Shown here: in pieces, positions 1 to 64,000 of the stretch
Layout: the number at the start of each line of letters is the position of its first letter
How positions within the stretch are numbered: the first letter of the stretch is position 1
Assembly: GCF_002088935.1 (NCBI RefSeq)
Contig: NZ_NCSS01000006.1
Location: 900,407-964,406 of the forward strand
DNA length: 64,000 nucleotides
Direction of reading: 5' to 3'
Source of the DNA: Henriciella litoralis
Lineage (GTDB): Bacteria > Pseudomonadota > Alphaproteobacteria > Caulobacterales > Hyphomonadaceae
Translations under genes and position numbers: made by a program
The notes under the pieces: model-generated
What the model saw: only the letters and a program-made list of their open reading frames with translations
What the model was told of the DNA's origin: nothing
Database searches by the model: none

Positions 1-120
1 GGAAATTTGCCGTGTCCGCGGAACCAGCGCTGACGGGAATGGTATTAATCCTGCATTACGATGTCTTAAAGGCTGATCTGGCAAGATCGGTCTCATATCG
101 CACTGGAGGAATTGCATTCC

Positions 121-1266
121 ATGTCCTGTAAACTGACCACGCTTCTTGCCGCCAGCACCGCCATGTTTCTCGTGGCTGGGCCAGCCCTGGCGCAGACGGT
201 CGATGATATCGACTTTGGCAATGATACCAGCATCTGGGCCAATGATGGCTCCTGCGACGATCCTCGCTTTGAAGGCGAAGGCATGACGGCGCTGCTGGAA
301 GACGAGAATATTGGCGCAGACGCCGCCGACTGCGAAGCCTTGTTCATTATTGGCGAAGTGACCCTGGCGGATACGGATGCTGCAGCCGATGCCGCTGCGA
401 CGGCCGATGCCGAGCTCGATACTGAAGACGAGATCGACACTGACGACGCCGATGATGTCGATATGGCGGTGACGAACGAGGAATCTGACGCCGACTTGGA
501 CGAAGCTGAGGCCCGTACAGCTGAAGACCTCCTGTCTGAAGACATGCTGCCAGAGGAGGCAGATAACAGCCGCGTCGACCTCGATGAAGCAGAAACACCT
601 GATGAGCTGGCCGATGCGACGGCGGCTGAAGAATCCGATGATGCCGAAACGGCCTTAGCTGAGGGCGAGCCTGATGCGATGGTGGACGACGCCCTCGAAG
701 ACGAAGCCGACGACACAGCTGCAACGGATGACGAACCACCTGCCATCGATTTTGGCGATGATGAGAGCAAGTTCGCGCTGGACGGCGAATGTGACGATGC
801 CCGCTTCATCGGAGAGGCAATGACCAATACCGACCTGATCGCCAAGGACATCCGCCAGGATGCGAGCGACTGCAGGGCCGGCGTCGAAGCCGGACTGTTG
901 CGGCTGCGTGGCCCGGGCGACCCATCCGTCGCAAGTGTTCTGGGCGAAAGCGAGACTGAAATCGCCGAAGAAGCCAACGAGGCCGAGAAAGCCGCGCAGG
1001 AAGACACGAAGGCTGAGGCAGAGGCAGAGACCGAGGCGTCAGCATCCGATGATATCGAGCAGCCCGCCTCAACCGGACTGATGTTCAACGGGATCGACTT
1101 TGGCGATGACTCGAGCAAGTGGGCCAAGGATGGCGAATGTGACGATCCAAGGTTTACCGGCAAAGGTATGACGGAAACGTCGCTGCTTGCCGATGACGCT
1201 TATCATGATGCAACCGACTGCCTGGCGGCCTGGAAAACCGGGGAGCTGAGGTTGGCCCGTAACTAG
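121..1266 (+). CDS. Secreted acidic protein with three cysteine-paired repeats
   Basis: Function unknown. A Sec signal peptide (about residues 1-24, ending ALA-Q) predicts export. Three copies of a ~55-residue module follow at about residues 29-83, 209-265 and 324-380. Each begins IDFG(D/N)D, has W/F-A-x-DG-x-CDD-x-RF in the middle and ends near DA-x-DC, so each has two conserved cysteines that could form a disulfide. The linkers are extremely rich in Asp, Glu and Ala, which suggests a disordered, possibly calcium-binding, periplasmic or extracellular spacer (inference). The ATG at 121 is chosen because GGAGGA lies 10 nt upstream; the TTG at 112 is too close to that site. It stands alone, with msrB 93 nt downstream. 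Confidence 0.75.
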   Translation: MSCKLTTLLAASTAMFLVAGPALAQTVDDIDFGNDTSIWANDGSCDDPRFEGEGMTALLEDENIGADAADCEALFIIGEVTLADTDAAADAAATADAELDTEDEIDTDDADDVDMAVTNEESDADLDEAEARTAEDLLSEDMLPEEADNSRVDLDEAETPDELADATAAEESDDAETALAEGEPDAMVDDALEDEADDTAATDDEPPAIDFGDDESKFALDGECDDARFIGEAMTNTDLIAKDIRQDASDCRAGVEAGLLRLRGPGDPSVASVLGESETEIAEEANEAEKAAQEDTKAEAEAETEASASDDIEQPASTGLMFNGIDFGDDSSKWAKDGECDDPRFTGKGMTETSLLADDAYHDATDCLAAWKTGELRLARN

Positions 1267-1359
1267 TTTGGCACTGGCCGGCTGAAATCAGCTCGGGGCC
1301 TGTTTGTGGGCCGTCTGCGCCCTATATCCACTGGGTGAACATCAGACGAGGAGTCAGCC

Positions 1360-1782
1360 ATGCTGCCGCCAAAACCAGCCGATAATTTCAAGCGCGTAAG
1401 CCGCAGCGACAAGGAGTGGCGTGAGCTGCTCACAGAAGATCAATACCGTGTTGGCGTGAAGGACGGCACCGAGCGCGCCTTTTCGCCCGGCAATCACAAT
1501 GATGAGAAGCGCGACGGCACGTATCATTGCGTCGGTTGCGACACCCCGCTCTGGTCATCCGAGCACAAGTTTGACAGTGGCACCGGCTGGCCGAGCTTTT
1601 ACAAGCCGATCCGCGAAACGGCCGTCGACACCAAGACAGACTTCAAGATGATCATGCCGCGCAAGGAGTGCCATTGCGCCACCTGCGGCCTGCATATGGG
1701 GCATGTCTTCAAGGATGGCCCGCCACCGACCGGCGAGCGCTGGTGTATCAATGGTGTGGTTTTGAACTTCAAACCTGCCTGA
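1360..1782 (+). CDS. msrB: Peptide-methionine (R)-S-oxide reductase MsrB
   Basis: Reduces the R epimer of methionine sulfoxide in proteins, normally with thioredoxin as donor; it repairs oxidised proteins in the cytosol, as no signal peptide is visible. The 140-residue length fits the family. Two CxxC pairs, in CVGCDTPL and CATCGLHMGH, are the structural zinc ligands. SGTGWPSF is the family signature and the catalytic cysteine is in RWCINGVVLNF (RYCxN in most members, so Trp for Tyr is a mild variation). A GAGGAG ribosome site lies 7 nt before the ATG. Single-gene unit between the repeat protein and the peptidase. Confidence 0.95.
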   Translation: MLPPKPADNFKRVSRSDKEWRELLTEDQYRVGVKDGTERAFSPGNHNDEKRDGTYHCVGCDTPLWSSEHKFDSGTGWPSFYKPIRETAVDTKTDFKMIMPRKECHCATCGLHMGHVFKDGPPPTGERWCINGVVLNFKPA

Positions 1783-1857
1783 ATAAATACCCCGGTCCAT
1801 GGACAGGCGGGCGAAACCCGTTACGTTTCCGTTTTTCGATAAATGGAGCCCTTGTTC

Positions 1858-4116
1858 ATGCGCCTTACCCTTCTAATGGCTAGCGTTGCCAGCGTCGCCC
1901 TGATCGCAGGATGCGCCTCCCCGATAGCAACAAGTGATAGTGCAGACAACATGACCGAAACCGCCAAAGACAACGCCCCAACGGAGGCAAATGCCGATGT
2001 GCTCGTCCCGCCAGTGGCCAAACGCGAACCACTAGTGACCGAACAGGTGGGCCGCACGCGGACCGACAATTATGCCTGGATGAAAGACGAAAACTGGCAG
2101 CAGGTCATGCGTGACCCGTCCGTGCTGCGCGCCGATATCCGCGAATATCTGGAAGCGGAAAACGCTTACACCAAGGCCGCGCTGGAAGACCCAACCGAGG
2201 CGCTGCGCGAGACGCTGCTGGCGGAAATGCGCGGTCGGATCAAGGAAGACGACAGCTCGGTGCCGTCGAAGGACGGGCCATATGCCTATTATGTCCGCTA
2301 TCGCGAAGGCGGCGAATATCCGATCTATGCCCGCAAACCGGCAGATCAGGCCTTTGACGAAAACGCTGCTGAGACCATCCTGTTTGACGGCGATGCGGAA
2401 GGCGAAGGCGAAAGCTATTTTTCTATTCGGGGGCTCGACCAGTCTCCTGACCACAAGCTCCTGGCCTCGGCGATCGATACCCAGGGCAGCGAGTATTACA
2501 CGATCAGCGTGAGAAACATCGCGACCGGAGAGGCTGTTGGCGAGCCAATTGAAGGCACTTATGGGGCCTTCGTCTGGGGCGCAAATTCCGACACGCTTTA
2601 CTGGGTAGAGCGCGACGATAATGGCCGCCCAACCGCCGTCTTCCAGCGTAATCTGGAGACCGGCGAAGATGTCGAAATCTATCGCGAGGAAGACCCTGGC
2701 TTTTTTGTTGGCATCAGCAAGACCGAGTCCGAGGAGTACATCCTGATTGAGACAGGTGGGCACACGTCCGGCGAGGTCTGGTTCTTCCGGGCTGATGAAG
2801 CCACGCCAGAGCCAAAGCTGGTCGCCCCCCGCAAGGAAGACGAGGAATACTCCCTAACCCACTGGAATGACGCGTTTTACATTCTGACCAATGCGGACGG
2901 CGCGGTGGACTTCAAACTGATGAAGGCCCCGATCAACGCGCCGGGACGAGAGAATTGGGAAACCGTGATCCCGCATCGTCCGGGCACTTTGTTGCTGGGG
3001 CTCGACGCTTATCGCGACTATCTCGTACGGCTGGAACGTGAGAATGCCCTGCCCCGTATTGTGATCCGTTCGCGCGAGGATGGCGAAGAACATGCCATTG
3101 CCATGGACGAGGCCGCTTATGATCTGGGGCTTGGCTCTGGTGAGTTTGAATCCACCGTCATGCGGTATGAGTATGATTCGCCTGCCGTGCCGGACCAGAC
3201 CTATGACTACGACATGGCGACGCGTGAGCGTGTTCTGCGCAAGACCCGTGAAGTGCCATCCGGCCACAATGCCGATGATTATGTGGTCGAGCGGATCATG
3301 GCCCCCGGCTGGGATGGCGCGGAAATTCCCGTCACAATCCTTCGCCGGGCCGACACGCCGGTCGATGGCTCAGCGCCGCTCTTCCTCTACGGATATGGCT
3401 CTTACGGAATCACGATCCCGGCGAGCTTCTCAACCAGCCGGCTGAGCCTGGTGGATCGCGGCTTCATCTATGCAATCGCCCATGTCCGCGGCTCTCAGGC
3501 AAAGGGTTATCAATGGTATCTCGACGGCAAACTTGAGAAGAAGAGCAATACGTTCAAAGACTATGTTTCGGCCGGACGCTATCTGGTCGACAATGGTTAT
3601 GGCAGCGCTGGCAATGTGGTCGGCCAAGGTGGATCGGCGGGCGGTCTGCTGATGGGCGCCGTCGCCAATATGGACCCGGAACTGTTCAGCGGCATCATCG
3701 CCGCAGTGCCGTTTGTCGACGTCGTCAACACGATGTCCGATGAGAGTTTGCCGCTGACACCGCCCGAGTGGCCCGAATGGGGCAACCCGCTGACCAGCGC
3801 GGAAGCCTATGACACGATCCTCGCCTACAGCCCGTACGACAATGTCGGCGACAAGGACTATCCGGCCATGCTGATCACGGGTGGGCTGTCCGATCCGCGC
3901 GTAACCTATTGGGAGCCCTCAAAATGGGCCGCCCGATTGCGCGAAGAGGCCCCCGAAGCCGGGCCATATTTCCTTCGGATCAATATGGATGCCGGGCATG
4001 GCGGCTCTACAGGACGATTCGAAGGGCTCAAGGAAACGGCCATCGAATATGCCTTCGCGCTGGCCGCTGTCGGCAAGGCCGAAAGCCTCGATATTTCGAG
4101 GGACTCCAGCGAGTAG
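1858..4116 (+). CDS. S9A prolyl oligopeptidase family lipoprotein (oligopeptidase B-like)
   Basis: Serine peptidase of the prolyl oligopeptidase/oligopeptidase B family, which cleaves short peptides; 752 residues. The N-terminus is a lipoprotein signal with lipobox LIAGC, so it is predicted to be membrane-anchored in the periplasm, unlike the cytosolic family members. The N-terminal beta-propeller (to about residue 470) precedes an alpha/beta hydrolase domain with the triad Ser593 (GGSAGG), Asp679 (LSDPRV) and His714 (DAGHGG). The start at 1858 is preferred to ATG 1843 because GGAGCC lies 6 nt upstream and the signal peptide begins cleanly there. A strong terminator follows the gene. Substrate specificity (basic residue or proline) is not settled by the sequence. 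Confidence 0.88.
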   Translation: MRLTLLMASVASVALIAGCASPIATSDSADNMTETAKDNAPTEANADVLVPPVAKREPLVTEQVGRTRTDNYAWMKDENWQQVMRDPSVLRADIREYLEAENAYTKAALEDPTEALRETLLAEMRGRIKEDDSSVPSKDGPYAYYVRYREGGEYPIYARKPADQAFDENAAETILFDGDAEGEGESYFSIRGLDQSPDHKLLASAIDTQGSEYYTISVRNIATGEAVGEPIEGTYGAFVWGANSDTLYWVERDDNGRPTAVFQRNLETGEDVEIYREEDPGFFVGISKTESEEYILIETGGHTSGEVWFFRADEATPEPKLVAPRKEDEEYSLTHWNDAFYILTNADGAVDFKLMKAPINAPGRENWETVIPHRPGTLLLGLDAYRDYLVRLERENALPRIVIRSREDGEEHAIAMDEAAYDLGLGSGEFESTVMRYEYDSPAVPDQTYDYDMATRERVLRKTREVPSGHNADDYVVERIMAPGWDGAEIPVTILRRADTPVDGSAPLFLYGYGSYGITIPASFSTSRLSLVDRGFIYAIAHVRGSQAKGYQWYLDGKLEKKSNTFKDYVSAGRYLVDNGYGSAGNVVGQGGSAGGLLMGAVANMDPELFSGIIAAVPFVDVVNTMSDESLPLTPPEWPEWGNPLTSAEAYDTILAYSPYDNVGDKDYPAMLITGGLSDPRVTYWEPSKWAARLREEAPEAGPYFLRINMDAGHGGSTGRFEGLKETAIEYAFALAAVGKAESLDISRDSSE

Positions 4117-4180
4117 CTCTTCGCAGCGGGTGAGCAGGCTATAGGTCTGGGCGGCCGACTGGATCACTCCACTCAATCAT

Positions 4181-4218
4181 AAGCGCCGTGCTCCAATTGG
4201 AGCGCGGCGCTTTTTTTT
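4181..4218 (+). terminator. Rho-independent terminator of the S9A peptidase gene
   Basis: A 14-bp near-perfect stem (AAGCGCCGTGCTCC pairing with GGAGCGCGGCGCTT, one G-T pair) with an AATT loop runs into eight Ts. It lies 64 nt after the peptidase stop codon. Confidence 0.93.
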
Positions 4219-4275
4219 GTGCGCGCGTCGATGATGCCCCCAAACCCACGGCCCCAAACTTTCTTCCACGCAAAC

Positions 4276-4306
4276 GAAAATGGCCCGGCGCGAACGCCGG
4301 GCCATT
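4276..4306 (-). terminator. Rho-independent terminator of the OmpA-family gene
   Basis: Read on the minus strand, AATGGCCCGGCG and CGCCGGGCCATT form a 12-bp perfect stem around a TTCG tetraloop, followed by TTTT. It lies 29 nt after the stop of the minus-strand porin gene, so it closes that gene from the convergent side. Confidence 0.88.
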
Positions 4307-4335
4307 CCCTGAAATTTGTTCAATCAATCAGCCGA

Positions 4336-5535
4336 CTAGCGGACGATGATCGTAACTTCCGAACGACGGTTAAGTGGCTCACGCACACCGTCGCGGGTTG
4401 GCTTGGCCAGATCGTTCTCACCGCGACCTTCGGTCGTGATCATGCTCGACGCAATGCCGCGCTGGGTGAGAGCGGTTGCAACTGCAGCCGCACGACGCTG
4501 TGAAAGGCGCTCGTTGTACGACTTGGCACCCGACGTATCGGTGTGACCAATGATCGTGACAGAGTTTGCAGCACACTGGGAACGAGCCCGGATGTTAGCA
4601 ACTGCCTGATCGATAACTGCCGAAGCCTGGCTCGTCAGATCCGAACGATCCCACTCGAAGTAAACCACGAAGGCTTGATTGAGCGATGCGCAATCAAATG
4701 CCGGTGGTGGCGGTGGAGGCGGCGGCGGTGGTGGTGGCGGCGGTGGAGGTGGTGGTGGTGGTGGAGGCGGTGGTGGCGGAGGCGGCGGCGGTGGAGCCGC
4801 TGGAGCCGCAAACTGATACCGCAGGCCAACCGTTACCGAGTGATCCTGATAGCGAGCATCGTAATTCACTGGTCCGCCGAAACGGTCACGACCATCGAAG
4901 TGAAGCTCGTCGGTTACGAAGTATTTGTAGCCAACGTCCAGGGTCAGCTGATCGGTGAGGTCATAACCAACACCAACGAGTGCCTGATAAGCTGCGTCCG
5001 TGTCTTCATCGCTGAAGCCGTTTGCAGAAAACGTGTTCAGGTTAGGACCCGAAACGACACCTGCGCCCAGGTTGTGTGCTTTTGCAGTAACCTGAGCAAG
5101 ACCAACACCGGCACCGATGTATGGCTTGAAAGCGCCATCGCGGTTGAAGTCGTAAAGCGCGTTGACCATCAGACGATAGTCGCGGATTTTTCCGTTGCCA
5201 CCAGCTTGGTAGTAAGTTGGTGGAACATCGGCAGGCACAACACCGCCAGTGATCGTATCGCTGACGTCGAGATTACCAGACTGGTAACCCAGAACGGTTT
5301 CCAGACGGATGCCGTTGGCGAAACCATAACCGACACCGACGTCTACACCATAGGCGCCGTCGAGATCCTGATCGCCACCAAGAGCGAAAGGAACATTCGT
5401 TTCAGGATCGCTATCAAGGCGACCATCGAAAGCATAACCAAGATCGGCACGACCGTACCATCCATCCTGGGCAACTGCGACACCAGCAGACGCCAGAGCG
5501 GCTGCGGCTGTCGCGCACAATAGAGTTTTTTTCAT
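4336..5535 (-). CDS. OmpA-family outer-membrane protein with polyproline linker
   Basis: Outer-membrane structural protein that ties the membrane to peptidoglycan; 399 residues. Order: signal peptide (about 1-23, ending AVAQ), an eight-strand-type beta-barrel (about 24-240, with GWYGRADLGYAF at the start and YQDHSVTVGLRYQF at the end), a run of 31 prolines (248-278), then the OmpA C-terminal peptidoglycan-binding domain (IGHTDTSG, NERLSQRRA, GRGENDL, NRRSEV). Start at 5535: AAGGGG lies about 7 nt before this ATG, while the ATG six bases earlier abuts it. Monocistronic, with its own terminator. The barrel resembles the alphaproteobacterial outer-membrane beta-barrel type. The proline linker is far longer than the usual short Pro/Ala hinge. 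Confidence 0.92.
   Translation of the reverse strand: MKKTLLCATAAAALASAGVAVAQDGWYGRADLGYAFDGRLDSDPETNVPFALGGDQDLDGAYGVDVGVGYGFANGIRLETVLGYQSGNLDVSDTITGGVVPADVPPTYYQAGGNGKIRDYRLMVNALYDFNRDGAFKPYIGAGVGLAQVTAKAHNLGAGVVSGPNLNTFSANGFSDEDTDAAYQALVGVGYDLTDQLTLDVGYKYFVTDELHFDGRDRFGGPVNYDARYQDHSVTVGLRYQFAAPAAPPPPPPPPPPPPPPPPPPPPPPPPPPPPPPPAFDCASLNQAFVVYFEWDRSDLTSQASAVIDQAVANIRARSQCAANSVTIIGHTDTSGAKSYNERLSQRRAAAVATALTQRGIASSMITTEGRGENDLAKPTRDGVREPLNRRSEVTIIVR
4702..4794 (-). repeat. 31 consecutive proline codons in the OmpA-family gene
   Basis: Plus-strand CGG, TGG and AGG triplets read on the minus strand as CCG, CCA and CCT, giving Pro248 to Pro278 without interruption. Codon use is mixed, so the tract is not a simple trinucleotide repeat; purifying selection for proline is suggested (inference). 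APAA flanks the run on its N-terminal side. Confidence 0.95.
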
Positions 5536-5780
5536 ACTCATCCCCTTTTGTGAGCCGCATGAGCACCATTGCTCACCGACCGCAGAGACTAAACGGACCA
5601 TTCCGTGTGACTACTCATCTATAGGATAAATGTTCCTTAGACGAGGTGATATAGTTCCAAATCGTTTGAATGTTGCAGTTTTTTCCACTCTGCGCGACGT
5701 AAATGCAACAGAGTCAGCCTGGTGCCTTACCAGCATGCAAGAAAAGCCCACATTCGAACACAATTGCGATTCGGTGAGAA

Positions 5781-5857
5781 TGGTACCGCCTCTCCGGCTT
5801 GAACGGAGGACCTCTGGTTCCACAAACCAGCGCTCTAACCAACTGAGCTAAGGCGGC
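5781..5857 (-). tRNA. tRNA-His (anticodon GTG), CCA encoded
   Basis: Complete cloverleaf on the minus strand. The acceptor is GCCGCCT pairing with AGGCGGT, the D-arm begins TAGCTCAG, the anticodon stem is CTGGT/ACCAG around loop TTGTGGA with anticodon GTG, and the T-arm contains GTTCAAG. The base before G1 is T, so no G-1 is encoded. The discriminator is A73, the first pair is G1-U72, and CCA is encoded at the 3' end. This is the unusual tRNA-His form known from a clade of alphaproteobacteria. Confidence 0.95.
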
Positions 5858-5932
5858 ACTAGCGACGCACATACGCGCAAGTGCGCGGGCATTCAAGATT
5901 GATTTGCCCTTTGGTGCAGTTGTGAGCTGCGC

Positions 5933-7444
5933 CTACTCTGCCGCTACGCTTTCCGCGACCGGCGGATGCTTCGTATCAAACTTTTTCGATCCATCCTTTC
6001 GATAGCGAAGAACACCATCTTCAAGGTTGGCATGCCGCAGAAGAAAAATGTCCTTGAGATAGTTCTGATGAAGCTTCCAGGGCGTTTCAGTGCCCTGTTT
6101 AGGCAGCTTGTGAAGCGCCCGCGTGACGTAACCAGAGGAAAAGTCGAGCCAAGGTTCTTCGCCAAGGTCACCATCGGCAATGGGCCGGGCCTCCACCAGG
6201 TTTTTCTTGTCCATGTACTGGAGCAGACGGGTCACAAAATTTGAGGTGAGATCGGCCTTCAGCGTCCAGGACGCGTTGGTGTAGCCAAACGTCGAGAACA
6301 GATTCGGCACGTTTTCAAACATGATACCGCGATAGCCATAGGTCTCGTTCGCCTTAACCGGCGCACCATCCACGACGACCTCCATGCCGCCCAGAAATTC
6401 CAGTTGCAGGCCGGTTGCCGATACGATGATATCGGCTTCAAGCTCTTCACCTGACTTCAGCCGGATACCGCCGGGCGTGAATGTCTCGATATGATCGGTG
6501 ACGACAGATGCCTTGCCACTCCGGATCGTCTCAAAGAGATCGCTATCCGGGACAAGGCAAAGGCGCTGATCCCACGGATTGTAGGACGGCGTGAAGTGTG
6601 TGGCGACGTCATAGTCAGGCCCGAGCTGCTCCTGCGCCATGCCGACGATACGCTCTTTCACCTTTTCGGGGCGTTTGCGGGCCATGTTGAAAAAGAACAT
6701 CTGAAACAGGACGTTCTTCCAGCGGGTCAGACTATAGGCGACCTTTGACGGGAGAAATTTGCGAGCCTTGGTCGCGAACGCATCTTCGGCCGGGCGTGAC
6801 ACGACATAGGTTGGCGAGCGCTGAAGCATGGTGACGTGATCGGCCGCCTTTGCCATCTCTGGCACGATGGTGACGGCGGTGGCACCGGAGCCAATGACGA
6901 CCACTTTCTTGCCCGCATAATCAAGGCCTTCCGGCCAGGCTTGCGGGTGTACGATGTCGCCCTCAAAAGTGGATTCTCCAGGAAAGTCAGGCTTGTAGCC
7001 GCCTTCATAGGAGTAATAACCGGCGCACATATAAAGGAAGCGGCAGGTTAGCCGATTGACCTCGCCGGTGGTCTTGTCTTCCGCTTCGACGGTCCAGAGG
7101 GCCTTGTCGGAATCCCAGCTCGCCCGCTGGACAAGGTGATTGTATCGGATGTTCTGATCGATGCCGTTTTCCGCGGCGGTCTCACGCACATATTTCAGGA
7201 TGGACGGGCCATCGGCGATGGCCTTGCGCTCTTCCCAGGGTTTGAAAATGTAGCCCAGCGTATGCATGTCGCTGTCAGACCGAATGCCGGGATATCGGAA
7301 CAGATCCCATGTTCCCCCGATGGCCTCTCGTCCTTCAAGGATCGCATAGGTTTTGCCGGGGCATTTGTCCTGAAGGTGGAAAGCGGCGCCGATCCCGGAG
7401 AGACCGGCGCCAACGATGAGTACGTCAAAATCTGTGTTTGCCAT
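5933..7444 (-). CDS. Flavin-dependent Baeyer-Villiger monooxygenase, EthA/AlmA-like
   Basis: FAD- and NADPH-dependent monooxygenase of 503 residues, predicted to insert oxygen into ketones or thioamides, or to oxidise long-chain alkyl substrates. The FAD Rossmann motif GAGLSG (residues 12-17), the Baeyer-Villiger fingerprint F160-x-G162-xxx-H166-xxx-W170-P, and the NADPH motif GSGATA (185-190) are all intact. Large stretches (GGTWDLFRYPGIRSDSDM, GYTNASWTLKADL, NPWDQRLCLVP) match what I recall of mycobacterial EthA. It lies 40 nt downstream of the RND outer-membrane factor on the same strand and could be read through from the pump operon. Substrate is not determined by sequence. Confidence 0.88.
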   Translation of the reverse strand: MANTDFDVLIVGAGLSGIGAAFHLQDKCPGKTYAILEGREAIGGTWDLFRYPGIRSDSDMHTLGYIFKPWEERKAIADGPSILKYVRETAAENGIDQNIRYNHLVQRASWDSDKALWTVEAEDKTTGEVNRLTCRFLYMCAGYYSYEGGYKPDFPGESTFEGDIVHPQAWPEGLDYAGKKVVVIGSGATAVTIVPEMAKAADHVTMLQRSPTYVVSRPAEDAFATKARKFLPSKVAYSLTRWKNVLFQMFFFNMARKRPEKVKERIVGMAQEQLGPDYDVATHFTPSYNPWDQRLCLVPDSDLFETIRSGKASVVTDHIETFTPGGIRLKSGEELEADIIVSATGLQLEFLGGMEVVVDGAPVKANETYGYRGIMFENVPNLFSTFGYTNASWTLKADLTSNFVTRLLQYMDKKNLVEARPIADGDLGEEPWLDFSSGYVTRALHKLPKQGTETPWKLHQNYLKDIFLLRHANLEDGVLRYRKDGSKKFDTKHPPVAESVAAE

Positions 7445-7484
7445 GCGCGAAGTGAACCGCGAATTAGCAGACCTGTCCAGAAAT

Positions 7485-8909
7485 CTATGTCGCGTCGCTG
7501 ACCTGATCGGCCTCGTCCGGCCATGCGCCGAGCGCCCGGTAGAGCCCGATCACATTGAGGTTTCTCGAGAGTTCAGCCTGAATGAGCTGCTGGCGCGCAT
7601 TGTAATAAAGCTGCTGCGAATCGAGCACGGACAGATAGTCATCAACGCCGACCTGGAACCGTTCAACCGAGAGGTTCAGCGTCACATCCGTATCGTCAAC
7701 GAGCCGTGTGAGAGCGTCGACACGCTCATCGATCGTCCGGGCAACGGCCAGCGCATCGGCGGTATCGCGGAACGCCAGCTGAATCGCCTGCTCATAACTG
7801 GCGACGGCGATGTCACGATTGGCCTGCGACACTTCGAGACTGGCCTGGCGGGCGCCGGCATCGAAAATCGGCAGTGATATGGACGGGCCAAAGCTCCAGC
7901 CAGCCGACCCATCAAACAGGCTACCAAGATCAGAGCTGGCATAGCCGACCTGACCGGTAAGCGAGATGACCGGGAAGAAGGCGGCGCGCGCGGCCGCGAT
8001 GTTCGCATTGGCCGCCATGAGCTGTCGTTCAGCGGCCTGCACATCAGGACGCTTCAACAAGACCAGCGAGGACTGGCCGACCGGAATTGTCTCGGCAAGC
8101 GGCGATGGCTCAAGTTCCGCAGCCCCGTAGATGTTGTCCGGCAGGTCAGTGCCGACCACGAGGCGAAGGGCATTCATGTCCTGATCGACACTGGCAGCAA
8201 ACTGCGCCGCCTGGGCCCGGGCCGTTTCAACACTGGCTGAAGCGCGGCGAACATCAAGTTCTGTCGCGACACCGGCGTCGAAGAGCTCCTGCGTCAGATC
8301 AAGCGATTCCGACTGCGTATCGACCGTGTCTTCGGCTAATGCGAGAAGCGCCTTGTCGGCTGCCAACTGCATCCAGAGTTCGCCAACGGTCGCCGCGATA
8401 GAGATTTTCGCGGCCCGCTCCCCCTCTTCGGTTGCGAGATAGGACTGAAGGGCCGCTTCGTTGAGGCTGGCCACCCGGCCAAACAGATCAAGCTCATATG
8501 CGGTGACGCCCACACTCGCCGAGACCCGCTCTGACCCGGCAAAACCGCCCTGCCCGCTATTGCCTCCACCGAGTGAGCCGCCATCCGTTGCACTGCCATT
8601 GGCCGTAACCCTTGGAAGGCGCTGGGCCCGCGAGATGCCGTACTGCGCCCGCGCGAGCTGCACATTGGCCGCGGCGATCCGAAGGTCCCGGTTTTCATCC
8701 AGCGCAAGCTCGATGAGGTTCTGAAGATCTTCGGACACGAAGACATTCTGCCAGAGGACGGGGCTGACTTCTGCCCCCGCATCATCGACCACCGGCAGCG
8801 CTTCAGGAATAGGCGCCGCTGGACGGTCATATGGTTCGGTTACAGTCATGCAGCCGCTCAATGCCAGCGCCATGACCACGGCGCTTACGCCTGTTCGAAT
8901 ATAGCTCAT
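7485..8909 (-). CDS. RND efflux outer-membrane factor lipoprotein (NodT/OprM family)
   Basis: Outer-membrane channel of a tripartite efflux pump, 474 residues. A lipobox (LALSGC, Cys20) gives a lipid anchor. The duplicated outer-membrane efflux domain shows the usual features: YELDLFGRV in the first half and GWSFGPSISLPIFDAG in the second, with long coiled-coil helices between. Its start overlaps the permease stop by 4 nt (ATGA), so it is translationally coupled as the last gene of the three-gene pump operon. Confidence 0.93.
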   Translation of the reverse strand: MSYIRTGVSAVVMALALSGCMTVTEPYDRPAAPIPEALPVVDDAGAEVSPVLWQNVFVSEDLQNLIELALDENRDLRIAAANVQLARAQYGISRAQRLPRVTANGSATDGGSLGGGNSGQGGFAGSERVSASVGVTAYELDLFGRVASLNEAALQSYLATEEGERAAKISIAATVGELWMQLAADKALLALAEDTVDTQSESLDLTQELFDAGVATELDVRRASASVETARAQAAQFAASVDQDMNALRLVVGTDLPDNIYGAAELEPSPLAETIPVGQSSLVLLKRPDVQAAERQLMAANANIAAARAAFFPVISLTGQVGYASSDLGSLFDGSAGWSFGPSISLPIFDAGARQASLEVSQANRDIAVASYEQAIQLAFRDTADALAVARTIDERVDALTRLVDDTDVTLNLSVERFQVGVDDYLSVLDSQQLYYNARQQLIQAELSRNLNVIGLYRALGAWPDEADQVSDAT

Positions 8910-11900
8910 GCCGCTTTCTCCTCAGCGCTAGCTGATACCAGGCTTTTGCCGCCCGTCAGCTTCCGCACCAGCACATAGAACAATGGTGCGAAGAACAAAC
9001 CCATGATCACAGAAACAGCAAGGCCGCCAAGAACAGCCGTCCCGATCGCTTGCCGTCCTGCCGCACCAGCACCTGAACTCAGCGCAAGTGGCAAGACGCC
9101 AAACCCGAATGCAAAGCTGGTCATCAGGATGGGCCGAAGACGCATACGGACGGCTTCTTCAACCGCTTTCAACGTCTCAATGCCTTGTTTTTCCAGGTTT
9201 CGCGCAAACTCAACGATGAGGATCGCGTTCTTGGAGGCAAGACCGACCGTGGTCAGCAGGGCCACCTGGAAGAAGACATCATTGTCGAGTCCGCGAAGGT
9301 GGGCAGCAAGCACGGCCCCTGCCACGCCAAGCGGCGCTGTCAGAAGCACCGCAACTGGCACAATCCAGCTTTCATAAAGCGCGGCAAGACACAGGAAGAC
9401 GAACAGGATGGACAGGATGTAGAGGAGCGTGGCCTGGTTGCCGGCTTCCTTCTCCTGCTTACTGATACCTGTCCATTCCATATCGATGCCGGGTTGTAGC
9501 TGATCAACCAGCTCTTCCATCCTGGTCATCGCCACACCGGAGCTGACGCCCGGCGCCGGGGAGCCCTGAATATTGAGGGCAGGAAACCCGTTATAGCGTT
9601 GCAGCTGCGGAGACCCGAAAGTCCAGCCTGTGGTAACGAATTCTTCAAGCGGCGCCATCTGGTTCGTCCGGTTGCGAACATACCACTTGCCGAGATCATC
9701 AGGCTGCATCCGGTTATCGGCTTCACCCTGCACATAGACGCGTTTGATGCGTCCACGATCAATGAAATCGTTGACATAGGTGCCACCAAAGGCCGTCGAC
9801 AGCAGGCTCGTGATGCTTGAGGCATCGACGCCGAAAGCCTGCGCTTTCTGGTAGTCGATATCGATGTTGAATTGCGGGCCGTCGGCAAGGCCGTTCGGAC
9901 GCACACCCACCAGCTCAGATTGCTGACTGGCCATTCCCAGCAGCTGCCCCTGAGCCTGGATCAATGCATCATGCCCGACACCGCCAGCGTCCTGAAGAAA
10001 CAGGTCAAAGCCGGACGCGTTACCAAGCTCCTGGATCGGCGGAGGCACGATGGCGAAGATCTGGGCGTCGGTGTTCTGGCTGAAATAGCCGGTCGCGGCG
10101 CCAGCGATGGCAGAGGCGGAATCGCCCGGACCAGTACGCTCTGACCAGTCATTCAACGCGGCGAAGGCAATACCATTGTTCTGCCCGCGTCCGGCAAAAC
10201 TGAAGCCGGCCAGGGTGAAAAGGCCATCCATACTGTCTTCATGCTTGTCAAAATAGTAAGCATTAAGTTCATCCAGGACAGTCTCCGTTCGCTCAAGGCT
10301 GGAGCCAGGCGGCAGCTGGACAAGCGTGATGACGCGGCCCTGGTCTTCCTGTGGCAGGAAGGACGTTGGCAGGCGCACAAAGCCGAATGCTGTGATGGCA
10401 ACAATAACGGCAAAAACGCCAACAAATATCCAGCGGCGGCGCAGAATGCGGTCAACGAGGTTGCCATAGGTCTTGCGCAGGCTGTCAAACCCATTGTTGA
10501 ACCAGACGGCCGGCTTTTCCAGCGGACCCGGTTTCTTGTCGTGCTTCGGCTTTTTCAGAATGGTCGCGCACAGGGCTGGCGAAAGGATGAGCGCGATCAC
10601 CAGAGAGAGCGCCATCGCCGACACAATGGTCACCGAGAACTGCCGGTAGATGAGACCTGCAGAGCCAGGGAAGAAGGCCATCGGAATGAAAACCGCAGAC
10701 AGCACAACCACGATGCCGATAAGAGCCCCCGTGATCTGCCCCATGGATTTTCGGGTCGCTTCTACCGGACCAAGCCCGTCTTCTTCCATCACGCGTTCGA
10801 CGTTCTCGATCACGACAATGGCGTCATCGACGATGAGTCCGATGGCGAGCACCATGGCAAACATGGTGAGCGTGTTGATCGAGAAGCCGAGCGTCAGAAG
10901 AACGACCATCACGCCAAGCAGAACAACCGGTACGGCGACCATCGGAATGAAGGAGGCGCGCAGGCTCTGCAGAAAGACGAAAATGACGAGGAAGACGAGA
11001 ATGACCGCCTCTATCAGCGTCTTCTGGACCTCATGAATCGAGGTCTCGATGAAGGGCGTGGAATCGACCGGGAACGCATAATCGATGCCTTCCGGGAAAT
11101 TCTTGGCGACACGCGCAACTTCTGCCTTCACCGCCTCTGCCGTGTCGAGCGCGTTTGCCCCCGTTGCAAGAGAGACAGCAAAACCCGAAGCCGGATCCCC
11201 GTTGAACTTCGATGAGAACGAGTAAAGTTCGGCACCGAGCTCCACTTCAGCGACATCGCCGAGGCGGACCGAGCCGCCCTGGGATGTCGTGCGCAGAAGC
11301 AGATTACGGAACTCTTCCGGCGTACTGAGCAGTGACTGGAGCGTCACCGTTGCATTGATTTCCTGGCCTTTCACAGCCGGCGAACCGCCGAGCGAACCAG
11401 CCGAAACCTGGGTGTTCTGGGCGCGAATTGCGTTGATGACATCACCCGGCACAAGGTCAAACTGGGTCAGCTTGTCGGGGTCGAGCCAGATGCGCATCGC
11501 ATATTGGGACCCGAACAGCTGGACCTGTCCGACGCCGTCAACGCGGCCGATGGTGTCATACAGGTTGCTGCGGATATAGTCGCCAAGATCGGTCTGATCG
11601 TAGCTGCCATCTGGCGAATAGAGCGCTGTGATCAGCAAAAAGCCCGTGCTGGCCTTGTTGACCTGCACGCCCTGACGCTGCACCGGTTCTGGCAGAAGCG
11701 GCGTCGCGAGCGACAGCTTGTTCTGGACCTGAACCTGAGCGATGTCCGGGTCTGTCCCGGTCTCGAAGGTGAGCGTAATCGAGGCTTCGCCCGATGAACT
11801 GGACGAAGACGAGATATAATCGAGCCCGTCGAGGCCCGTCATCTGCTGCTCGATAACCTGCGTCACCGAGTCCTCAACCGCCTTTGCCGAGGCGCCCGGA

Positions 11901-12046
11901 TAGACGGCCGCCACAGAGATCGTCGTCGGCGCGATATCTGGATATTGCGACACCGGCAGTGACCGGAGCGACATCACCCCCGCCAGCATGATGACGATTG
12001 CAATCACCCAGGCGAAGACTGGGCGGTCAATAAAGAAATTTGCCAT
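8906..12046 (-). CDS. RND multidrug efflux permease (AcrB/MexB type, HAE1)
   Basis: Inner-membrane proton/drug antiporter of 1046 residues, the normal length for AcrB homologues. It begins MANFFIDRPVFAWVIAI and has the proton-relay aspartate pair in GLIVDDAIVVIENV (about residue 407). The periplasmic docking signature GGTYVNDFIDRGRIKRVYVQ and the final transmembrane block with LTTVGLASKNAILIVEFA are present. It lies 12 nt downstream of the membrane-fusion gene and overlaps the outer-membrane factor by 4 nt. Likely exports hydrophobic toxicants or antibiotics; the substrate is not readable from the sequence. Confidence 0.95.
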   Translation of the reverse strand: MANFFIDRPVFAWVIAIVIMLAGVMSLRSLPVSQYPDIAPTTISVAAVYPGASAKAVEDSVTQVIEQQMTGLDGLDYISSSSSSSGEASITLTFETGTDPDIAQVQVQNKLSLATPLLPEPVQRQGVQVNKASTGFLLITALYSPDGSYDQTDLGDYIRSNLYDTIGRVDGVGQVQLFGSQYAMRIWLDPDKLTQFDLVPGDVINAIRAQNTQVSAGSLGGSPAVKGQEINATVTLQSLLSTPEEFRNLLLRTTSQGGSVRLGDVAEVELGAELYSFSSKFNGDPASGFAVSLATGANALDTAEAVKAEVARVAKNFPEGIDYAFPVDSTPFIETSIHEVQKTLIEAVILVFLVIFVFLQSLRASFIPMVAVPVVLLGVMVVLLTLGFSINTLTMFAMVLAIGLIVDDAIVVIENVERVMEEDGLGPVEATRKSMGQITGALIGIVVVLSAVFIPMAFFPGSAGLIYRQFSVTIVSAMALSLVIALILSPALCATILKKPKHDKKPGPLEKPAVWFNNGFDSLRKTYGNLVDRILRRRWIFVGVFAVIVAITAFGFVRLPTSFLPQEDQGRVITLVQLPPGSSLERTETVLDELNAYYFDKHEDSMDGLFTLAGFSFAGRGQNNGIAFAALNDWSERTGPGDSASAIAGAATGYFSQNTDAQIFAIVPPPIQELGNASGFDLFLQDAGGVGHDALIQAQGQLLGMASQQSELVGVRPNGLADGPQFNIDIDYQKAQAFGVDASSITSLLSTAFGGTYVNDFIDRGRIKRVYVQGEADNRMQPDDLGKWYVRNRTNQMAPLEEFVTTGWTFGSPQLQRYNGFPALNIQGSPAPGVSSGVAMTRMEELVDQLQPGIDMEWTGISKQEKEAGNQATLLYILSILFVFLCLAALYESWIVPVAVLLTAPLGVAGAVLAAHLRGLDNDVFFQVALLTTVGLASKNAILIVEFARNLEKQGIETLKAVEEAVRMRLRPILMTSFAFGFGVLPLALSSGAGAAGRQAIGTAVLGGLAVSVIMGLFFAPLFYVLVRKLTGGKSLVSASAEEKAA

Positions 12047-12058
12047 GAGTTCCGCCTA

Positions 12059-13312
12059 CTATTCGGGGGTCGCCGCTGATTGGCCGCCATTCATGGCGGT
12101 CATTTCTGCGTCAGTCTTCTGAATGATGGTTACGGGAGCCCCCGGCCTCAAATTCTGGAAGCCGCTGGTGACCAGTCGGTCGCCGGTTTCAAAGCCGTCC
12201 GTGACGATCCAGTTTGAGCCATTCGATTCCTGCACGGTCAGCTGACGCACAACAGCGGTGTTGTCCGGGCCAACCACGAAAGCCGTTGCGTCGCCCTGCG
12301 GCGTCCGCTGAACAGCGCGCTGTGGAACGACATAGACATTTTCATACGTGCCCGCAGCAAAGTGCGCTTTCATGAACATGCCTGGCAGGATGAGATTATC
12401 CGGGTTCGGGAACTGCGCCCGCACGATGACCGTGCCAGCCTCCATGTCCACGCTGACTTCGGAAAACTCAAGCGTGCCGCGCTCAGGATATTCGGTGCCA
12501 TCCTCAAAATGCAGGGTCACCGGGACCGCTGCGGAGCGACCGGATGTCGGGCCGACTGTGCGGATCTTGTTTTGCGAGACGTCCTGTTTCCATTTCAGCA
12601 CTTCAGCGCTTGAGGCCGTCATGTCGATATAGATCGGATCGAGTTGCAGAACCCGCGCGAGCGAGGTGGGCTGATTGGCCGTGACCAGCGCGCCCTGTGT
12701 GACGTTCGAACGCCCAATCCGGCCCGCAATCGGCGAGCTGACCTTGGTTCGGGCAAGATCAATCCGGGCACGGGAAAGCGCGGCTTTCTGAATGCCGACA
12801 TCGGCTTCAGCCTGCTTCTGGGCGGCGACGGCTTCGTCATAGGATTGCTGGCTGACCGCGTTGATGTCAGCGAGACGCTCAAAGCGTTTGGCGGTTTCGC
12901 CGGCGGTCGCGGCAGCCGCTTCAGCGCGGGCAAGGGCGGCCTGCGCGCTTTGGACGGCAGCGACATATTCGTCAGCATCGATTTGATAAAGCGCCTGCCC
13001 TTCGGAGACCAGTTCGCCTTCCGTGAACAGGCGGCTCTCAATCAGGCCGGTGACCTGTGGGCGGATTTCAGCTTCTGCATAGGGCGTTGCGCGGCCTGGC
13101 AATTCGCGGACGCTGCCGATCGAGGTTGGCTCCACGGTCACGACTTCAACGCGTGCGGCCTGCATACCTGGGGCCTGCTGCTGTTGCTGCGCGCCGGCGT
13201 TGGCAGCCTCATTGCTGCCGCCACAAGCCGATATGCCGAGCAGGCAGATTCCGGAAATCACGGCCGAAACTGTCTGGCGCGAGCCCAGACGGCGGGGAGG
13301 ATGGACGCTCAT
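12059..13312 (-). CDS. RND efflux membrane-fusion protein (AcrA/MexA type)
   Basis: Periplasmic adaptor that links the permease to the outer-membrane channel; 417 residues. The lipoprotein signal ends LLGISAC (Cys30) and is followed by a Gln-rich linker. Then come the barrel-sandwich/biotinyl-lipoyl half motifs (YAEAEIRPQVTGLIESRLF and SPIAGRIGRSNVTQGALV), a coiled-coil hairpin between them, and the beta-barrel. An AGGA site precedes the ATG at 13312 in an A-rich leader. First gene of the pump operon, divergent from the TetR gene 120 nt away, with the inverted-repeat operator between. Confidence 0.94.
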   Translation of the reverse strand: MSVHPPRRLGSRQTVSAVISGICLLGISACGGSNEAANAGAQQQQQAPGMQAARVEVVTVEPTSIGSVRELPGRATPYAEAEIRPQVTGLIESRLFTEGELVSEGQALYQIDADEYVAAVQSAQAALARAEAAAATAGETAKRFERLADINAVSQQSYDEAVAAQKQAEADVGIQKAALSRARIDLARTKVSSPIAGRIGRSNVTQGALVTANQPTSLARVLQLDPIYIDMTASSAEVLKWKQDVSQNKIRTVGPTSGRSAAVPVTLHFEDGTEYPERGTLEFSEVSVDMEAGTVIVRAQFPNPDNLILPGMFMKAHFAAGTYENVYVVPQRAVQRTPQGDATAFVVGPDNTAVVRQLTVQESNGSNWIVTDGFETGDRLVTSGFQNLRPGAPVTIIQKTDAEMTAMNGGQSAATPE

Positions 13313-13369
13313 TTTTTTGTCCTTCTATGTCCAATGCGCACTTTGCGTCTAGCTGGACACGCTTGCTTT

Positions 13370-13385
13370 TAGAATGAACATTCTA
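13370..13385. promoter_or_regulatory. Palindromic operator between efflux operon and TetR gene
   Basis: TAGAATG and CATTCTA form a perfect 7-bp inverted repeat around a 2-nt spacer (AA). It lies midway in the 120-nt divergent intergenic region, 57 nt upstream of the membrane-fusion start and 47 nt upstream of the TetR start. Size and symmetry suit a TetR dimer site. Binding is inferred. Confidence 0.7.
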
Positions 13386-13432
13386 TTTATTGCTGCATTG
13401 CACCAAGTCAAGCACCCCGGAGTATATAACCT

Positions 13433-14050
13433 ATGCAAAATGATGACCCGCTGCTGACCGGCGCCCGCAAAAGACGAACAGCGCGGGTAGACCAGGTCCT
13501 GAACGCGGCGGCAGATTGTTTTGTGGAATGGGGCTTTCACGGGGCCAGCATGTCGAAGATCGCCAAACGGGCAAAGATGAGTGCCGGCCACATCTATCAC
13601 TACTTCGAGAACAAGGAGGCGATCATTGCTGCGATTGTCGACCGGGATTCCGAAGAAGCCGCGGCCCGGTTCGAGGAGTTAAAGGCGGTGCCCCGCCAAG
13701 AAGTCGTCGCGGAAATGATCGCGCGCGTTGAGGAGATGGTGCACACGAAATCCGATGCGTTTCAGTCTGCGCTGAACCTTGAAATCCTTGCCGAATGCAA
13801 GCGCAATCCACAAATCGCGGCGATCGTGCGCAAGCATGACGAGCAGATCCGGGAAATGTTCAACGACATCATCGACGACAAGCTGGGCCTGCCAAATCCC
13901 GATGGCCGAGCCGAATTGCTATTGTGCATGTTTGGCGGCCTCGGCATGCGAATGCTTCAGAATCCAAGCCTCGACCCGGCGACGCTGGTTCCGATGTTCC
14001 GATACATCATGCAAACCGCCCTCTCCGAAAGCCCTTCGCCAGACGCTTGA
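13433..14050 (+). CDS. TetR/AcrR-family repressor of the divergent RND pump
   Basis: 205-residue one-component regulator. The N-terminal helix-turn-helix runs from about 20 to 66 (VLNAAADCFVEWGFHGASM, then AGHIYHYFENKEAII). The C-terminal ligand domain resembles the AcrR group that responds to the drugs its target pump exports. GGAG lies about 10 nt before the ATG. Divergent placement and the shared palindrome at 13370-13385 argue that it represses both itself and the pump operon (inference from context). Confidence 0.9.
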   Translation: MQNDDPLLTGARKRRTARVDQVLNAAADCFVEWGFHGASMSKIAKRAKMSAGHIYHYFENKEAIIAAIVDRDSEEAAARFEELKAVPRQEVVAEMIARVEEMVHTKSDAFQSALNLEILAECKRNPQIAAIVRKHDEQIREMFNDIIDDKLGLPNPDGRAELLLCMFGGLGMRMLQNPSLDPATLVPMFRYIMQTALSESPSPDA

Positions 14051-14109
14051 ACCTTTTTGCGGTTCAGGCGCTGTTGATGTAATGCAATTGGCAAAACGGG
14101 GCTTCATGC

Positions 14110-14718
14110 ATGACGGCATCACGGGACGATCCGCTTGAGAATGTACTTGAGCGGGCGATCAAGGAAATCGACGCAGACGAAGTCACTTTTGGAGATGTGC
14201 TCGAACTGTTTGGCGACAGATCGTTCGGCCCAATCATCGCCCTGCTCGGCCTCCTGACCGTTATTCCCCCGCTTGGCGCCATACCGGGACTGCCTGTTGT
14301 TGTCGGCTTTGTCATCATCCTGTTCAGCGCCCAGATTATCGGCGGCGCGAATCATATCTGGGTCCCGGAATTTATTTCCAAACGGTCCGTCTCCAAGGAA
14401 GATCTGAAAAAAGCCGACAAGAAAGCCAAGCCGTGGCTGAAACGAATAGACCGGCTGATCTCAGAGCGCCTCGACTTTCTGACAGGGCGCTGGGCCATCT
14501 TTCTCGCGGCCGTGATGGTGACGTTTCTCGCGCTGACGATGATCCCGCTGGAATTCGTACCGTTCGCTGTGGCTGTTCCCGGCAGCGCAATTGTCCTGTT
14601 TGGCCTTGCCTTTGTAGCCCGCGACGGCGTGCTGATGCTGTTGGCGTATTCTGTAACGATTGCTGCGATGGCGATGACCATCTTCATGGTACCCTGGGGA
14701 AAAATCCTCGGCGGATAG
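14110..14718 (+). CDS. ExoD-family integral membrane protein
   Basis: 202 residues, matching the exopolysaccharide synthesis ExoD family first described in rhizobia; molecular role unknown. A soluble N-terminus (LENVLERAIKEI, then TFGDVLELFGDRSFGPIIALLGL) is followed by a proline/glycine-rich membrane hairpin (IPPLGAIPGLPVVVGFVI), a lysine-rich cytosolic loop (about 95-118) and two or three further helices ending at the C-terminus. Start at 14110, with ACGGGG 8 nt upstream. It follows the TetR gene by 59 nt on the same strand; co-transcription is possible. Confidence 0.85.
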   Translation: MTASRDDPLENVLERAIKEIDADEVTFGDVLELFGDRSFGPIIALLGLLTVIPPLGAIPGLPVVVGFVIILFSAQIIGGANHIWVPEFISKRSVSKEDLKKADKKAKPWLKRIDRLISERLDFLTGRWAIFLAAVMVTFLALTMIPLEFVPFAVAVPGSAIVLFGLAFVARDGVLMLLAYSVTIAAMAMTIFMVPWGKILGG

Positions 14719-14757
14719 GCGACACAAAATTTCTAGCGCTTCCTCGCATTGGCGATG

Positions 14758-14786
14758 TTGACTTGTCTGCAGACACTCTCGATAAG
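14758..14786 (+). promoter_or_regulatory. Candidate sigma-70-type promoter of the quinohemoprotein operon
   Basis: TTGACT and GATAAG are separated by 17 nt, about 70 nt upstream of the dehydrogenase start. The leader then holds a small hairpin, GCATCT/AGATGC around a 5-nt loop (14814-14830). The 10-mer TCTCGATAAG occurs both here (14777-14786) and again in that hairpin (14817-14826). Confidence 0.5.
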
Positions 14787-14853
14787 TGTAGGCAACTAAC
14801 ATTAAGGCTATAAGCATCTCGATAAGATGCAGGCCGCCCGAGGGAAACACCGC

Positions 14854-16854
14854 ATGAAACTGACTCCGCGACGCGGGCCAAACGCGCCTGCCGACACCAT
14901 AAGCCGATTTTACACCCATTCCCGACTGCTAATGGCGGGGCTTGTGTCTGCGACATTGCTGGCGGCCTGTTCGCAGTCGGCGGACACTGAGGCATCAGAT
15001 GCGGACACCGGCTCGGAAATCGCAGCGGCGCCCGAGACATCTGCACCGACAGACGTGGCTGAACACGTGGTTTCAGGCGAACAGCTTTACGCGCAGCGCT
15101 GCGCGACCTGCCATGACAATCCGGACGCGACCCGCGCACCAGCCAAGGAGTCGCTGGAGGCCATGAGCCAGTCTCAGATCCTCTTCTCAATGACATCCGG
15201 CAAGATGCAGGCGCAGGCCACAGGGCTGAGCCAACCGGAAATGGCCAGTCTCGCGAGCTATCTGTCGCCCGCAGGCGACGAGAACTACACCGTTGCCGAG
15301 GAAACGCGCTGCAAAGATACGAGCATCTCGTTCGACCGCGTGGACGTTGGGCGCTGGGGACCAGACTATGAGAACACCCGTTATTTTGGCCCAGAGCGGA
15401 CATCGCTGACAAAAGACAAGATTGCCTCCCTGGAAGTCGCCTGGAGCTTTGGTCTTCCCGGTACGACAGATGCGCGGGTCTATCCGGTGATCACCGATGA
15501 TACGGTCTTTGTCGGCGCCGCGTCCGGGCATGCCTTTGCCCTCGATAAAGAGACCGGGTGCATCAAGTGGCACAACAGTCTTGGTGTAAATTTGCGCTCC
15601 TCACTCTCGCTCGGCGAGGTGGGTGGTCAGAAAGCGATCCTCTTCCAGGATGGCAACACGATCGTTCACGCGCTTGATGCCCTGAATGGAGAGGTCATCT
15701 GGACCAAAAAAGCCGCCGTCATGCCCCAGAATATGGGCACCGGAAGCCCGATCCAGACCGGCGACCAGATCATCGTGCCGCTGTCGGCGATCGATGTCGC
15801 CGCCGCTGGCGACCCGAATTATGAGTGCTGCAAGGGCCACGGCGCGATTACCTCGCTCGATGCCAATACGGGCGAGCGCTTGTGGGACGCGCACATGACC
15901 GAAAATGCCGAGCCGACGACCATCTCGTCCGCCGGCACACAGCTCTACGGCCCAGCAGGCGCGCCCATCTGGACAACGCCAACCATCGATACCGAGAAGA
16001 ACCGTATCTATTTCGGCACGGGCGAAAATACGTCCGCCCCGGCGACCGACACCAGTGATGCGATCATCGCCCTCGACCTGACGACCGGCGAACGCCTCTG
16101 GGTCTACCAGGCCACTGAACAGGACATGTTCAACATGGCCTGCAGCGGCTTTGGCAAGGACGGCCCGAATTGCCCGACACCCAAAGGACCAGACCTTGAT
16201 TTTGGCGGCGCGGTCTCGCTGGCCCAGCTTGCCGATGGCACCGATGTTATCGTGGCCGGGCAAAAAGCTGGTGTCGTGCATGTCGTGAACGCCGACACAG
16301 GCGAACTGATCTGGAAGACGAAAATCTCCGTCGGCTCAGCGCTCGGTGGTGTCCACTGGGGCCTCGGCGTGGCCAACGGAATGGTGTTCGCGCCTTCTTC
16401 TGATCCGCCCTTCCCGCGCCCCGGTTATTCGCCAAAGGCAGGCCTTTACGCGCTCGATCTTGAGACAGGAGACCTTGCCTGGAGCCGGGCGGCCGAACGG
16501 GGCTGCGAGACCGACATGGCCGCGATGCGCAGTCAGGAAAACAAGTGGCCTGATTGCAGCTTCTTCTACGGCTACTCGGCTGCGCCTGCGATCACAGACG
16601 ATGTCGTCTTCATCGGTGCGCTGGACGGCAAGGTCATGGCCTTCGACACGGAGACCGGTGAGACCGTCTGGACCTACAATACGGTCCGCGAATTCAACGA
16701 CACAACCAATGGCGTTTCTGCCCATGGCGGCGCGATCGACAATGCCGGTCCTGCCATTTCGGGCGACATGCTGTTTGTCCAGTCGGGGTACGCGGCCTTC
16801 AACCAGATGCCGGGCAACGCATTCATCGCATTTCGCCCTTCCGAAGGAGAATAG
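14854..16854 (+). CDS. PQQ-dependent quinohemoprotein dehydrogenase lipoprotein (PVA-dehydrogenase-like)
   Basis: 666 residues, predicted to oxidise an alcohol in the periplasm and pass electrons to haem c. Order: lipoprotein signal (LLAAC, Cys39), cytochrome c domain with haem site CATCH (83-87) and likely Met ligand further on, then an eight-blade PQQ propeller with repeated blade motifs (ALDxETG, GERLW, GEVIW). A vicinal Cys-Cys pair in YECCKGHGAI is typical of PQQ alcohol dehydrogenases. The fusion order and this motif fit polyvinyl-alcohol dehydrogenase relatives, but PVA need not be the substrate. Start at 14854: GAGGGA precedes it and the signal peptide follows. The next gene is 3 nt away and encodes a cytochrome. 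Confidence 0.85.
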   Translation: MKLTPRRGPNAPADTISRFYTHSRLLMAGLVSATLLAACSQSADTEASDADTGSEIAAAPETSAPTDVAEHVVSGEQLYAQRCATCHDNPDATRAPAKESLEAMSQSQILFSMTSGKMQAQATGLSQPEMASLASYLSPAGDENYTVAEETRCKDTSISFDRVDVGRWGPDYENTRYFGPERTSLTKDKIASLEVAWSFGLPGTTDARVYPVITDDTVFVGAASGHAFALDKETGCIKWHNSLGVNLRSSLSLGEVGGQKAILFQDGNTIVHALDALNGEVIWTKKAAVMPQNMGTGSPIQTGDQIIVPLSAIDVAAAGDPNYECCKGHGAITSLDANTGERLWDAHMTENAEPTTISSAGTQLYGPAGAPIWTTPTIDTEKNRIYFGTGENTSAPATDTSDAIIALDLTTGERLWVYQATEQDMFNMACSGFGKDGPNCPTPKGPDLDFGGAVSLAQLADGTDVIVAGQKAGVVHVVNADTGELIWKTKISVGSALGGVHWGLGVANGMVFAPSSDPPFPRPGYSPKAGLYALDLETGDLAWSRAAERGCETDMAAMRSQENKWPDCSFFYGYSAAPAITDDVVFIGALDGKVMAFDTETGETVWTYNTVREFNDTTNGVSAHGGAIDNAGPAISGDMLFVQSGYAAFNQMPGNAFIAFRPSEGE

Positions 16855-16857
16855 TCC

Positions 16858-17346
16858 ATGAACCAGATATTACGCTCAGGCCTTATCGGACTGGCTGCGA
16901 CGGCTCTTTTGACCGTTGGGGCTTGTTCGGGGTCATCTGAAGCCAAAGGCGACGAAGAACCTCAATTCGTTGAAGACATGCACGACTTCATGAATGAGGA
17001 AGTCGACACCCTGGCCGATGAGATCTGGGAAAGACAGGGCTGGGTGCTGACCGCAAAAGGTGAGACCAAGCTCTTCCCGACCGATGATGCCGGCTGGCAG
17101 GCCGTCGTCGATGCCGCTGACGAGATGATGGCCGTCTCAGAAGAGCTCGCCAGCGAGAAATATAGCCTCGGCGAAGCTGACTGGGTGACCTATTCCGAAG
17201 GGCTCGGCGTCGCGGCGCAGCAGGTCAAGGACGCGGCCCTGGTGCGCGATGAGCAAGCCGTGTTCGACGCTGGCGGCCTGATGTACCAGGTGTGCCTCTC
17301 CTGCCATGAACGATTCCGCACCTATGGCGGCTACGAGGCGGAGTAG
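16858..17346 (+). CDS. Lipoprotein c-type cytochrome with C-terminal haem site
   Basis: 162 residues. The lipobox is TVGAC (Cys23). The body is helical and acidic, and a single haem site, CLSCH, lies about 12 residues from the C-terminus, the layout of class II (cytochrome c'-like) four-helix cytochromes. Preceded by AAGGAG. Placed 3 nt after the quinohemoprotein and overlapping the next start by one base, it is the likely electron acceptor or a ligand-sensing partner of the dehydrogenase (inference). Confidence 0.8.
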   Translation: MNQILRSGLIGLAATALLTVGACSGSSEAKGDEEPQFVEDMHDFMNEEVDTLADEIWERQGWVLTAKGETKLFPTDDAGWQAVVDAADEMMAVSEELASEKYSLGEADWVTYSEGLGVAAQQVKDAALVRDEQAVFDAGGLMYQVCLSCHERFRTYGGYEAE

Positions 17347-18086
17347 TGATTGCGGGTGCCGGACATATTGGCCCGCCCGTTCAGGCGCGCTCCCATGTCT
17401 GGCTCACGCTCTCTGCCTGCTTGCTGCTGGCTTTGGCCGCAGCCTTCCCTGCGATCGCGCATGATGTTTCGCAATCAAACGCAAAATATGTCGAGGGCAT
17501 AAGCGGGCCGGCGCCCATCCCTTTCCTCTACCTTGGCGCCAAGCATATGGTGACCGGTCTCGATCACGTCTTCTTCCTGATCGGCGTGGTGTTCTTCCTG
17601 CGCCGGTTCGGCGACATCGTTGCCTATGTTTCCCTGTTCACGCTCGGCCACAGCTTGACGCTGATCCTGGGCGTCCTCGCCAATGTTTCGGTCAACGTCT
17701 ACCTGGTGGACGCGCTGATCGGGCTATCTGTCGTCTACAAGGCGTTTGAGAATATTGGCGGCTTCCAGCGCAGTTTCGGCCGCAGCTTCGATATGCGCGC
17801 CGCCGTCTTCGGCTTTGGCCTGATCCACGGCCTTGGGTTGGCGACCAAGCTTCAGGCGCTTTCGCTGTCTGATGACGGGCTGATCGTCAATCTGCTGGCG
17901 TTCAATGTCGGCGTGGAAATCGGGCAGGTGCTCGTGCTGGTTTGTGTGGTCTGGCTCCTGAATATCTGGCGCCAGTCCCCGCGCTTCGAAACGCATGCCT
18001 GGTACGCCAATCTCGCGCTGATGACCGGCGGATTTGTCCTCATGGGACAGCATCTCGCCGGCTATTTCCTTGAGGGGCGCGTATGA
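17346..18086 (+). CDS. HupE/UreJ-like multi-pass membrane protein
   Basis: 246 residues. A GTG start overlaps the preceding TAG by one base. A cleavable signal (ending AIAHD) precedes about six transmembrane helices carrying His-rich family motifs: GAKHMVTGLDHVFFL, FTLGHSLTL, FGLIHGLGLA and FNVGVEIGQV. HupE/UreJ relatives are linked to nickel or other metal permeation. In this operon, metal supply or assembly of a respiratory component is possible but unproven. It overlaps the next gene by 4 nt (ATGA), which implies coupled expression. Confidence 0.78.
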   Translation: MIAGAGHIGPPVQARSHVWLTLSACLLLALAAAFPAIAHDVSQSNAKYVEGISGPAPIPFLYLGAKHMVTGLDHVFFLIGVVFFLRRFGDIVAYVSLFTLGHSLTLILGVLANVSVNVYLVDALIGLSVVYKAFENIGGFQRSFGRSFDMRAAVFGFGLIHGLGLATKLQALSLSDDGLIVNLLAFNVGVEIGQVLVLVCVVWLLNIWRQSPRFETHAWYANLALMTGGFVLMGQHLAGYFLEGRV

Positions 18087-18640
18087 GCAAGACCGAGTCC
18101 CCCCTGCCCCAGCGGCCTGTTCTCCTGCCGGTGATCGGCAGCCTTGGCGTGGCCCTCATCCTTCTGGTCTTCTGGGTTTTGCCCGCCGAATTTGGCGTCG
18201 ATCCGACAGGGTTTGGACGCGCGACGGGGCTGACAGGCCTTGCCGGAGAAGAGAGCGGCGCGCTCGAAACGACGCAAACGCCTCCTGCTTCGGTGAAACA
18301 GACTTTTGAGCTGCTGGGCTTTGAAACAATGGAGTTCAAGCTGGGCATGAAAGAGCATGATGGCCTGGTGTTCAGCTGGACGGCGACTGCTCCGCTACAC
18401 TTCGACATGCATGCCGAACCTGAAGGCGCAGAAGACGGCTTTGCGGAGAGTTTCGCAGCCGGTGACGATGATCGCCAGCAAGGCACTTACCAGGCTGAAT
18501 TTGACGGTGAGCATGGCTGGTACTGGGCCAACAAGTCCGCCGAGCCGATAACGATCGAGCTCTCTGCCAACGGCTTTTTCGAATTCACCGCGCTTTACCG
18601 CGACGGAAACGTACAACGCGTATCAACCCCGAGGGAGTAA
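18083..18640 (+). CDS. Membrane-anchored periplasmic protein of unknown function
   Basis: 185 residues; no family recognised. One N-terminal transmembrane helix (about 13-36, VLLPVIGSLGVALILLVFWVL) is followed by a periplasmic domain. That domain has a compact beta-rich look, with KLGMKEHDGLVFSWTATAPLHFDMHAE, GEHGWYWANKSAEPITIELSANGFFEF and several His residues that could bind a metal or haem. It overlaps the HupE-like gene by 4 nt and sits 4 nt before the next membrane gene, so it is an integral part of the operon. Confidence 0.7.
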   Translation: MSKTESPLPQRPVLLPVIGSLGVALILLVFWVLPAEFGVDPTGFGRATGLTGLAGEESGALETTQTPPASVKQTFELLGFETMEFKLGMKEHDGLVFSWTATAPLHFDMHAEPEGAEDGFAESFAAGDDDRQQGTYQAEFDGEHGWYWANKSAEPITIELSANGFFEFTALYRDGNVQRVSTPRE

Positions 18641-18644
18641 GAAA

Positions 18645-19214
18645 ATGAGGGACTTCTTTGTCTGGATGAGTGAGACACCGTGGAGCATTGCGCTTCGCGA
18701 GTCTTTCTACGTCTGGCCGATGCTCGAAGCGAGCCACGTCATGTCTTTGATGCTGTTTGTCGGCACGATCGTCATGGTGGATGTTCGCCTGCTTGGGCTG
18801 GGCTTCAAGTCAGTCGCCGTATCAGAATTTGATAAGCGCATCCTGCCCCTGACCGTCATCGGCTTCCTGCTGTTGCTGGTTACGGGCCTGCTGCTGTTCT
18901 ACGCCAAGCCGCTGGACTACTATCACAGCCTGTTTTTCCGGCTGAAAATGCTGATCATACTGGTGGCATTCATCAACATTGCCATCTTCCACTTCCGCGT
19001 GCAGCGCGATCAGGACAAATGGGACCTGGAGGACAAGCCGCCCGCCAGCGCGCGGATTTCCGCTGTTATATCGCTCTCCTCCTGGGTCTTTGTCGTCATT
19101 GTTGGGCGGATGATCGCCTATGACTTCTATAATTGTCCCAAGCTTGAGCCCGGCGGCCTGCTGAGCACGCTGGCGGACTGCCCGGTTATCGAAACCGCAG
19201 AGAGAACGGAGTAA
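18645..19214 (+). CDS. Multi-pass membrane protein, DUF6644-like (first of two)
   Basis: 189 residues with about four transmembrane helices. Histidines within or next to helices (EASHVMSL, YYHSLFF, IAIFHFRVQ) hint at a cytochrome-b-like haem or quinone site, though this is only inference. It shares with the next gene the pattern W..SFHL/EASHV, D(L/V)R(L/V)LG(L/I)G and a terminal GR(M/W)IA, so the two are diverged paralogues likely to pair. Preceded by GAGGGAGTAAGAAA. Confidence 0.68.
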   Translation: MRDFFVWMSETPWSIALRESFYVWPMLEASHVMSLMLFVGTIVMVDVRLLGLGFKSVAVSEFDKRILPLTVIGFLLLLVTGLLLFYAKPLDYYHSLFFRLKMLIILVAFINIAIFHFRVQRDQDKWDLEDKPPASARISAVISLSSWVFVVIVGRMIAYDFYNCPKLEPGGLLSTLADCPVIETAERTE

Positions 19215-19219
19215 GCATC

Positions 19220-19897
19220 ATGGCCACCTGTTATTATGAAGGCGAGCCGTACGACTGCTCTTTCACGGACAAGTTTTTCTACCCGATAGCCGAAAGCATC
19301 GATCAGTCCTCGCTAGCGGTCGCGATCAAGAATTCGGTTGCCATCGTGCCGTGGGCCGGCAGCTTCCATTTGCTGGCGCTCGCGGTTCTTGGCGGTGCCA
19401 TCATCTTCTCGGATCTGCGTGTGCTCGGCATCGGGCTTCACAGCCAGTCGCCGCAGCGCCTCAACCGGATGATGCGCCCCGTCATCATTCTGTCGGTGAT
19501 CGCGCTGATCATCAGCGGGTCACTGCTGGCGCTGGGCGAAATCATGAAGCTGTTCTACAGCCCGCCTTATTGGGTGAAGATGGCGTCCATGGTGAGCGCC
19601 CTGCTTTTCACGTTCGGCGCGCGCGATTCCGTCCTTCGGCACAATGGCGTCCTCAAACCCCTTGCCATGATATTCGGCGCGTTGGCGCTGATACTCTGGC
19701 TCTGGGTGTTCATTGGACTGTCCAGCCTGCTCGCAAGAGTGGTTTTCCTGATGATGATGGCCGCGCTGGCTGGCCTCGTCTGGTGGTCAGGCCGCAAGCC
19801 CGATGCGATGCCGCTGATGGCGCGCTGTGCGTCCGCGATCACGATCGCCCTCTGGATGACGACAGCCGTTTCAGGTCGCTGGATCGCCTTCTGGTAG
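19220..19897 (+). CDS. Multi-pass membrane protein, DUF6644-like (second of two)
   Basis: 225 residues, about six hydrophobic helices. Shared features with its upstream neighbour are GSFHLLALAVLGGAIIFSDLRVLGIG, PYWVKMASM and a C-terminal GRWIAFW. The short N-terminal extension holds two cysteines (CYYEGEPYDC). Last gene of the six-gene operon; a strong hairpin terminator follows 78 nt on. Together the pair could form the membrane electron entry point for the lipoprotein dehydrogenase and cytochrome (inference). Confidence 0.68.
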   Translation: MATCYYEGEPYDCSFTDKFFYPIAESIDQSSLAVAIKNSVAIVPWAGSFHLLALAVLGGAIIFSDLRVLGIGLHSQSPQRLNRMMRPVIILSVIALIISGSLLALGEIMKLFYSPPYWVKMASMVSALLFTFGARDSVLRHNGVLKPLAMIFGALALILWLWVFIGLSSLLARVVFLMMMAALAGLVWWSGRKPDAMPLMARCASAITIALWMTTAVSGRWIAFW

Positions 19898-19974
19898 GGA
19901 TACGAATGGTGAAGGCTGGTTGCGAGATGACATCGCGGCCAGCCTCACGTCCAAAAGGTTTAACCGCAAAGAAG

Positions 19975-20010
19975 AAGGCCGCCCCCGACAATCGGGAGCG
20001 GCCTTTTTTT
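19975..20010. terminator. Bidirectional terminator between convergent operons
   Basis: AAGGCCGC and GCGGCCTT arms, extended by CCCGA/TCGGG around a 3-nt loop, run into seven Ts on plus. The minus strand is also followed by a pyrimidine-rich CTTCTTCTTTG. It lies between the plus operon ending at 19897 and the minus gene ending at 20068. Confidence 0.88.
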
Positions 20011-20067
20011 CTATTCGCCGGGAATGCGGCCGGCTCCTAAAGGCTCAAGCCATATTCCTGATCCTGA

Positions 20068-20556
20068 CTAGTTGGGTTCAACGTCAGGCAGCTCGGTCTT
20101 TGGACCGCGACGCTCGCGCGGGTCGGTGCCGTCATTCGGGGCGCCGGTGCCGCTGGAGCCCATGAAGACTTTCTCGCCGTTCGATAGGGTGATGTCACGG
20201 CCATTAGCCTTACAGGCAGGGGCACAGAGGCGGTCCTTGGACTGATAGCCACGCACGATGATCGGCGTGCCGACCTGCAGCGACTTCTTGTTGAGGCCAT
20301 TGCGCAGCAATGTGTTTGGCGTGCCGCCCTCAACCATCCAGGCCGTGGTCTCGTCACTGCCTTCTTCCTCAGCTGCGAGGTGGATCCAGGTATGTGGGTT
20401 GACCCACTCGACCTTTGTCACTTCGCCGCGCAGCAGGACAGGTGCCTCTGCGTCGAACTCAGCTGAGAATGCGTGGTGGGCACTTGCAGCGCCAACCACA
20501 GCGAGCGCGCCAGCGGTTACACCGGCCAACGCATAGAGCTTACTCTTCTTGTTCAT
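20068..20556 (-). CDS. Secreted DUF6152-type protein
   Basis: 162 residues. Signal peptide to about residue 26 (AASAHHAF). The mature N-terminus HHAFSAEFD, then GEVTKVEWVNPHTWIHL, is the recognisable core of the DUF6152 family, a small beta-barrel-like periplasmic protein of unknown role. A Cys pair (CAPAC) and the motif ARG/NGRDI follow, with an extended charged tail. It is the last gene of a minus-strand cluster headed by two related secreted proteins. Confidence 0.75.
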   Translation of the reverse strand: MNKKSKLYALAGVTAGALAVVGAASAHHAFSAEFDAEAPVLLRGEVTKVEWVNPHTWIHLAAEEEGSDETTAWMVEGGTPNTLLRNGLNKKSLQVGTPIIVRGYQSKDRLCAPACKANGRDITLSNGEKVFMGSSGTGAPNDGTDPRERRGPKTELPDVEPN

Positions 20557-20625
20557 GTTTACTGTCTCCCAGTGTCGGTGTTGGATATGGCGGAACGGTT
20601 TGCCGCTCCGCCGATACGTCCTTGC

Positions 20626-21663
20626 TTACTTTGAACCGCCGGCTGTTGCCGCTTCTTTTTCTTCCCGGCGTGCGCCGGCGAGGATGCCTGGCAGCGAGTA
20701 GTTCGCTTCATGACAGGCATACTCATATATCGGTCCTTCGGCCTGTCTGAGGATCATTTCCCCTTTCCAGACCTGCGTGAAGACTTCCGGGTCTTCGACC
20801 CAGAACTCGTAGAAAATCTCTTCTGGCGAGATACGCGTGAAGTGCTCTGTCACCTTTGCGTCCGGTGACATGTAGAGCCGGTGGCGCGTGGCCGCCCGAA
20901 GCGAGATATCAGGCTCGAAATTGGTCGTCTCGACCACGAGTGTATCACCATCCCATGATCCAACCGAATCGCCGAGCCACTGGTCCATCACTTCAGGACG
21001 GTGCTCCTCATCGATACGGATCATCCGGGTCTGGTGGTTCATCTCCACCAGAATGGCGACTTTGTCCGGCGCCTGAACGATCTGATAGTTGTTATTGTAG
21101 AGAACGTTCAGCATTGGCGGACCACCTGTCGAGCCGAAGCCGACGGTACACCGCTCTGCGGCTGCACGAACTTCCGGATTGTCGTAGTCCTCGCGCTGTT
21201 CGTTCAGACGGTCTTCGGCCATTTTCCGGCCTGCTTCGGTATAGGGCAGCTTGCCGTCGGCAGGCTCCACAATCCAGGTCGAGCGATACTCGCCGCGCAC
21301 TTTTGCAAGCGCCGAACCGAAGTCCATCCAGAAGCGGTTATACCCGCCAACTTCCGCGCCGCCGGCTTCATAGGCAGGCGCATCCGGGTCTGTCGGGGCG
21401 TTGTCCGCCTCGGCAGATGCTTCGATCAAACCCGCCATCATCATGGCCTGCTTTTCAGGCACGATGATTGGCAGATTGTCCGGCTTTTCGAGCGTGGTCA
21501 GCGAGGCATTTGTCCAATAGCCCTGCATGTCCGGCGTGCCATCAGGCATGCGCGGCGGCTCATAGTCGGTTTGCGGCGGCTCAGCCATCATGGCAGGCGC
21601 GGCGACCGCGACAGCGAGAGCTGTCGCCGATGCTGTGAGAAGTGATTTCAGGGCCAGTTTCAT
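20626..21663 (-). CDS. Secreted protein of unknown function, PDMQGYWTN type
   Basis: 345 residues. Signal peptide to about residue 27. The mature start PRMPDGTPDMQGYWTN resembles the PDLQGxW proteins often found beside DUF6152 genes. A conserved C-terminal region reads SWDGDTLVVETTNF, then VTEHFTRISPEEIFYEF and VWKGEMIL, and a single Cys near the end (YEYACHEANYS) may pair with another (ERCTVGFG). It overlaps the upstream paralogue by 4 nt (ATGA) and sits 69 nt from the DUF6152 gene. No catalytic motif is evident. Confidence 0.72.
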   Translation of the reverse strand: MKLALKSLLTASATALAVAVAAPAMMAEPPQTDYEPPRMPDGTPDMQGYWTNASLTTLEKPDNLPIIVPEKQAMMMAGLIEASAEADNAPTDPDAPAYEAGGAEVGGYNRFWMDFGSALAKVRGEYRSTWIVEPADGKLPYTEAGRKMAEDRLNEQREDYDNPEVRAAAERCTVGFGSTGGPPMLNVLYNNNYQIVQAPDKVAILVEMNHQTRMIRIDEEHRPEVMDQWLGDSVGSWDGDTLVVETTNFEPDISLRAATRHRLYMSPDAKVTEHFTRISPEEIFYEFWVEDPEVFTQVWKGEMILRQAEGPIYEYACHEANYSLPGILAGARREEKEAATAGGSK

Positions 21664-22523
21664 TGCAGAGGCTCCTTGCGCAGGTGCCCGAAGAGTTTCT
21701 CTTCAACAAAGGGCACACAGTTGAAATCTTCGATGCGGGCATCCGCACCTTTGAGACGGTAAAGGGTCATTTCGAGCGTGAATGGCTCCGAGTAGGTATC
21801 GGGGTCATCGACGGTCGCCGTATAGGCGATGTGATCGGGGCCGGTTGGCGTGTAACGCTCAGTGACCTTGGCAGCGGCGGAGTAATGGTTACCCGCGCGG
21901 TCGAGCCAGGACGATCCATTCTGGCCGGTGACTTCGATCACGAATGTGTCGCCGTCCCAATAGCCATAGGACTGGCCCATCCAGCTATCGACAGGCGCCT
22001 CGCCCGGATCTTCAAGGAAGATGTTGCGCACCGTGTTCGCATATTCGTAGACGATCAGCATCTGGCTATCGTTCTGAATAATCTCGAACGGATGCGGCAG
22101 ATAAGTCGCGCGTGGAACGCCCGGCAGGTAGCACTTCACTTCAGGGTCATTGTTGACCCAGTCGGCGATGTTCTCTGCAACTTTTTCTTCTCCGCCCGGC
22201 AGATAGGGAAGCGTCTGACGTCCCTCGATCACGCTTGGTCCAGGAGGAATAGCGCCGATCGCACCTATGGCAACGACATCAGCAGCCGGCACGGGAGCCA
22301 CAGGCCCTTCACGCATCTGGTACGCTGCCTTGGCGTCATGCGCCTCGACATTGTCATTCGCGGTGTTCAAGACCTGCCAGACCCCTGAAAGGTTCCGGCT
22401 CACCATCGGCGTCTGTTTCGCCTCTGGTGCTTGCGCTTCAGCCGTGTTTGCCAATGAACCATTGGCGGCGACACACGCTGTCAAAAAGCTGACCGACGCC
22501 GCGGCCAGCAGAAAATTCCGCAT
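21660..22523 (-). CDS. Secreted lipoprotein-like paralogue of the PDMQGYWTN protein
   Basis: 287 residues from the ATG at 22523, which has GGGAGGA 6 nt upstream; a longer frame to 22622 exists but lacks a ribosome site and a signal peptide at its start. The signal ends FLTACV, a possible lipobox. It shares with its neighbour the LSGVWQV entry motif, the SYGYWDGDTFVIEVTG block, VTERYTPTGPDHI and FTLEMTLYRL, so the two arose by duplication. A C-terminal FNCVPF parallels the other copy's YACHE. Function unknown. Confidence 0.7.
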   Translation of the reverse strand: MRNFLLAAASVSFLTACVAANGSLANTAEAQAPEAKQTPMVSRNLSGVWQVLNTANDNVEAHDAKAAYQMREGPVAPVPAADVVAIGAIGAIPPGPSVIEGRQTLPYLPGGEEKVAENIADWVNNDPEVKCYLPGVPRATYLPHPFEIIQNDSQMLIVYEYANTVRNIFLEDPGEAPVDSWMGQSYGYWDGDTFVIEVTGQNGSSWLDRAGNHYSAAAKVTERYTPTGPDHIAYTATVDDPDTYSEPFTLEMTLYRLKGADARIEDFNCVPFVEEKLFGHLRKEPLQ

Positions 22524-22620
22524 TCTGTATCCTCCCATAATGCCCGCTTCCGGGCCATGCAGCTTGATCGCTGGTTCTGCGCCATTCCTTACAGGACCGG
22601 CGACTCCCAGCTTGTTCAAC

Positions 22621-22648
22621 ACTTTGTGATACCTGACTACACAAAAGT
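22621..22648. promoter_or_regulatory. Possible operator/promoter of the DUF6152 cluster
   Basis: ACTTTGTG and CACAAAAGT form an imperfect inverted repeat 11 nt apart, and on the minus strand it overlaps a TTGACT that could be a -35 box, about 120 nt upstream of the 22523 start. It is a candidate target of the neighbouring TetR protein; weak evidence. Confidence 0.35.
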
Positions 22649-22723
22649 CAATTCGCGCAGCAGACGAATAGAGCCTCAGCGGGCTCTTTTTCTGCGTCGG
22701 CAGAGGTCGACTTCTGGAAAGGC

Positions 22724-23338
22724 CTATTGCTGGCGGGGCTTAATCAGATGCCCGAACATGGCTTCGACTTCATCGATGACCGCCGTGGCTTCGCTCACCA
22801 GGTCGGTATGATCGACCTCAAACCGCCTCAGCGTGTAGCTTGAGCCGGCAATCAACATGCCCGCCACAAGCCGTGGTTTGCTGACGCCGGCAGGCGACAT
22901 GTCGAAATCCTTGGCGAGGGAAATGCACAGCAAATCCTCATAGCGCGCGCGAATTTCCGACAATTGACCGAGAATCAGAGGGTTTGCGTGGCGCACAGAA
23001 ATGTACTTCCGGTACTTCTCCCCACCGTCGGAGGTGAGGTAAATGTAGGTCCGGGTCAGCCAGTTGCGCCAGAAGTCGAATGTGTTGGCAGTGCGTGACG
23101 GATCGTTGATCCGGTCATGGAACATCTGGAACCAGCGATTATCACCGGCGCTCGCTAGTTCCTGCTTGCTGGCGAAGTGTCGATAGAGGGTCTGAACGTG
23201 TACGCCCGCGGCTTCGGCGATCTCTTCGAGCGTCGTATTGTCGTAGCCCTTGCGATAAAACATATCCTGAGCGGCCCGAGCAATCTTCTTGTTCGTTTGC
23301 TCTTTGCGCTTGGTCCGCAATGGATACTTTGTCGCCAT
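22724..23338 (-). CDS. TetR-family transcriptional regulator
   Basis: 204 residues. Helix-turn-helix at about 15-60 (IARAAQDMFYRKGYDNTTLEEIAEAAGVHVQTLYRHF). The C-terminal ligand domain is not assignable to a known effector. AAGGAG lies 7 nt before the ATG. It heads the minus-strand run leading to the two secreted paralogues and the DUF6152 gene, 200 nt away, and is the likely local regulator (inference). Confidence 0.88.
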   Translation of the reverse strand: MATKYPLRTKRKEQTNKKIARAAQDMFYRKGYDNTTLEEIAEAAGVHVQTLYRHFASKQELASAGDNRWFQMFHDRINDPSRTANTFDFWRNWLTRTYIYLTSDGGEKYRKYISVRHANPLILGQLSEIRARYEDLLCISLAKDFDMSPAGVSKPRLVAGMLIAGSSYTLRRFEVDHTDLVSEATAVIDEVEAMFGHLIKPRQQ

Positions 23339-23528
23339 AAGTCATCTCCTTGCAGAACCCTCGGAGGTTTTGCTGTGCGCGTCAACTTTCGCCTCTTATA
23401 TGGTTTGAAACCCGGATCAGAAAAAGGCGGTCGTCGTGGTCCAGTCAATATGTCGCTAGATCAAAAGAAATCACAATAAAACTTTTCTGAACTCAAGTGA
23501 AGATTCCGCAATTTCACTCAAATACAGC

Positions 23529-25010
23529 CTATTTGCTGCGCTCGGCGCGCAATCTGGCGACTGAATGCTGAGCGACATCCAGCAGCGAGCGGGCGCGAGC
23601 AAGGTCCGTGACGAATTTCTCATATTCGGCCGCCGCGCGCGCCCTGTCGGGCAAACGCAACAGGTATGACGGGTGTATCGTAGCGATCAGGCGCGCGCCC
23701 GTGCCAAGGTCGCTGAACGCTCCGCGATGATCTTTCAGGGCTGCTGCCTTACCGAAAACACCCCTGAGCGCGCTCGCGCCGAGCGTGACGATAATATCCG
23801 GTTTCACAAGCGAGCGCTCAAGGTCAAGCCAGAAACGGCATGTATCGATCTCTCCGGCATTCGGCTTCTGGTGCATGCGCCGCTTGCCGCGCGGGGTAAA
23901 TTTGAAATGTTTGACAGCGTTCGTGACATAGGCCTTACGGCGATCGAGACCGGCCGCCTCGAATGCCTTATCGAGAAGCTGGCCTGCAGGCCCAACGAAA
24001 GGCTTGCCGGCGATATCCTCCATGTCGCCCGGCTGCTCTCCAATGATCATCAGGCGCGCATCAGACGGCCCCTCGCCAAAGACGGTCTGGCTGGCGCAGG
24101 CATGCAAGGCGCAGCGCTGACATTGGGACGCCGCTTCGCGCGCCCCTTCCAGCGTCGACAGGTCTTCCTCCGGCGCGTCGGCAAAGAAATTGCCCATCCG
24201 CGACGTTCGGATGTTCGACGGGGTCGACGGCTCTGCCAGCAATTTGCCTTCGCGTTCACCTGCCTGGCGGATAAGGCCCGGGATCAACTCGGCTTCAGGC
24301 AAATTCTTCCAGTATTTGGCCGGCATCTCCGACATCATGGCGCCGACCTTCAGGCGCGCCGGATTGAAGATGGAGGCGTAGTAGGTCTTCCACTGGTCTT
24401 CGATCGCGTCTTCACCCGGCAGCTGCGAGCGGTCTGCGCCCGGCGCAAAGGTCAGCGATTTTCCATCCCAGCTGGCGCAGGCATCCGGGGTCAGGATCGT
24501 CCAGTCCATGCCGGTGAAGCGCTGCACAAAGAAAGGCGCGACATGCCGGACGATACGGTGATCCGGCTCAAACCAGCTCATGAACACGTCGCGGCCGTCG
24601 CGCTCTGCGACTTTGCGAAAGCGCACAAAGGCGCGCATCTTGTGCGCGTCGCGGCGGATCTGGGCGTCGGCGGCTTTCAGCCACCCGGCCGCTTCATTCA
24701 ACGGATCGCTGAGCGCGCTGGCGTTGGCCTGCAAATCGATCAGCAATTGGTATAGCCACGCGAAGCGCTGCGGGTCGCGGTGGCAAATGGCGCGTTCGGC
24801 CATCTGCATGAACGCCTTCGGCACTTTGACGACACGCGCCTCCGCCGCTCTGGATGGAAGGGCGGGCGAGTCCTCGGCGAAGAGGTCGGCTTTCTCCTCG
24901 CCCACTTGCCAGATGATGTCCGCGGGCGGAATTCGAAGACTGGCAAACCGGCGCGCTTGTGTCCGCCAGCCCTCAAAATCGACGGGAGATGCGAGGCTCG
25001 CCCGATACAT
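23529..25010 (-). CDS. DUF4130-UdgX fusion, uracil-DNA binding/excision protein
   Basis: 493 residues. The N-terminal half (about 60-250) is the DUF4130 'probable DNA metabolism' domain (KMRAFVRFRKV, WFEPDHRIVRHVAPFF, YWKNLPEA). The C-terminal half (about 275-470) is a UdgX-type uracil-DNA glycosylase. It has motif GEQPG (324-328), Cys ligands of an Fe-S cluster (CQRC 297-300, Cys391 among candidates), the R-loop KRRMH with His380, and HPSYLLR (446-452). In UdgX this histidine forms a covalent bond with DNA after uracil removal; the family loop is usually KRRIH, so Met is a small variation. It follows the radical SAM gene by 3 nt, in one SOS-controlled operon. Confidence 0.88.
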   Translation of the reverse strand: MYRASLASPVDFEGWRTQARRFASLRIPPADIIWQVGEEKADLFAEDSPALPSRAAEARVVKVPKAFMQMAERAICHRDPQRFAWLYQLLIDLQANASALSDPLNEAAGWLKAADAQIRRDAHKMRAFVRFRKVAERDGRDVFMSWFEPDHRIVRHVAPFFVQRFTGMDWTILTPDACASWDGKSLTFAPGADRSQLPGEDAIEDQWKTYYASIFNPARLKVGAMMSEMPAKYWKNLPEAELIPGLIRQAGEREGKLLAEPSTPSNIRTSRMGNFFADAPEEDLSTLEGAREAASQCQRCALHACASQTVFGEGPSDARLMIIGEQPGDMEDIAGKPFVGPAGQLLDKAFEAAGLDRRKAYVTNAVKHFKFTPRGKRRMHQKPNAGEIDTCRFWLDLERSLVKPDIIVTLGASALRGVFGKAAALKDHRGAFSDLGTGARLIATIHPSYLLRLPDRARAAAEYEKFVTDLARARSLLDVAQHSVARLRAERSK

Positions 25011-25013
25011 CGG

Positions 25014-26255
25014 TCAGAGCAATTCCAGCTGAACCGGTTTCGGCAGGAAGCGGCTGCGCAAATCGGTAATGTCGAGCGTGCGGGCCGGGTGCCAGTCAAT
25101 GGTCTGGATAAAGTCACGGCTGGCCTTCAGGGACCGGACGATCTTGCCGACATGCTCAAGTCTTAGATGCGTGTGCCGACGCGCGGTGAGAATGCGGTTG
25201 ACCGTCTTGGTGCCGAAACCGGGCACTCTGAGAAGGTCTTCCCGGCTCGCGCGGTTTACATCAACCGGAAAGCGCTCACGCCGCTCAAGTGCCCAGGCGA
25301 GCTTAGGGTCGATTTCGAGGTCCAGCATGCCGTCGCGCCGTGCCTCGAAAATCTCTTCCTGCTCGAAGCCATAAAACCGCATCAGCCAGTCAGCCTGATA
25401 GAGCCGGTGTTCGCGCATCAGCGGCGGGCGAATAATTGGCAGGTCGGCTGAACTATCCTGAATGGGGCTGAAGGCCGAGTAGTAGACGCGGCGAAGCTTG
25501 TACCCGGTATAGAGCGTCGCACTCGTCGAGATGATGTCACGATCCGACGACGCATCGGCGCCGACAATCATCTGGGTCGATTGCCCGCCGGGCGCGAACT
25601 TCTTCGGCCGGGCTTTTGCCCTCTCCTTGATATCCGTGCGCCGATCATCAATGCCCTTCCGGACACTGGCCATGGCGGTGCGGATAACGGCACCCGACTT
25701 TTCCGGCGCGTAGGCTTTAAGGGATGTCTCTTTTGGAAGCTCGATATTGATCGACAATCGGTCGGCATGAAGCCCGGCCTGCTCAATCAGGGCCGGATCT
25801 GCTTCCGGGATGGATTTCAGATGGATATAGCCGCCGAAATGATGGTCTTCGCGCAGTTTGCGGGCCACTTCGACCATCTGCTCCATCGTATAATTGCTGG
25901 ACCGGATGATGCCTGAGGAGAGGAACAGGCCTTCGATGTAATTGCGCTTGTAGAAATCGAGCGTCAGCTGAACGATCTCATCGACAGAGAAGCGCGCCCG
26001 CTCGACATTGCTCGAGACGCGATTGACGCAATAGCGGCAGTCATAAATGCAGAAATTGGTCATCAGGATCTTGAGGAGCGAAATGCATCGCCCATCCGGC
26101 GCATAGGCGTGGCAGATACCTGTGCCGCCCGTCGAGCCAACGCCGCCGGTCTTCATCGAATTTCGTTTGACTGAACCAGACGACGCGCAAGACGCATCAT
26201 ATTTTGCCGCGTCGGCAAGGATTGCCAGTCGATCGATCAGGGACTTCTTCGCCAT
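25014..26255 (-). CDS. Radical SAM protein linked to UdgX, putative DNA modification/repair
   Basis: 413 residues. The 4Fe-4S/SAM site is C69-xxx-C73-xx-C76 in NFCIYDCRYCVNR, preceded by GTGICHAYAPDGRC. The C-terminus has a helix-hairpin-helix DNA-binding motif (VNRASREDLLRVPGFGTKTVNRIL). This matches the protein family always found beside DUF4130 and UdgX domains and annotated as a putative DNA modification/repair radical SAM enzyme; the reaction is unknown. The ATG at 26255 has no Shine-Dalgarno sequence and is only 5 nt from a LexA box, so a leaderless SOS transcript is likely. Confidence 0.87.
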   Translation of the reverse strand: MAKKSLIDRLAILADAAKYDASCASSGSVKRNSMKTGGVGSTGGTGICHAYAPDGRCISLLKILMTNFCIYDCRYCVNRVSSNVERARFSVDEIVQLTLDFYKRNYIEGLFLSSGIIRSSNYTMEQMVEVARKLREDHHFGGYIHLKSIPEADPALIEQAGLHADRLSINIELPKETSLKAYAPEKSGAVIRTAMASVRKGIDDRRTDIKERAKARPKKFAPGGQSTQMIVGADASSDRDIISTSATLYTGYKLRRVYYSAFSPIQDSSADLPIIRPPLMREHRLYQADWLMRFYGFEQEEIFEARRDGMLDLEIDPKLAWALERRERFPVDVNRASREDLLRVPGFGTKTVNRILTARRHTHLRLEHVGKIVRSLKASRDFIQTIDWHPARTLDITDLRSRFLPKPVQLELL

Positions 26256-26260
26256 GATAG

Positions 26261-26275
26261 GAACATATCGGGAAC
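26261..26275 (-). promoter_or_regulatory. LexA (SOS) box of the radical SAM-UdgX operon
   Basis: GTTC-N7-GTTC on the minus strand (GAAC at 26261-26264 and 26272-26275 on plus), the exact alphaproteobacterial LexA direct repeat. It overlaps a likely -10 (TATGTT) whose -35 (TTGCGC) is 16 nt upstream. The box ends 5 nt before the start codon. Confidence 0.85.
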
Positions 26276-26401
26276 ACTGTGCGGCGCAAGCCCAACCTAC
26301 AGCCGTGAATTAGAACCGGTTTTTTCCAACACAACCAAGGCGTGCGCGGCGCGATTTAACACCCCGCAGACCTTTGTTAACCATCTGGGTGGCATATTCT
26401 C

Positions 26402-26427
26402 GGAACGGTTGATGGTGCCTGCGGGTT
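26402..26427 (+). promoter_or_regulatory. EcfG-type general-stress promoter of the NepR-like gene
   Basis: GGAAC and GGTT are separated by 17 nt; the consensus for alphaproteobacterial sigma-EcfG is GGAAC-N16/17-CGTT, so one base differs. The -10 ends about 27 nt before the NepR-like start codon. EcfG normally drives nepR itself, which supports both assignments. Confidence 0.62.
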
Positions 26428-26454
26428 ATATCATTGAAATCGAGAGTTAGAGAA

Positions 26455-26640
26455 ATGACAAAGCAACGTGAAAACAACAGCATGAAAGGAATGAGCGCCG
26501 AAGAGCGCCATGCCCGTCGTGCGTTTCGCAATGCGATGTCAAAGGGCTTGAAAAAGACCTATGATAGAGTGGCCGCAAAGCGCGTTCCGGACGACTTTAT
26601 GGCCTTGCTGGCTCAGGCCGATCAAAAGCTGAAAGCTTAG
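26455..26640 (+). CDS. NepR-like anti-sigma factor (orphan)
   Basis: 61 residues from the ATG at 26455 (weak GAGAG 9 nt upstream; an in-frame TTG at 26434 would add seven residues). The C-terminal half, GLKKTYDRVAAKRVPDDFMALLAQAD, follows the NepR pattern (I/L-x-x-KLRxxYDxVxxxPVPDRFxDLLxQLD). NepR binds sigma-EcfG and is released by phosphorylated PhyR. Here neither phyR nor ecfG is nearby, so it may be a second, accessory NepR. The N-terminal part is short and charged. Another small helical protein with chance similarity is possible. Confidence 0.62.
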   Translation: MTKQRENNSMKGMSAEERHARRAFRNAMSKGLKKTYDRVAAKRVPDDFMALLAQADQKLKA

Positions 26641-26777
26641 TCTTTCCAACCGAAGATTATTGCAAGCGACGGGAACGACTTGAAACGAGTTGACCGATTA
26701 CGCGCCACGCGCAGTCAAAAAATCTTGAATATCAGGCCGCTGCTTGAAGTCTAAAGCTGCATCTATACGGTGTGTGG

Positions 26778-27995
26778 ATGGCACCACCTTTCTTTAGCAA
26801 TAGCGGGCCGGACGATCTATCCAACTGGTCGTCGCTCGTCTCCAATTCCATCGCGTTCAGACATCATCTGCATCGCCATCCGGAACTGAGCTGGAAGGAA
26901 AAGAATACCGCCGCTGCCATCCGCCAGGCGCTGGACCAGCTCGGCATTGAATGGAGTGTCTGTGCAGACACCGGCACGATCGGGCGTCTCGCACAGTCGG
27001 CGAAGGGGCCACATATCGGGCTTCGGGCCGACATTGATGCGCTGCCTATTCACGAAGCGAACGATCATGACCATGCATCGACGGCTGACGGTTGCATGCA
27101 TGCTTGCGGTCATGATGGTCACTCAGCGGCCCTGATGTCGGCTGCGGCCTGGCTGAAAGCGCATGAAGATGATTTGCCCGGCCCGGTTACGCTGTTGTTT
27201 CAGCCGGCTGAAGAAGGCGGGCATGGCGCACGCAAGATGATCGAGGATGGGGCTTTGAAAGGCCTCGACGCAATTTATGGCTGGCACAATTGGCCGGCTA
27301 TTCCGTTTGGCAAAGCAGTTTGCCCGGATGGCGCCGTCATGGCTGGCAATGGCACGTTTCGCATCACTTTGAAGGGCGCGGGCGGTCACGCAAGCCAGCC
27401 AGAAAATACGCGGGACCCGGTGCTGGCCGCCGCAGCCGTGACGATGGCGCTACAGCAGATCATTTCGCGCCGGATTACGCCGCAGAACGCGGCTGTGGTG
27501 AGCGTCACATCAATCAATGCGCCAAGCGGCGAGACTGTCATCCCAGATAGTGCGGCGCTCGCGGGCAGTATCCGCATCGCCAACCCCGATGATCGGGCGC
27601 GGATTGATGCGATGATCACAGAAATCGCGACGGCACAGGCCGCTGCCTATGGCGTTGAAGCCGAGATCGAAATCTTTCCGCGCTATGACGCGACAATCAA
27701 TCATCCGGCTGAAGCCGCTACGATGCGCTCCGCCATTGAGGCGGATCTCGGGGCTGACTGGCTGTTTGAAGAGCTCCCCGTTCCGATCATGGCGTCGGAA
27801 GATTTCAGCTATTACCTCAAAGAGCTGCCGGGTGCCTTTGCGCTGATCGGCGCTGATGACGGCAATGGCCACCACGAACCCTGCCACAGCCCACGCTATG
27901 ACTTCAATGACAGGCTGTTGCCGGTCATCACGAGAATTTACGCGCGCCTCGCCGGTGCGCCGCTGCCCGAACAATCGAGTCTTTCACAGGATTGA
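26778..27995 (+). CDS. doeB2: M20 amidohydrolase, probable N-acetyl-diaminobutyrate deacetylase DoeB2
   Basis: About 405 residues, a zinc M20 peptidase/amidohydrolase of the hippurate-hydrolase type. Metal-site motifs are HRHPELS near the N-terminus, ADIDALP, HACGHDGH, PAEEGGHGA, GWHNWP and SEDFSYY. In ectoine breakdown this family member (DoeB2) removes acetyl from N2-acetyl-diaminobutyrate, the product of ectoine hydrolase. The assignment rests on its place as first gene of a doeD-doeA-doeC operon. The start is uncertain: ATG 26778 or GTG 26772, no clear ribosome site. Confidence 0.78.
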   Translation: MAPPFFSNSGPDDLSNWSSLVSNSIAFRHHLHRHPELSWKEKNTAAAIRQALDQLGIEWSVCADTGTIGRLAQSAKGPHIGLRADIDALPIHEANDHDHASTADGCMHACGHDGHSAALMSAAAWLKAHEDDLPGPVTLLFQPAEEGGHGARKMIEDGALKGLDAIYGWHNWPAIPFGKAVCPDGAVMAGNGTFRITLKGAGGHASQPENTRDPVLAAAAVTMALQQIISRRITPQNAAVVSVTSINAPSGETVIPDSAALAGSIRIANPDDRARIDAMITEIATAQAAAYGVEAEIEIFPRYDATINHPAEAATMRSAIEADLGADWLFEELPVPIMASEDFSYYLKELPGAFALIGADDGNGHHEPCHSPRYDFNDRLLPVITRIYARLAGAPLPEQSSLSQD

Positions 27996-28033
27996 GAGCT
28001 CACACCGACAGACAAGTTAGAAGGAGAAAAGAT

Positions 28034-29257
28034 ATGGAACTATTCGAACGCTGGGAATCCAATGTCAGGGGCTATAGCAGAGCCTACCCAACGGTTTTCA
28101 AGACAGCCTCGAATGCCCGCCAGGTAGATGAAGCCGGCAAATCCTATCTCGACTTCTTTGGCGGCGCAGGCGTGCTGAACTTCGGCCATAACAATCCGAA
28201 GATGAAGGAAGCCATTATCGACTTCATTCAGGCAGACGGCATTCCGCACAGCCTGGACATGGCGACGACGACCAAGCGTGAATTCATGCAGGCCTTTATC
28301 GATACCATTCTGAAACCGCGCGGCATGGATTACCGCATGCAGTTTACAGGACCGACCGGTACGAATGCGGTTGAGGCGGCCATGAAGCTCGCCCGACGCG
28401 TCACAGGCCGTAAGAGCGTCATCGCGTTCACTAACGGCTTTCACGGCATGACGGTTGGCGCGCTCGCCGCGACCGCGAATGCCTACTACCGCAACGCCGC
28501 CGGTATTCCGCTCAACCATGTTGAGCGCCTGCCCTTCGGCCACCCGCTGGAAGGCATGGAAGAATCCTATGCTGACCCGTCATCAGGCTATGAGCCGCCG
28601 GCCGCCATCCTCGTTGAGGTGATTCAGGCTGAAGGCGGCGTGAATGTCGCCACCAAGGAATGGCTTCAGGCGATCCGCAAGTTCGCGAAGGATCGCGGCG
28701 CCCTGTTCATCATCGATGATATTCAGGCCGGTTGCGGACGCACCGGCTCCTATTTCAGCTTTGATGGCATGGATCTCGACCCCGACATCATCACGCTTGC
28801 CAAAGGGATTGGCGGCTTCGGCACGCCGCTCGCCATGAACCTCAACAAGCCAGAACATGACAAGCACTGGTCGCCCGGTGAGCATACCGGCACGTTCCGC
28901 GGACAGGGCATCTCCTTCGTCGCTGGCAAGGTGGCGATGGACTATTTCAAGGATGATACTTTCATGAGCGATGTTCGCCGCAAGGGCGACATCATCGAGG
29001 ACCGTCTGAAGAAGATGGCGACCGGCAATATGGAAGTGCGTGGCCGTGGCATGATGCAAGGCATCGACACCAAGGACGGCGCCCTGGCGAAGAAAGTCGT
29101 CGCCGAATGCTTCGACAAGGGTTTGCTGGTTGGGGGCTGCGGCTCTGAAGGCCGGGTCATCAAGCTTATCCCGCCGCTGACCATCGATGATGCCGACCTC
29201 ACAGAAGGTCTCGATATCCTTGAAAAGGCCATGAAGACCGTCATGGTGCCAGCATGA
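28034..29257 (+). CDS. doeD: Diaminobutyrate-2-oxoglutarate transaminase DoeD
   Basis: 407 residues, class III PLP aminotransferase. Motifs: FGGAGVLNFGHNNP, GPTGTNAVEAAMKLAR (PLP phosphate site), NGFHGMTVGALA, IIDDIQAGCGRTG with the Asp that holds the pyridine ring, and Lys in ITLAKGIGG as the Schiff-base residue. EctB and DoeD are hard to separate by sequence, but the setting among hydrolase and dehydrogenase genes makes the catabolic form (diaminobutyrate to aspartate semialdehyde) likely. AAGGAG lies 7-8 nt before the ATG. It overlaps doeA by 4 nt. Confidence 0.85.
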   Translation: MELFERWESNVRGYSRAYPTVFKTASNARQVDEAGKSYLDFFGGAGVLNFGHNNPKMKEAIIDFIQADGIPHSLDMATTTKREFMQAFIDTILKPRGMDYRMQFTGPTGTNAVEAAMKLARRVTGRKSVIAFTNGFHGMTVGALAATANAYYRNAAGIPLNHVERLPFGHPLEGMEESYADPSSGYEPPAAILVEVIQAEGGVNVATKEWLQAIRKFAKDRGALFIIDDIQAGCGRTGSYFSFDGMDLDPDIITLAKGIGGFGTPLAMNLNKPEHDKHWSPGEHTGTFRGQGISFVAGKVAMDYFKDDTFMSDVRRKGDIIEDRLKKMATGNMEVRGRGMMQGIDTKDGALAKKVVAECFDKGLLVGGCGSEGRVIKLIPPLTIDDADLTEGLDILEKAMKTVMVPA

Positions 29258-30486
29258 AGCAGCGCGATGACATGACCTTCCCGCACGAGGAATATGTGCG
29301 GCGGCTTGAAACCCTGCGTGACCGAATGCGTGCCCGTCGTCTTGATGCGGTTGTGATCTCGGACCCCGAGAACATCATGTATATGACCGACTATCAGACG
29401 ACCGGTTACTCCTTCTTCCAGTGCCTTGTCGTGCCGCTCGATGGCGACTGCTACATGGTCACCCGGAAGATGGAAGAATCGAACGTCCATGCCCGCACCT
29501 GGGTCGAGAAAACCCGGCCCTTTGCGGACAATGGCGACGCCATCCAGACGCTGATCGAAAGTTTCCGTGAATTTGGCCTGTCCGATGCGACGATTGGCTA
29601 TGAGCGTAACTCATACTTCCTGCCGGCCTATCAGCAGGACCGTATCCATTCGGCGTTCACCCGCGGCAAGCTGATGGACTGTTTCGGCATTGTCGAGGAA
29701 GGCCGCGTTTGCAAATCCAAGCCTGAAATCGAGGTCATGAAGAAGGCCGCCCGCGCAACTGAAGCGGGCATGAAGGCCGGGATCGAGATCGCTGCGCCTG
29801 GCGTCACCGAGAATGAGATCGGGGCCGCGATTTCCGCTGCGATGTTCGAAGCTGGCGGTGAACCGCCTGCCGTGATGCCGTATGTAACGTCCGGCCCGCG
29901 CTCCATGATTGGCCATGCGACATGGGAAGGCCGCACCGTTCAGGACGGCGAACACGTGTTTCTGGAAGTTGGCGGCTGCTACCGACGCTACCACACCGCC
30001 ATGATGCGGACGGTCGTGATGCAGGACAAGCTGTCTGCCTCGATGCGCAGCGCCGAAGAGCAGATGCAGAAGGCCTTGAAAGAACTTCGCACCGCCGTCC
30101 AGCCCGGTCTGACCGTATCCGACGCTGACAAGATCGTCCGTGACATCATCAGTGATGGCACGCATGGCGGCTCACTGGTGACGCGCTCGGGCTATTCCAT
30201 CGGCATCGCTTTCCCGCCGAGCTGGGACGAAGGCTACATCCTGTCGCTGATGCAAGGCGATCCGCAGATCCTCAAGGAAGGGATGACGTTCCATATCATT
30301 CCTTGGGTCTGGGGCGTTGATGGCGACAAGACGGTCGGCATTTCCGATACCTTCCATGTCACCGATACTGGCTGCGAGAGCTTTTTCTCCATGCCCGAGG
30401 AATTCACCCTCAAGCCCGGCGCAGGAAAAACGATCGAAAAATCGAAACCCAAAAAGACAAATGGTCACAAAGCTCCGACCGCCTGA
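29254..30486 (+). CDS. doeA: Ectoine hydrolase DoeA (M24 family)
   Basis: 410 residues. Creatinase/aminopeptidase-P fold (pita-bread) of the M24 family: creatinase N-terminal domain (VVISDPENIMYMTDYQTTGYSFFQ), then the catalytic half (SKPEIEVMKKAARATEAGM, MIGHATWEGRTV, GYSIGIAFPPSWDEGYI, HIIPWVWG). DoeA opens the ectoine ring to N-acetyl-diaminobutyrate; the DoeA group keeps the fold but lacks several metal ligands of true aminopeptidases. The ATG overlaps the doeD stop by 4 nt. The last ~25 residues are a Lys/Thr-rich tail. Confidence 0.88.
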   Translation: MKQRDDMTFPHEEYVRRLETLRDRMRARRLDAVVISDPENIMYMTDYQTTGYSFFQCLVVPLDGDCYMVTRKMEESNVHARTWVEKTRPFADNGDAIQTLIESFREFGLSDATIGYERNSYFLPAYQQDRIHSAFTRGKLMDCFGIVEEGRVCKSKPEIEVMKKAARATEAGMKAGIEIAAPGVTENEIGAAISAAMFEAGGEPPAVMPYVTSGPRSMIGHATWEGRTVQDGEHVFLEVGGCYRRYHTAMMRTVVMQDKLSASMRSAEEQMQKALKELRTAVQPGLTVSDADKIVRDIISDGTHGGSLVTRSGYSIGIAFPPSWDEGYILSLMQGDPQILKEGMTFHIIPWVWGVDGDKTVGISDTFHVTDTGCESFFSMPEEFTLKPGAGKTIEKSKPKKTNGHKAPTA

Positions 30487-30522
30487 GGCGTCGGCGACCA
30501 GACAACACATCAGGAGTACCAG

Positions 30523-31896
30523 ATGCTGAAAGCCGTCAATCCGGCCACCGGCGCCGTCGTGCGTGAGGTTACCCCGGACACAGATGCAGAGATCAATGCC
30601 AAGCTCGACAAGGCCGTTTCCGCTTACAAACTCTGGAAAGAAAAGAGTTTTGCCGAACGCGGTGCGCTGCTGAAAGCTGTCGCGGCCTATATGCGCGAAA
30701 ACATCGACACGCTCGGCCCGGTCATGACCGAAGAGATGGGCAAGCCGAAGAATGAGTCCATCGGCGAGGTCGAAAAATCAGCCTGGTGCGCCGTTCACTA
30801 TGCCGACAATGCTGAAAGCTATCTGTCTAGGCAGGTTCTGGAGTCAGATGCGACGCTATCCTACGTCCAGCATCTCCCCATCGGCCCTATTCTTGGCATT
30901 CTGCCCTGGAATGCGCCTTTCTGGCTGGCGTTCCGGTTTGCGGCCCCTGCCCTGATGGCGGGCAATTCCTGCGTCATGAAGCATGACCCGAACGTGCCCG
31001 GCTGCGCCGAGGCAATCGAGAAGTGCTTCGTCGAAGCTGGCGCGCCGGAAGGCCTCTTCCAGGCGCTGTATGTTGAAACCCCACGCGTGGAAGCAATCAT
31101 CCGCGACAAACGGGTGCGCGGCGTCTCCTTCACCGGGTCCTCGCGTGGCGGCGCAGCGGTGGCCGGCATCGCCGGGTCTGAGATCAAGCCAGCCGTGCTC
31201 GAGCTGGGCGGCTCTGATCCGTCAATCGTTCTGGCGGATGCCGATTTTGAGAAAGCGACCGACATTCTGACGCTGTCGCGCATCATCAATGCCGGGCAAT
31301 CCTGTATCGCCGCCAAGCGTATCATCGTTGAAGACAGCGCCTATGAGACGGTGAAAGACCTGATGGTGAAGAAGCTCGGCGCTCTGAAAGTGGGCGACCC
31401 GACCTCTGAAACCACGGATGTCGGGCCAATCGCACGCGCGGAACTCAGAGATGGCCTTCACGCGCAGGTCACAAAGACGATCAAGGAAGGGGCAAACTGC
31501 CTCATGGGCGGCGAAATACCGGATGGGGACGGTTTCTTCTATCCGGTCACTCTCTTGGCCGACGTGAAGCCTGGCATGTGCGCCTTCACCGAAGAAACAT
31601 TCGGGCCTGTCGCGGTTCTCATTCGCGCGAAGGATGAAGCGCACGCATTGGAAATGGCCAATGATACCGACTATGGCCTTGCCGCCAGCGTGTGGACTGA
31701 CACCGCTCGCGGGGAAGAAATGGCGGCCAGGATCGACGCCGGACAGGTGAGCGTGAACGGCATTGTGAAGACCGATCCACGCCTGCCAAGTGGCGGCACA
31801 AAATCGTCCGGACTCGGACGTGAACTCGGTCCCCATGGCATCCTGGAGTTCGTCAACGCACAGCAAGTCTGGATCGGCCCAGTCAAACCTGCATGA
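30523..31896 (+). CDS. doeC: NAD(P)-dependent aspartate-semialdehyde dehydrogenase DoeC
   Basis: 457 residues, aldehyde dehydrogenase fold. Cofactor region LGILPWNAPFWLAFRFAAPALMAG, VSFTGSSRGG, catalytic Glu in LELGGSDPSIV and catalytic Cys in NAGQSCIAAKRI. Close to succinate-semialdehyde dehydrogenases by sequence. Position after doeD-doeA points to oxidation of aspartate semialdehyde to aspartate, the last step of ectoine use. The ribosome site is CAGGAG 8 nt upstream. A hairpin follows the gene. Confidence 0.85.
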   Translation: MLKAVNPATGAVVREVTPDTDAEINAKLDKAVSAYKLWKEKSFAERGALLKAVAAYMRENIDTLGPVMTEEMGKPKNESIGEVEKSAWCAVHYADNAESYLSRQVLESDATLSYVQHLPIGPILGILPWNAPFWLAFRFAAPALMAGNSCVMKHDPNVPGCAEAIEKCFVEAGAPEGLFQALYVETPRVEAIIRDKRVRGVSFTGSSRGGAAVAGIAGSEIKPAVLELGGSDPSIVLADADFEKATDILTLSRIINAGQSCIAAKRIIVEDSAYETVKDLMVKKLGALKVGDPTSETTDVGPIARAELRDGLHAQVTKTIKEGANCLMGGEIPDGDGFFYPVTLLADVKPGMCAFTEETFGPVAVLIRAKDEAHALEMANDTDYGLAASVWTDTARGEEMAARIDAGQVSVNGIVKTDPRLPSGGTKSSGLGRELGPHGILEFVNAQQVWIGPVKPA

Positions 31897-31907
31897 CCTT
31901 GTTATTA

Positions 31908-31937
31908 CCTGAAAAGAGGCCTCAACTTCTTTTCAGG
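31908..31937 (+). terminator. Hairpin after the doe operon
   Basis: CCTGAAAAGA and TCTTTTCAGG form a perfect 10-bp stem with a 10-nt loop, 11 nt after the doeC stop. There is no T-tract, so it may act as an mRNA stabiliser or a weak terminator. Confidence 0.5.
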
Positions 31938-32071
31938 TTACAACCGTAATCGGACAAATTTGTCGCAAGTTTTGCCTGAGCATTTCAGCGAGACTTTATG
32001 CCTGCATTGTAAACCAGCCCGTTGAACCATTCGTCCGACCTTGGACGAGAACAGAAAGTTCCGGGGCTCAA

Positions 32072-33496
32072 ATGGCATCGATTATCTCAATTGCAGGCAA
32101 GAGCTTCATCATTGCGCTGGCGGCTGTTTGCTGCCTGGGGACTGCGCAGGCCGTTCCACACCCCGTCGGCGGAGACCTGAGCAGCGCAGCCATGACGAGC
32201 GAGAACGGGCCGGTTCATACTGACCTTTCTGTCGTTGTGAACCGCTCAACGCCGATCGACATTTCGCGTCCGTTCAAACGGATCGCCGTGTCCCAACCAG
32301 AAATTGCTGATGCGTCTCCGACGTCGAACAGCCGCCTCTATGTCCGCGGCCGGTCCATCGGCGCGACAAACATTCTCGTTTATGATGACGTTGGCCAACT
32401 GGTCGAGATCATCGATGTTCGCGTTCAACATGACCTCGGCGCCATTCATAGCGATGTCGCTGCGCTGTTTCCGGATGTCCGCCTCAATCTACGAACGGTT
32501 GCCCAGCGCCTCCATGTGCGCGGCGAAGTCCCTGACCGCGCAACAGCGATTGAGGTCATGCAAATCGCATCGAGCTACGCGCCGGACGCTGTCATTGATG
32601 CCCTGTCGGTGTCCGGGTCTGAGCAGGTCATGCTGGAAGTCCGCTTCGTCGAGGCTTCGCGCGAAGATGTGCAGGAAATCGGCCTCGGCACTGAAGTCAG
32701 CCGCGCAGGCGACTTCTTGTTTGCAACGAGTTCACGCCTGTTGTCCGGCGAGGCACCGAAAACATTCGCCGCGCTGTTAACCAGCGCAGGCAACGTCAAT
32801 ATCGACGTCTTCCTCCGGGCGCTGGAAGAAAAGGGAATTATCCGCACGCTTGCTGAGCCAAACCTGGTCGCAAGGTCAGGCGAAACAGCCAGCTTCCTGG
32901 CGGGCGGCGAGTTCCCGGTCCCAGTGGCCGCTGACGAAGATACAGTAACGATCGAATTTCGTGAGTTCGGCGTCAGTCTCGACTTCACCCCGACAATCCT
33001 TCCGAACAATCGGATGAGCATCCAGGTGCGGCCGGAAGTCAGCCAACTTGATCCGCGCAACTCGGTACGCCTGTCAGATGTCGAAATCCCGGCACTGAGC
33101 GTGCGCCGCGCCGACACCACGGTCGAACTTGGTGATGGTGAAAGCTTTGCGATTGCCGGGCTTATCCAGAACACAGTCGACAGCACGTCAGTACAGACGC
33201 CCTTTCTGGGAGATATTCCAGTCCTTGGCGCCCTCTTCCGGTCTAACCGTTTTCGCGAAAACGAGACGGAGTTGGTGATTATCATCACCCCGCGCCTGGT
33301 GCGCCCTGCCCCGGCTGGGACGCGTCTGGAAGACCCGCTGACAAGTCATCGTGAGCCATCCGAAGCCGAGAGACTTCTGCTGGGCAAGCTCGACGACCAA
33401 CAGGCCCCAACCATGGGGAGCGCTGTGACAAGCAATATCGGCACGCAACTGGTTCGACCCGACCTCGGCTATGTGCCGGTGCGCGGGGAGCAGTGA
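32072..33496 (+). CDS. cpaC: Flp/Tad pilus secretin CpaC (RcpA)
   Basis: 474 residues; outer-membrane channel through which the Flp pilus emerges. Signal peptide (ending AQA), pilus-assembly N-terminal domain (VVNRSTPIDISRPFKRIAV), BON-like domain (about 125-185), then the secretin domain (VMLEVRFVEASREDVQEIG, ALEEKGIIRTLAEPNLVARSG, VPFLGDIPVLGALF-type QTPFLGDIPVLGALFRS, ELVIIITPRLV). Ribosome site CCGGGG 5 nt from the ATG. First gene of the plus-strand half of the tad locus; no cpaA, cpaD or flp pilin gene was found nearby. Confidence 0.93.
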   Translation: MASIISIAGKSFIIALAAVCCLGTAQAVPHPVGGDLSSAAMTSENGPVHTDLSVVVNRSTPIDISRPFKRIAVSQPEIADASPTSNSRLYVRGRSIGATNILVYDDVGQLVEIIDVRVQHDLGAIHSDVAALFPDVRLNLRTVAQRLHVRGEVPDRATAIEVMQIASSYAPDAVIDALSVSGSEQVMLEVRFVEASREDVQEIGLGTEVSRAGDFLFATSSRLLSGEAPKTFAALLTSAGNVNIDVFLRALEEKGIIRTLAEPNLVARSGETASFLAGGEFPVPVAADEDTVTIEFREFGVSLDFTPTILPNNRMSIQVRPEVSQLDPRNSVRLSDVEIPALSVRRADTTVELGDGESFAIAGLIQNTVDSTSVQTPFLGDIPVLGALFRSNRFRENETELVIIITPRLVRPAPAGTRLEDPLTSHREPSEAERLLLGKLDDQQAPTMGSAVTSNIGTQLVRPDLGYVPVRGEQ

Positions 33497-33501
33497 GCAC
33501 G

Positions 33502-34686
33502 ATGACTTCCCCCATGATCAAAAAGGGGCTGACCCGCCTCCACAGCTTTGCCCCCCGCTGGCAGGATAATGTCAGTGAAGCCGCCAGTACGCTGCAGACA
33601 GTTGCAGTGACCCATCACCGCGATGTGAACCAGCTGCTGGACGCCGCCAGCAATGAAGTCGGCAGCGTTGTGCTGGTTGAGTATACGGGCGACTTTGACC
33701 TCGTGAAATTCATGATCCGCGTGTCGGAAGTCGCCCCCTCCCTTCCCGGTATTGTCATCGGGGAGAACATCCCCGTCCTGGCAGTGAAGCGTCTTCTGAC
33801 GATGTCGCGCTGGGACATGCTGGATGCGCCCATCAACGCCGCGCAGCTGGGAGACACGCTGGAAACGATCTGCCGCGATCAGACCTCCAAATCAGATGCG
33901 ACGTCAGGTAAGTGCTGGACTGTGACGTCTTCGGTCGGCGGCGCTGGCGCAACACTGGTCGCCGTCGAGATGGCGTATCAGCTCAGCCAACGCGAGCAAG
34001 ATAACAAGGTTTGCCTTGTTGACCTCGACTTCTTCGATGGCGCCTGTGCCTCCTATCTCAACTGTCCGTCGAACCTCAATCAGTCCGCCCTGACGCAGAG
34101 CGCAGACCGTATCGACGAGGCGCTGCTGCAGGCCTTCATCACGCAGCACAAGAACGGAATTCATCTTCTGTCTGCGCCGCGGTCCAAACGGCTGTGGAAC
34201 TCAATCAAGACCGAGGCCATCCTGAAGGTGCTGGACATCGCATGCGCCAACTATGACTTCGTGATCATTGACCTGCCGCGTTGGCCGTCCCCCTGGGCGC
34301 CATCAGTGGTCACCGGGTCTGACGAAAACATCGTGATGAGCGAACTGACCGTTCCGGCGCTTCATGCGGCCCGGAATCGGGCCGAAGAGCTGGAAGACCT
34401 ATCCGAGGGTATTGCGCGCCCGCGGATCGTACTGAACCGGATGACCAAGAAGGTCTTTGGGAACACGGTGACGGTGTCACAAGCCGAAGAAGCCATCGGA
34501 CGACCCGTGTTCGCGACGATTACATCTGAATGGGATGCGGCTGTTTCGGCAGTGAACTTTGGCCAGGCCGTAGGTCAGGCCAAGCCTGGAAACCGCATCT
34601 CCAAGGACATCTCGATGATCATCGAGACCCTCGAAGCTGGCGGTAGCGTCGTTTCGGAAAACCCCAAGACCCGAAAGAGGGCATAA
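33502..34686 (+). CDS. cpaE: Tad pilus localisation ATPase-like protein CpaE (TadZ)
   Basis: 394 residues from ATG 33502 (GGGGAG 11 nt upstream); a GTG at 33493 overlapping the cpaC stop is the alternative. An N-terminal receiver-like domain (about 25-130) is followed by a MinD/ParA-like domain. The deviant Walker A region reads SSVGGAGATLV, with no lysine in the usual places, while the Walker B-type VCLVDLDFF and FVIIDLPRW are kept. CpaE/TadZ positions the pilus machine at the pole in Caulobacter; loss of the Walker lysines suggests it binds rather than hydrolyses ATP (inference). Confidence 0.88.
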   Translation: MTSPMIKKGLTRLHSFAPRWQDNVSEAASTLQTVAVTHHRDVNQLLDAASNEVGSVVLVEYTGDFDLVKFMIRVSEVAPSLPGIVIGENIPVLAVKRLLTMSRWDMLDAPINAAQLGDTLETICRDQTSKSDATSGKCWTVTSSVGGAGATLVAVEMAYQLSQREQDNKVCLVDLDFFDGACASYLNCPSNLNQSALTQSADRIDEALLQAFITQHKNGIHLLSAPRSKRLWNSIKTEAILKVLDIACANYDFVIIDLPRWPSPWAPSVVTGSDENIVMSELTVPALHAARNRAEELEDLSEGIARPRIVLNRMTKKVFGNTVTVSQAEEAIGRPVFATITSEWDAAVSAVNFGQAVGQAKPGNRISKDISMIIETLEAGGSVVSENPKTRKRA

Positions 34687-36135
34687 ATGGCCAGATTTTC
34701 CCTATTGTCGAAGGCCAAAGTGCTGGACCCGGTGGACGATCCGGTCGAGGCAAATGATCCTCCGGAAGTTGATGCCACCGAAGAAAAAGCGGGCATTTTT
34801 GAAGCTGATGACGCCGCTCCGGAAACGCGTGAAGAGCAAGATGAAGGGCCCGCCTTTGACCTGCTTGAAGCCAAGCTAAGGGTTCACAACAAGCTGATCG
34901 ATGAGCTCGACCTGTCGATGCTCGACAAGCTCGACGAAACGGAAATGAAGCGTCAGGTCGGACGGCTTGTCGCTGAGATCGTTCGCGAAGACCGCATTCC
35001 GATGAACCAGTCGGAAGTCGCTGAATTTGCCGACTCTGTCTATCATGAGATGACCGGTCTCGGCCCGCTTGAGCCCCTGCTCGCCGACCCCACCATCTCC
35101 GATATTCTGATCAATGGCGCCAAGCAGGTTTACGTCGAACGCCGCGGTGAGCTTGAGCTTTCAAACGCGAAGTTTCGTGACAATGCCCACCTGCGCCGCA
35201 TCGTTTCGCGGATCGTCTCGGCTGTCGGCCGCCGGGTTGATGAGAGCCAGCCGCTGGTCGATGCGCGCCTTCTGGACGGGTCGCGCGTCAACGCGGCCGT
35301 CGAACCGGTCGCGATTGACGGCCCATTGGTCTCCATCCGGAAGTTTTCCAAGAAACCACTGACCCTCGAAAAACTCATCGGTTTCAAGGCGATGCCGAAG
35401 GAAGTGGCAGAGTTTCTACATGCCGCCGTGAAGTGCCGCGTCACGACATTGATCTCTGGCGGCACCGGGTCTGGCAAGACCACTTTGCTGAATGCTCTCT
35501 CCGCAGCGATCAGCCATAAGGAACGCCTCATCACGATCGAGGACGCCGCCGAACTTCAGCTGCAGCAGCCGCATGTCGCGCGCATGGAAACCCGTCCACC
35601 AAACCTTGAAGGCAAAGGTGAGATCCGCCAGCGCGAACTGGTGAAGAACGCGCTTCGTATGCGCCCTGACCGGGTGATCCTTGGCGAGGTTCGCTCTGAA
35701 GAAGCATTCGATATGCTACAGGCGATGAATACCGGCCACGAAGGCTCGATGGCGACCATCCACGCGAACAATCCGCGCGAGGCGATCAGCCGTCTGGAGC
35801 AGATGGTGGCGATGGGCGGTATGCGCATTTCATCTGAAGCCGTACGTGGCCAGATTGCGTCTGCCGTCGGCCTTATCATTCAAGCCCAGCGCCTATCAGA
35901 TGGTTCGCGCCGTATCACGCATGTGACCGAAGTCACCGGCATGGAAGGCGAGATTATCCAGATGCAGGACATCTTCACTTTCAACCGGCTACGGACCGAA
36001 GAGGATGGCACAGTGGTTGGCGAGTTCCGTGCGAGCGGCCTGCGTCCCAAATGCCTTGATGACATGCAGCGGCGCGGCGTTCACCTGCCAATGGAGTATT
36101 TCGACCCATCCCAGCCACTGATGCGGGTGCCATAA
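34687..36135 (+). CDS. cpaF: Tad pilus secretion ATPase CpaF (TadA)
   Basis: 482 residues, type II/IV secretion ATPase that drives Flp pilus extension and retraction. After a variable acidic N-terminus (1-60), the N-terminal domain carries YHEMTGLGPLEPLLADPTISDILING. The Walker A motif is GGTGSGKT (258-265), the Asp box follows in ITIEDAAELQLQ, and the His box in GSMATIHANNPREAI. The ATG directly follows the cpaE stop. Confidence 0.95.
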   Translation: MARFSLLSKAKVLDPVDDPVEANDPPEVDATEEKAGIFEADDAAPETREEQDEGPAFDLLEAKLRVHNKLIDELDLSMLDKLDETEMKRQVGRLVAEIVREDRIPMNQSEVAEFADSVYHEMTGLGPLEPLLADPTISDILINGAKQVYVERRGELELSNAKFRDNAHLRRIVSRIVSAVGRRVDESQPLVDARLLDGSRVNAAVEPVAIDGPLVSIRKFSKKPLTLEKLIGFKAMPKEVAEFLHAAVKCRVTTLISGGTGSGKTTLLNALSAAISHKERLITIEDAAELQLQQPHVARMETRPPNLEGKGEIRQRELVKNALRMRPDRVILGEVRSEEAFDMLQAMNTGHEGSMATIHANNPREAISRLEQMVAMGGMRISSEAVRGQIASAVGLIIQAQRLSDGSRRITHVTEVTGMEGEIIQMQDIFTFNRLRTEEDGTVVGEFRASGLRPKCLDDMQRRGVHLPMEYFDPSQPLMRVP

Positions 36136-36141
36136 GCGCAG

Positions 36142-37095
36142 ATGAGCTTCAGTATCATCATCTATGTGATGGCCTTTTTCTCGGCCTTTCTGGCGGTGCA
36201 ATCGCTGCTGGGTTTTGGCAAGACGGCGCTGGCAAAGACGCGAATAAACCGCCGACTTAAGGTCAAGGATGGACAAACATCCGTTGCTGAACTGATCGTC
36301 GAACTGCGTCGGCAGCGCGGTCTGGACAAGGATGGCAATCAGCGTCTTGCGATGCGGTGGTTCAATGATCTCGTCACCCAGTCAGGCCTCAATTATGAGC
36401 CTGCAAAATGGGTCGCGATTGCGGTTGTGCTGGCCGCTGTCGCAGGCGCTGTGACGTGGTATTTCACGCGCAGCTATATCTATCCTGTGCCAGCAGCTAT
36501 TGGTGCCGGCACCCTGCTGCCGATCATGTATCTCAAGATGAAGATCGGCGGGCGTGAGAAGCAGATGGGCGCGCAGCTGCCTGACGCGCTGGAAGTCATC
36601 GTACGCAGTCTTGAAGCCGGTCACCCCGTTCCGACAGCTGTGGCTCTGGTTGGCCGCGAAATGCCGGACCCGATCGGGTCTGAATTCGGGCTGGCCGCAG
36701 ATGAAATCTCCTACGGGTCGAGCCTCGAGGAAGCCGTTCGCAAACTAGCTGAGCGTACTCGCCAGCCTGATGTTGAGCTGTTTGCCGCAACGGTCAGGCT
36801 ACAGGCGCGGACCGGGGGTAATCTGGCCAGCCTGCTGAAAGTGAATGCCCATACGGTGCGCGCACGCCAGAAAATGCGGCTGAAGGTACAGGCCGCGTCG
36901 TCGGAAGGTCGGGCCTCTGCCCTCATCCTGACGTCGGCGCCCTTCATCGTCATGGCCGCGATGCACATGCTGACCCCGCATTTCTACGGCTCCGTCATCG
37001 ACGAAAAGATTGTCCAGTATGGCCTCGGTGGCTGCCTTCTATGGATGGCGCTCGGCAATCTGATGATGCGCAAAATGATCAATTTCAAGGTGTGA
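36142..37095 (+). CDS. tadB: Tad pilus inner-membrane platform protein TadB
   Basis: 317 residues, GspF-type platform. One N-terminal helix, a charged segment, two close helices (about 93-130), a T2SSF domain (GAQLPDALEVIVRSLEAGHPVPTA) and two C-terminal helices. Paired with tadC, 15 nt downstream; the two form the platform that CpaF acts on. Confidence 0.92.
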   Translation: MSFSIIIYVMAFFSAFLAVQSLLGFGKTALAKTRINRRLKVKDGQTSVAELIVELRRQRGLDKDGNQRLAMRWFNDLVTQSGLNYEPAKWVAIAVVLAAVAGAVTWYFTRSYIYPVPAAIGAGTLLPIMYLKMKIGGREKQMGAQLPDALEVIVRSLEAGHPVPTAVALVGREMPDPIGSEFGLAADEISYGSSLEEAVRKLAERTRQPDVELFAATVRLQARTGGNLASLLKVNAHTVRARQKMRLKVQAASSEGRASALILTSAPFIVMAAMHMLTPHFYGSVIDEKIVQYGLGGCLLWMALGNLMMRKMINFKV

Positions 37096-37110
37096 GGAAC
37101 CGACCCCGTC

Positions 37111-38052
37111 ATGCCTTTTGAAACCCCTGCCCCGGATACGCTGGTGATCTCGATCATCGCGCTCGCCATGTGCGTCGTCACGATCGTTCTCGGTTCGACC
37201 ATCTTCAAATCATGGCGCAGCAAGCGTCAGGTTTCAGACCGCCTGAAAGGCGACCGGTCGGACTCTCGCACCGACTATGCGCCGGAAAAGCCGCGGAACC
37301 AGCTGATTGAATCGATCGGCAAGCGGTTCTCCAAGCCGGACTCGGCCGACCTCACCAAGCTGCGTCATCGTATGATGCAGGCTGGCTATTACTCGAAGAC
37401 GGCGCCCTATCTGTTTATCGGGCTGCGCTTCATTGCGTTGATCCTGCCCCAATTGGCACTGATTGCGGCCTGGCCGATGATTGACCAGTATATGCCGAAG
37501 AACGGCCTGCTCATGGCATCCGGCGCGCTAGCCGTCATCAGCTTTGTCGCGCCGTCTTTCATCCTCGATAAAAAAGTGTCCAAGCGCGAAGACGAATACC
37601 GTGAGGGCTTCCCTGACATGATGGACCTGATGGTCGCGTGCGTGGAAGCTGGTCTCAGCCTCGATGGCGCGGTGCAGCGGGTTTCGGAAGAGCTGGTGCA
37701 ACGCTTTCCGAACCTGGCAGACCATCTGAAGATCATGAACCTGGAAACGCGGGCCGGACGTGCGCGAACCGAAGCCTGGAAGAATTTTGCTGACCGCCTT
37801 GGCCTGGAAGAGGCACGCGCGCTCGCAACGATGCTGCGTCAGTCAGAAGAGCTCGGCACGAGTGTTGGCGAGACATTGCGCGTCTTTGCCGCTGACATGC
37901 GCGAGAAGCGGATGCTCTATGCTGAGGAAAAGGCGCTCGCTTTGCCCGCAAAGCTGGTTGTGCCGCTGATCCTGTTCGTCTTCCCGTCCCTGCTGACGGT
38001 GCTGATGCTGCCAGCGGTGGTGCGGATGCTGTACGTGTTTAGCCAGACCTGA
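37111..38052 (+). CDS. tadC: Tad pilus inner-membrane platform protein TadC
   Basis: 313 residues, second GspF-like platform subunit. N-terminal helix (VISIIALAMCVVTIVLGSTIF), two central helices, T2SSF domain with EGFPDMMDLMVACVEAGLSLDGAVQRV and ELGTSVGETLRVFAADMREKRML, and C-terminal helices (KLVVPLILFVFPSLLTVLML). Last gene of the plus-strand half; it converges on the tadE-like gene with only 37 nt between the stops. Confidence 0.92.
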   Translation: MPFETPAPDTLVISIIALAMCVVTIVLGSTIFKSWRSKRQVSDRLKGDRSDSRTDYAPEKPRNQLIESIGKRFSKPDSADLTKLRHRMMQAGYYSKTAPYLFIGLRFIALILPQLALIAAWPMIDQYMPKNGLLMASGALAVISFVAPSFILDKKVSKREDEYREGFPDMMDLMVACVEAGLSLDGAVQRVSEELVQRFPNLADHLKIMNLETRAGRARTEAWKNFADRLGLEEARALATMLRQSEELGTSVGETLRVFAADMREKRMLYAEEKALALPAKLVVPLILFVFPSLLTVLMLPAVVRMLYVFSQT

Positions 38053-38089
38053 GCGCTGGGAAGCTGCTGGAGATACAGTTGCGAAGGCG

Positions 38090-38677
38090 TCAGTTCGACA
38101 GATCCTGACCAATGACGGTGGCGGAGATGTCTGGCAGGTCAACGAACATCCAGCCAGAGCCGGAAATAATGCCATAGGAGAGCGGCACACCTTCCAGCCT
38201 GACGGTCACAATCGGCTGCAGGCCGCCTGGTGCGCCATAGACCTCATTCAAGGATGAGGTGTACTCAACCGTGACGTATTTCTCCTCAATGAGCGGGAAG
38301 ATATCGCACATGCCGCGGCGCTCACGCAGAGGCTCCGGCGCGCAGGAATTGTCGGCGCCGTAGATGAGGCGCGCCATGGCGGCTGAATCGTAATTGCCGA
38401 CCGAGCAGCTTTTTGTCTTGCCGCTGCACACCCTGGAATAGTCCGGCACATAGGCACCAATTTCAGCCCATTCCTTCGTCTTGATATCCTGAGAGACAGG
38501 TGTCGAAACCGCAGCAAGACGGGCACCCGCGCGCACGGCCCTTTGCCCGGTATTCCATTGGAAGAAGGCGGCCATCAGCTCAACCAGCACAATCAACACG
38601 AAGATGACAACTGTGCCGACCAGCGCGAACTCAACCGCGACCGCACCGTCTGTTTTTCGGAGATCTCGCAGCTTCAT
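38090..38677 (-). CDS. TadE-like pseudopilin (first of two), minus-strand tad operon
   Basis: 195 residues. A class III-type N-terminus: short basic leader (KLRDLRKTDGAVAVEFALVG) with the conserved Glu five residues into the hydrophobic helix, then a periplasmic domain with several Cys residues. TadE-like minor pilins are processed by the prepilin peptidase CpaA/TadV. Start overlaps the preceding stop by one base. Last gene of the operon. Confidence 0.85.
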   Translation of the reverse strand: MKLRDLRKTDGAVAVEFALVGTVVIFVLIVLVELMAAFFQWNTGQRAVRAGARLAAVSTPVSQDIKTKEWAEIGAYVPDYSRVCSGKTKSCSVGNYDSAAMARLIYGADNSCAPEPLRERRGMCDIFPLIEEKYVTVEYTSSLNEVYGAPGGLQPIVTVRLEGVPLSYGIISGSGWMFVDLPDISATVIGQDLSN

Positions 38678-39168
38678 TAGCGGGCCCCGAATGCACGTTC
38701 TTCATGGAAGCCCGATAGCTCAAGATCGCCAAGCCCGACGAGTTTCAGAAGGCCGAGGCCGTCATATTCATAGCGTGTCTGCATGCGCACCACATAGATC
38801 GCGTCACCGCCGCGCAGGACGGTGTCTCCCCCGTCTTCGCCGCCCGTATTCGCAACGCTTTGAATAGTGACCGTCACATCGTCCGTGCTCCAATCCTTCA
38901 CGATCGGGTCTCCCGTGCCAGCTGGATTGCCTTTGACCGCAACATTCCGGCCGAAGGACTCCACGCTGGCAGGCGCTGGTGAGCGGGACAGATAGGCAGC
39001 CCCGGCCGAGAGACCGGACTCAATCTTGTGAATGGTGAGCATCAGATAGGCCCCATCGATCACGGCGAGGCCCGCAAAGAGCAGTACCGGGGCGACAAGC
39101 GCCGCCTCGACGGCGGCGATACCGCGCTCGGACCGCTGCCAGCGGCGAAGACGAAATTTGCCGATCAT
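38677..39168 (-). CDS. TadE-like pseudopilin (second of two)
   Basis: 163 residues. The N-terminus RRWQRSERGIAAVEAALVAPVLLFAGLAVIDG is the TadE/TadF transmembrane signature with Glu in the helix. It overlaps the tadG stop by 4 nt (ATGA) and is followed at once by the other TadE-like gene. Likely a minor pilin or pilus-tip initiation protein. Confidence 0.85.
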   Translation of the reverse strand: MIGKFRLRRWQRSERGIAAVEAALVAPVLLFAGLAVIDGAYLMLTIHKIESGLSAGAAYLSRSPAPASVESFGRNVAVKGNPAGTGDPIVKDWSTDDVTVTIQSVANTGGEDGGDTVLRGGDAIYVVRMQTRYEYDGLGLLKLVGLGDLELSGFHEERAFGAR

Positions 39169-40661
39169 CGCACAACCCGCGCGACTTCTACGATCCGGGC
39201 TTCGTCAGAGGCATCGACAGGACCGATCAGCTCGCCCCAAATGGTGGAGTCTGATCCGTCCGGCATTGGCTCCGTCACGAACACTTTCCAGAACGCCTTG
39301 ACCGGCAAGTCGCCCGCCGAAGCACCGGATATCCCGTATTCCTCTTCCAGGCGCATACAGTCGAGCACCGCCACTTTGAGGATACGGCGGTTCGAATCTG
39401 CAGGCGTGCTGCCCGTATAGCATTGAGGCGCGCCATTCTCGGGCGTTGTCGAACTGACATATGATGGCGTGCCTGGAATACGGGATGTCTCAATTTCCCA
39501 ATTATAGACTTCGTATCGAGTTGGCTTTTCAGGTGAGACGGTCCCGGTCGAATAATTGAAGGTGAAGGTCTGGCCGGCAATGACCGCACTCGTCGGCGAG
39601 CCATGATTAATGGCGAAATAGGAGGTGGCGTCCCAGTCGCCATCACCCAGCCGGCCACCGAGATCTGTGCAGCTATCGGTCAGGAAGCACTGATCTCTCG
39701 GCAGACCCATTGCCAGCGGATCGACCTCCGGGGAACAGGCCGTTCCGGAGTATCCCTTGGTCACGTTTGGCGCCGGGGCATATTCGGGATCATTCTTTTT
39801 TGTGGCGTACGTCCCGGTATAAATATCGAAGCGGGTATTGAAGCCGGCTTCCACCGAGGCAACCGTCCCGGTTCTCAGTTCTACGCCTTCGCGTGAATAA
39901 CAAAGCTCTGGCTCGGTAACGGCCATGGCGTCCTTGAGCGCCGCGGCGCCGCTTTCATCCGCTTGAAGATAGCCGAAATTTCCGGGGTAGTATTTCGCGC
40001 TCGGCCCGCCCTTGTCCTTCATCAGGACGAGACGGCGACGGAAACTCCGGTCTTCTGCGACATCGAAGAGGTCCTGAACCGGATTATTTTCATAGGGGTT
40101 GCACATGAAAATGGGCGCAGCATTACAGATGCCGGGGTCTGTCTTTGCGACCGACGTCGCCGTCAAATCAAACTGGTCCTGCCCATTGAACAGCGAGACC
40201 GGGAAAAGCGTGGAAATCCGCACCGGCTCAACAGTGACTTCGGCATAGACCGCATCGCCCGGAACATCCGTCTCGTAATCGGCCGTGATCGGGTCATAGT
40301 CGCTTGCCGGAATTGAATAGAAAAACCGGACACCAGAGACAGAAATGTTGCCCCGGCCATCATCGCCGAATCGCTGCTCATTTTCGACGAGGCGTGTAAT
40401 CGCGACATTCGCCCGGCTGATGGCATCTGGCCGCCCGTCGAGTTCATAGGCTGCTGCGCGGGCAAAGGAATCTGCGGCCGATTGAAGATCGTTTTCGAGC
40501 GCGTTCATACGGCTCAAATCAACTGATAGCGCGGCCACGACCATGAAGGCTGGCGTGACGATGGCCGCCCATATGGCAATGCCCCCCTGCCGGTTCCGCG
40601 GCAGGTGGCATAATCGCCGCAAGCTGGCAGGTATCAAATTACCGGCTCGACGGGACAACAT
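39165..40661 (-). CDS. tadG: TadG-like Flp pilus assembly protein
   Basis: 498 residues from the ATG at 40661, which lies inside the end of cpaB (23-nt overlap). An upstream extension of the same frame is almost pure Arg/Ser/Leu out-of-phase sequence and is rejected. N-terminal helix RQGGIAIWAAIVTPAFMVVAALSVDLSRM precedes a large Cys-containing periplasmic domain (about 60-490). TadG proteins are pilus-associated and secreted or envelope-bound; no clear von Willebrand MIDAS motif was found here. Confidence 0.83.
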   Translation of the reverse strand: MLSRRAGNLIPASLRRLCHLPRNRQGGIAIWAAIVTPAFMVVAALSVDLSRMNALENDLQSAADSFARAAAYELDGRPDAISRANVAITRLVENEQRFGDDGRGNISVSGVRFFYSIPASDYDPITADYETDVPGDAVYAEVTVEPVRISTLFPVSLFNGQDQFDLTATSVAKTDPGICNAAPIFMCNPYENNPVQDLFDVAEDRSFRRRLVLMKDKGGPSAKYYPGNFGYLQADESGAAALKDAMAVTEPELCYSREGVELRTGTVASVEAGFNTRFDIYTGTYATKKNDPEYAPAPNVTKGYSGTACSPEVDPLAMGLPRDQCFLTDSCTDLGGRLGDGDWDATSYFAINHGSPTSAVIAGQTFTFNYSTGTVSPEKPTRYEVYNWEIETSRIPGTPSYVSSTTPENGAPQCYTGSTPADSNRRILKVAVLDCMRLEEEYGISGASAGDLPVKAFWKVFVTEPMPDGSDSTIWGELIGPVDASDEARIVEVARVVR

Positions 40662-41517
40662 GAGACGATGTCTCTTCTCCGAGGATAACTTCGATCGTGG
40701 CAGACGCTGGGCTAGTTGCAATGCGAGGCGCCGGACGTGGCGCCGCAGAGGCGACCTGCTTCGGCCTGGCTTCCTTTTCTGCGCCAAGCGTAACAGCGTC
40801 GGCTTGCAAGAATTCCTCATCAGCGCTGCCGCGAAGCGCAAAGGACAGAAGGCCCCGTTGCGAAGCGACAGAAAGCTGCTGAGCCTGGTCGAGCGTGACG
40901 GACAAGGTCGCGGTCTTGAAGACACCCGGGTTTTCGCCGGTCATGTCATCATTGAGATCGACGCCCAGCACTTCGACATTCTGGGCCAGGATCTTCGAGA
41001 CGAGGTTAGCGGCACTGCCTTGCGGATCAGAATTCTCTGTGAAGATCACGTCCACCCGGTCCCCCGGCAGAACGAAGCCGCCAACGCCGGAGACGTCCGT
41101 GGTGCGAACCGTGAAGGCACGATAGCCCGGCTCGATACGTGTCGACATGGAGGCGCGCATGCCGGGTGCGAGCAGCATGTCCTCGACCAATAATTGACCG
41201 GCCTCAAGGCTAACAAGCGTGCGACGGGATTCGCCGCTCAGTTCCAGCGCCTTGAACGACTCAAATGAGCCGAGCGGCACCAGGGTCTCTTCGCGCTGAG
41301 CGATTTCGAACCAGGCTGGATCCAGTACGACGCCGCGCGGGATATCGCGAACCGCCACCAGGACAGGTTGCGTCACAGTTTCGACAGGCGCGGCGGCCTG
41401 CTCTGCCAGCTCAGCATCATCCTTGCTGGATGAGCCCAGCCACAGCCGCGCCCCCAATATGGCGGCAGCGCCGAATACGATCGACAGGATCAATGTGACA
41501 ACGGGTGAAATCTGCAT
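40639..41517 (-). CDS. cpaB: Flp pilus assembly protein CpaB (RcpC)
   Basis: 292 residues. N-terminal helix (VVTLILSIVFGAAAILGARLWL), then a SAF domain (VLVAVRDIPRGVVLDPAWFEI) and the RcpC domain (GYRAFTVRTTDVSGVGGFVLPGDRVDVIFT). CpaB helps stabilise or gate the secretin. In most tad loci cpaB precedes cpaC on the same strand; here it heads an opposite-strand operon with tadG and two tadE-like genes. Confidence 0.9.
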   Translation of the reverse strand: MQISPVVTLILSIVFGAAAILGARLWLGSSSKDDAELAEQAAAPVETVTQPVLVAVRDIPRGVVLDPAWFEIAQREETLVPLGSFESFKALELSGESRRTLVSLEAGQLLVEDMLLAPGMRASMSTRIEPGYRAFTVRTTDVSGVGGFVLPGDRVDVIFTENSDPQGSAANLVSKILAQNVEVLGVDLNDDMTGENPGVFKTATLSVTLDQAQQLSVASQRGLLSFALRGSADEEFLQADAVTLGAEKEARPKQVASAAPRPAPRIATSPASATIEVILGEETSSHVVPSSR

Positions 41518-41623
41518 GGCTTTTGGCCCTCGGACTCGAGTTCAACCGAAGTCCTAGCCAAATGCATTTAAGTCTCTGGCAAAGCTGCAACATCAATTGA
41601 ACGCAGGGCATTAACCAACTGTA

Positions 41624-42523
41624 TCAGCTCGCATTTTCCAGCGGGAGGACATCTACCTCCTGCGTGCTGACCTGGCCCGATGCGGTCCTCAACACGCCTT
41701 TGACTGGCGAGACATCTGAGTAGTCGCGCCCATAGCCAACCACGATATGGTCTGTGCCAATGTCGACCGCATTTGTCGGATCATATTCCACCCAGCCGAG
41801 CGACGGACCGCACCATGCCCGCACCCAGGCATGCATGGCATCCGCGCCGGCCAGTCTGGGCTTTCCGGGCGGCGGGCGCGTGCGCAGAAAGCCGCTGACA
41901 TAGCCCGCGGGAATACCGGCGCTCCGCAGCGCGGCAATCATCACATGGCTGAAATCCTGGCAGACGCCGCGCTTGTGCTCGAAGGCTTCTTCGTGCGTGG
42001 TTTCAACCGATGTCGCCCGCGCATCAAAGGTAAAATCCCGGTGCAGCGCGGCCCCAACAAGGCGCACGGCCTGCAATAGGGAAACATCCACCGGCAGCGT
42101 ATCGAGCACATAGTCGCGTAGCGTTGCATTTGGCCGGATACGAGGCGTCTCCCCTAAGAAGTGAAGCGGTGAGCGCGGATCCAGCGTCTGCGTATTGTCC
42201 AGCGCGGCCGCCAGATCATCAAATGGCAAAGCCAGCGTTTCATCCAGTTTGACCGACTGGCGTTCGATCCGCGCCTGCTGCAGGAACTCGATCTCGCTAT
42301 GATAGTCCTCAAAAACCATTTCCACGGCCGTATTCCCGAAAAAATCATCGAAACGACTTCGGCCTGTGGGGTTGGGAGATACGTCCAGCTTGGAAGACAA
42401 GACTTTCTGCACGCCCGGAATGTCAATTGGGGCCAGACGCAGCAGGTGCCGACCGGCATAGACTGGCGCTTTGTATTTATAGGAAATCCGGAGGGTTACG
42501 TCGTACAGCATCATCGGTCCCAT
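41624..42523 (-). CDS. Transglutaminase-fold cysteine protease-like protein
   Basis: 299 residues. A bacterial transglutaminase N-terminal beta domain (MLYDVTLRISYKYKAPV, HLLRLAPI) precedes the papain-like core. The catalytic triad is visible: Cys in KRGVCQDFSHV, His in AMHAWVRAWCG and Asp in WVEYDPTNAV. It is the third gene of a three-gene operon with the ATP-grasp/alpha-E and large transglutaminase genes, whose stop overlaps its start by one base. Probably a peptidase or amide-forming enzyme acting on the operon's own peptide product (inference). Confidence 0.88.
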   Translation of the reverse strand: MGPMMLYDVTLRISYKYKAPVYAGRHLLRLAPIDIPGVQKVLSSKLDVSPNPTGRSRFDDFFGNTAVEMVFEDYHSEIEFLQQARIERQSVKLDETLALPFDDLAAALDNTQTLDPRSPLHFLGETPRIRPNATLRDYVLDTLPVDVSLLQAVRLVGAALHRDFTFDARATSVETTHEEAFEHKRGVCQDFSHVMIAALRSAGIPAGYVSGFLRTRPPPGKPRLAGADAMHAWVRAWCGPSLGWVEYDPTNAVDIGTDHIVVGYGRDYSDVSPVKGVLRTASGQVSTQEVDVLPLENAS

Positions 42524-44928
42524 CAGCGCATGAACGCATCGGTCAGCATGTTCGAAACGGCACCGACATCATCGTAGAGCGCCAGCAGGCGATTGCTGTC
42601 GATCTGCTCATTGTGCGTGGTGAGAAGCTCCGCCCGAAGCCGGGTGATTTCGGCCAGGACGTTGCTCACATCGCGTGTGGTAATTGAGTGAGACAGCGCC
42701 TCGCAATAGGTCTGCAATTCGCCAAAGTGGAAAACGAGCGAGCGCGGGCTAAGCGGGTCCAGCGCGATCAGATCAATTACGGATGCGCGGGTCGCCTCAA
42801 AGGAATAGCGCCTGCGGTGAGAGATGGTGCTGTCGGCATACTCCAGGGCGAGGTCCAGCGAGCCTGCAGGCGCGTCCGGGTGCAGGAAGCTCGCCAGCGC
42901 AGATGCCAGTGACATCAGGCGCTCAATAGAGCGGCCAAGACTTAGGAAGCGCCACTCTGTGAAGCGGTACATATTGTCCTGCAGCAGGCCGGTGAAAGCA
43001 CTGGATTTGCGCAGGAGCACGCCCATCTGGCGGGCCGTCTCGTCGCTGGATGGATCGGACGTGCGCTCCATCGCCTGAAGGCTGTCCCGAAGGTCTGAAA
43101 TCGCTGCCCAGCCATCTGGAGAGACGCGGTCGCGGACGCTTCCTGCCGTGCGGGCGGCAGCATGGATGGCCGCCGACAAGGCCTTTGGAATGGCCATGTC
43201 CGGGTCGACGCCGATATATTTCATGTATCCGGACAGCCTTGCCAGAAGCGGCGATGTTGGCGCTTCGCCGCCTGCCAGTCGCAGATGATATGAACGATTG
43301 AGCCGGGCAATGCCTTCGGCCCGCTCCACATTCCGGCCAAGCCAATAGATGTTCTCTGCCGCCTGGCTCGGCAACGCGCCCTGACGCGCACGCGGCTCCG
43401 CACTGATGCTGGAATTGATGTTGGATGCGGTTGAGACCGGCGTGTCGCTGACGATCCAGACATCGGCGACCGACCCGCCCTTCTGCATGCTCAGCACGTT
43501 CGAATAAGGCTCCGCTCCAATCCGGGCGAACCCGCCGGGCATGACCGACCAGCCATTTGCAGTACGGACCATGAAGACACGCAGGCTCATCGCGCGTGGC
43601 ACAAGCTGTCCGTCAATCCACGCAGGCGATGTCGAGAAGGTGACCGCCTCCTGCCCCACCAGATGCGCCCCCTCTTCCTGGAGGAGCTGTTGCATCGTCT
43701 GGCGACCTGACGCACGCAGCTGCTCTCCCATCATGGTTGTCTCGTTGGCATCAAATAGCATGCTGGTCGACAAGGCTGGCGCGATCATCATCGTATCGAC
43801 ATTGGCGAGCACATGACGCTTTTCCCGCGGCTGGCCACACCACCACGTTGCGATATTCGGTATCTTGAGCGGGCCACCCGTCAGGTGACGGGCAATACGC
43901 GGCAGGAAGGCCATCAGCGCCCGTGTTTCAAGAATGCCGGTGCCGAGCGCATTGACGACAGAGACCGTGCCGCGCCGCGTCGCGCCGACGAGACCAGCGG
44001 TGCCGAGCTGCGAGCTTTCATCAAGCTCAAGCGGGTCTGCGTAAAGCGCATCAAGCCGCCGCCATAAGACTTCAATCGGCTGAAGGCCGGACACCGTCCG
44101 CACATAGACTTTGCCATCGGTGACGGCCAGGTCTTCGCCTTCGACCAGCAAGAGGCCGAGATAGCGGGCGATATAGGATTGTTCGAAATAGGTTTCGCTG
44201 AACGGGCCGGGCGTCAGGATCGCGACATGGCTGTCGGGCGAGCGTCGCATATTGAGCAAGGTGGTCCGGAAATCGGTGAAGAAGTTGGCGACCCTGCGGA
44301 CATGCGCGCCGGGATAGAACTCAGAATAGATGCGCGATGTCGCCACCCGGTTTTCGAGCGCATAGCCAGCCCCTGAAGGCGCTTGTGTGCGGTCATTGAC
44401 GACCCACCACTGACCGTTCGGGCCACGGCCGATCTCGAAGGCGAGGAAGTTAAGGAAGTGCCCCGATGCCGGTTTGACACCGACGAGCGGACGCAGCCAT
44501 TCCGGACTTTGCGCGATCAGCCCGCCGGGAAGGAAGCCATCACGAACAAGCGTGTTTTCGCCATAGAGGTCCGCCGCGACATGTTCGAGAATATCGGCGC
44601 GCTGGGTCAGCCCATCGACAATGCTGGCCCAGTCACTTTCATGAATGAGAACCGGCATGTGGCTGAGGGGCCAGGGCCGCTCATCGGCTTTGTCGTCGGT
44701 GTACTGGCGCATGAAAACGCCGGAATCGCGCAGGTATGCGTCACCGCGGCGGTGCATACGTTCGAGCTGGTCAGGCGACTGCCGGGCCACATGCTCAAGC
44801 AGCCCCCGCCATGCCGGACGAAGCGCGCCCGATGGGTCAAGCAATTCATCCGGAACGCCCTGCTCCAGCTGGTAATGCGCCAGAAGGCGAGCGATATCGC
44901 TATCGGGTGCAATCGCGATTTGCGACAT
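42523..44928 (-). CDS. Circularly permuted ATP-grasp plus alpha-E domain protein
   Basis: 801 residues, a fusion of a circularly permuted ATP-grasp ligase (about 1-480; DSGVFMRQYTDDKADERPWPL, GRGPNGQWWVVNDRTQAPSGAGYALENR, GFARIG) and an alpha-E helical domain (about 510-790; ENIYWLGRNVERAEGIARL, FTEWRFLSLGRSIERLMSLA). In many bacteria these are two genes. ATP-grasp enzymes make amide bonds from acyl phosphates, so the operon may build a peptide or modify a protein. The product and peptide substrate are unknown; no precursor-like small gene was found in the operon. Confidence 0.88.
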   Translation of the reverse strand: MSQIAIAPDSDIARLLAHYQLEQGVPDELLDPSGALRPAWRGLLEHVARQSPDQLERMHRRGDAYLRDSGVFMRQYTDDKADERPWPLSHMPVLIHESDWASIVDGLTQRADILEHVAADLYGENTLVRDGFLPGGLIAQSPEWLRPLVGVKPASGHFLNFLAFEIGRGPNGQWWVVNDRTQAPSGAGYALENRVATSRIYSEFYPGAHVRRVANFFTDFRTTLLNMRRSPDSHVAILTPGPFSETYFEQSYIARYLGLLLVEGEDLAVTDGKVYVRTVSGLQPIEVLWRRLDALYADPLELDESSQLGTAGLVGATRRGTVSVVNALGTGILETRALMAFLPRIARHLTGGPLKIPNIATWWCGQPREKRHVLANVDTMMIAPALSTSMLFDANETTMMGEQLRASGRQTMQQLLQEEGAHLVGQEAVTFSTSPAWIDGQLVPRAMSLRVFMVRTANGWSVMPGGFARIGAEPYSNVLSMQKGGSVADVWIVSDTPVSTASNINSSISAEPRARQGALPSQAAENIYWLGRNVERAEGIARLNRSYHLRLAGGEAPTSPLLARLSGYMKYIGVDPDMAIPKALSAAIHAAARTAGSVRDRVSPDGWAAISDLRDSLQAMERTSDPSSDETARQMGVLLRKSSAFTGLLQDNMYRFTEWRFLSLGRSIERLMSLASALASFLHPDAPAGSLDLALEYADSTISHRRRYSFEATRASVIDLIALDPLSPRSLVFHFGELQTYCEALSHSITTRDVSNVLAEITRLRAELLTTHNEQIDSNRLLALYDDVGAVSNMLTDAFMR

Positions 44929-44931
44929 TCA

Positions 44932-47900
44932 TCACACTCCGGGCGCCCGGCGCAGGTCCAGCGTGAATGGAAATTCCGGATGCGGGGTTTCCGCCTCCGG
45001 CAGATACGCCCCCGGCTTGTGGCCTGACGGTTCGAAGCGGGCCAGCCGGCGCGCTTCGGCCTCATTGGAATTGACCGGGAATGTCTCATAGCTACGCCCG
45101 CCCGGATGGGCGACATGATAGACGCAGCCACCGATTGCGCGATTGGTCCAAGTGTCGAAAATGTCGAGCGTGAGCGGCGTGTTGACCGGCAAGGTCGGGT
45201 GGAGCGACTCCGGCGGTTTCCACGCCTTGTAGCGAAGCCCGGCAACCTGGGTGCCGTTTTCGCCTGTTGGTGCGAGTGGCAGGCGGCGACCATTGCAGGT
45301 CACCGTGTAGCGCTCTGGCACCGGCGATTTCAGCTTTACCTGCAACCGCTCTGCCGAGCTGTCAGTGTAGCGGACGGTGCCGCCAATCGCGCCGGTTTCA
45401 CCAAGCACATGCCAAGGCTCAATGGCCTGGCGAAGTTCGAGCCAGTTATTCTCATAAGTGACCTCCCCGCAGAACGGGAAGCGGAACTCGAACTGTGCCT
45501 CATACCATTCCGGCTTGAGATCAAAGCCATGCTCGCGGAGGTCATCGAGGACCTCCATAAAGTCTTGCCAGACAAATTCCGGCAGCATGAAACGGTCATG
45601 CAGCACGGTGCCCCAGCGGACGGGTTTGCCGCTTGCGGGCGACTGCCAGAAACGGGCAATCAGCGCGCGGATCAGCAATTGCTGGGCAAGGCTCATTCGG
45701 GCATTTGGCGGCATCTCGAACGCGCGAAACTCAACAAGGCCGAGGCGGCCGGTCGGGCCATCCGGCGAGAAGAGCTTGTCGATGCAGATTTCGGTGCGGT
45801 GCGTGTTGCCGGTGACGTCGATCAGACAATTGCGGAGCAAGCGATCCACCAGCCATGGCGGTGGGGCCTCCCCCTCGCCCGGTTTCGGGATCTGGGAGAG
45901 CGCGATTTCAAGCTCATACAGCGTATCGAGGCGCGCCTCGTCGATGCGGGGGGCCTGACTTGTCGGACCAACGAAGAGGCCGGAGAAGAGATAGGACAGC
46001 GCTGGATGACGCTGCCAATGAAGGATCAGGCTTTTCAGCATGTCCGGACGGCGAAGGAACGGGCTGTCCAGCGTCGTTGCGCCGCCAACGACGACATGAT
46101 TGCCGCCGCCCGTGCCGGTGTGGCGTCCATCGATCATGAACTTGTCAGCGCCAAGCCGTGTCTCGCGCGCCTCTTCGTAAATCGCTTCCGTCGTCTCTAC
46201 GCATTGCTGCCAGCTATGGGCCGGATGGATATTCACCTCGATAACGCCCGGATCGGGCGCGACGCGGATAACATTGAGGCGCGGGTCGACGGGCGGGGAA
46301 TAGCCTTCGATATGGACCGGAAGACCGATCTGTTTCGCGCCCAGCTCAGCCGCATTGACCAATTCAAGATAGTCTTCCAGCGCTTCAACGGGCGGCATGA
46401 AGACGCAAAGACGGCCATCGCGCACTTCCACACTAACGGCTGTGCGAACCGTCATGCCGGACGCATCGATTGTCTGCTCATGAACATCCTGACCGACCGA
46501 AGCTTCGGTGCGGCTGGCGACATCCTGTGTGCGCTCGCCTGCGCCGCGTTCGCCCGCATCATCCAGCGTAAAGTCTGGCAGCGGCCCCCGTGGATCTGTC
46601 GGGTCAGCGATGTGAATGTAAGGATAGAGCGCTGGCGGCACGTGCGGCAGCGATTCAAGCGGCAATCGATAGCCGACAGGGCTGTCACCCGGCACAAGGT
46701 AAAGCTTGCCGCGGCGGAGCTTCCACTTTTCCGTCTTCCAGCGATGGCCACCGGCTTGCGCCTGCCAGCGCTGCACGGGCAGGACAAAGCCGGATGGCTC
46801 TGTCAGGCCACGTTCAAAGACGCGCGCGATGCGGGCGCGTTCCTCAGGGTCTTTCAGCTTGGAGTTTTCAGGCGTCACATTTTCAGGAAGGGAGCCTTCC
46901 TTGATGATCCATTCGGCAGGGTCTTCAAAGGCCGGCAGGATCGTCTCGTCATTCAGACCAAGGTTCTGGGCGATGGCGGAGGTCAGCCGGCTGGCGTCTT
47001 CTGCGCCGACATCATGGGTTTCGTCCTCGCGGGCGATCAGGTCCGGGTCCTGCCAGACAGGTTTTCCATCCCCTCGCCAATAGAGCGAGAAGGTCCAGCG
47101 CGGCAGGCTCTCGCCCGGATACCATTTGCCCTGCCCGTAATGCAGGAAGCCGCCCGGCGCGAAACGGGCCTGCAGGCGGCGGATCAGCTGATCGGCGAGC
47201 GCGCGTTTGGTCGGGCCAACCGCATCGGTGTTCCATTCGCCGGCCTCAAAATCATCGATCGAGATGAAGGTCGGTTCGCCGCCCATGGTGAGGCGTACGT
47301 CTTCGGCCTTCAGAACATCGTCGACCTTCTGGCCGAGCGCGTCGAGTTGCGACCAGCTATCGTCGGAGAACGGCTTGGTGATGCGAGGGTGCTCTGCGAC
47401 CCGTTTGACCTGCATGTCGAAGTCGAAATCGGTGCGTGTGTCCGGATGGCCTTTGAAGCCGCCGGCAATCGGCGCGGCGTTGCGATAATGCGGCGTGGCG
47501 GCGAGCGGTATGTGGCTTTCGCCGGTCAGCAGGCCGGAGGTCGGATCGAGGCCGATCCAGCCGGCGCCCGGCACATAGGCTTCGACCCATGCGTGGAGGT
47601 CTGTAAAGTCATGATCCGTCCCAGCCGGGCCATCGAGCGCGACAAGATCAGGCTTCAGCTGGATGAGATAGCCGGACACAAAGCGCGCGGCGATACCGAG
47701 ATTGCGCAGCAGCTGAACAAGCAGCCAGCTTGAATCGCGGCATGAGCCAGAGCCGATGTCGAGCGTCTCTTCCGGCGTCTGTACGCCCGGTTCGAGGCGG
47801 ACGATATAGTTGACGTGGTTGGCGACCCGGCGGTTTACATCGACGAGGAAATCGACCGTGCCCATCTCATCGCGTGGGATGGAGCCAAGGAACGCCTCGA

Positions 47901-48279
47901 ATTTCGGCGTCTTCGGCTCAGGCTTCAGATAGATGGCGAGGTCTGGCGCGAAATCATCGGAATACTCAAACGGCCAGGTCTCTGCGCGCTCTTCGACGAA
48001 GAAGTCGAACGGGTTGTACACCGTCATGTCGGCGACGAGGTCAACCTCGATCTTGAATTCGCGCACCGGCTCTGGGAAGACAAAACGGGCGAGCCAGTTG
48101 CCGTACGGGTCCTGCTGGTGGTTCACAAAGTGACCACCGGGCGAGACTTTCAGACTGTGCGAGACGATCCGCGTGCGCGATTGGGGCGCAGGACGCAACC
48201 GGATGATTTGCGGGCCAAGCTCAACGGGCCGATCGTATTTGTAGTGCGTCAGGTGATAGATGCTGGCGAGAATTGCCAT
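44932..48279 (-). CDS. Large transglutaminase-like/DUF2126 protein
   Basis: 1115 residues from the ATG at 48279, chosen because GGAAGG lies 10 nt upstream and the family's start ([19 protein letters not shown]) begins there; upstream residues look non-coding. The N-terminal transglutaminase domain (1-270) has Cys in [10 protein letters not shown], His in [10 protein letters not shown] and Asp in GLDPTSGL. The remaining ~840 residues form the DUF2126 region ([44 protein letters not shown]). First gene of the operon, 3 nt before the ATP-grasp gene. Cytosolic by prediction. Exact chemistry unknown. Confidence 0.88.
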
Positions 48280-48553
48280 AGATGGCGTGCCTTCCGGTGG
48301 ACCTCGGTTAAGTCTAATACCTATTGCATCGCATCCAATAGGCGAAAGCAAATCAACACCTTGGAAGCGGCCTTCAATTTCGGTGAGAGAAATCCGGGCA
48401 GGTTTTCCGTGGGTTTGGCAAGATGCGTCCAACCGGGCTGGAGCAACATACCGCTCATGAGCTGTAACCATGCAGGACGGCAACGTTCAGGACAGACAGA
48501 TCAAAGCCCAAAGCGCCGCCGACTTTCGAGAGACCTCAGCGCATCCCTCTTCC

Positions 48554-49744
48554 TCATGCCGACGCGCCGAAGACCGGCCAGGTGTCGACGATTGCGCCGT
48601 CTTCATAGACGGCGATGTCGCCGAATTGAAGGAGGACGGCTTCTGATTGGGTGGGACGGAAGAAGACGAAGTCGTCTGGCTTCAACGCCAAATCCGCCGG
48701 CCCGGTCATCATCTGCTGGTTGCTGGAGCGGCCATATTTCTCGTTTACGAGCAGGCCTTCCGGCCAGACCGGCTTGGCCATCCAGTTGCCACCGAAGGTG
48801 TAGACGGTCTTTGCATGGCCGTCCGGCATTTCAGGCTCGCGGCCCGGCATGAGATCGAAGCCCGCGACATTGATCCCGTCCAGCACTTTCAGTGCCGGGG
48901 TGGCGATGAAGCTCGCCGGGACATGGGCTTCCAGCATGTCGGTATCGAAATCGGTTGGTTTGACGAGGATCGATCCGGCCGACACTTCATTGGCAAGGCT
49001 CGTGTCGGTGTAGAGCCTGTAGGTCGGGCTGCCGGCGGTGTTGAGCGTCAGGGATTGTGCGGCGCCTGTATTGTTACTGCAGTCGGTCAGCACCCTCGCC
49101 CGGCGGTAAATCTCCCAGGCGGAGTCCACCGCCTTGTCCCGCAGGCCATGCTTCTGCGGCATCTTGGCGATGTGCGGTTCATAGCCCATCAGCCCGGCAA
49201 AGCGGGCGGTGTTGGACGCGCGCAACGCGTCTGCCGCAGCTTTCAGCGTCTCATCTGCGGCGAACCCGCCGCGGTGCAAACCGACATCCAGTTCCAGCAC
49301 CACATCCATGGGCAGGGAGAGCTCGTCGGCGAGCGCCATATATTGGGCGAGCCGTTCGGGCGTATCGACCAGCCACTGTACCCGCGCCCCTGCCGGGGCC
49401 TCGGCATAGAATTTCCGCGCCGCCGCGACAGGCAACGGCTTGCCGAGCAGCTGGTGCGCGTCTGGCATTTCGCGCGCAATCTCCAGCAGCATGGCGAGGT
49501 TGAACGTCATCAGGCGGTCGGTGCCGGTTTTGCTGCGGATATGGGAGAGGAGCGGCAGGCTCGGCAGGGATTTCGCGACGATGCGATAGCCCATCCCCTC
49601 TGGCAGATGCCCTATGAAGGTTTCGATGTTTGCGTCGAGGCGCGCGCGGTCGATGATCAGGGTCGGCTGCGCGATAGCAGCGGCGTTCAACGCGGCCTGG
49701 AGCTTGCCGAAATAGGCCCCGTCCAAGGTGTTCAAATCGCTCAT
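48554..49744 (-). CDS. PLP-dependent D-threonine-aldolase-like protein
   Basis: 396 residues, alanine-racemase N-terminal barrel of the DSD1/D-threonine aldolase family. Lys58 in YRIVAKSLPS is the PLP Schiff-base residue; ELDVGLHRGG and the FAGLMGYEPH strand follow. The C-terminal metal site, usually a PxHxC-like motif, is replaced here by RPTQSEAV, so divalent-metal binding may be lost and the reaction may not be threonine cleavage (inference). It overlaps the oxidase gene upstream by 4 nt; the two probably act on one substrate. Confidence 0.78.
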   Translation of the reverse strand: MSDLNTLDGAYFGKLQAALNAAAIAQPTLIIDRARLDANIETFIGHLPEGMGYRIVAKSLPSLPLLSHIRSKTGTDRLMTFNLAMLLEIAREMPDAHQLLGKPLPVAAARKFYAEAPAGARVQWLVDTPERLAQYMALADELSLPMDVVLELDVGLHRGGFAADETLKAAADALRASNTARFAGLMGYEPHIAKMPQKHGLRDKAVDSAWEIYRRARVLTDCSNNTGAAQSLTLNTAGSPTYRLYTDTSLANEVSAGSILVKPTDFDTDMLEAHVPASFIATPALKVLDGINVAGFDLMPGREPEMPDGHAKTVYTFGGNWMAKPVWPEGLLVNEKYGRSSNQQMMTGPADLALKPDDFVFFRPTQSEAVLLQFGDIAVYEDGAIVDTWPVFGASA

Positions 49745-51051
49745 ATCGTCCCCGGCTCAAACAAGGTCTTCAGGTATGGCGAGAGGAAGCGCCCGTCCGG
49801 GTCTACCTCGCGGCGGACCTGACAGAAGCGGTCGAACTCGGGATAGAGGCCGGTGAGGTCCGCGTGGGTCAGGCTGTGCAGCTTGCCCCAGTGCGGCCGG
49901 CCGCCTGCCCGCCGGAAGATCGGCTCGATATGGCTGAAGAAGAAGTCATACTCATCTTCGGCATAGGCATGCACGGCGATCGAAATCCTGCTGCCATCAT
50001 TGAAGGGGCTGAGCCAGATATCGTCGCGGGCGGATTTCCTCACTTCGATGGGGAAGAACACGTCCGGGCGCTCGGTCTCGATATAGGTGATGACCTCCTG
50101 CAGCACGTCCAGCGCGGCGCCTTCGGGCAGGTGGTATTCCATTTCGTTGAAGGGCACGTTCCGCTCACTGGCGAGCAATTCCCAGCTGTTTCCGATGACA
50201 TTTTCGCCCTCAAACTCGGCGAACGCGCCGGCGAGGAATTGCTTGCGTGAGGCGAGATCATCCGGCGCATAGTCGCGCGCGCGTTTAAGGCCGAGGACGG
50301 CGTCATCATCGTCACTTTCCTCGCGCGGCGAGGCGGGCGCATCGGTCAGCTCATGTGAAATCGAGATGCCGTAGCCGGAAAACGGGACATAGAAAAACTC
50401 GTAATTTCTAAGGGTCTGCCAGCGTGTTTTTGCGCTCGCGAGGAGATCCGCGAGCGGCTCGGCAGAGGTTTTCCGGTGCAGGCGATAGGCATCGACCAGC
50501 TGAACTTCCGCCTCGACCAGTATGCCGATCGCGCCCAGCGACACCTGGCACGCTTCGAAAAGGTCCCGGTTCTCATCGCGTGAGACGGTGACCAGTTCAC
50601 CCGCCGCCGTCAGCACTTTGAAGGACAGGATTTCGGCAGAGAGGCAGGAGAGCGTCTCACCCGTCCCATGGGTCGCGGTGGAGATCGCACCGGCCAGCGA
50701 CTGGACATTGATGTCGCCAAGGTTCCGGAATGCCAGACCATATGCTTCCAGCGCGGGCGAGAGGTCTTTGAGGCGTGCACCAGCATTTACCCAGGCGGTT
50801 TTCTTCGCCTTGTCGACAGAGTGGACAAGGCCCATCCGGTCAAGCTTCAGGAGCGTGCCGTCTGTCGCCGCGACCGGGGTAAAGGAATGACCTGCCCCCA
50901 CAACGCGGACCGGGCCCGGCGCGGTTTTCATAAGTGTTTTCAGCGCGTGCAGATCGGCCGGCACAAGGATGGCCGATGGGCTCGCGGTCTGATTGCCGGA
51001 CCAGTTCGACCATTCGGCCCCGGTTTCAGGCTTGTTTATTGTGTTCGCCAT
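49741..51051 (-). CDS. FAD-linked aldonolactone oxidase (D-arabinono-1,4-lactone oxidase family)
   Basis: 436 residues from the ATG at 51051, with GGGAGG 10 nt upstream; a longer frame to 51234 has no signal or ribosome site. Vanillyl-alcohol-oxidase-fold flavoprotein: GAGHSFTPVAATDG holds the usual covalent-FAD His, followed by LAGAISTATHGTG and the C-terminal ALO domain (EVRKSARDDIWLSPF, GGRPHWGKLHSL). Related to L-gulonolactone and xylitol/alditol oxidases. It precedes and overlaps the PLP-enzyme gene, suggesting a two-enzyme oxidation-cleavage step on a sugar or amino-polyol (inference). Confidence 0.82.
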   Translation of the reverse strand: MANTINKPETGAEWSNWSGNQTASPSAILVPADLHALKTLMKTAPGPVRVVGAGHSFTPVAATDGTLLKLDRMGLVHSVDKAKKTAWVNAGARLKDLSPALEAYGLAFRNLGDINVQSLAGAISTATHGTGETLSCLSAEILSFKVLTAAGELVTVSRDENRDLFEACQVSLGAIGILVEAEVQLVDAYRLHRKTSAEPLADLLASAKTRWQTLRNYEFFYVPFSGYGISISHELTDAPASPREESDDDDAVLGLKRARDYAPDDLASRKQFLAGAFAEFEGENVIGNSWELLASERNVPFNEMEYHLPEGAALDVLQEVITYIETERPDVFFPIEVRKSARDDIWLSPFNDGSRISIAVHAYAEDEYDFFFSHIEPIFRRAGGRPHWGKLHSLTHADLTGLYPEFDRFCQVRREVDPDGRFLSPYLKTLFEPGTI

Positions 51052-51177
51052 CTTCGTGACGCCTCCCTCATCTTTCGAAGGAGACCACATTTGCGAGGCG
51101 TCTGGCAATGGCGGCGGGAGAATGCCCGGCGGGGCGGGGATTTTCACAGCTCTGTCTGCCTGCAGGTAGGCGCGCCC

Positions 51178-51206
51178 TTGACTCTTTTGTGTTAGAACAA
51201 AATAAG
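51178..51206 (+). promoter_or_regulatory. Promoter of the imuA-imuB-dnaE2 operon
   Basis: TTGACT at 51178-51183 is followed after 17 nt by AATAAG (51201-51206), or after 18 nt by ATAAGA. The predicted transcription start falls at or within a few bases of the imuA ATG at 51212, consistent with a leaderless message. Confidence 0.6.
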
Positions 51207-51209
51207 AAC
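51195..51209 (+). promoter_or_regulatory. LexA (SOS) box of the imuA-imuB-dnaE2 operon
   Basis: GAAC (51195-51198), seven bases, GAAC (51206-51209): the exact alphaproteobacterial LexA direct repeat. It overlaps the -10 region and ends 2 nt before the start codon. Confidence 0.9.
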
Positions 51210-51211
51210 AT

Positions 51212-51952
51212 ATGGAGTCCTCGAACCTAGACATCCCAGGCGTATTCCGCCTTGAAGGACGCCCCCAACGGGCTGATCCGGCCTTTCCATTAAGGCTTGG
51301 CAGCGAGGGCGTGCATGAGGTTTGCGAGGCCCGTCATGGCGATATGAGCGCGATGACCGGCTTTGTGCTGGCCGCTGCAGCCCCGCCTGCGGGGGCGATT
51401 GTCTGGATCCGGCAGTTCAACCTCTATCAGGAACATGGCGGCCTGCTCGAGGCCGGATTGCATGCCCTCTCGGCGCAGCGACCTGCTGTGCTGGGCGTCC
51501 ATACCAGAAAGAGTGCCGATACGCTCTGGGCAACCGAAGAAGCAATCCGGTCGGGTGCAGCTGGGCTTGTGATTACCGAGGTCGATACGCTGGACTTTAC
51601 AGCCTCGCGCCGCCTGACGCTGGCGGCCAGCCGGCATGGGGTGCCGCTCGTCCTTTTGCTGCCCTGGCGCCATCAGGGCACGAGTGCGGCGACGGCGCGC
51701 TGGCGTGTCTCTGCCCGTCCATCAGCGCCAAATCCTTTCGATACGCGTGCCCCCGGCGCCCTTCGCTGGCAGGCCGTGCTCGAAAAATCCCGTCAGGCTC
51801 CGCACATGGCGGACCGTGTCTTCAACATCGAGCTCGATAATGAAACGCTATCTCTGCGTGTGGTTTCCGGGCTGGCCACTGACCCGCCTGCGCCGCGCAA
51901 GACGCCGACAGAGCGGCAAACCCTTCCGGCCAGCTACCGGAAAACCGGCTGA
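51212..51952 (+). CDS. imuA: ImuA (SulA/RecA-like mutasome protein)
   Basis: 246 residues, the RecA-like partner in the ImuA-ImuB-DnaE2 damage-tolerance complex. The family core is visible from LRLGSEGVHEVCEARHGD, with TGFVLAAAAPPAGAIVWI and VDTLDFTASRRLTLAASRHGVPLVLLLPWRH. No Shine-Dalgarno sequence precedes the ATG, and the LexA box ends 2 nt upstream, so the message may be leaderless. The next in-frame ATG (51344) would cut off the conserved block. Its last 113 nt overlap imuB. Confidence 0.88.
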   Translation: MESSNLDIPGVFRLEGRPQRADPAFPLRLGSEGVHEVCEARHGDMSAMTGFVLAAAAPPAGAIVWIRQFNLYQEHGGLLEAGLHALSAQRPAVLGVHTRKSADTLWATEEAIRSGAAGLVITEVDTLDFTASRRLTLAASRHGVPLVLLLPWRHQGTSAATARWRVSARPSAPNPFDTRAPGALRWQAVLEKSRQAPHMADRVFNIELDNETLSLRVVSGLATDPPAPRKTPTERQTLPASYRKTG

Positions 51953-53561
51953 CGCGCCGCAAAAGCCATTTGTCCTGACAGAGACCGGCCCGCACGGCCT
52001 GCTGGTGGCGGCTGCCAATAGCTCTGCGCGCACGGTCGGCATATCGGCTGGGCTTGGCTTTACCGATGCGAAGGCGCGCTGCCCGGACCTTCTCTATGAG
52101 GAGATCGACCGGGAGGCTGATCGCAAGGCTCTGGCCGCTATCGCGGCATGGATGGTGCGCCTGTCCCCGCTCGTCGCGCTGGATGGCGAGGACGGGCTGA
52201 TGATCGAGACGACAGGCTGCGATCACCTGCATGGCGGCGAAAGGAAGATGATGGCGGCCGTGGAGGCCCTGCTCAAGCGCGATGCCATTCCCCATCAGCT
52301 TGGCCTTGCGAGCACGCCGGGCGCGGCGAGCGCTGTTGCCCGGATGCAGCCCGGCACAATTCTCGCTGATGGCAAGGAGGCAGACGGGCTTGCCAGCCTG
52401 CCTGTCAGCGCGCTTCGCCTGTCAGCCGATGCAGACACCCTGCTGAAGCGGTTTGGCCTTCGTCAGATTGGCCAGCTCTATGGCATTGACCGCAAGGCAT
52501 TGGGGCGGCGTTTTCAGTCGCGGGCGACGGCGGACGCGGTTCTATTGCGGCTGGATCAGGCTCTCGGGCTGCGGCGTGAGCCGATTGATCCGCTGGTGCC
52601 TGCGCCCGCCTTCTCGGTTCGCCTGCCCTGCCCTGACCCCTTGCTGGTCGTGGAAGGCATTCAGGCAGGGCTGGAGCAGCTGGCTGGGGAGCTTTGCGAG
52701 GCGCTGGCCGAGCTTGGTCAGGGCGCGCGGGCCTTTACCCTGCATGCGTTTCGCTCAGATGGGGAAGTGCGCTCAATCTCGATCACGCTGGCGCGGCCTG
52801 TGCGGACACCGAAGCATATTCTTCGCCTGTTTGCAGAGAAGACAGATCAGACCGATCCGGGCTTTGGCATTGACCTTCTGATGCTGGACGCTCACCGGAC
52901 CGGGCCGATGGACACCAGCGCAATGGCCCTCTCCGGAGATCTTGCGGCGAGTGACACTGACCCGGTCATGCTGTCAGCCCTGGCAGACCGGATCACAGCC
53001 AAGCTCGGCGAAGGGGTCGTGACCGTAACAGCGCCGGCGCAAAGCCATCTGCCCGAGCAGGCCGAGCGGGCGACCGCGTTTGATGGCGCCCTGCCTGCGC
53101 CCGGTGAAGCACCGCCGCGGCGAGGGCCACGTCCGATCCGTCTGATCAATCCGCCAGAGGAGATAAAAGTGCTGGCCGAAGTGCCTGACGGCCCGCCGCT
53201 TCGCTTTGTCTGGCGGCGGGTGCCACATGCGGTCAGCCGGGCAGATGGGCCTGAGCGACTGGCACCGGAATGGTGGACCTGGACATCGCCGCCGCCTGCA
53301 TCGACCAGCCCTGATGGGGTGGAACGCAAATGGCTGAACCCGAAACTCGACAAGCGGGCCGATGCGGCGCTGATCACGAAAATCCGCGCCGAACTTGAAG
53401 AAGCCGATATGGGAGAGCCGGTTTCAAACCTGCCCCGGGCGCGGGACTATTACCGCATTGAGGACACTGATGGGCGCCGCTTCTGGCTGTTCCGGCAGGG
53501 CCTTTATGATGATGGACGCGGCGGAGCACCGCGCTGGTTCATGCATGGGTTGTTCGCATGA
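51840..53561 (+). CDS. imuB: ImuB, Y-family polymerase-like mutasome adaptor
   Basis: 573 residues from the ATG at 51840, the start that gives the family N-terminus [16 protein letters not shown]; an upstream extension is out-of-phase imuA sequence. Y-family polymerase fold with palm-like parts ([41 protein letters not shown]) and an HhH-like thumb ([17 protein letters not shown]). ImuB proteins lack the catalytic carboxylates and act as the hub that joins DnaE2 to the beta clamp. The C-terminal region has the family's RLINPPEEI block. It overlaps dnaE2 by 4 nt. Confidence 0.9.
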
Positions 53562-56500
53562 GCCAGTATGCCGAACTCGCCGTCACGACGAATTTCTCTT
53601 TCCTGCGCGGGGCCAGCCATGGCGAGGAACTGGTGGCGCAGGCAAAGGGGCTTGGCCTTGCCGCAATCGGCATTGCAGACCGCAACACACTAGCCGGTGT
53701 CGTGCGCGCGCATCTGGCGGCGAAGGAATACGGATTGAGGCTGCTGGTCGGCGCCCGGCTTGTCACCGATGATGGCTTTGAGCTGATCACCTATCCGCAG
53801 GACCGGGCCGCCTATGGCCGTCTTTCGAGCCTGCTGAGCGAGGGCAAGCTGCGTGCTGAAAAGGGCGAGTGCCATATCCGGCTGGAAGACATCATGGCGC
53901 ATGCCGAGGGGCAGATCTTTATCGCCATGCCGCCGCCCAGCGCGGGAGAGGCGTTTCGCCTGCGGCTGGAATGGCTGCGCGCGCAATGGGGGGACCGGCT
54001 CTATCTTGCTGCGCGCCACGGCTTTGACGGGCAGAACCGGGAGAAGCTCGCCCGGCTGGCAGAGCTGGGCCTGCGCGCGGGGGGTGTGCCCATCGTGGCG
54101 GTGAATGATGTGCTCTACCACGCCGCCGAGCGCCGCCCCCTGCAGGATGTGATGACCTGCATCCGTGAACATTGCACCGTCTCCGAAGCCGGGTTCCGGT
54201 TGGAGGCAAATGCTGAGCGGCATTTGAAACCGCCCGAAGAAATGGCACGGTTTTTCAAAGGGTTCGAGCCAGCTCTTCGACGAAGTCTAGAGATTGTGGC
54301 GCGGTGTACTTTCTCTCTGGATGAGCTTGCCTATGAGTATCCTGATGAGCCTGTGCCGGCTGGTAAGACACCTCAAGCTCACCTTGAGGCGCTGACATGG
54401 GAAGGCGCGGAATGGCGCTATCCGGATGGCCTGCCGGACAAGGTGCGCAAGGCTTTGACCAAGGAGTTGAAGCTGATCAGCGAACTCGATTACGCGCCCT
54501 ATTTCCTGACCGTCCATGACATTGTCGCCTGGGCACGCGGTCAGGCGATCCTTTGTCAGGGGCGTGGGTCGGCGGCCAATTCGGCGGTCTGTTATTGTCT
54601 CGGCATCACGAGTGTCGACCCGTCGATTACCAGCCTCCTCTTTGAGCGGTTCCTGTCCAAGGAGCGTAAGGAGCCGCCCGATATCGATGTCGATTTTGAG
54701 CATGAGCGGCGTGAGGAAGTCATCCAGTATGTCTATCGCCGCTATGGCCGTCACAAGGCGGCGCTGACCGCGACCGTCATCTCCTACCGCCCGCGCTCTG
54801 CGGTGCGCGAAGTGTGCAAGGCGCTGGGGCTCTCGCAGGACATTGCCTCGGCGCTGGCCGGGACGGTTTGGGGCAGTTTCGGATCTGATGTGAAGGAGCA
54901 GCAGATCCGTCAGGCCGGTCTCGACCCGGCCAATCCGGTGATCCGGCGCGCGGTGCAGCTCACCCGCCAGCTGATCGGCTTTCCGCGGCACTTGTCTCAG
55001 CATGTCGGTGGTTTCGTACTGACACGAGGGCCGCTGGTCGAGACGGTCCCGATTGGCAATGCGGCGATGGATGAGCGCACCTTCATTGAATGGGACAAGG
55101 ACGATATCAGCGCGCTCGGCATTATGAAGGTGGATGTGCTGGCGCTCGGCATGCTGACCTGTATCCGCAAGGCGTTCGACATGCTGCGGCTTCACAAGGG
55201 CCTCGACTATGACCTCGCCACCATCCCGCAGGAGGATGAGGCGACCTATGATATGCTATGCAAGGGTGACTCGCTTGGCACATTCCAGGTCGAGAGCCGG
55301 GCGCAGATGAACATGCTGCCGCGGCTTCGACCACGGGTTTTCTATGACCTTGTGATCGAGGTCGCGATTGTCAGGCCCGGGCCGATACAGGGCGATATGG
55401 TGCACCCCTATCTTCGTCGCCGCAAAGGCATCGAGACCGTCACCTATCCGTCCCCTGCCCCCGAACACGGCCCAGCCGATGAGCTGGAAACCATATTGAA
55501 GCGGACAAATGGCGTACCGCTCTTCCAGGAGCAGGCAATGCAGATCGCCATGGATGCGGCGAAGTTTACCCCCGATGAGGCCAATGGCCTTCGCCGGGCG
55601 ATGGCGACGTTCCGCAAGGTCGGCACGATCCAGAATTATGAAGACATGATGGTCGAACGCATGGTCGCGCGGGGGTATGAGCGCACCTTTGCGCAGCGCT
55701 GCTTCGATCAGGTGAAGGGCTTCGGGGAATATGGCTTCCCGGAGAGCCATGCGGCGAGCTTTGCGCTTCTGGTGTACGTGTCGTCCTGGCTGAAATGCCA
55801 TCATCCGGACGTGTTCTGCGCCGCGCTTCTGAATAGCCAGCCGATGGGGTTCTACGCCCCGGCGCAGATTGTACGCGATGCGCGCGAGCATGGTGTGGAG
55901 GTACGCGAGGCAGACGTGAATTTTTCCGATTGGGACAACATATTGGAGCCTTGCGGTCGGGGTGAGATGGTCTTTCTTCCCCCGCCTGCGGGGGAAGTGG
56001 CCCGCGAATGCGGGGCGAAGGGAGCCTCCCAACAAAGCGTACCACCCTCCACGCGCCCCCTCCGCCCTTCGGGCACGTCCCCCGTCCTTCGACAGGCTCA
56101 GGATGAGGACGGGGGAGGAAAAGGCTCTCTCCTCGCTGTGCGGCTCGGCTTTCGCCAGATTGATGGTCTGCGTGAAGACGAGATGGAAGCGATGATGGCC
56201 GCGCGGGCGGGCGGGTTTGAGCAACCGACCGATATTCGACGGCGTACGGGGATTACACGGCGGGCCATGGAGCTTCTGGCGGCAGCAGATGCGTTCGGGT
56301 CGATGGGGCTGAACAGGCGCGAGGCGCTTTGGGCCGCGCGCGGGGAAGCGCCAGGCCAGTCCCTTCCTCTCTTTGCAGCTGCCGATACAGCAGATCAGGG
56401 CCGCGAGCAGGCCGCGAAGCTTCCGGAAATGCCGCTCTCGGAACATGTCCTGCAGGATTATCAGACGACGCGTCTCTCGCTGAAGGCGCACCCGATGTCC

Positions 56501-56980
56501 TTCCTGCGCAACCATTATGAGACGATGCGGACGCTGAGCACAAAGGCGGCGAGCGATCTTTCAAATGGCGCGCGGGTTCAGACGGCGGGGGTCGTTCTGG
56601 TGCGCCAGAGGCCGGGCTCGGCGAGCGGGGTTTGTTTCATCACGATCGAGGATGAGACCGGGGTCGCCAATCTGGTTGTCTGGCCAAACGTGTTTGAACG
56701 GTTTCGCGCTATCGTCATGGGCGCGCGTATCATCATGGTCAAAGGCCGCGTCCAGAAGGCAGACAATGTCACTCATATTGTGGCCGAACAGCTGATCGAC
56801 CGGACCGACGATCTTGGCCTTCTGTCAGAGACGAACATCACCGACCCGATGCGCGGCGTGCTGTCGAATGCAGACGAGGTGGTCAAGCCAATCCCTGACC
56901 GACGCGGACCGCCCGCGAAACCGGCACACAGTCATCCACGCAATGTGCGGATTATTCCCAACAGTCGCGACTTTCACTGA
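53558..56980 (+). CDS. dnaE2: Error-prone DNA polymerase DnaE2 with an in-frame repeat insert
   Basis: 1140 residues, longer than the ~1080 usual for DnaE2. N-terminal PHP domain ([15 protein letters not shown]), polymerase core with [12 protein letters not shown] catalytic aspartates, [17 protein letters not shown], then finger and helix-hairpin-helix regions, and a C-terminal OB fold ([26 protein letters not shown]). Between DWDNILEP (to residue 798) and [11 protein letters not shown] (from 858) lie about 59 residues rich in Pro, Gly, Arg and Ser that most family members lack. Their DNA contains two perfect 10-bp palindromes and a CTTCGACAGGCTCAGGATGA-type repeat. The frame stays open, so the polymerase may remain active. 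Starts with ATGA coupling to imuB. Confidence 0.9.
55976..56116. repeat. Palindromic repeat element(s) inserted inside dnaE2
   Basis: Left palindrome 55976-55997: CTTCCCCCGC, CT, GCGGGGGAAG (10-bp perfect arms). Right palindrome 56078-56116: TCCCCCGTCC and GGACGGGGGA arms around a 19-nt centre, CTTCGACAGGCTCAGGATGA-like, which resembles dispersed intergenic repeats of many alphaproteobacteria. Between them are GTGGCCC and ACCACCCTCC blocks typical of the same repeats. Everything is in frame with no stop codon. Confidence 0.82.
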
Positions 56981-57171
56981 CCGGCGCGACCAATTGTCAA
57001 ATCAATAGGTTCAGACTGGAAGTCCGGACAGAATGCACTAGTTCGCGATAGGATATTACACTAACCTGACATATGATCTGGCCATATTGCCTCACCGGGC
57101 ATTAGCCTTCCCGACATTCGCAACTATCTGCTATCTTTGACGACGTCAGACCGGTGCAACAAGGACTTGAT

Positions 57172-58278
57172 GTGACAGACGTTAAAATCGCCCTTGCGCT
57201 TATTTCAGGCCTGCTCGTGCTGTCGTCATGCGGCAGTGAGGAGCAGACGGCCCCTGCCGCGCGGACCGAACGCGCGGTCCAGATTATTCCGCATCAGGTC
57301 AGCTATCGCACGGAAACGACACGAATAGAGGCCGTCGGAACGGCGCGCGCGCGCTCCTCGGCGACGATCTACCCAGAAACGGCTGGTGAAGTTGTGGAAG
57401 TCAATTTCGAGGCTGGCGACAAGGTGACGAAGGGCGACGTCTTACTGCGCCTTGAGTCGGATGCAGAGCGACTGGCTGAACGGCAGGCGCAGGTCACCCT
57501 GAAGAATGCCGAACGCGTTATTGAGCGCTACAACAAGGTTTCGACGCCCGGCGTGATCTCCACTAACGAAATGGATCGCGCCCAGGCGGCCTATGATGCG
57601 GCTGGGATCGACCTCTCCATTGCCCGCGACGCCCTGTCCAACCGCGTCGTGCGAGCGCCTTTCTCTGGCTATGTTGGCCTCACCGATATCGATCCGGGGG
57701 CACGGATAAATACCAATACCGTCATCACCCGCATTGATGATCGTGAAATCCTGTATGTCGACTTTCCAGTGCCCGAACAGACCTTTGGCCGTATCAAGCC
57801 GGGAGACGCGTTTGACGTGTTTCCCTTCTCAAATCCGCAAGCGAGCTATTCGGCCAAGGTCATGACGGTCGACAGCTCTATCGACGCAACGACCCGCGCC
57901 TACACTGTGCGGACCTCAATCGATAATTCCGAGGACAATCTAAGGCCCGGCATGAGCTTTCGGATCGGGTTTGACCTGCCGGGACAGTCTTATCCATCCG
58001 TGCCGGAAGCCTCGATCGTCTGGGGCGGTGACGGCGCTTTTGTTTGGGCGGTGGAAGATGGCCGGGCCAAACGGGTTGGCGTGACCATCGTCAGCCGTGA
58101 TGACGGTAAGGTTCTGGTCAAGGCCGATATTGCCGAAGGCAGCTGGGTCATTGATGAGGGTGTGCAGAAGGTGCGCGAAGGCGTACCCGTTGCAACGCCC
58201 GGCCGTAGCGATCTCTCGGCGCCGGCCGCGACGGCAACCGGCCCCCGACCGGGCGGAAACGCGGCAGCGCAGCCATGA
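57172..58278 (+). CDS. RND membrane-fusion lipoprotein of the second pump
   Basis: 368 residues from the GTG at 57172, with AAGGA about 8 nt upstream (a GTG at 57154 has no site). Lipobox VLSSC. Short helical hairpin (QVTLKNAERVIERYNKV, NEMDRAQAAYDAAGIDLSIA) between the biotinyl-lipoyl halves (YPETAGEVVEVNFEAGDKV and VRAPFSGYVGLTDIDPGARI), and beta-barrel and membrane-proximal domains. It overlaps the permease by 4 nt. There is no outer-membrane factor here, so a shared TolC-like channel, perhaps the one at 7485-8909, may serve both pumps (inference). Confidence 0.9.
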   Translation: MTDVKIALALISGLLVLSSCGSEEQTAPAARTERAVQIIPHQVSYRTETTRIEAVGTARARSSATIYPETAGEVVEVNFEAGDKVTKGDVLLRLESDAERLAERQAQVTLKNAERVIERYNKVSTPGVISTNEMDRAQAAYDAAGIDLSIARDALSNRVVRAPFSGYVGLTDIDPGARINTNTVITRIDDREILYVDFPVPEQTFGRIKPGDAFDVFPFSNPQASYSAKVMTVDSSIDATTRAYTVRTSIDNSEDNLRPGMSFRIGFDLPGQSYPSVPEASIVWGGDGAFVWAVEDGRAKRVGVTIVSRDDGKVLVKADIAEGSWVIDEGVQKVREGVPVATPGRSDLSAPAATATGPRPGGNAAAQP

Positions 58279-61200
58279 CGCCTCCTGGCGCAGGCCTTCC
58301 GGGACTTTCGGTCCGTAGACCGCTTCTGGCGATGGTCCTCAACCTGCTGATCGTGATCGCAGGCCTCGCCGCCATTCTTGGTGTCGAAGTTCGCGAGCTG
58401 CCGGATGTTGATCGGCCTATCGTGTCCGTGCAGGCCAGCCTCCCGGGGGGTGCCCCCGAAACAATCGATTCCGAAGTCACGAGTATTCTTGAGGGCGCCG
58501 TGGCGGGCGTCTCAGGCCTCCGGGAAATCCGCTCATCCAGTGAAGAGAATAGCGCGCGCATGCGCATCGAGTTCAATCCTGGCGTGGACCTCGATACGGC
58601 CGCGTCAGACGTCCGCGAAGCCGTCAGCCGCGTCACACGGCAGCTACCGGAGCGCGTCGAAAATCTGTTTGTCACCAAGGCGGACTCTCGAGGCGAATCC
58701 GTTCTGACGATTGCGGTGATCTCTGACGCGTATAGCGAAGAAGAACTCACCCGCATCATCGAGAACGATATTGCGCCAGAATTCCAGTCGATTGATGGGG
58801 TCGCAACTATTCAACAATTTGGCACGCGCGAGCGCCAGATGCGTGTGCTGATCGATCCGCTGCGGCTTAACCGATTTGGCCTGACCATAGCCGATGTTGC
58901 AACCGCCCTTCGACAAGCCCCATTCGACGTGCCCGTTGGAAGCTTTCGGTCCGAGAGCCAGGAGCTGATCGTCAGAGCCGAAGCGACGGCCGCAACGCCC
59001 GCCCTGATCAAGGACATCTACATTCGCGGCAACACGAAAATCGGCGATGTCGCTGAGGTTGTGCTCGGCCCAGCGGACGCAGAGAATTTTCTACGCCTCA
59101 ATGGTTCGCCGGTCATTGGTCTTGGCGTGGTGAGGCAGGCCCAATCAAACACGATCCAGATATCGGAAGCGGCCAAGCGCAAGGTCGCCCAGCTCAATCG
59201 CCGGTTCGACGACATCGAACTGCGCGTGACGTCCGACGAAGCCATCTTTATTGAGAAATCCGTCGAGGAAGTTCTGACCAGCCTGCTGATCACGGTGCTG
59301 ATCGTGGTTGCTACGATCTGGCTGTTTCTTGGCTCGCTCAAGGCGACCATCATTCCGGCCGTGGCCATTCCGATATCACTGATCGGCACCGTGGCGGGGA
59401 TCTGGGCCCTCGGATTTTCGATCAATCTGCTGACCTTGCTGGCTCTGGTGCTGGCCACCGGTCTCATCGTCGATGATGCGATCGTGGTGCTGGAGAACAT
59501 TCAGCGTAAACAGTCCGAAGGCATTCGCCGACGGGCAGCCGCCGTGCTGGGCGGCCAACAGGTGTTCTTCGCCGTCATCGCAACAACGGCCGTCCTGGTC
59601 GCCGTTTTCGTACCGATCTCTTTCCTGCCATCGACCACGGGACGCCTGTTCCGGGAGTTCGGCTTTGTGATGTCGTTGGCGGTGATCATTTCATCCTTTG
59701 TTGCGCTGTCCATTGCGCCTGCCATTGCGTCAAAGTTCCGCTTCGTCGCGCGCGACCCAGCGGATCGAAAGGACAGCTATCTTGAGAAATTCGGCCGCAA
59801 GGTCTTGCGGCTGTATGAGCGAATGCTGCGCTTCTGCCTCGGCTTTCCGCTCGTCGTGGTTCTGGTTTCCGTGCTGACGGCGATTGGTGCCGGATTACTC
59901 TTCTTCTCCCTGCCGCAGGAACTGGTGCCGCCTGAAGACCGCGGTGTGGTGGAAGTGTTTGCCACCGGGCCTGATGGGGTTGGCCTCGCCTATATGGACC
60001 AGCAAGCCGACAGGATGGAAGCCATCCTGCAACCCTATGTCGACGATGGCACAATCGACGCGCTTTTCACCATTGTCGGCCGGTATGACCCAAACCGGAT
60101 CGGGATCACCGCGCGCCTGGCGCCCTGGGAAGACCGCGATATCAGCCAACAGGAGCTGATTTCGAAGCTGCAGGGACCAATGTCCAACATACCCGGCGCA
60201 CGCGTATCAGTGTTCGGCCGATCTAGCCTGTCAGGTGGGTTCGGGGGGCGCGGCGGCGGGCTGCAGGTTGCCCTGACGGGCAGCAATTATGACGAAATCT
60301 ACGCCGCTGCGCGGGAATTGTCGGCATTGATCGAAGACAATCCGATCCTGTCGAACCCTGAAATCTCGTACCAACCGACACAGCCGCAGCTCTCGATAGC
60401 GATTGATCGCAGGCGCGCAGCAGACCTCAATATTCCGCTCGACGAGTTATCGGTGACTTTGCGCGCAATGGTTGATGGCGAGGACCTGATTGACCTTAAT
60501 GTCGATGATCAGTCCATCCCGATCATTCTGGAGTCTGAGACAGGCACTATCCGCGACCCGGGCGACCTCAGCAATCTCTTCGTGCGGTCCACAAATGGTA
60601 ATCTGGTGCCGATCTCGACGCTGACCACGATCACGGAAGAAGGGGTCGCCGCAGAGCTCGACCGTACAGAGCAGCGCCGCGCCATCGAAGTGCAAATGGA
60701 CACGCTGCCCGGCGCGCCGCTGGCTGATGCGATTGCTGAGATCACACGCCTTGGCCGCGAGACCCTGCCCGACGGCATCAACATGCTGCTGCAGGGGGAG
60801 GCTGCAACGCTGGAGGAAAGCAATCATGACCTGTTGCTGACCTATGGCTTTGCATTCGTGATTGTCCTTCTGGTGCTGATCGCGCAGTTCGAGAGCATTA
60901 CCAGCCCGGTTGTTGTGATGCTGAGCGTGCCGTTCGCGCTCGCAGCGGCGGTGTATGCGCTGTTTCTGACAGGCGTCTCGCTCAACATTTATTCGCAGAT
61001 CGGTCTCGTCATGCTGATCGGTCTGATGGCCAAAAACGGTATTCTGCTCGTCGAGTTTGCCGATCAGTTGCGAGGTGAAGGCAAGAGCGTGAAAGACTCC
61101 GTCTTCGAAGCGGCCACCCTCCGCGCCAGGCCGATTGCGATGACGTTGATCTCGACTGTGCTGGGCGCGCTGCCGCTGATCCTGTCTTCAGGTGCAGGCT

Positions 61201-61391
61201 CTGAGGCACGCAACTCAATTGGTTGGGTCGTGTTCGGCGGGCTCGGGTTGGCGGGTATCTTCACCCTGTTCCTGACGCCGGTGATCTATCTCGGCATCGC
61301 GCAGCTAAGCAAGGCGCGCGTCACTGAGACACGCGCCCTGGAAGACGAGCTGAAAGAAGCAGAGACAGCGGGCCGTCAGCCGGCAGAATGA
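58275..61391 (+). CDS. RND efflux permease of the second pump
   Basis: 1038 residues. N-terminus MTPPGAGLPGLSVRRPLLAMVLNLLIVIAG; proton-relay Asp pair in GLIVDDAIVVLENI; GRSSLSGGFGGRGGGLQVALTG loop; final membrane block MLIGLMAKNGILLVEFA and FVFGGLGLAGIFTLFL-type end. It is diverged from the permease at 8906-12046 (shorter periplasmic motifs, no GGTYVNDF docking block) and looks closer to the MdtB/CzcA-like branch than to AcrB. The C-terminal ~40 residues are a charged tail. Its last 16 nt overlap the convergent alpha-glucosidase gene. Confidence 0.92.
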   Translation: MTPPGAGLPGLSVRRPLLAMVLNLLIVIAGLAAILGVEVRELPDVDRPIVSVQASLPGGAPETIDSEVTSILEGAVAGVSGLREIRSSSEENSARMRIEFNPGVDLDTAASDVREAVSRVTRQLPERVENLFVTKADSRGESVLTIAVISDAYSEEELTRIIENDIAPEFQSIDGVATIQQFGTRERQMRVLIDPLRLNRFGLTIADVATALRQAPFDVPVGSFRSESQELIVRAEATAATPALIKDIYIRGNTKIGDVAEVVLGPADAENFLRLNGSPVIGLGVVRQAQSNTIQISEAAKRKVAQLNRRFDDIELRVTSDEAIFIEKSVEEVLTSLLITVLIVVATIWLFLGSLKATIIPAVAIPISLIGTVAGIWALGFSINLLTLLALVLATGLIVDDAIVVLENIQRKQSEGIRRRAAAVLGGQQVFFAVIATTAVLVAVFVPISFLPSTTGRLFREFGFVMSLAVIISSFVALSIAPAIASKFRFVARDPADRKDSYLEKFGRKVLRLYERMLRFCLGFPLVVVLVSVLTAIGAGLLFFSLPQELVPPEDRGVVEVFATGPDGVGLAYMDQQADRMEAILQPYVDDGTIDALFTIVGRYDPNRIGITARLAPWEDRDISQQELISKLQGPMSNIPGARVSVFGRSSLSGGFGGRGGGLQVALTGSNYDEIYAAARELSALIEDNPILSNPEISYQPTQPQLSIAIDRRRAADLNIPLDELSVTLRAMVDGEDLIDLNVDDQSIPIILESETGTIRDPGDLSNLFVRSTNGNLVPISTLTTITEEGVAAELDRTEQRRAIEVQMDTLPGAPLADAIAEITRLGRETLPDGINMLLQGEAATLEESNHDLLLTYGFAFVIVLLVLIAQFESITSPVVVMLSVPFALAAAVYALFLTGVSLNIYSQIGLVMLIGLMAKNGILLVEFADQLRGEGKSVKDSVFEAATLRARPIAMTLISTVLGALPLILSSGAGSEARNSIGWVVFGGLGLAGIFTLFLTPVIYLGIAQLSKARVTETRALEDELKEAETAGRQPAE

Positions 61392-63019
61392 TCTTTGAGC
61401 GTGGCCCAATAGCCCGTCCAGGGGGAGAGCGTTTCAGGAATAACGGCGCCCGGTTCAGCAGCGCCGGTCTGATCCACCACGAACTCCAGATCCGCAGCTT
61501 GGACCGGCAGGTAGCTCACCGGCCGTTCGGATAAATTGAAGACGCAGATCATGACCGCGTCGCCGTGCACCCGCTTGTAAGCGACCACGCCATCTGGCGT
61601 ATCCAGAAACTCCATTTCACCAAGACGGAGGGCATCCGATGACTTGCGGATCGCAATGAGCGCGCGCGCGACGCTGAGGCTGGAGCCTGAAACATTGGTC
61701 TGTTGATCGACGGCCAGAAGATCATGGCGCGGATCAACGGGGAGCCAAGGCTGAACCGCTTCAGAAAAGCCCGAATTGCTCGCGCCAGACCGCCACGGCA
61801 TCGGCGTGCGAGCCCCATCGCGGCCAAGCGTGCGGGGCCAGTTGGCAATGGCTTCGGGGTCTTTCAAATGCTCGAACGGCACGTCAGCCTGCGGCAGACC
61901 AAGCTCTTCGCCCTGATAGATGAAGGCATTGCCGCGCAGCGACAGCAGCAGAAGCATCAGCGTATCAGCCGCCTGCTTGCGCTGTGACTCGTCAGCCCAG
62001 CGCGAAACGGCCCTTGGTGCATCATGATTTGAAAATGCCCAACTCGGCCAGCCCTCCCCCGGACGACCGCTCCACTCCTGCAGAGAGCGTTTGATGCGGC
62101 CTGGCGACAGCGTCGTGGCGTACAGAAAGTCAAAGCTGTAGGCGGAGCTGAGATGCGTCTCGCCTTCAGTGAAACTTTTCATTTCATTGATTGAATTGGC
62201 CCCGACAACTTCAGCCACAGTGAACCGCTCGCCATAGGTATCCAGCACGCTGCGCAGGCGAGAGAGAAAGGCCGGAACGCCCGGTTGGGACATGTTGTAG
62301 ATATGGTCCTGCATATCGAACGGACGCGTTACGTTCTCCATTGCGATGCCGGACGGCGGATTGTCGCGCAGCTGCTGGTCATGCATGCCGAAATTGATGG
62401 CATCCAGGCGAAATCCGTCAACACCCCGGTCAAGCCAGAAGCGCGCCGTCTCAAGAAGGGCGTCCTGCACCTCCAGATTGTGAAGGTTCAGGTCCGGCTG
62501 CGAGACCAGGAAATTATGCAGATAGTATTGCTGGCGACGGGCATCCCACTCCCAGGAAGAGCCGCCGAAAACGGCCTGCCAGTTGTTTGGCGGCGAGCCA
62601 TCGGGCTTCGGATCTGCCCAGACATACCAGTCGGCTTTCGGGTTCGTTCTGTCAGCCCTGCTCTCTTCAAACCAGGCGTGCTGATCGGAGGTATGTGAAT
62701 AGACCTGGTCGATAATGACCTTCAGGCCAAGCGTATGCGCGCGGGCCACGAGCCGGTCGAAATCTGCAAGGGAGCCGAACATCGGATCGACGTCGCAATA
62801 GTCTGCAACGTCGTAGCCATAGTCCTTCATCGGCGAGGTAAAGAATGGCGATAGCCAGACAGCGTCGACGCCGAGGGCTGCGACGTGATCGAGCCCTTTC
62901 ACGATACCGGCCAGATCCCCGATGCCGTCCGCATCGGTATCAAGAAAGCTGCGCGGATAGATCTGATAGATGACCGCACCCTTCCACCAGGGACTGTCTT
63001 GTGTGGTGTCTTCAGGCAT
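61376..63019 (-). CDS. GH13 alpha-glucosidase (oligo-1,6-glucosidase/trehalulose-hydrolase type)
   Basis: 547 residues from the ATG at 63019 (AGGA about 8 nt upstream; ATG 63043 lacks a site). Alpha-amylase barrel of subfamily 13 exo-alpha-glucosidases: region I DQVYSHTSDQHAWF, region II GFRLDAINF with nucleophile Asp, region III VAEVVG with acid/base Glu, region IV FSNHDAPR. Opens with WWKGAVIYQIYPRSF. Hydrolyses terminal alpha-glucosidic bonds of small oligosaccharides, possibly sucrose, isomaltose or glucosylglycerol-like solutes. No signal peptide, so cytosolic. No sugar transporter or regulator is adjacent. Its 3' end overlaps the convergent permease gene by 16 nt. Confidence 0.9.
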   Translation of the reverse strand: MPEDTTQDSPWWKGAVIYQIYPRSFLDTDADGIGDLAGIVKGLDHVAALGVDAVWLSPFFTSPMKDYGYDVADYCDVDPMFGSLADFDRLVARAHTLGLKVIIDQVYSHTSDQHAWFEESRADRTNPKADWYVWADPKPDGSPPNNWQAVFGGSSWEWDARRQQYYLHNFLVSQPDLNLHNLEVQDALLETARFWLDRGVDGFRLDAINFGMHDQQLRDNPPSGIAMENVTRPFDMQDHIYNMSQPGVPAFLSRLRSVLDTYGERFTVAEVVGANSINEMKSFTEGETHLSSAYSFDFLYATTLSPGRIKRSLQEWSGRPGEGWPSWAFSNHDAPRAVSRWADESQRKQAADTLMLLLLSLRGNAFIYQGEELGLPQADVPFEHLKDPEAIANWPRTLGRDGARTPMPWRSGASNSGFSEAVQPWLPVDPRHDLLAVDQQTNVSGSSLSVARALIAIRKSSDALRLGEMEFLDTPDGVVAYKRVHGDAVMICVFNLSERPVSYLPVQAADLEFVVDQTGAAEPGAVIPETLSPWTGYWATLKDHSAG

Positions 63020-63366
63020 GGCGAAAGTCCTGTCGCGTTGCATTTGGAGCGTTCAGCTGTCCTCCAAGCTGGTCATTTTATCAAGCCGCTTGCGCCCTTG
63101 AGCCTCGCACCGGGGACGCGCTTCACCGCATTGGCGTTTTCTGCGGGCATGATGAAAATCATAGAGGCAGGGCGCGATGCTAGCGAATGTCAGCGAGACG
63201 GTCGCAGATGAAATGAATGCGCCAAACAATTTCGTTCATGCCATCTCACGCCTCGGGGGTAATCTGGGGCTGTAGGCGACACGCGCGAAGCTCAATTTAT
63301 TTCAAAAATATACTGTTTCTTACGACTAACCTGTTAGTTGCTTGCGCCTAGACGTTATTCGGGGAC
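63020..63366. other. Divergent intergenic region, no gene seen
   Basis: About 347 nt between the alpha-glucosidase start and the terminal membrane protein. It holds an A/T-rich stretch near 63290-63330 that could carry the promoter of the rightward gene. I saw no clear LacI-type operator, terminator or small RNA in it. Confidence 0.5.
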
Positions 63367-64000
63367 GTGAGTTTGAGCCAGGCAGCCATCATCGGACTTT
63401 CGATCCCGGCGATTGCCGGATGTATGAGCGCGATCTTTCTTTCCTTCTGGTATTACAACCGCAAGGATCAGGCGGCGCTTTCATTTGCCGCCGCATTTTT
63501 GATGTGCGTCATCGGTTTCACGCTGAACCATTATGTTCTCGAAAAGGGCTCGCTCGCGAATGCCGCGCTGAACAATGGCGCTTACGCAATCGGGATTACA
63601 TTGCTTGTCCACGGTGCTTGTCTTGCCTTTCAGCGGCGCACACCTTGGGCAACGATGGGGGCATTGGGGGTGTCCAGCGTCGTATGCGCCTTGGCCATTC
63701 AACAGATGTCGGGTGATCTTGGCCTGCGCATCCTCGTTTTGAACATGATCCACGGTTCCATGCTAACTATTGGTACGCTTAGACTTTGGGGCATATCGCG
63801 TCATTCCTGGTCTGGAACAGCTGTCCTGTCGGCCTATTCGCTTTGCATCGTGAATTTCACAGTGATTTCAACGGCGACGGTCTATGGACGTCTGATCACG
63901 GCGGACACTTTCTTTGCGTCGGCCTACTGGCTGACCATGACGATGTTGAGCACGCTTTCTGTCATCGCTGTTGGCGGCGCGCTTATTTCAGTTTGTGTAA
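63367..64000 (+). CDS. Multi-pass membrane protein, cut by the window end
   Basis: 211 codons, open through the last base. Start GTG 63367 or TTG 63373; GGGGA at 63361-63365 gives better spacing to the TTG. The sequence is six or seven hydrophobic helices (SLSQAAIIGLSIPAIAGCM, AAFLMCVIGFTLNHYVL, AYAIGITLLVHGACLAF and so on) without conserved charged motifs. Such seven-helix N-termini in this group often precede a GGDEF or histidine-kinase domain, but none is within the window, so function is left open. Confidence 0.6.
   Translation, partial: MSLSQAAIIGLSIPAIAGCMSAIFLSFWYYNRKDQAALSFAAAFLMCVIGFTLNHYVLEKGSLANAALNNGAYAIGITLLVHGACLAFQRRTPWATMGALGVSSVVCALAIQQMSGDLGLRILVLNMIHGSMLTIGTLRLWGISRHSWSGTAVLSAYSLCIVNFTVISTATVYGRLITADTFFASAYWLTMTMLSTLSVIAVGGALISVCV

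Follow-up and report, generated by a model that had tools for sequence, protein, structure and literature searches.

REPIN/RAYT systems are characterized by an inverted doublet of a hairpin unit. Palindromic repeats within genes are already a known kind of element, as follows from the accessible parts of Di Nocera et al. (2013, PMC3733652) and of a review by Delihas (PMC2229807). The former places REPs inside genes, many of them for DNA synthesis or repair, with DnaE2 and tRNA synthetases named, and for these intragenic REPs it mentions flexible linkers or loops and speculates about hypermutability. As far as the accessible text of that paper goes, CGTC repeats predominate in Alphaproteobacteria and are not associated with transposase genes, and genes of the same category carry REPs at different sites, with the exception of recB of two Xanthomonas species. 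Rickettsia palindromic elements (RPEs) are palindromic stretches of 105-146 bp that lie in frame in conserved genes, where they are apparently tolerated (Ogata et al. 2000, via PMC2229807), and the available portion of the same review counts them in 19 reading frames. It also covers the CIR repeats of Caulobacter, which are ~110 bp long, dispersed, structured and GANTC-bearing, and which are reported there as absent from genes (Chen and Shapiro 2003, via PMC2229807). The accessible part of a paper on Coxiella MITEs (PMC5896051) yielded no polymerase case.

Here, we describe a repeat within the dnaE2 gene of Henriciella litoralis, analyzed in a 64,000-nt stretch of its genome (the window; the genome itself is G000 in what follows). 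Our main reading, to which we assign a probability of roughly 0.82, is that an inverted doublet of a dispersed non-coding repeat unit of ~50 nt, for which we use our own name U, entered dnaE2 and was tolerated as a disordered loop.

The inserted element and its host gene

The features of the locus discussed below are as follows.

51636..53561, + strand: ImuB-like Y-family ORF, start codon uncertain (weak DNA polymerase IV matches, NCBIfam)
53558..56980, + strand: dnaE2 (imuC), error-prone DNA polymerase III alpha-type, 1140 aa (NCBIfam PRK05672, Pfam, model alignment)
55949..56140, + strand: DnaE2 loop A, residues 798-861 (64 residues, against a common length of 9 in the DnaE2s of other Alphaproteobacteria)
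55973..56121, + strand: inserted element of 149 nt, an inverted doublet (U - spacer - U') read as DnaE2 residues 806-855 (outer arms; 13 sister-genome sites)
55973..56022, + strand: left U unit, ~50 nt, CTTCCCCCGC hairpin, then GTGGCCCGC..GCGGGGCGAAGGG (inverted repeats; U core pattern match)
56056..56121, - strand: right U unit, inverted, with a second palindrome in place of its hairpin loop (inverted repeats; own-genome matches)
56086..56106, + strand: nested dispersed 21-nt palindrome CCTTCGACAGGCTCAGGATGA (29 other own-genome matches; G004 insert)

The 1140-aa ORF at 53558-56980 scores 1472 bits against the NCBIfam model PRK05672 (cut-off 939) and contains the Pfam domains PHP, DNA_pol3_alpha, finger, HHH_6 and OB-fold, i.e., both the family model score and the polymerase fold place it in DnaE2/ImuC. 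The HHH_6 match, 90 columns long in the model, is stretched over residues 779-923 because of the insert. Directly upstream, with a 4-nt overlap, lies the ImuB-like ORF, whose best DNA polymerase IV match in NCBIfam (1.3e-07) is below the cut-off; we take this ORF to be a putative ImuB and the pair to be a probable imuB-dnaE2 cassette. Loop A is flanked by the conserved DWDNILEP and RLGFRQI, with 64 residues between them when counted from the P on, and the dnaE2 frame runs through the whole insert region without a stop, just as originally predicted. The prediction had put the extra in-frame stretch at about 59 codons; the stretch is real, and measured against the 9-residue loop of the same-genus genome G002 it comes to 55 codons.

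Both perfect palindromes on which that prediction was based are present, one of them being slightly longer than the 10 bp described: the left hairpin arms (55976-55985/55988-55997) are 10 nt and 100% matched, and the right arms (56078-56088/56106-56116) are 11 nt, also 100% matched, around a 17-nt loop. Outer arms at 55973-55984/56110-56121 (12 nt, 92%) bracket the 149-nt element, which starts exactly at codon 806 of dnaE2. The left U unit reads as a CTTCCCCCGC/GCGGGGGAAG hairpin followed by GTGGCCCGC..GCGGGG..GAAGGG, with the U core TCCCCCGCCTGCGGGGGAAGTG at 55978-55999. Within the window, CCTTCGACAGGCTCAGGATGA and TCCCCCGCCTGCGGGGGAAGTG each have a single match at up to 3 mismatches, and 100 dinucleotide shuffles gave a mean of 0.00. 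The dnaE2 insert of the sister genome G004 carries the 21-nt palindrome nested in the same way. The predicted RNA folding energy of the insert lies just marginally under that of shuffled sequences (z -1.6 for 163 nt; -2.0 for 192 nt, 60 shuffles), so the standing of the G000 insert as a repeat rests on its architecture and its copies, and folding energy was dropped as a proof. Of the 7 Rfam matches at E 10 or below, the lowest had E 1.6 and none came close to its gathering score. GANTC is absent from 55949-56140.

No further copy of the entire 164-nt segment was found in its own genome, which corresponds to half of one condition set against the repeat reading, and parts of it were searched instead; other copies had been expected, and these exist for the palindrome and for parts of U. 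With 40 of 44 candidates scored, at least 29 other own-genome matches overlap the 21-nt palindrome, and the right U part (insert query 90-120) recurs in at least 2 other places at 91%. When the insert itself is excluded, 29 own-genome loci are left, and 6 of them are covered by an ORF of at least 180 aa; five of these six ORFs retrieved no Pfam match and the sixth (L024) is the ORF of L023. In the same genome, CCTTCGACAGGCTCAGGATGA palindromes stand in opposite-orientation pairs 49-101 nt apart (e.g., C6:107371/107440, C6:2665885/2665950, C6:1585221/1585288, C6:233268/233369 and C4:598062/598111).

In G000 the U core pattern has 6 matches, one in dnaE2 and 5 elsewhere; it is present in 15 of 29 genus genomes, with a maximum of 31 matches in G004; the reversed pattern, used as a control, had 0 matches in all 29. 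We counted 155 U matches in all, and from the matches listed 146 were used after removal of overlapping opposite-strand ones, with one contig-end cluster of G022 set aside. The doublet architecture of the window element could be read at 13 sister-genome sites, 3 of them in a helicase gene and 10 in no recognizable conserved gene part, two of the latter (L370 and L371) just ahead of one. At L381 (G000:C4:306132-306740), two U doublets in opposite, head-to-head arrangement stand 510 nt apart and resemble a local tandem duplication. Thus, the element has copies outside genes, leaves the frame of a conserved gene open and, as described below, is missing from the same gene in relatives.

U copies in other genes were sought among the 88 distinct U clusters in fetched loci, a set that the dnaE2 copies of G000, G013 and G016 stand outside. 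An ORF of at least 160 aa with at least 100 nt on each side covers 33 clusters, and in 31 of these, i.e., all but L174 and L383 (dnaE2 of G004), the longest ORF was scanned: 9 are recognizable genes and 22 have no family. Under weaker cover, four ORFs at L370 (both strands), L371 and L379 extend known genes at the 5' end, with the repeat ahead of the conserved part, and L367 matched no family. The recognizable genes with U are dnaE2 (G000, G004, G013 and G016), the TIGR04121 helicase (6 genomes), glyS (2) and the pyruvate dehydrogenase E2 gene, PDH-E2 (1), and no others were found among these loci. TIGR04121 is a ligase-associated DNA-damage DEXH helicase; U lies in frame in that of G017, G025, G002, G018, G004 and G021 (loci L364, L365, L369, L183, L398 and L405), at three positions, and 9 of 15 genus genomes, including the window's own, are without such a helicase insert. 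In-frame copies were also found in glyS, the glycyl-tRNA synthetase beta gene, of G004 and G025 (L391 and L436) and in PDH-E2 of G022 (L429). Several of these intragenic copies were probably inherited, which puts the number of independent events below the number of genomes. One codon phase is common to 16 of 19 U unit matches at ten intragenic loci (the exceptions lie in L183, L391 and L405), and the peptide read in this phase, PPPxxGEV..GRRG..SPLR..TSPxxGGG, is rich in Pro and Gly.

As a candidate for the protein that moves U, we searched for the Y1/RAYT transposase (PF01797). No match was found in G000 or in the U-rich genomes G004, G017, G022 and G025, and matches occurred in 4 of 28 genomes (G010, G012, G021 and G066). 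Three of the 15 U-bearing genus genomes (G010, G012 and G021) match weakly, at or just above the cut-off, compared with 0 of 8 tested genus genomes without U, and no U core was present in the fetched flanks of the weak matches. A RAYT as the mover of U is unsupported in G000 and in the genomes richest in U.

Empty and filled loops in the genus and across Alphaproteobacteria

Within the genus, loop A is short (9-10 residues) in genomes such as G002, G018, G021, G022 and G025, and long (42-118 residues) in G000, G004, G005, G013, G016, G017, G019 and G020. Close relatives with a loop of the same length but no repeat-like DNA would have spoken against a repeat; five same-genus genomes instead have the 9-10-residue loop. 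This outcome is to be qualified for G005, G017, G019 and G020, whose long loops hold no dispersed repeat in the genomes searched. Their inserts (L044, L043, L045 and L170, respectively) are related to one another, are not U and have no copies outside dnaE2 in 9 genomes searched; a 157-nt query from the G017 insert matched only dnaE2, in 6 of the 9. The U doublet occupies loop A in G004, G013 and G016 as well, and in G013 and G016 part of the G017-type insert stands beside it. The stretch GCCTGCGCGGTCGCTTGTG of the G017-type insert was also seen in a Ponticaulis insert (L078) that has dispersed copies.

In the DnaE2 tree, the inserted clade includes the short-loop G002, and the nearest neighbors G017 and G004, on very short branches, differ in their loops. 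Taken together, these placements indicate that loop contents turn over quickly, and the single landing of a repeat in an SOS polymerase, as first proposed, is too simple a history, although the repeat itself was correctly identified. We favor a loss or replacement as the origin of the short loop of G002; repeated gain is a less likely alternative. The genus has two DnaE2 lineages, with ~55-59% and ~75-89% identity to the window protein (e.g., G001, G003, G008, G011, G014, G015, G024 and G028). In three genomes dnaE2 is broken, i.e., into two ORFs in G020 (L170), by a TGA in G014 (L161) and into pieces at contig ends in G009 (L167 and L168), which we read as decay or assembly breaks.

Beyond the genus, loop A has at most 12 residues (commonly 9) in most of the alphaproteobacterial DnaE2s read. 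In the class sample, DnaE2 was found in 212 of 389 genomes; 127 loci were used from the matches listed and the loop was readable in 116, with at most 12 residues in 68, 13-33 in 42 and at least 34 in 6, the last being a biased rate, as the query's own insert pushes long-loop sequences upward among the matches. Mapped onto 147 full-length DnaE2s (7 loci lacking a full frame were left out), inserts of at least 15 aa fall at loop A in 23 sequences and at another position, located 14 match columns further downstream, in 24 sequences from Bradyrhizobium and relatives. Others lie near the C-terminus (columns 1053-1056) and, in 1-5 sequences each, at columns 55, 70, 122, 128, 827, 874 and 888; none lies in match columns 129-792. 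The second insertion point corresponds to residue 869 of the window protein, and its inserts, of 18-118 residues, look repeat-like by eye (L097, L106, L107, L117, L121, L131, L143, L205 and other Bradyrhizobium relatives). No insert of at least 15 aa, and one of 10 aa, was found in DnaE1 of 22 genomes, of which 15 had been chosen for a long DnaE2 loop and one (L249) contributed an 818-aa fragment.

Combining the genus set and the class sample, loops of at least 34 residues occur in 21 distinct genomes. In 15 of the 21, further repeat copies of the insert were found in the genome that carries it (4 by the U pattern, and 6 of 7 plus 5 of 6 in two further searches), and among the non-genus cases the insert DNA recurs in its own genome in 11 of 13, with no second copy of the L120 and L202 inserts among the matches listed. 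The status of a mobile repeat is thus supported for 15 of the 21 long loops and not for G005, G017, G019, G020, L120 and L202. By their sequences, the repeat families lodged in loop A look unrelated: Sphingomonas L090 holds one inverted repeat, Caulobacter L137 another, L206 and L223, by eye, a CGTC..CCA unit, and there are further families besides. A folding z of about -2.0 or lower was obtained for 20 of 21 loops of at least 34 aa vs. 1 of the 14 with 25-33 aa (60 shuffles), a split which suggests that the long loops are mostly palindromic repeats and the shorter ones ordinary length variation. The proposition that every loop-A insert is a repeat was therefore rejected, given that 25-33-aa loops are mostly non-palindromic and that no further copy of the G017 type turned up in 9 genomes. 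On the tree, which omits 2 loci more than the full-length map, loops of at least 34 aa (19 of 145 sequences) require 10 changes, at least 9 of them forced by well-supported branches; a threshold of 25 aa (27 of 145, of which 8 are 25-33-aa loops) gives 14 changes, at least 11 forced.

The loop as protein, and competing explanations

In an AlphaFold2 model of DnaE2 (mean pLDDT 79.2), which matches the E. coli Pol III alpha structures 2hqa/2hnh with a Z of 36.0, residues 801-855 have a pLDDT below 50 (block means of 24-30 up to 850). This stretch lies between predicted beta strands at 795-798 and 859-862, so in the model the insert forms the turn of a beta-hairpin. The suggestion that it is tolerated as a surface loop is supported by these results, with the surface position resting on the predicted model. 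Across six insert pairs, dN/dS was 0.52-0.92 vs. 0.06-0.10 in the gene core and insert dN exceeded core dN in all six; the ratio is inflated in the four pairs in which insert dS is below core dS, and the estimates come from small samples and a simple method, with aligned parts of the less similar pairs perhaps non-homologous. Amino-acid constraint on the insert is, in other words, relaxed, and we infer that the insert is translated and that the polymerase functions normally.

The course of events that we favor would run as follows. An inverted doublet of U, a REPIN/MITE-like element of Hyphomonadaceae, would have entered dnaE2 at a short beta-hairpin turn just ahead of the HhH region; since neither its length nor its frame closed the gene, it would be read as a Pro/Gly-rich disordered loop, and such a loop would leave the polymerase core intact. 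The insert would then persist because the turn tolerates many different soluble inserts, and the same turn would have taken unrelated repeats in other Alphaproteobacteria, with contents turning over between near relatives.

We would like to note that tolerance alone would be expected to spread hits over many genes, and that the presence of U in just four recognizable genes counts against tolerance as the whole story. In this sample, U is plainly concentrated in damage genes. One could suppose that the dnaE2 and helicase inserts are kept for altered mutagenesis or repair, in line with the speculation in the accessible text of PMC3733652, and the list of recognizable genes, with dnaE2 in four genomes and the helicase in six beside glyS and PDH-E2, agrees with this, as does the helicase being hit at three positions. 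Nevertheless, selected modulation seems quite unlikely to us, considering that the dN/dS of the dnaE2 insert is 0.5-0.9, that the sequence, length and family of the insert all vary, that the short-loop G002 sits inside the inserted clade and that the loop is disordered in prediction. Less probable again is that SOS or damage genes are hit more often in the first place, e.g., through being exposed during induction, with tolerance as just a filter: the concentration of inserts in damage genes and the repeated use of the same few positions would fit, but glyS and PDH-E2 were hit too, and unrelated families in the same turn point to the protein. More generally, alphaproteobacterial dispersed repeats may lodge preferentially and repeatedly in DNA-damage-response genes (DnaE2 loop A; the helicase at three positions), with either insertion coupled to damage-induced synthesis or disordered loops selected as evolvable tuning knobs of mutagenesis; this broader idea we consider unlikely, if somewhat less so than either of the two just discussed.

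The remaining explanations concern the nature of the inserted sequence. A strong fold is predicted for it (-77.4 kcal/mol), as would suit an insert whose main role is at the RNA level, as a hairpin controlling dnaE2 expression, but a z of -1.6, a position ~800 codons into an ORF, where the hairpin would be translated through, and the unrelated sequences found at the same site make this role very improbable. Least probable of all is ordinary length variation, i.e., GC-rich low-complexity expansion or slippage that mimics a repeat. The 25-33-aa expansions, mostly without palindromes (z below -2 in 1 of 14), are probably of that kind; the G000 insert, by contrast, has perfect arms, a doublet architecture, dispersed copies and a chance expectation of 0.00. 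We therefore retain the entry and tolerance of a U doublet as the best explanation.

Comparison with known repeat systems

Like the GTAG/CGTC REPs, as portrayed in the accessible parts of Di Nocera et al. (PMC3733652), U is a short dispersed palindrome, often an inverted dimer, that also occurs within genes; its copies are dispersed, often arranged as inverted dimers and mostly intergenic. By eye, no constant GTAG or CGTC stands beside the U stem in the 13 doublets, and the window copy contains CGTC twice (at 56076 and 56083), neither being conserved among them. Unlike U, the inserts of L206 and L223 contain, again by eye, the CGTC..CCA unit. A further difference from the GTAG/CGTC REPs, judged against the available text of PMC3733652, is that here one DnaE2 loop has been hit repeatedly by unrelated families. 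The RPEs, as far as the accessible part of PMC2229807 describes them, belong to another host order than the window element, and we liken the two by description and not by sequence; they are spread over 19 reading frames, whereas many repeat families share one loop here. The relatives of the window element that were found belong to Hyphomonadaceae. CIR repeats, going by the same portion of that review (PMC2229807), resemble U in being dispersed, structured alphaproteobacterial repeats, and differ from the dnaE2 insert, which is without GANTC and lies within a gene. With the REPINs, U shares the inverted doublet of REP units.

In the open-access literature, which most subscription papers lie outside, we found no single DnaE2 loop shared by unrelated repeats, no genus-level turnover and no U family. 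What is apparently new, then, is the combination of a shared loop, unrelated families and turnover between close relatives. It amounts to a replicated natural experiment, in which one structurally defined loop of a mutagenic polymerase has received unrelated repeats and close relatives hold the empty alleles. Whether repeats in coding sequence are junk that is tolerated or a material from which proteins are built is an old question, and it becomes directly testable here, in a protein whose phenotype, the induced mutation rate, is easy to score. The puzzle of 2013, as it stands in the accessible text of PMC3733652, of why REPs sit in repair genes is brought into sharper focus as well.
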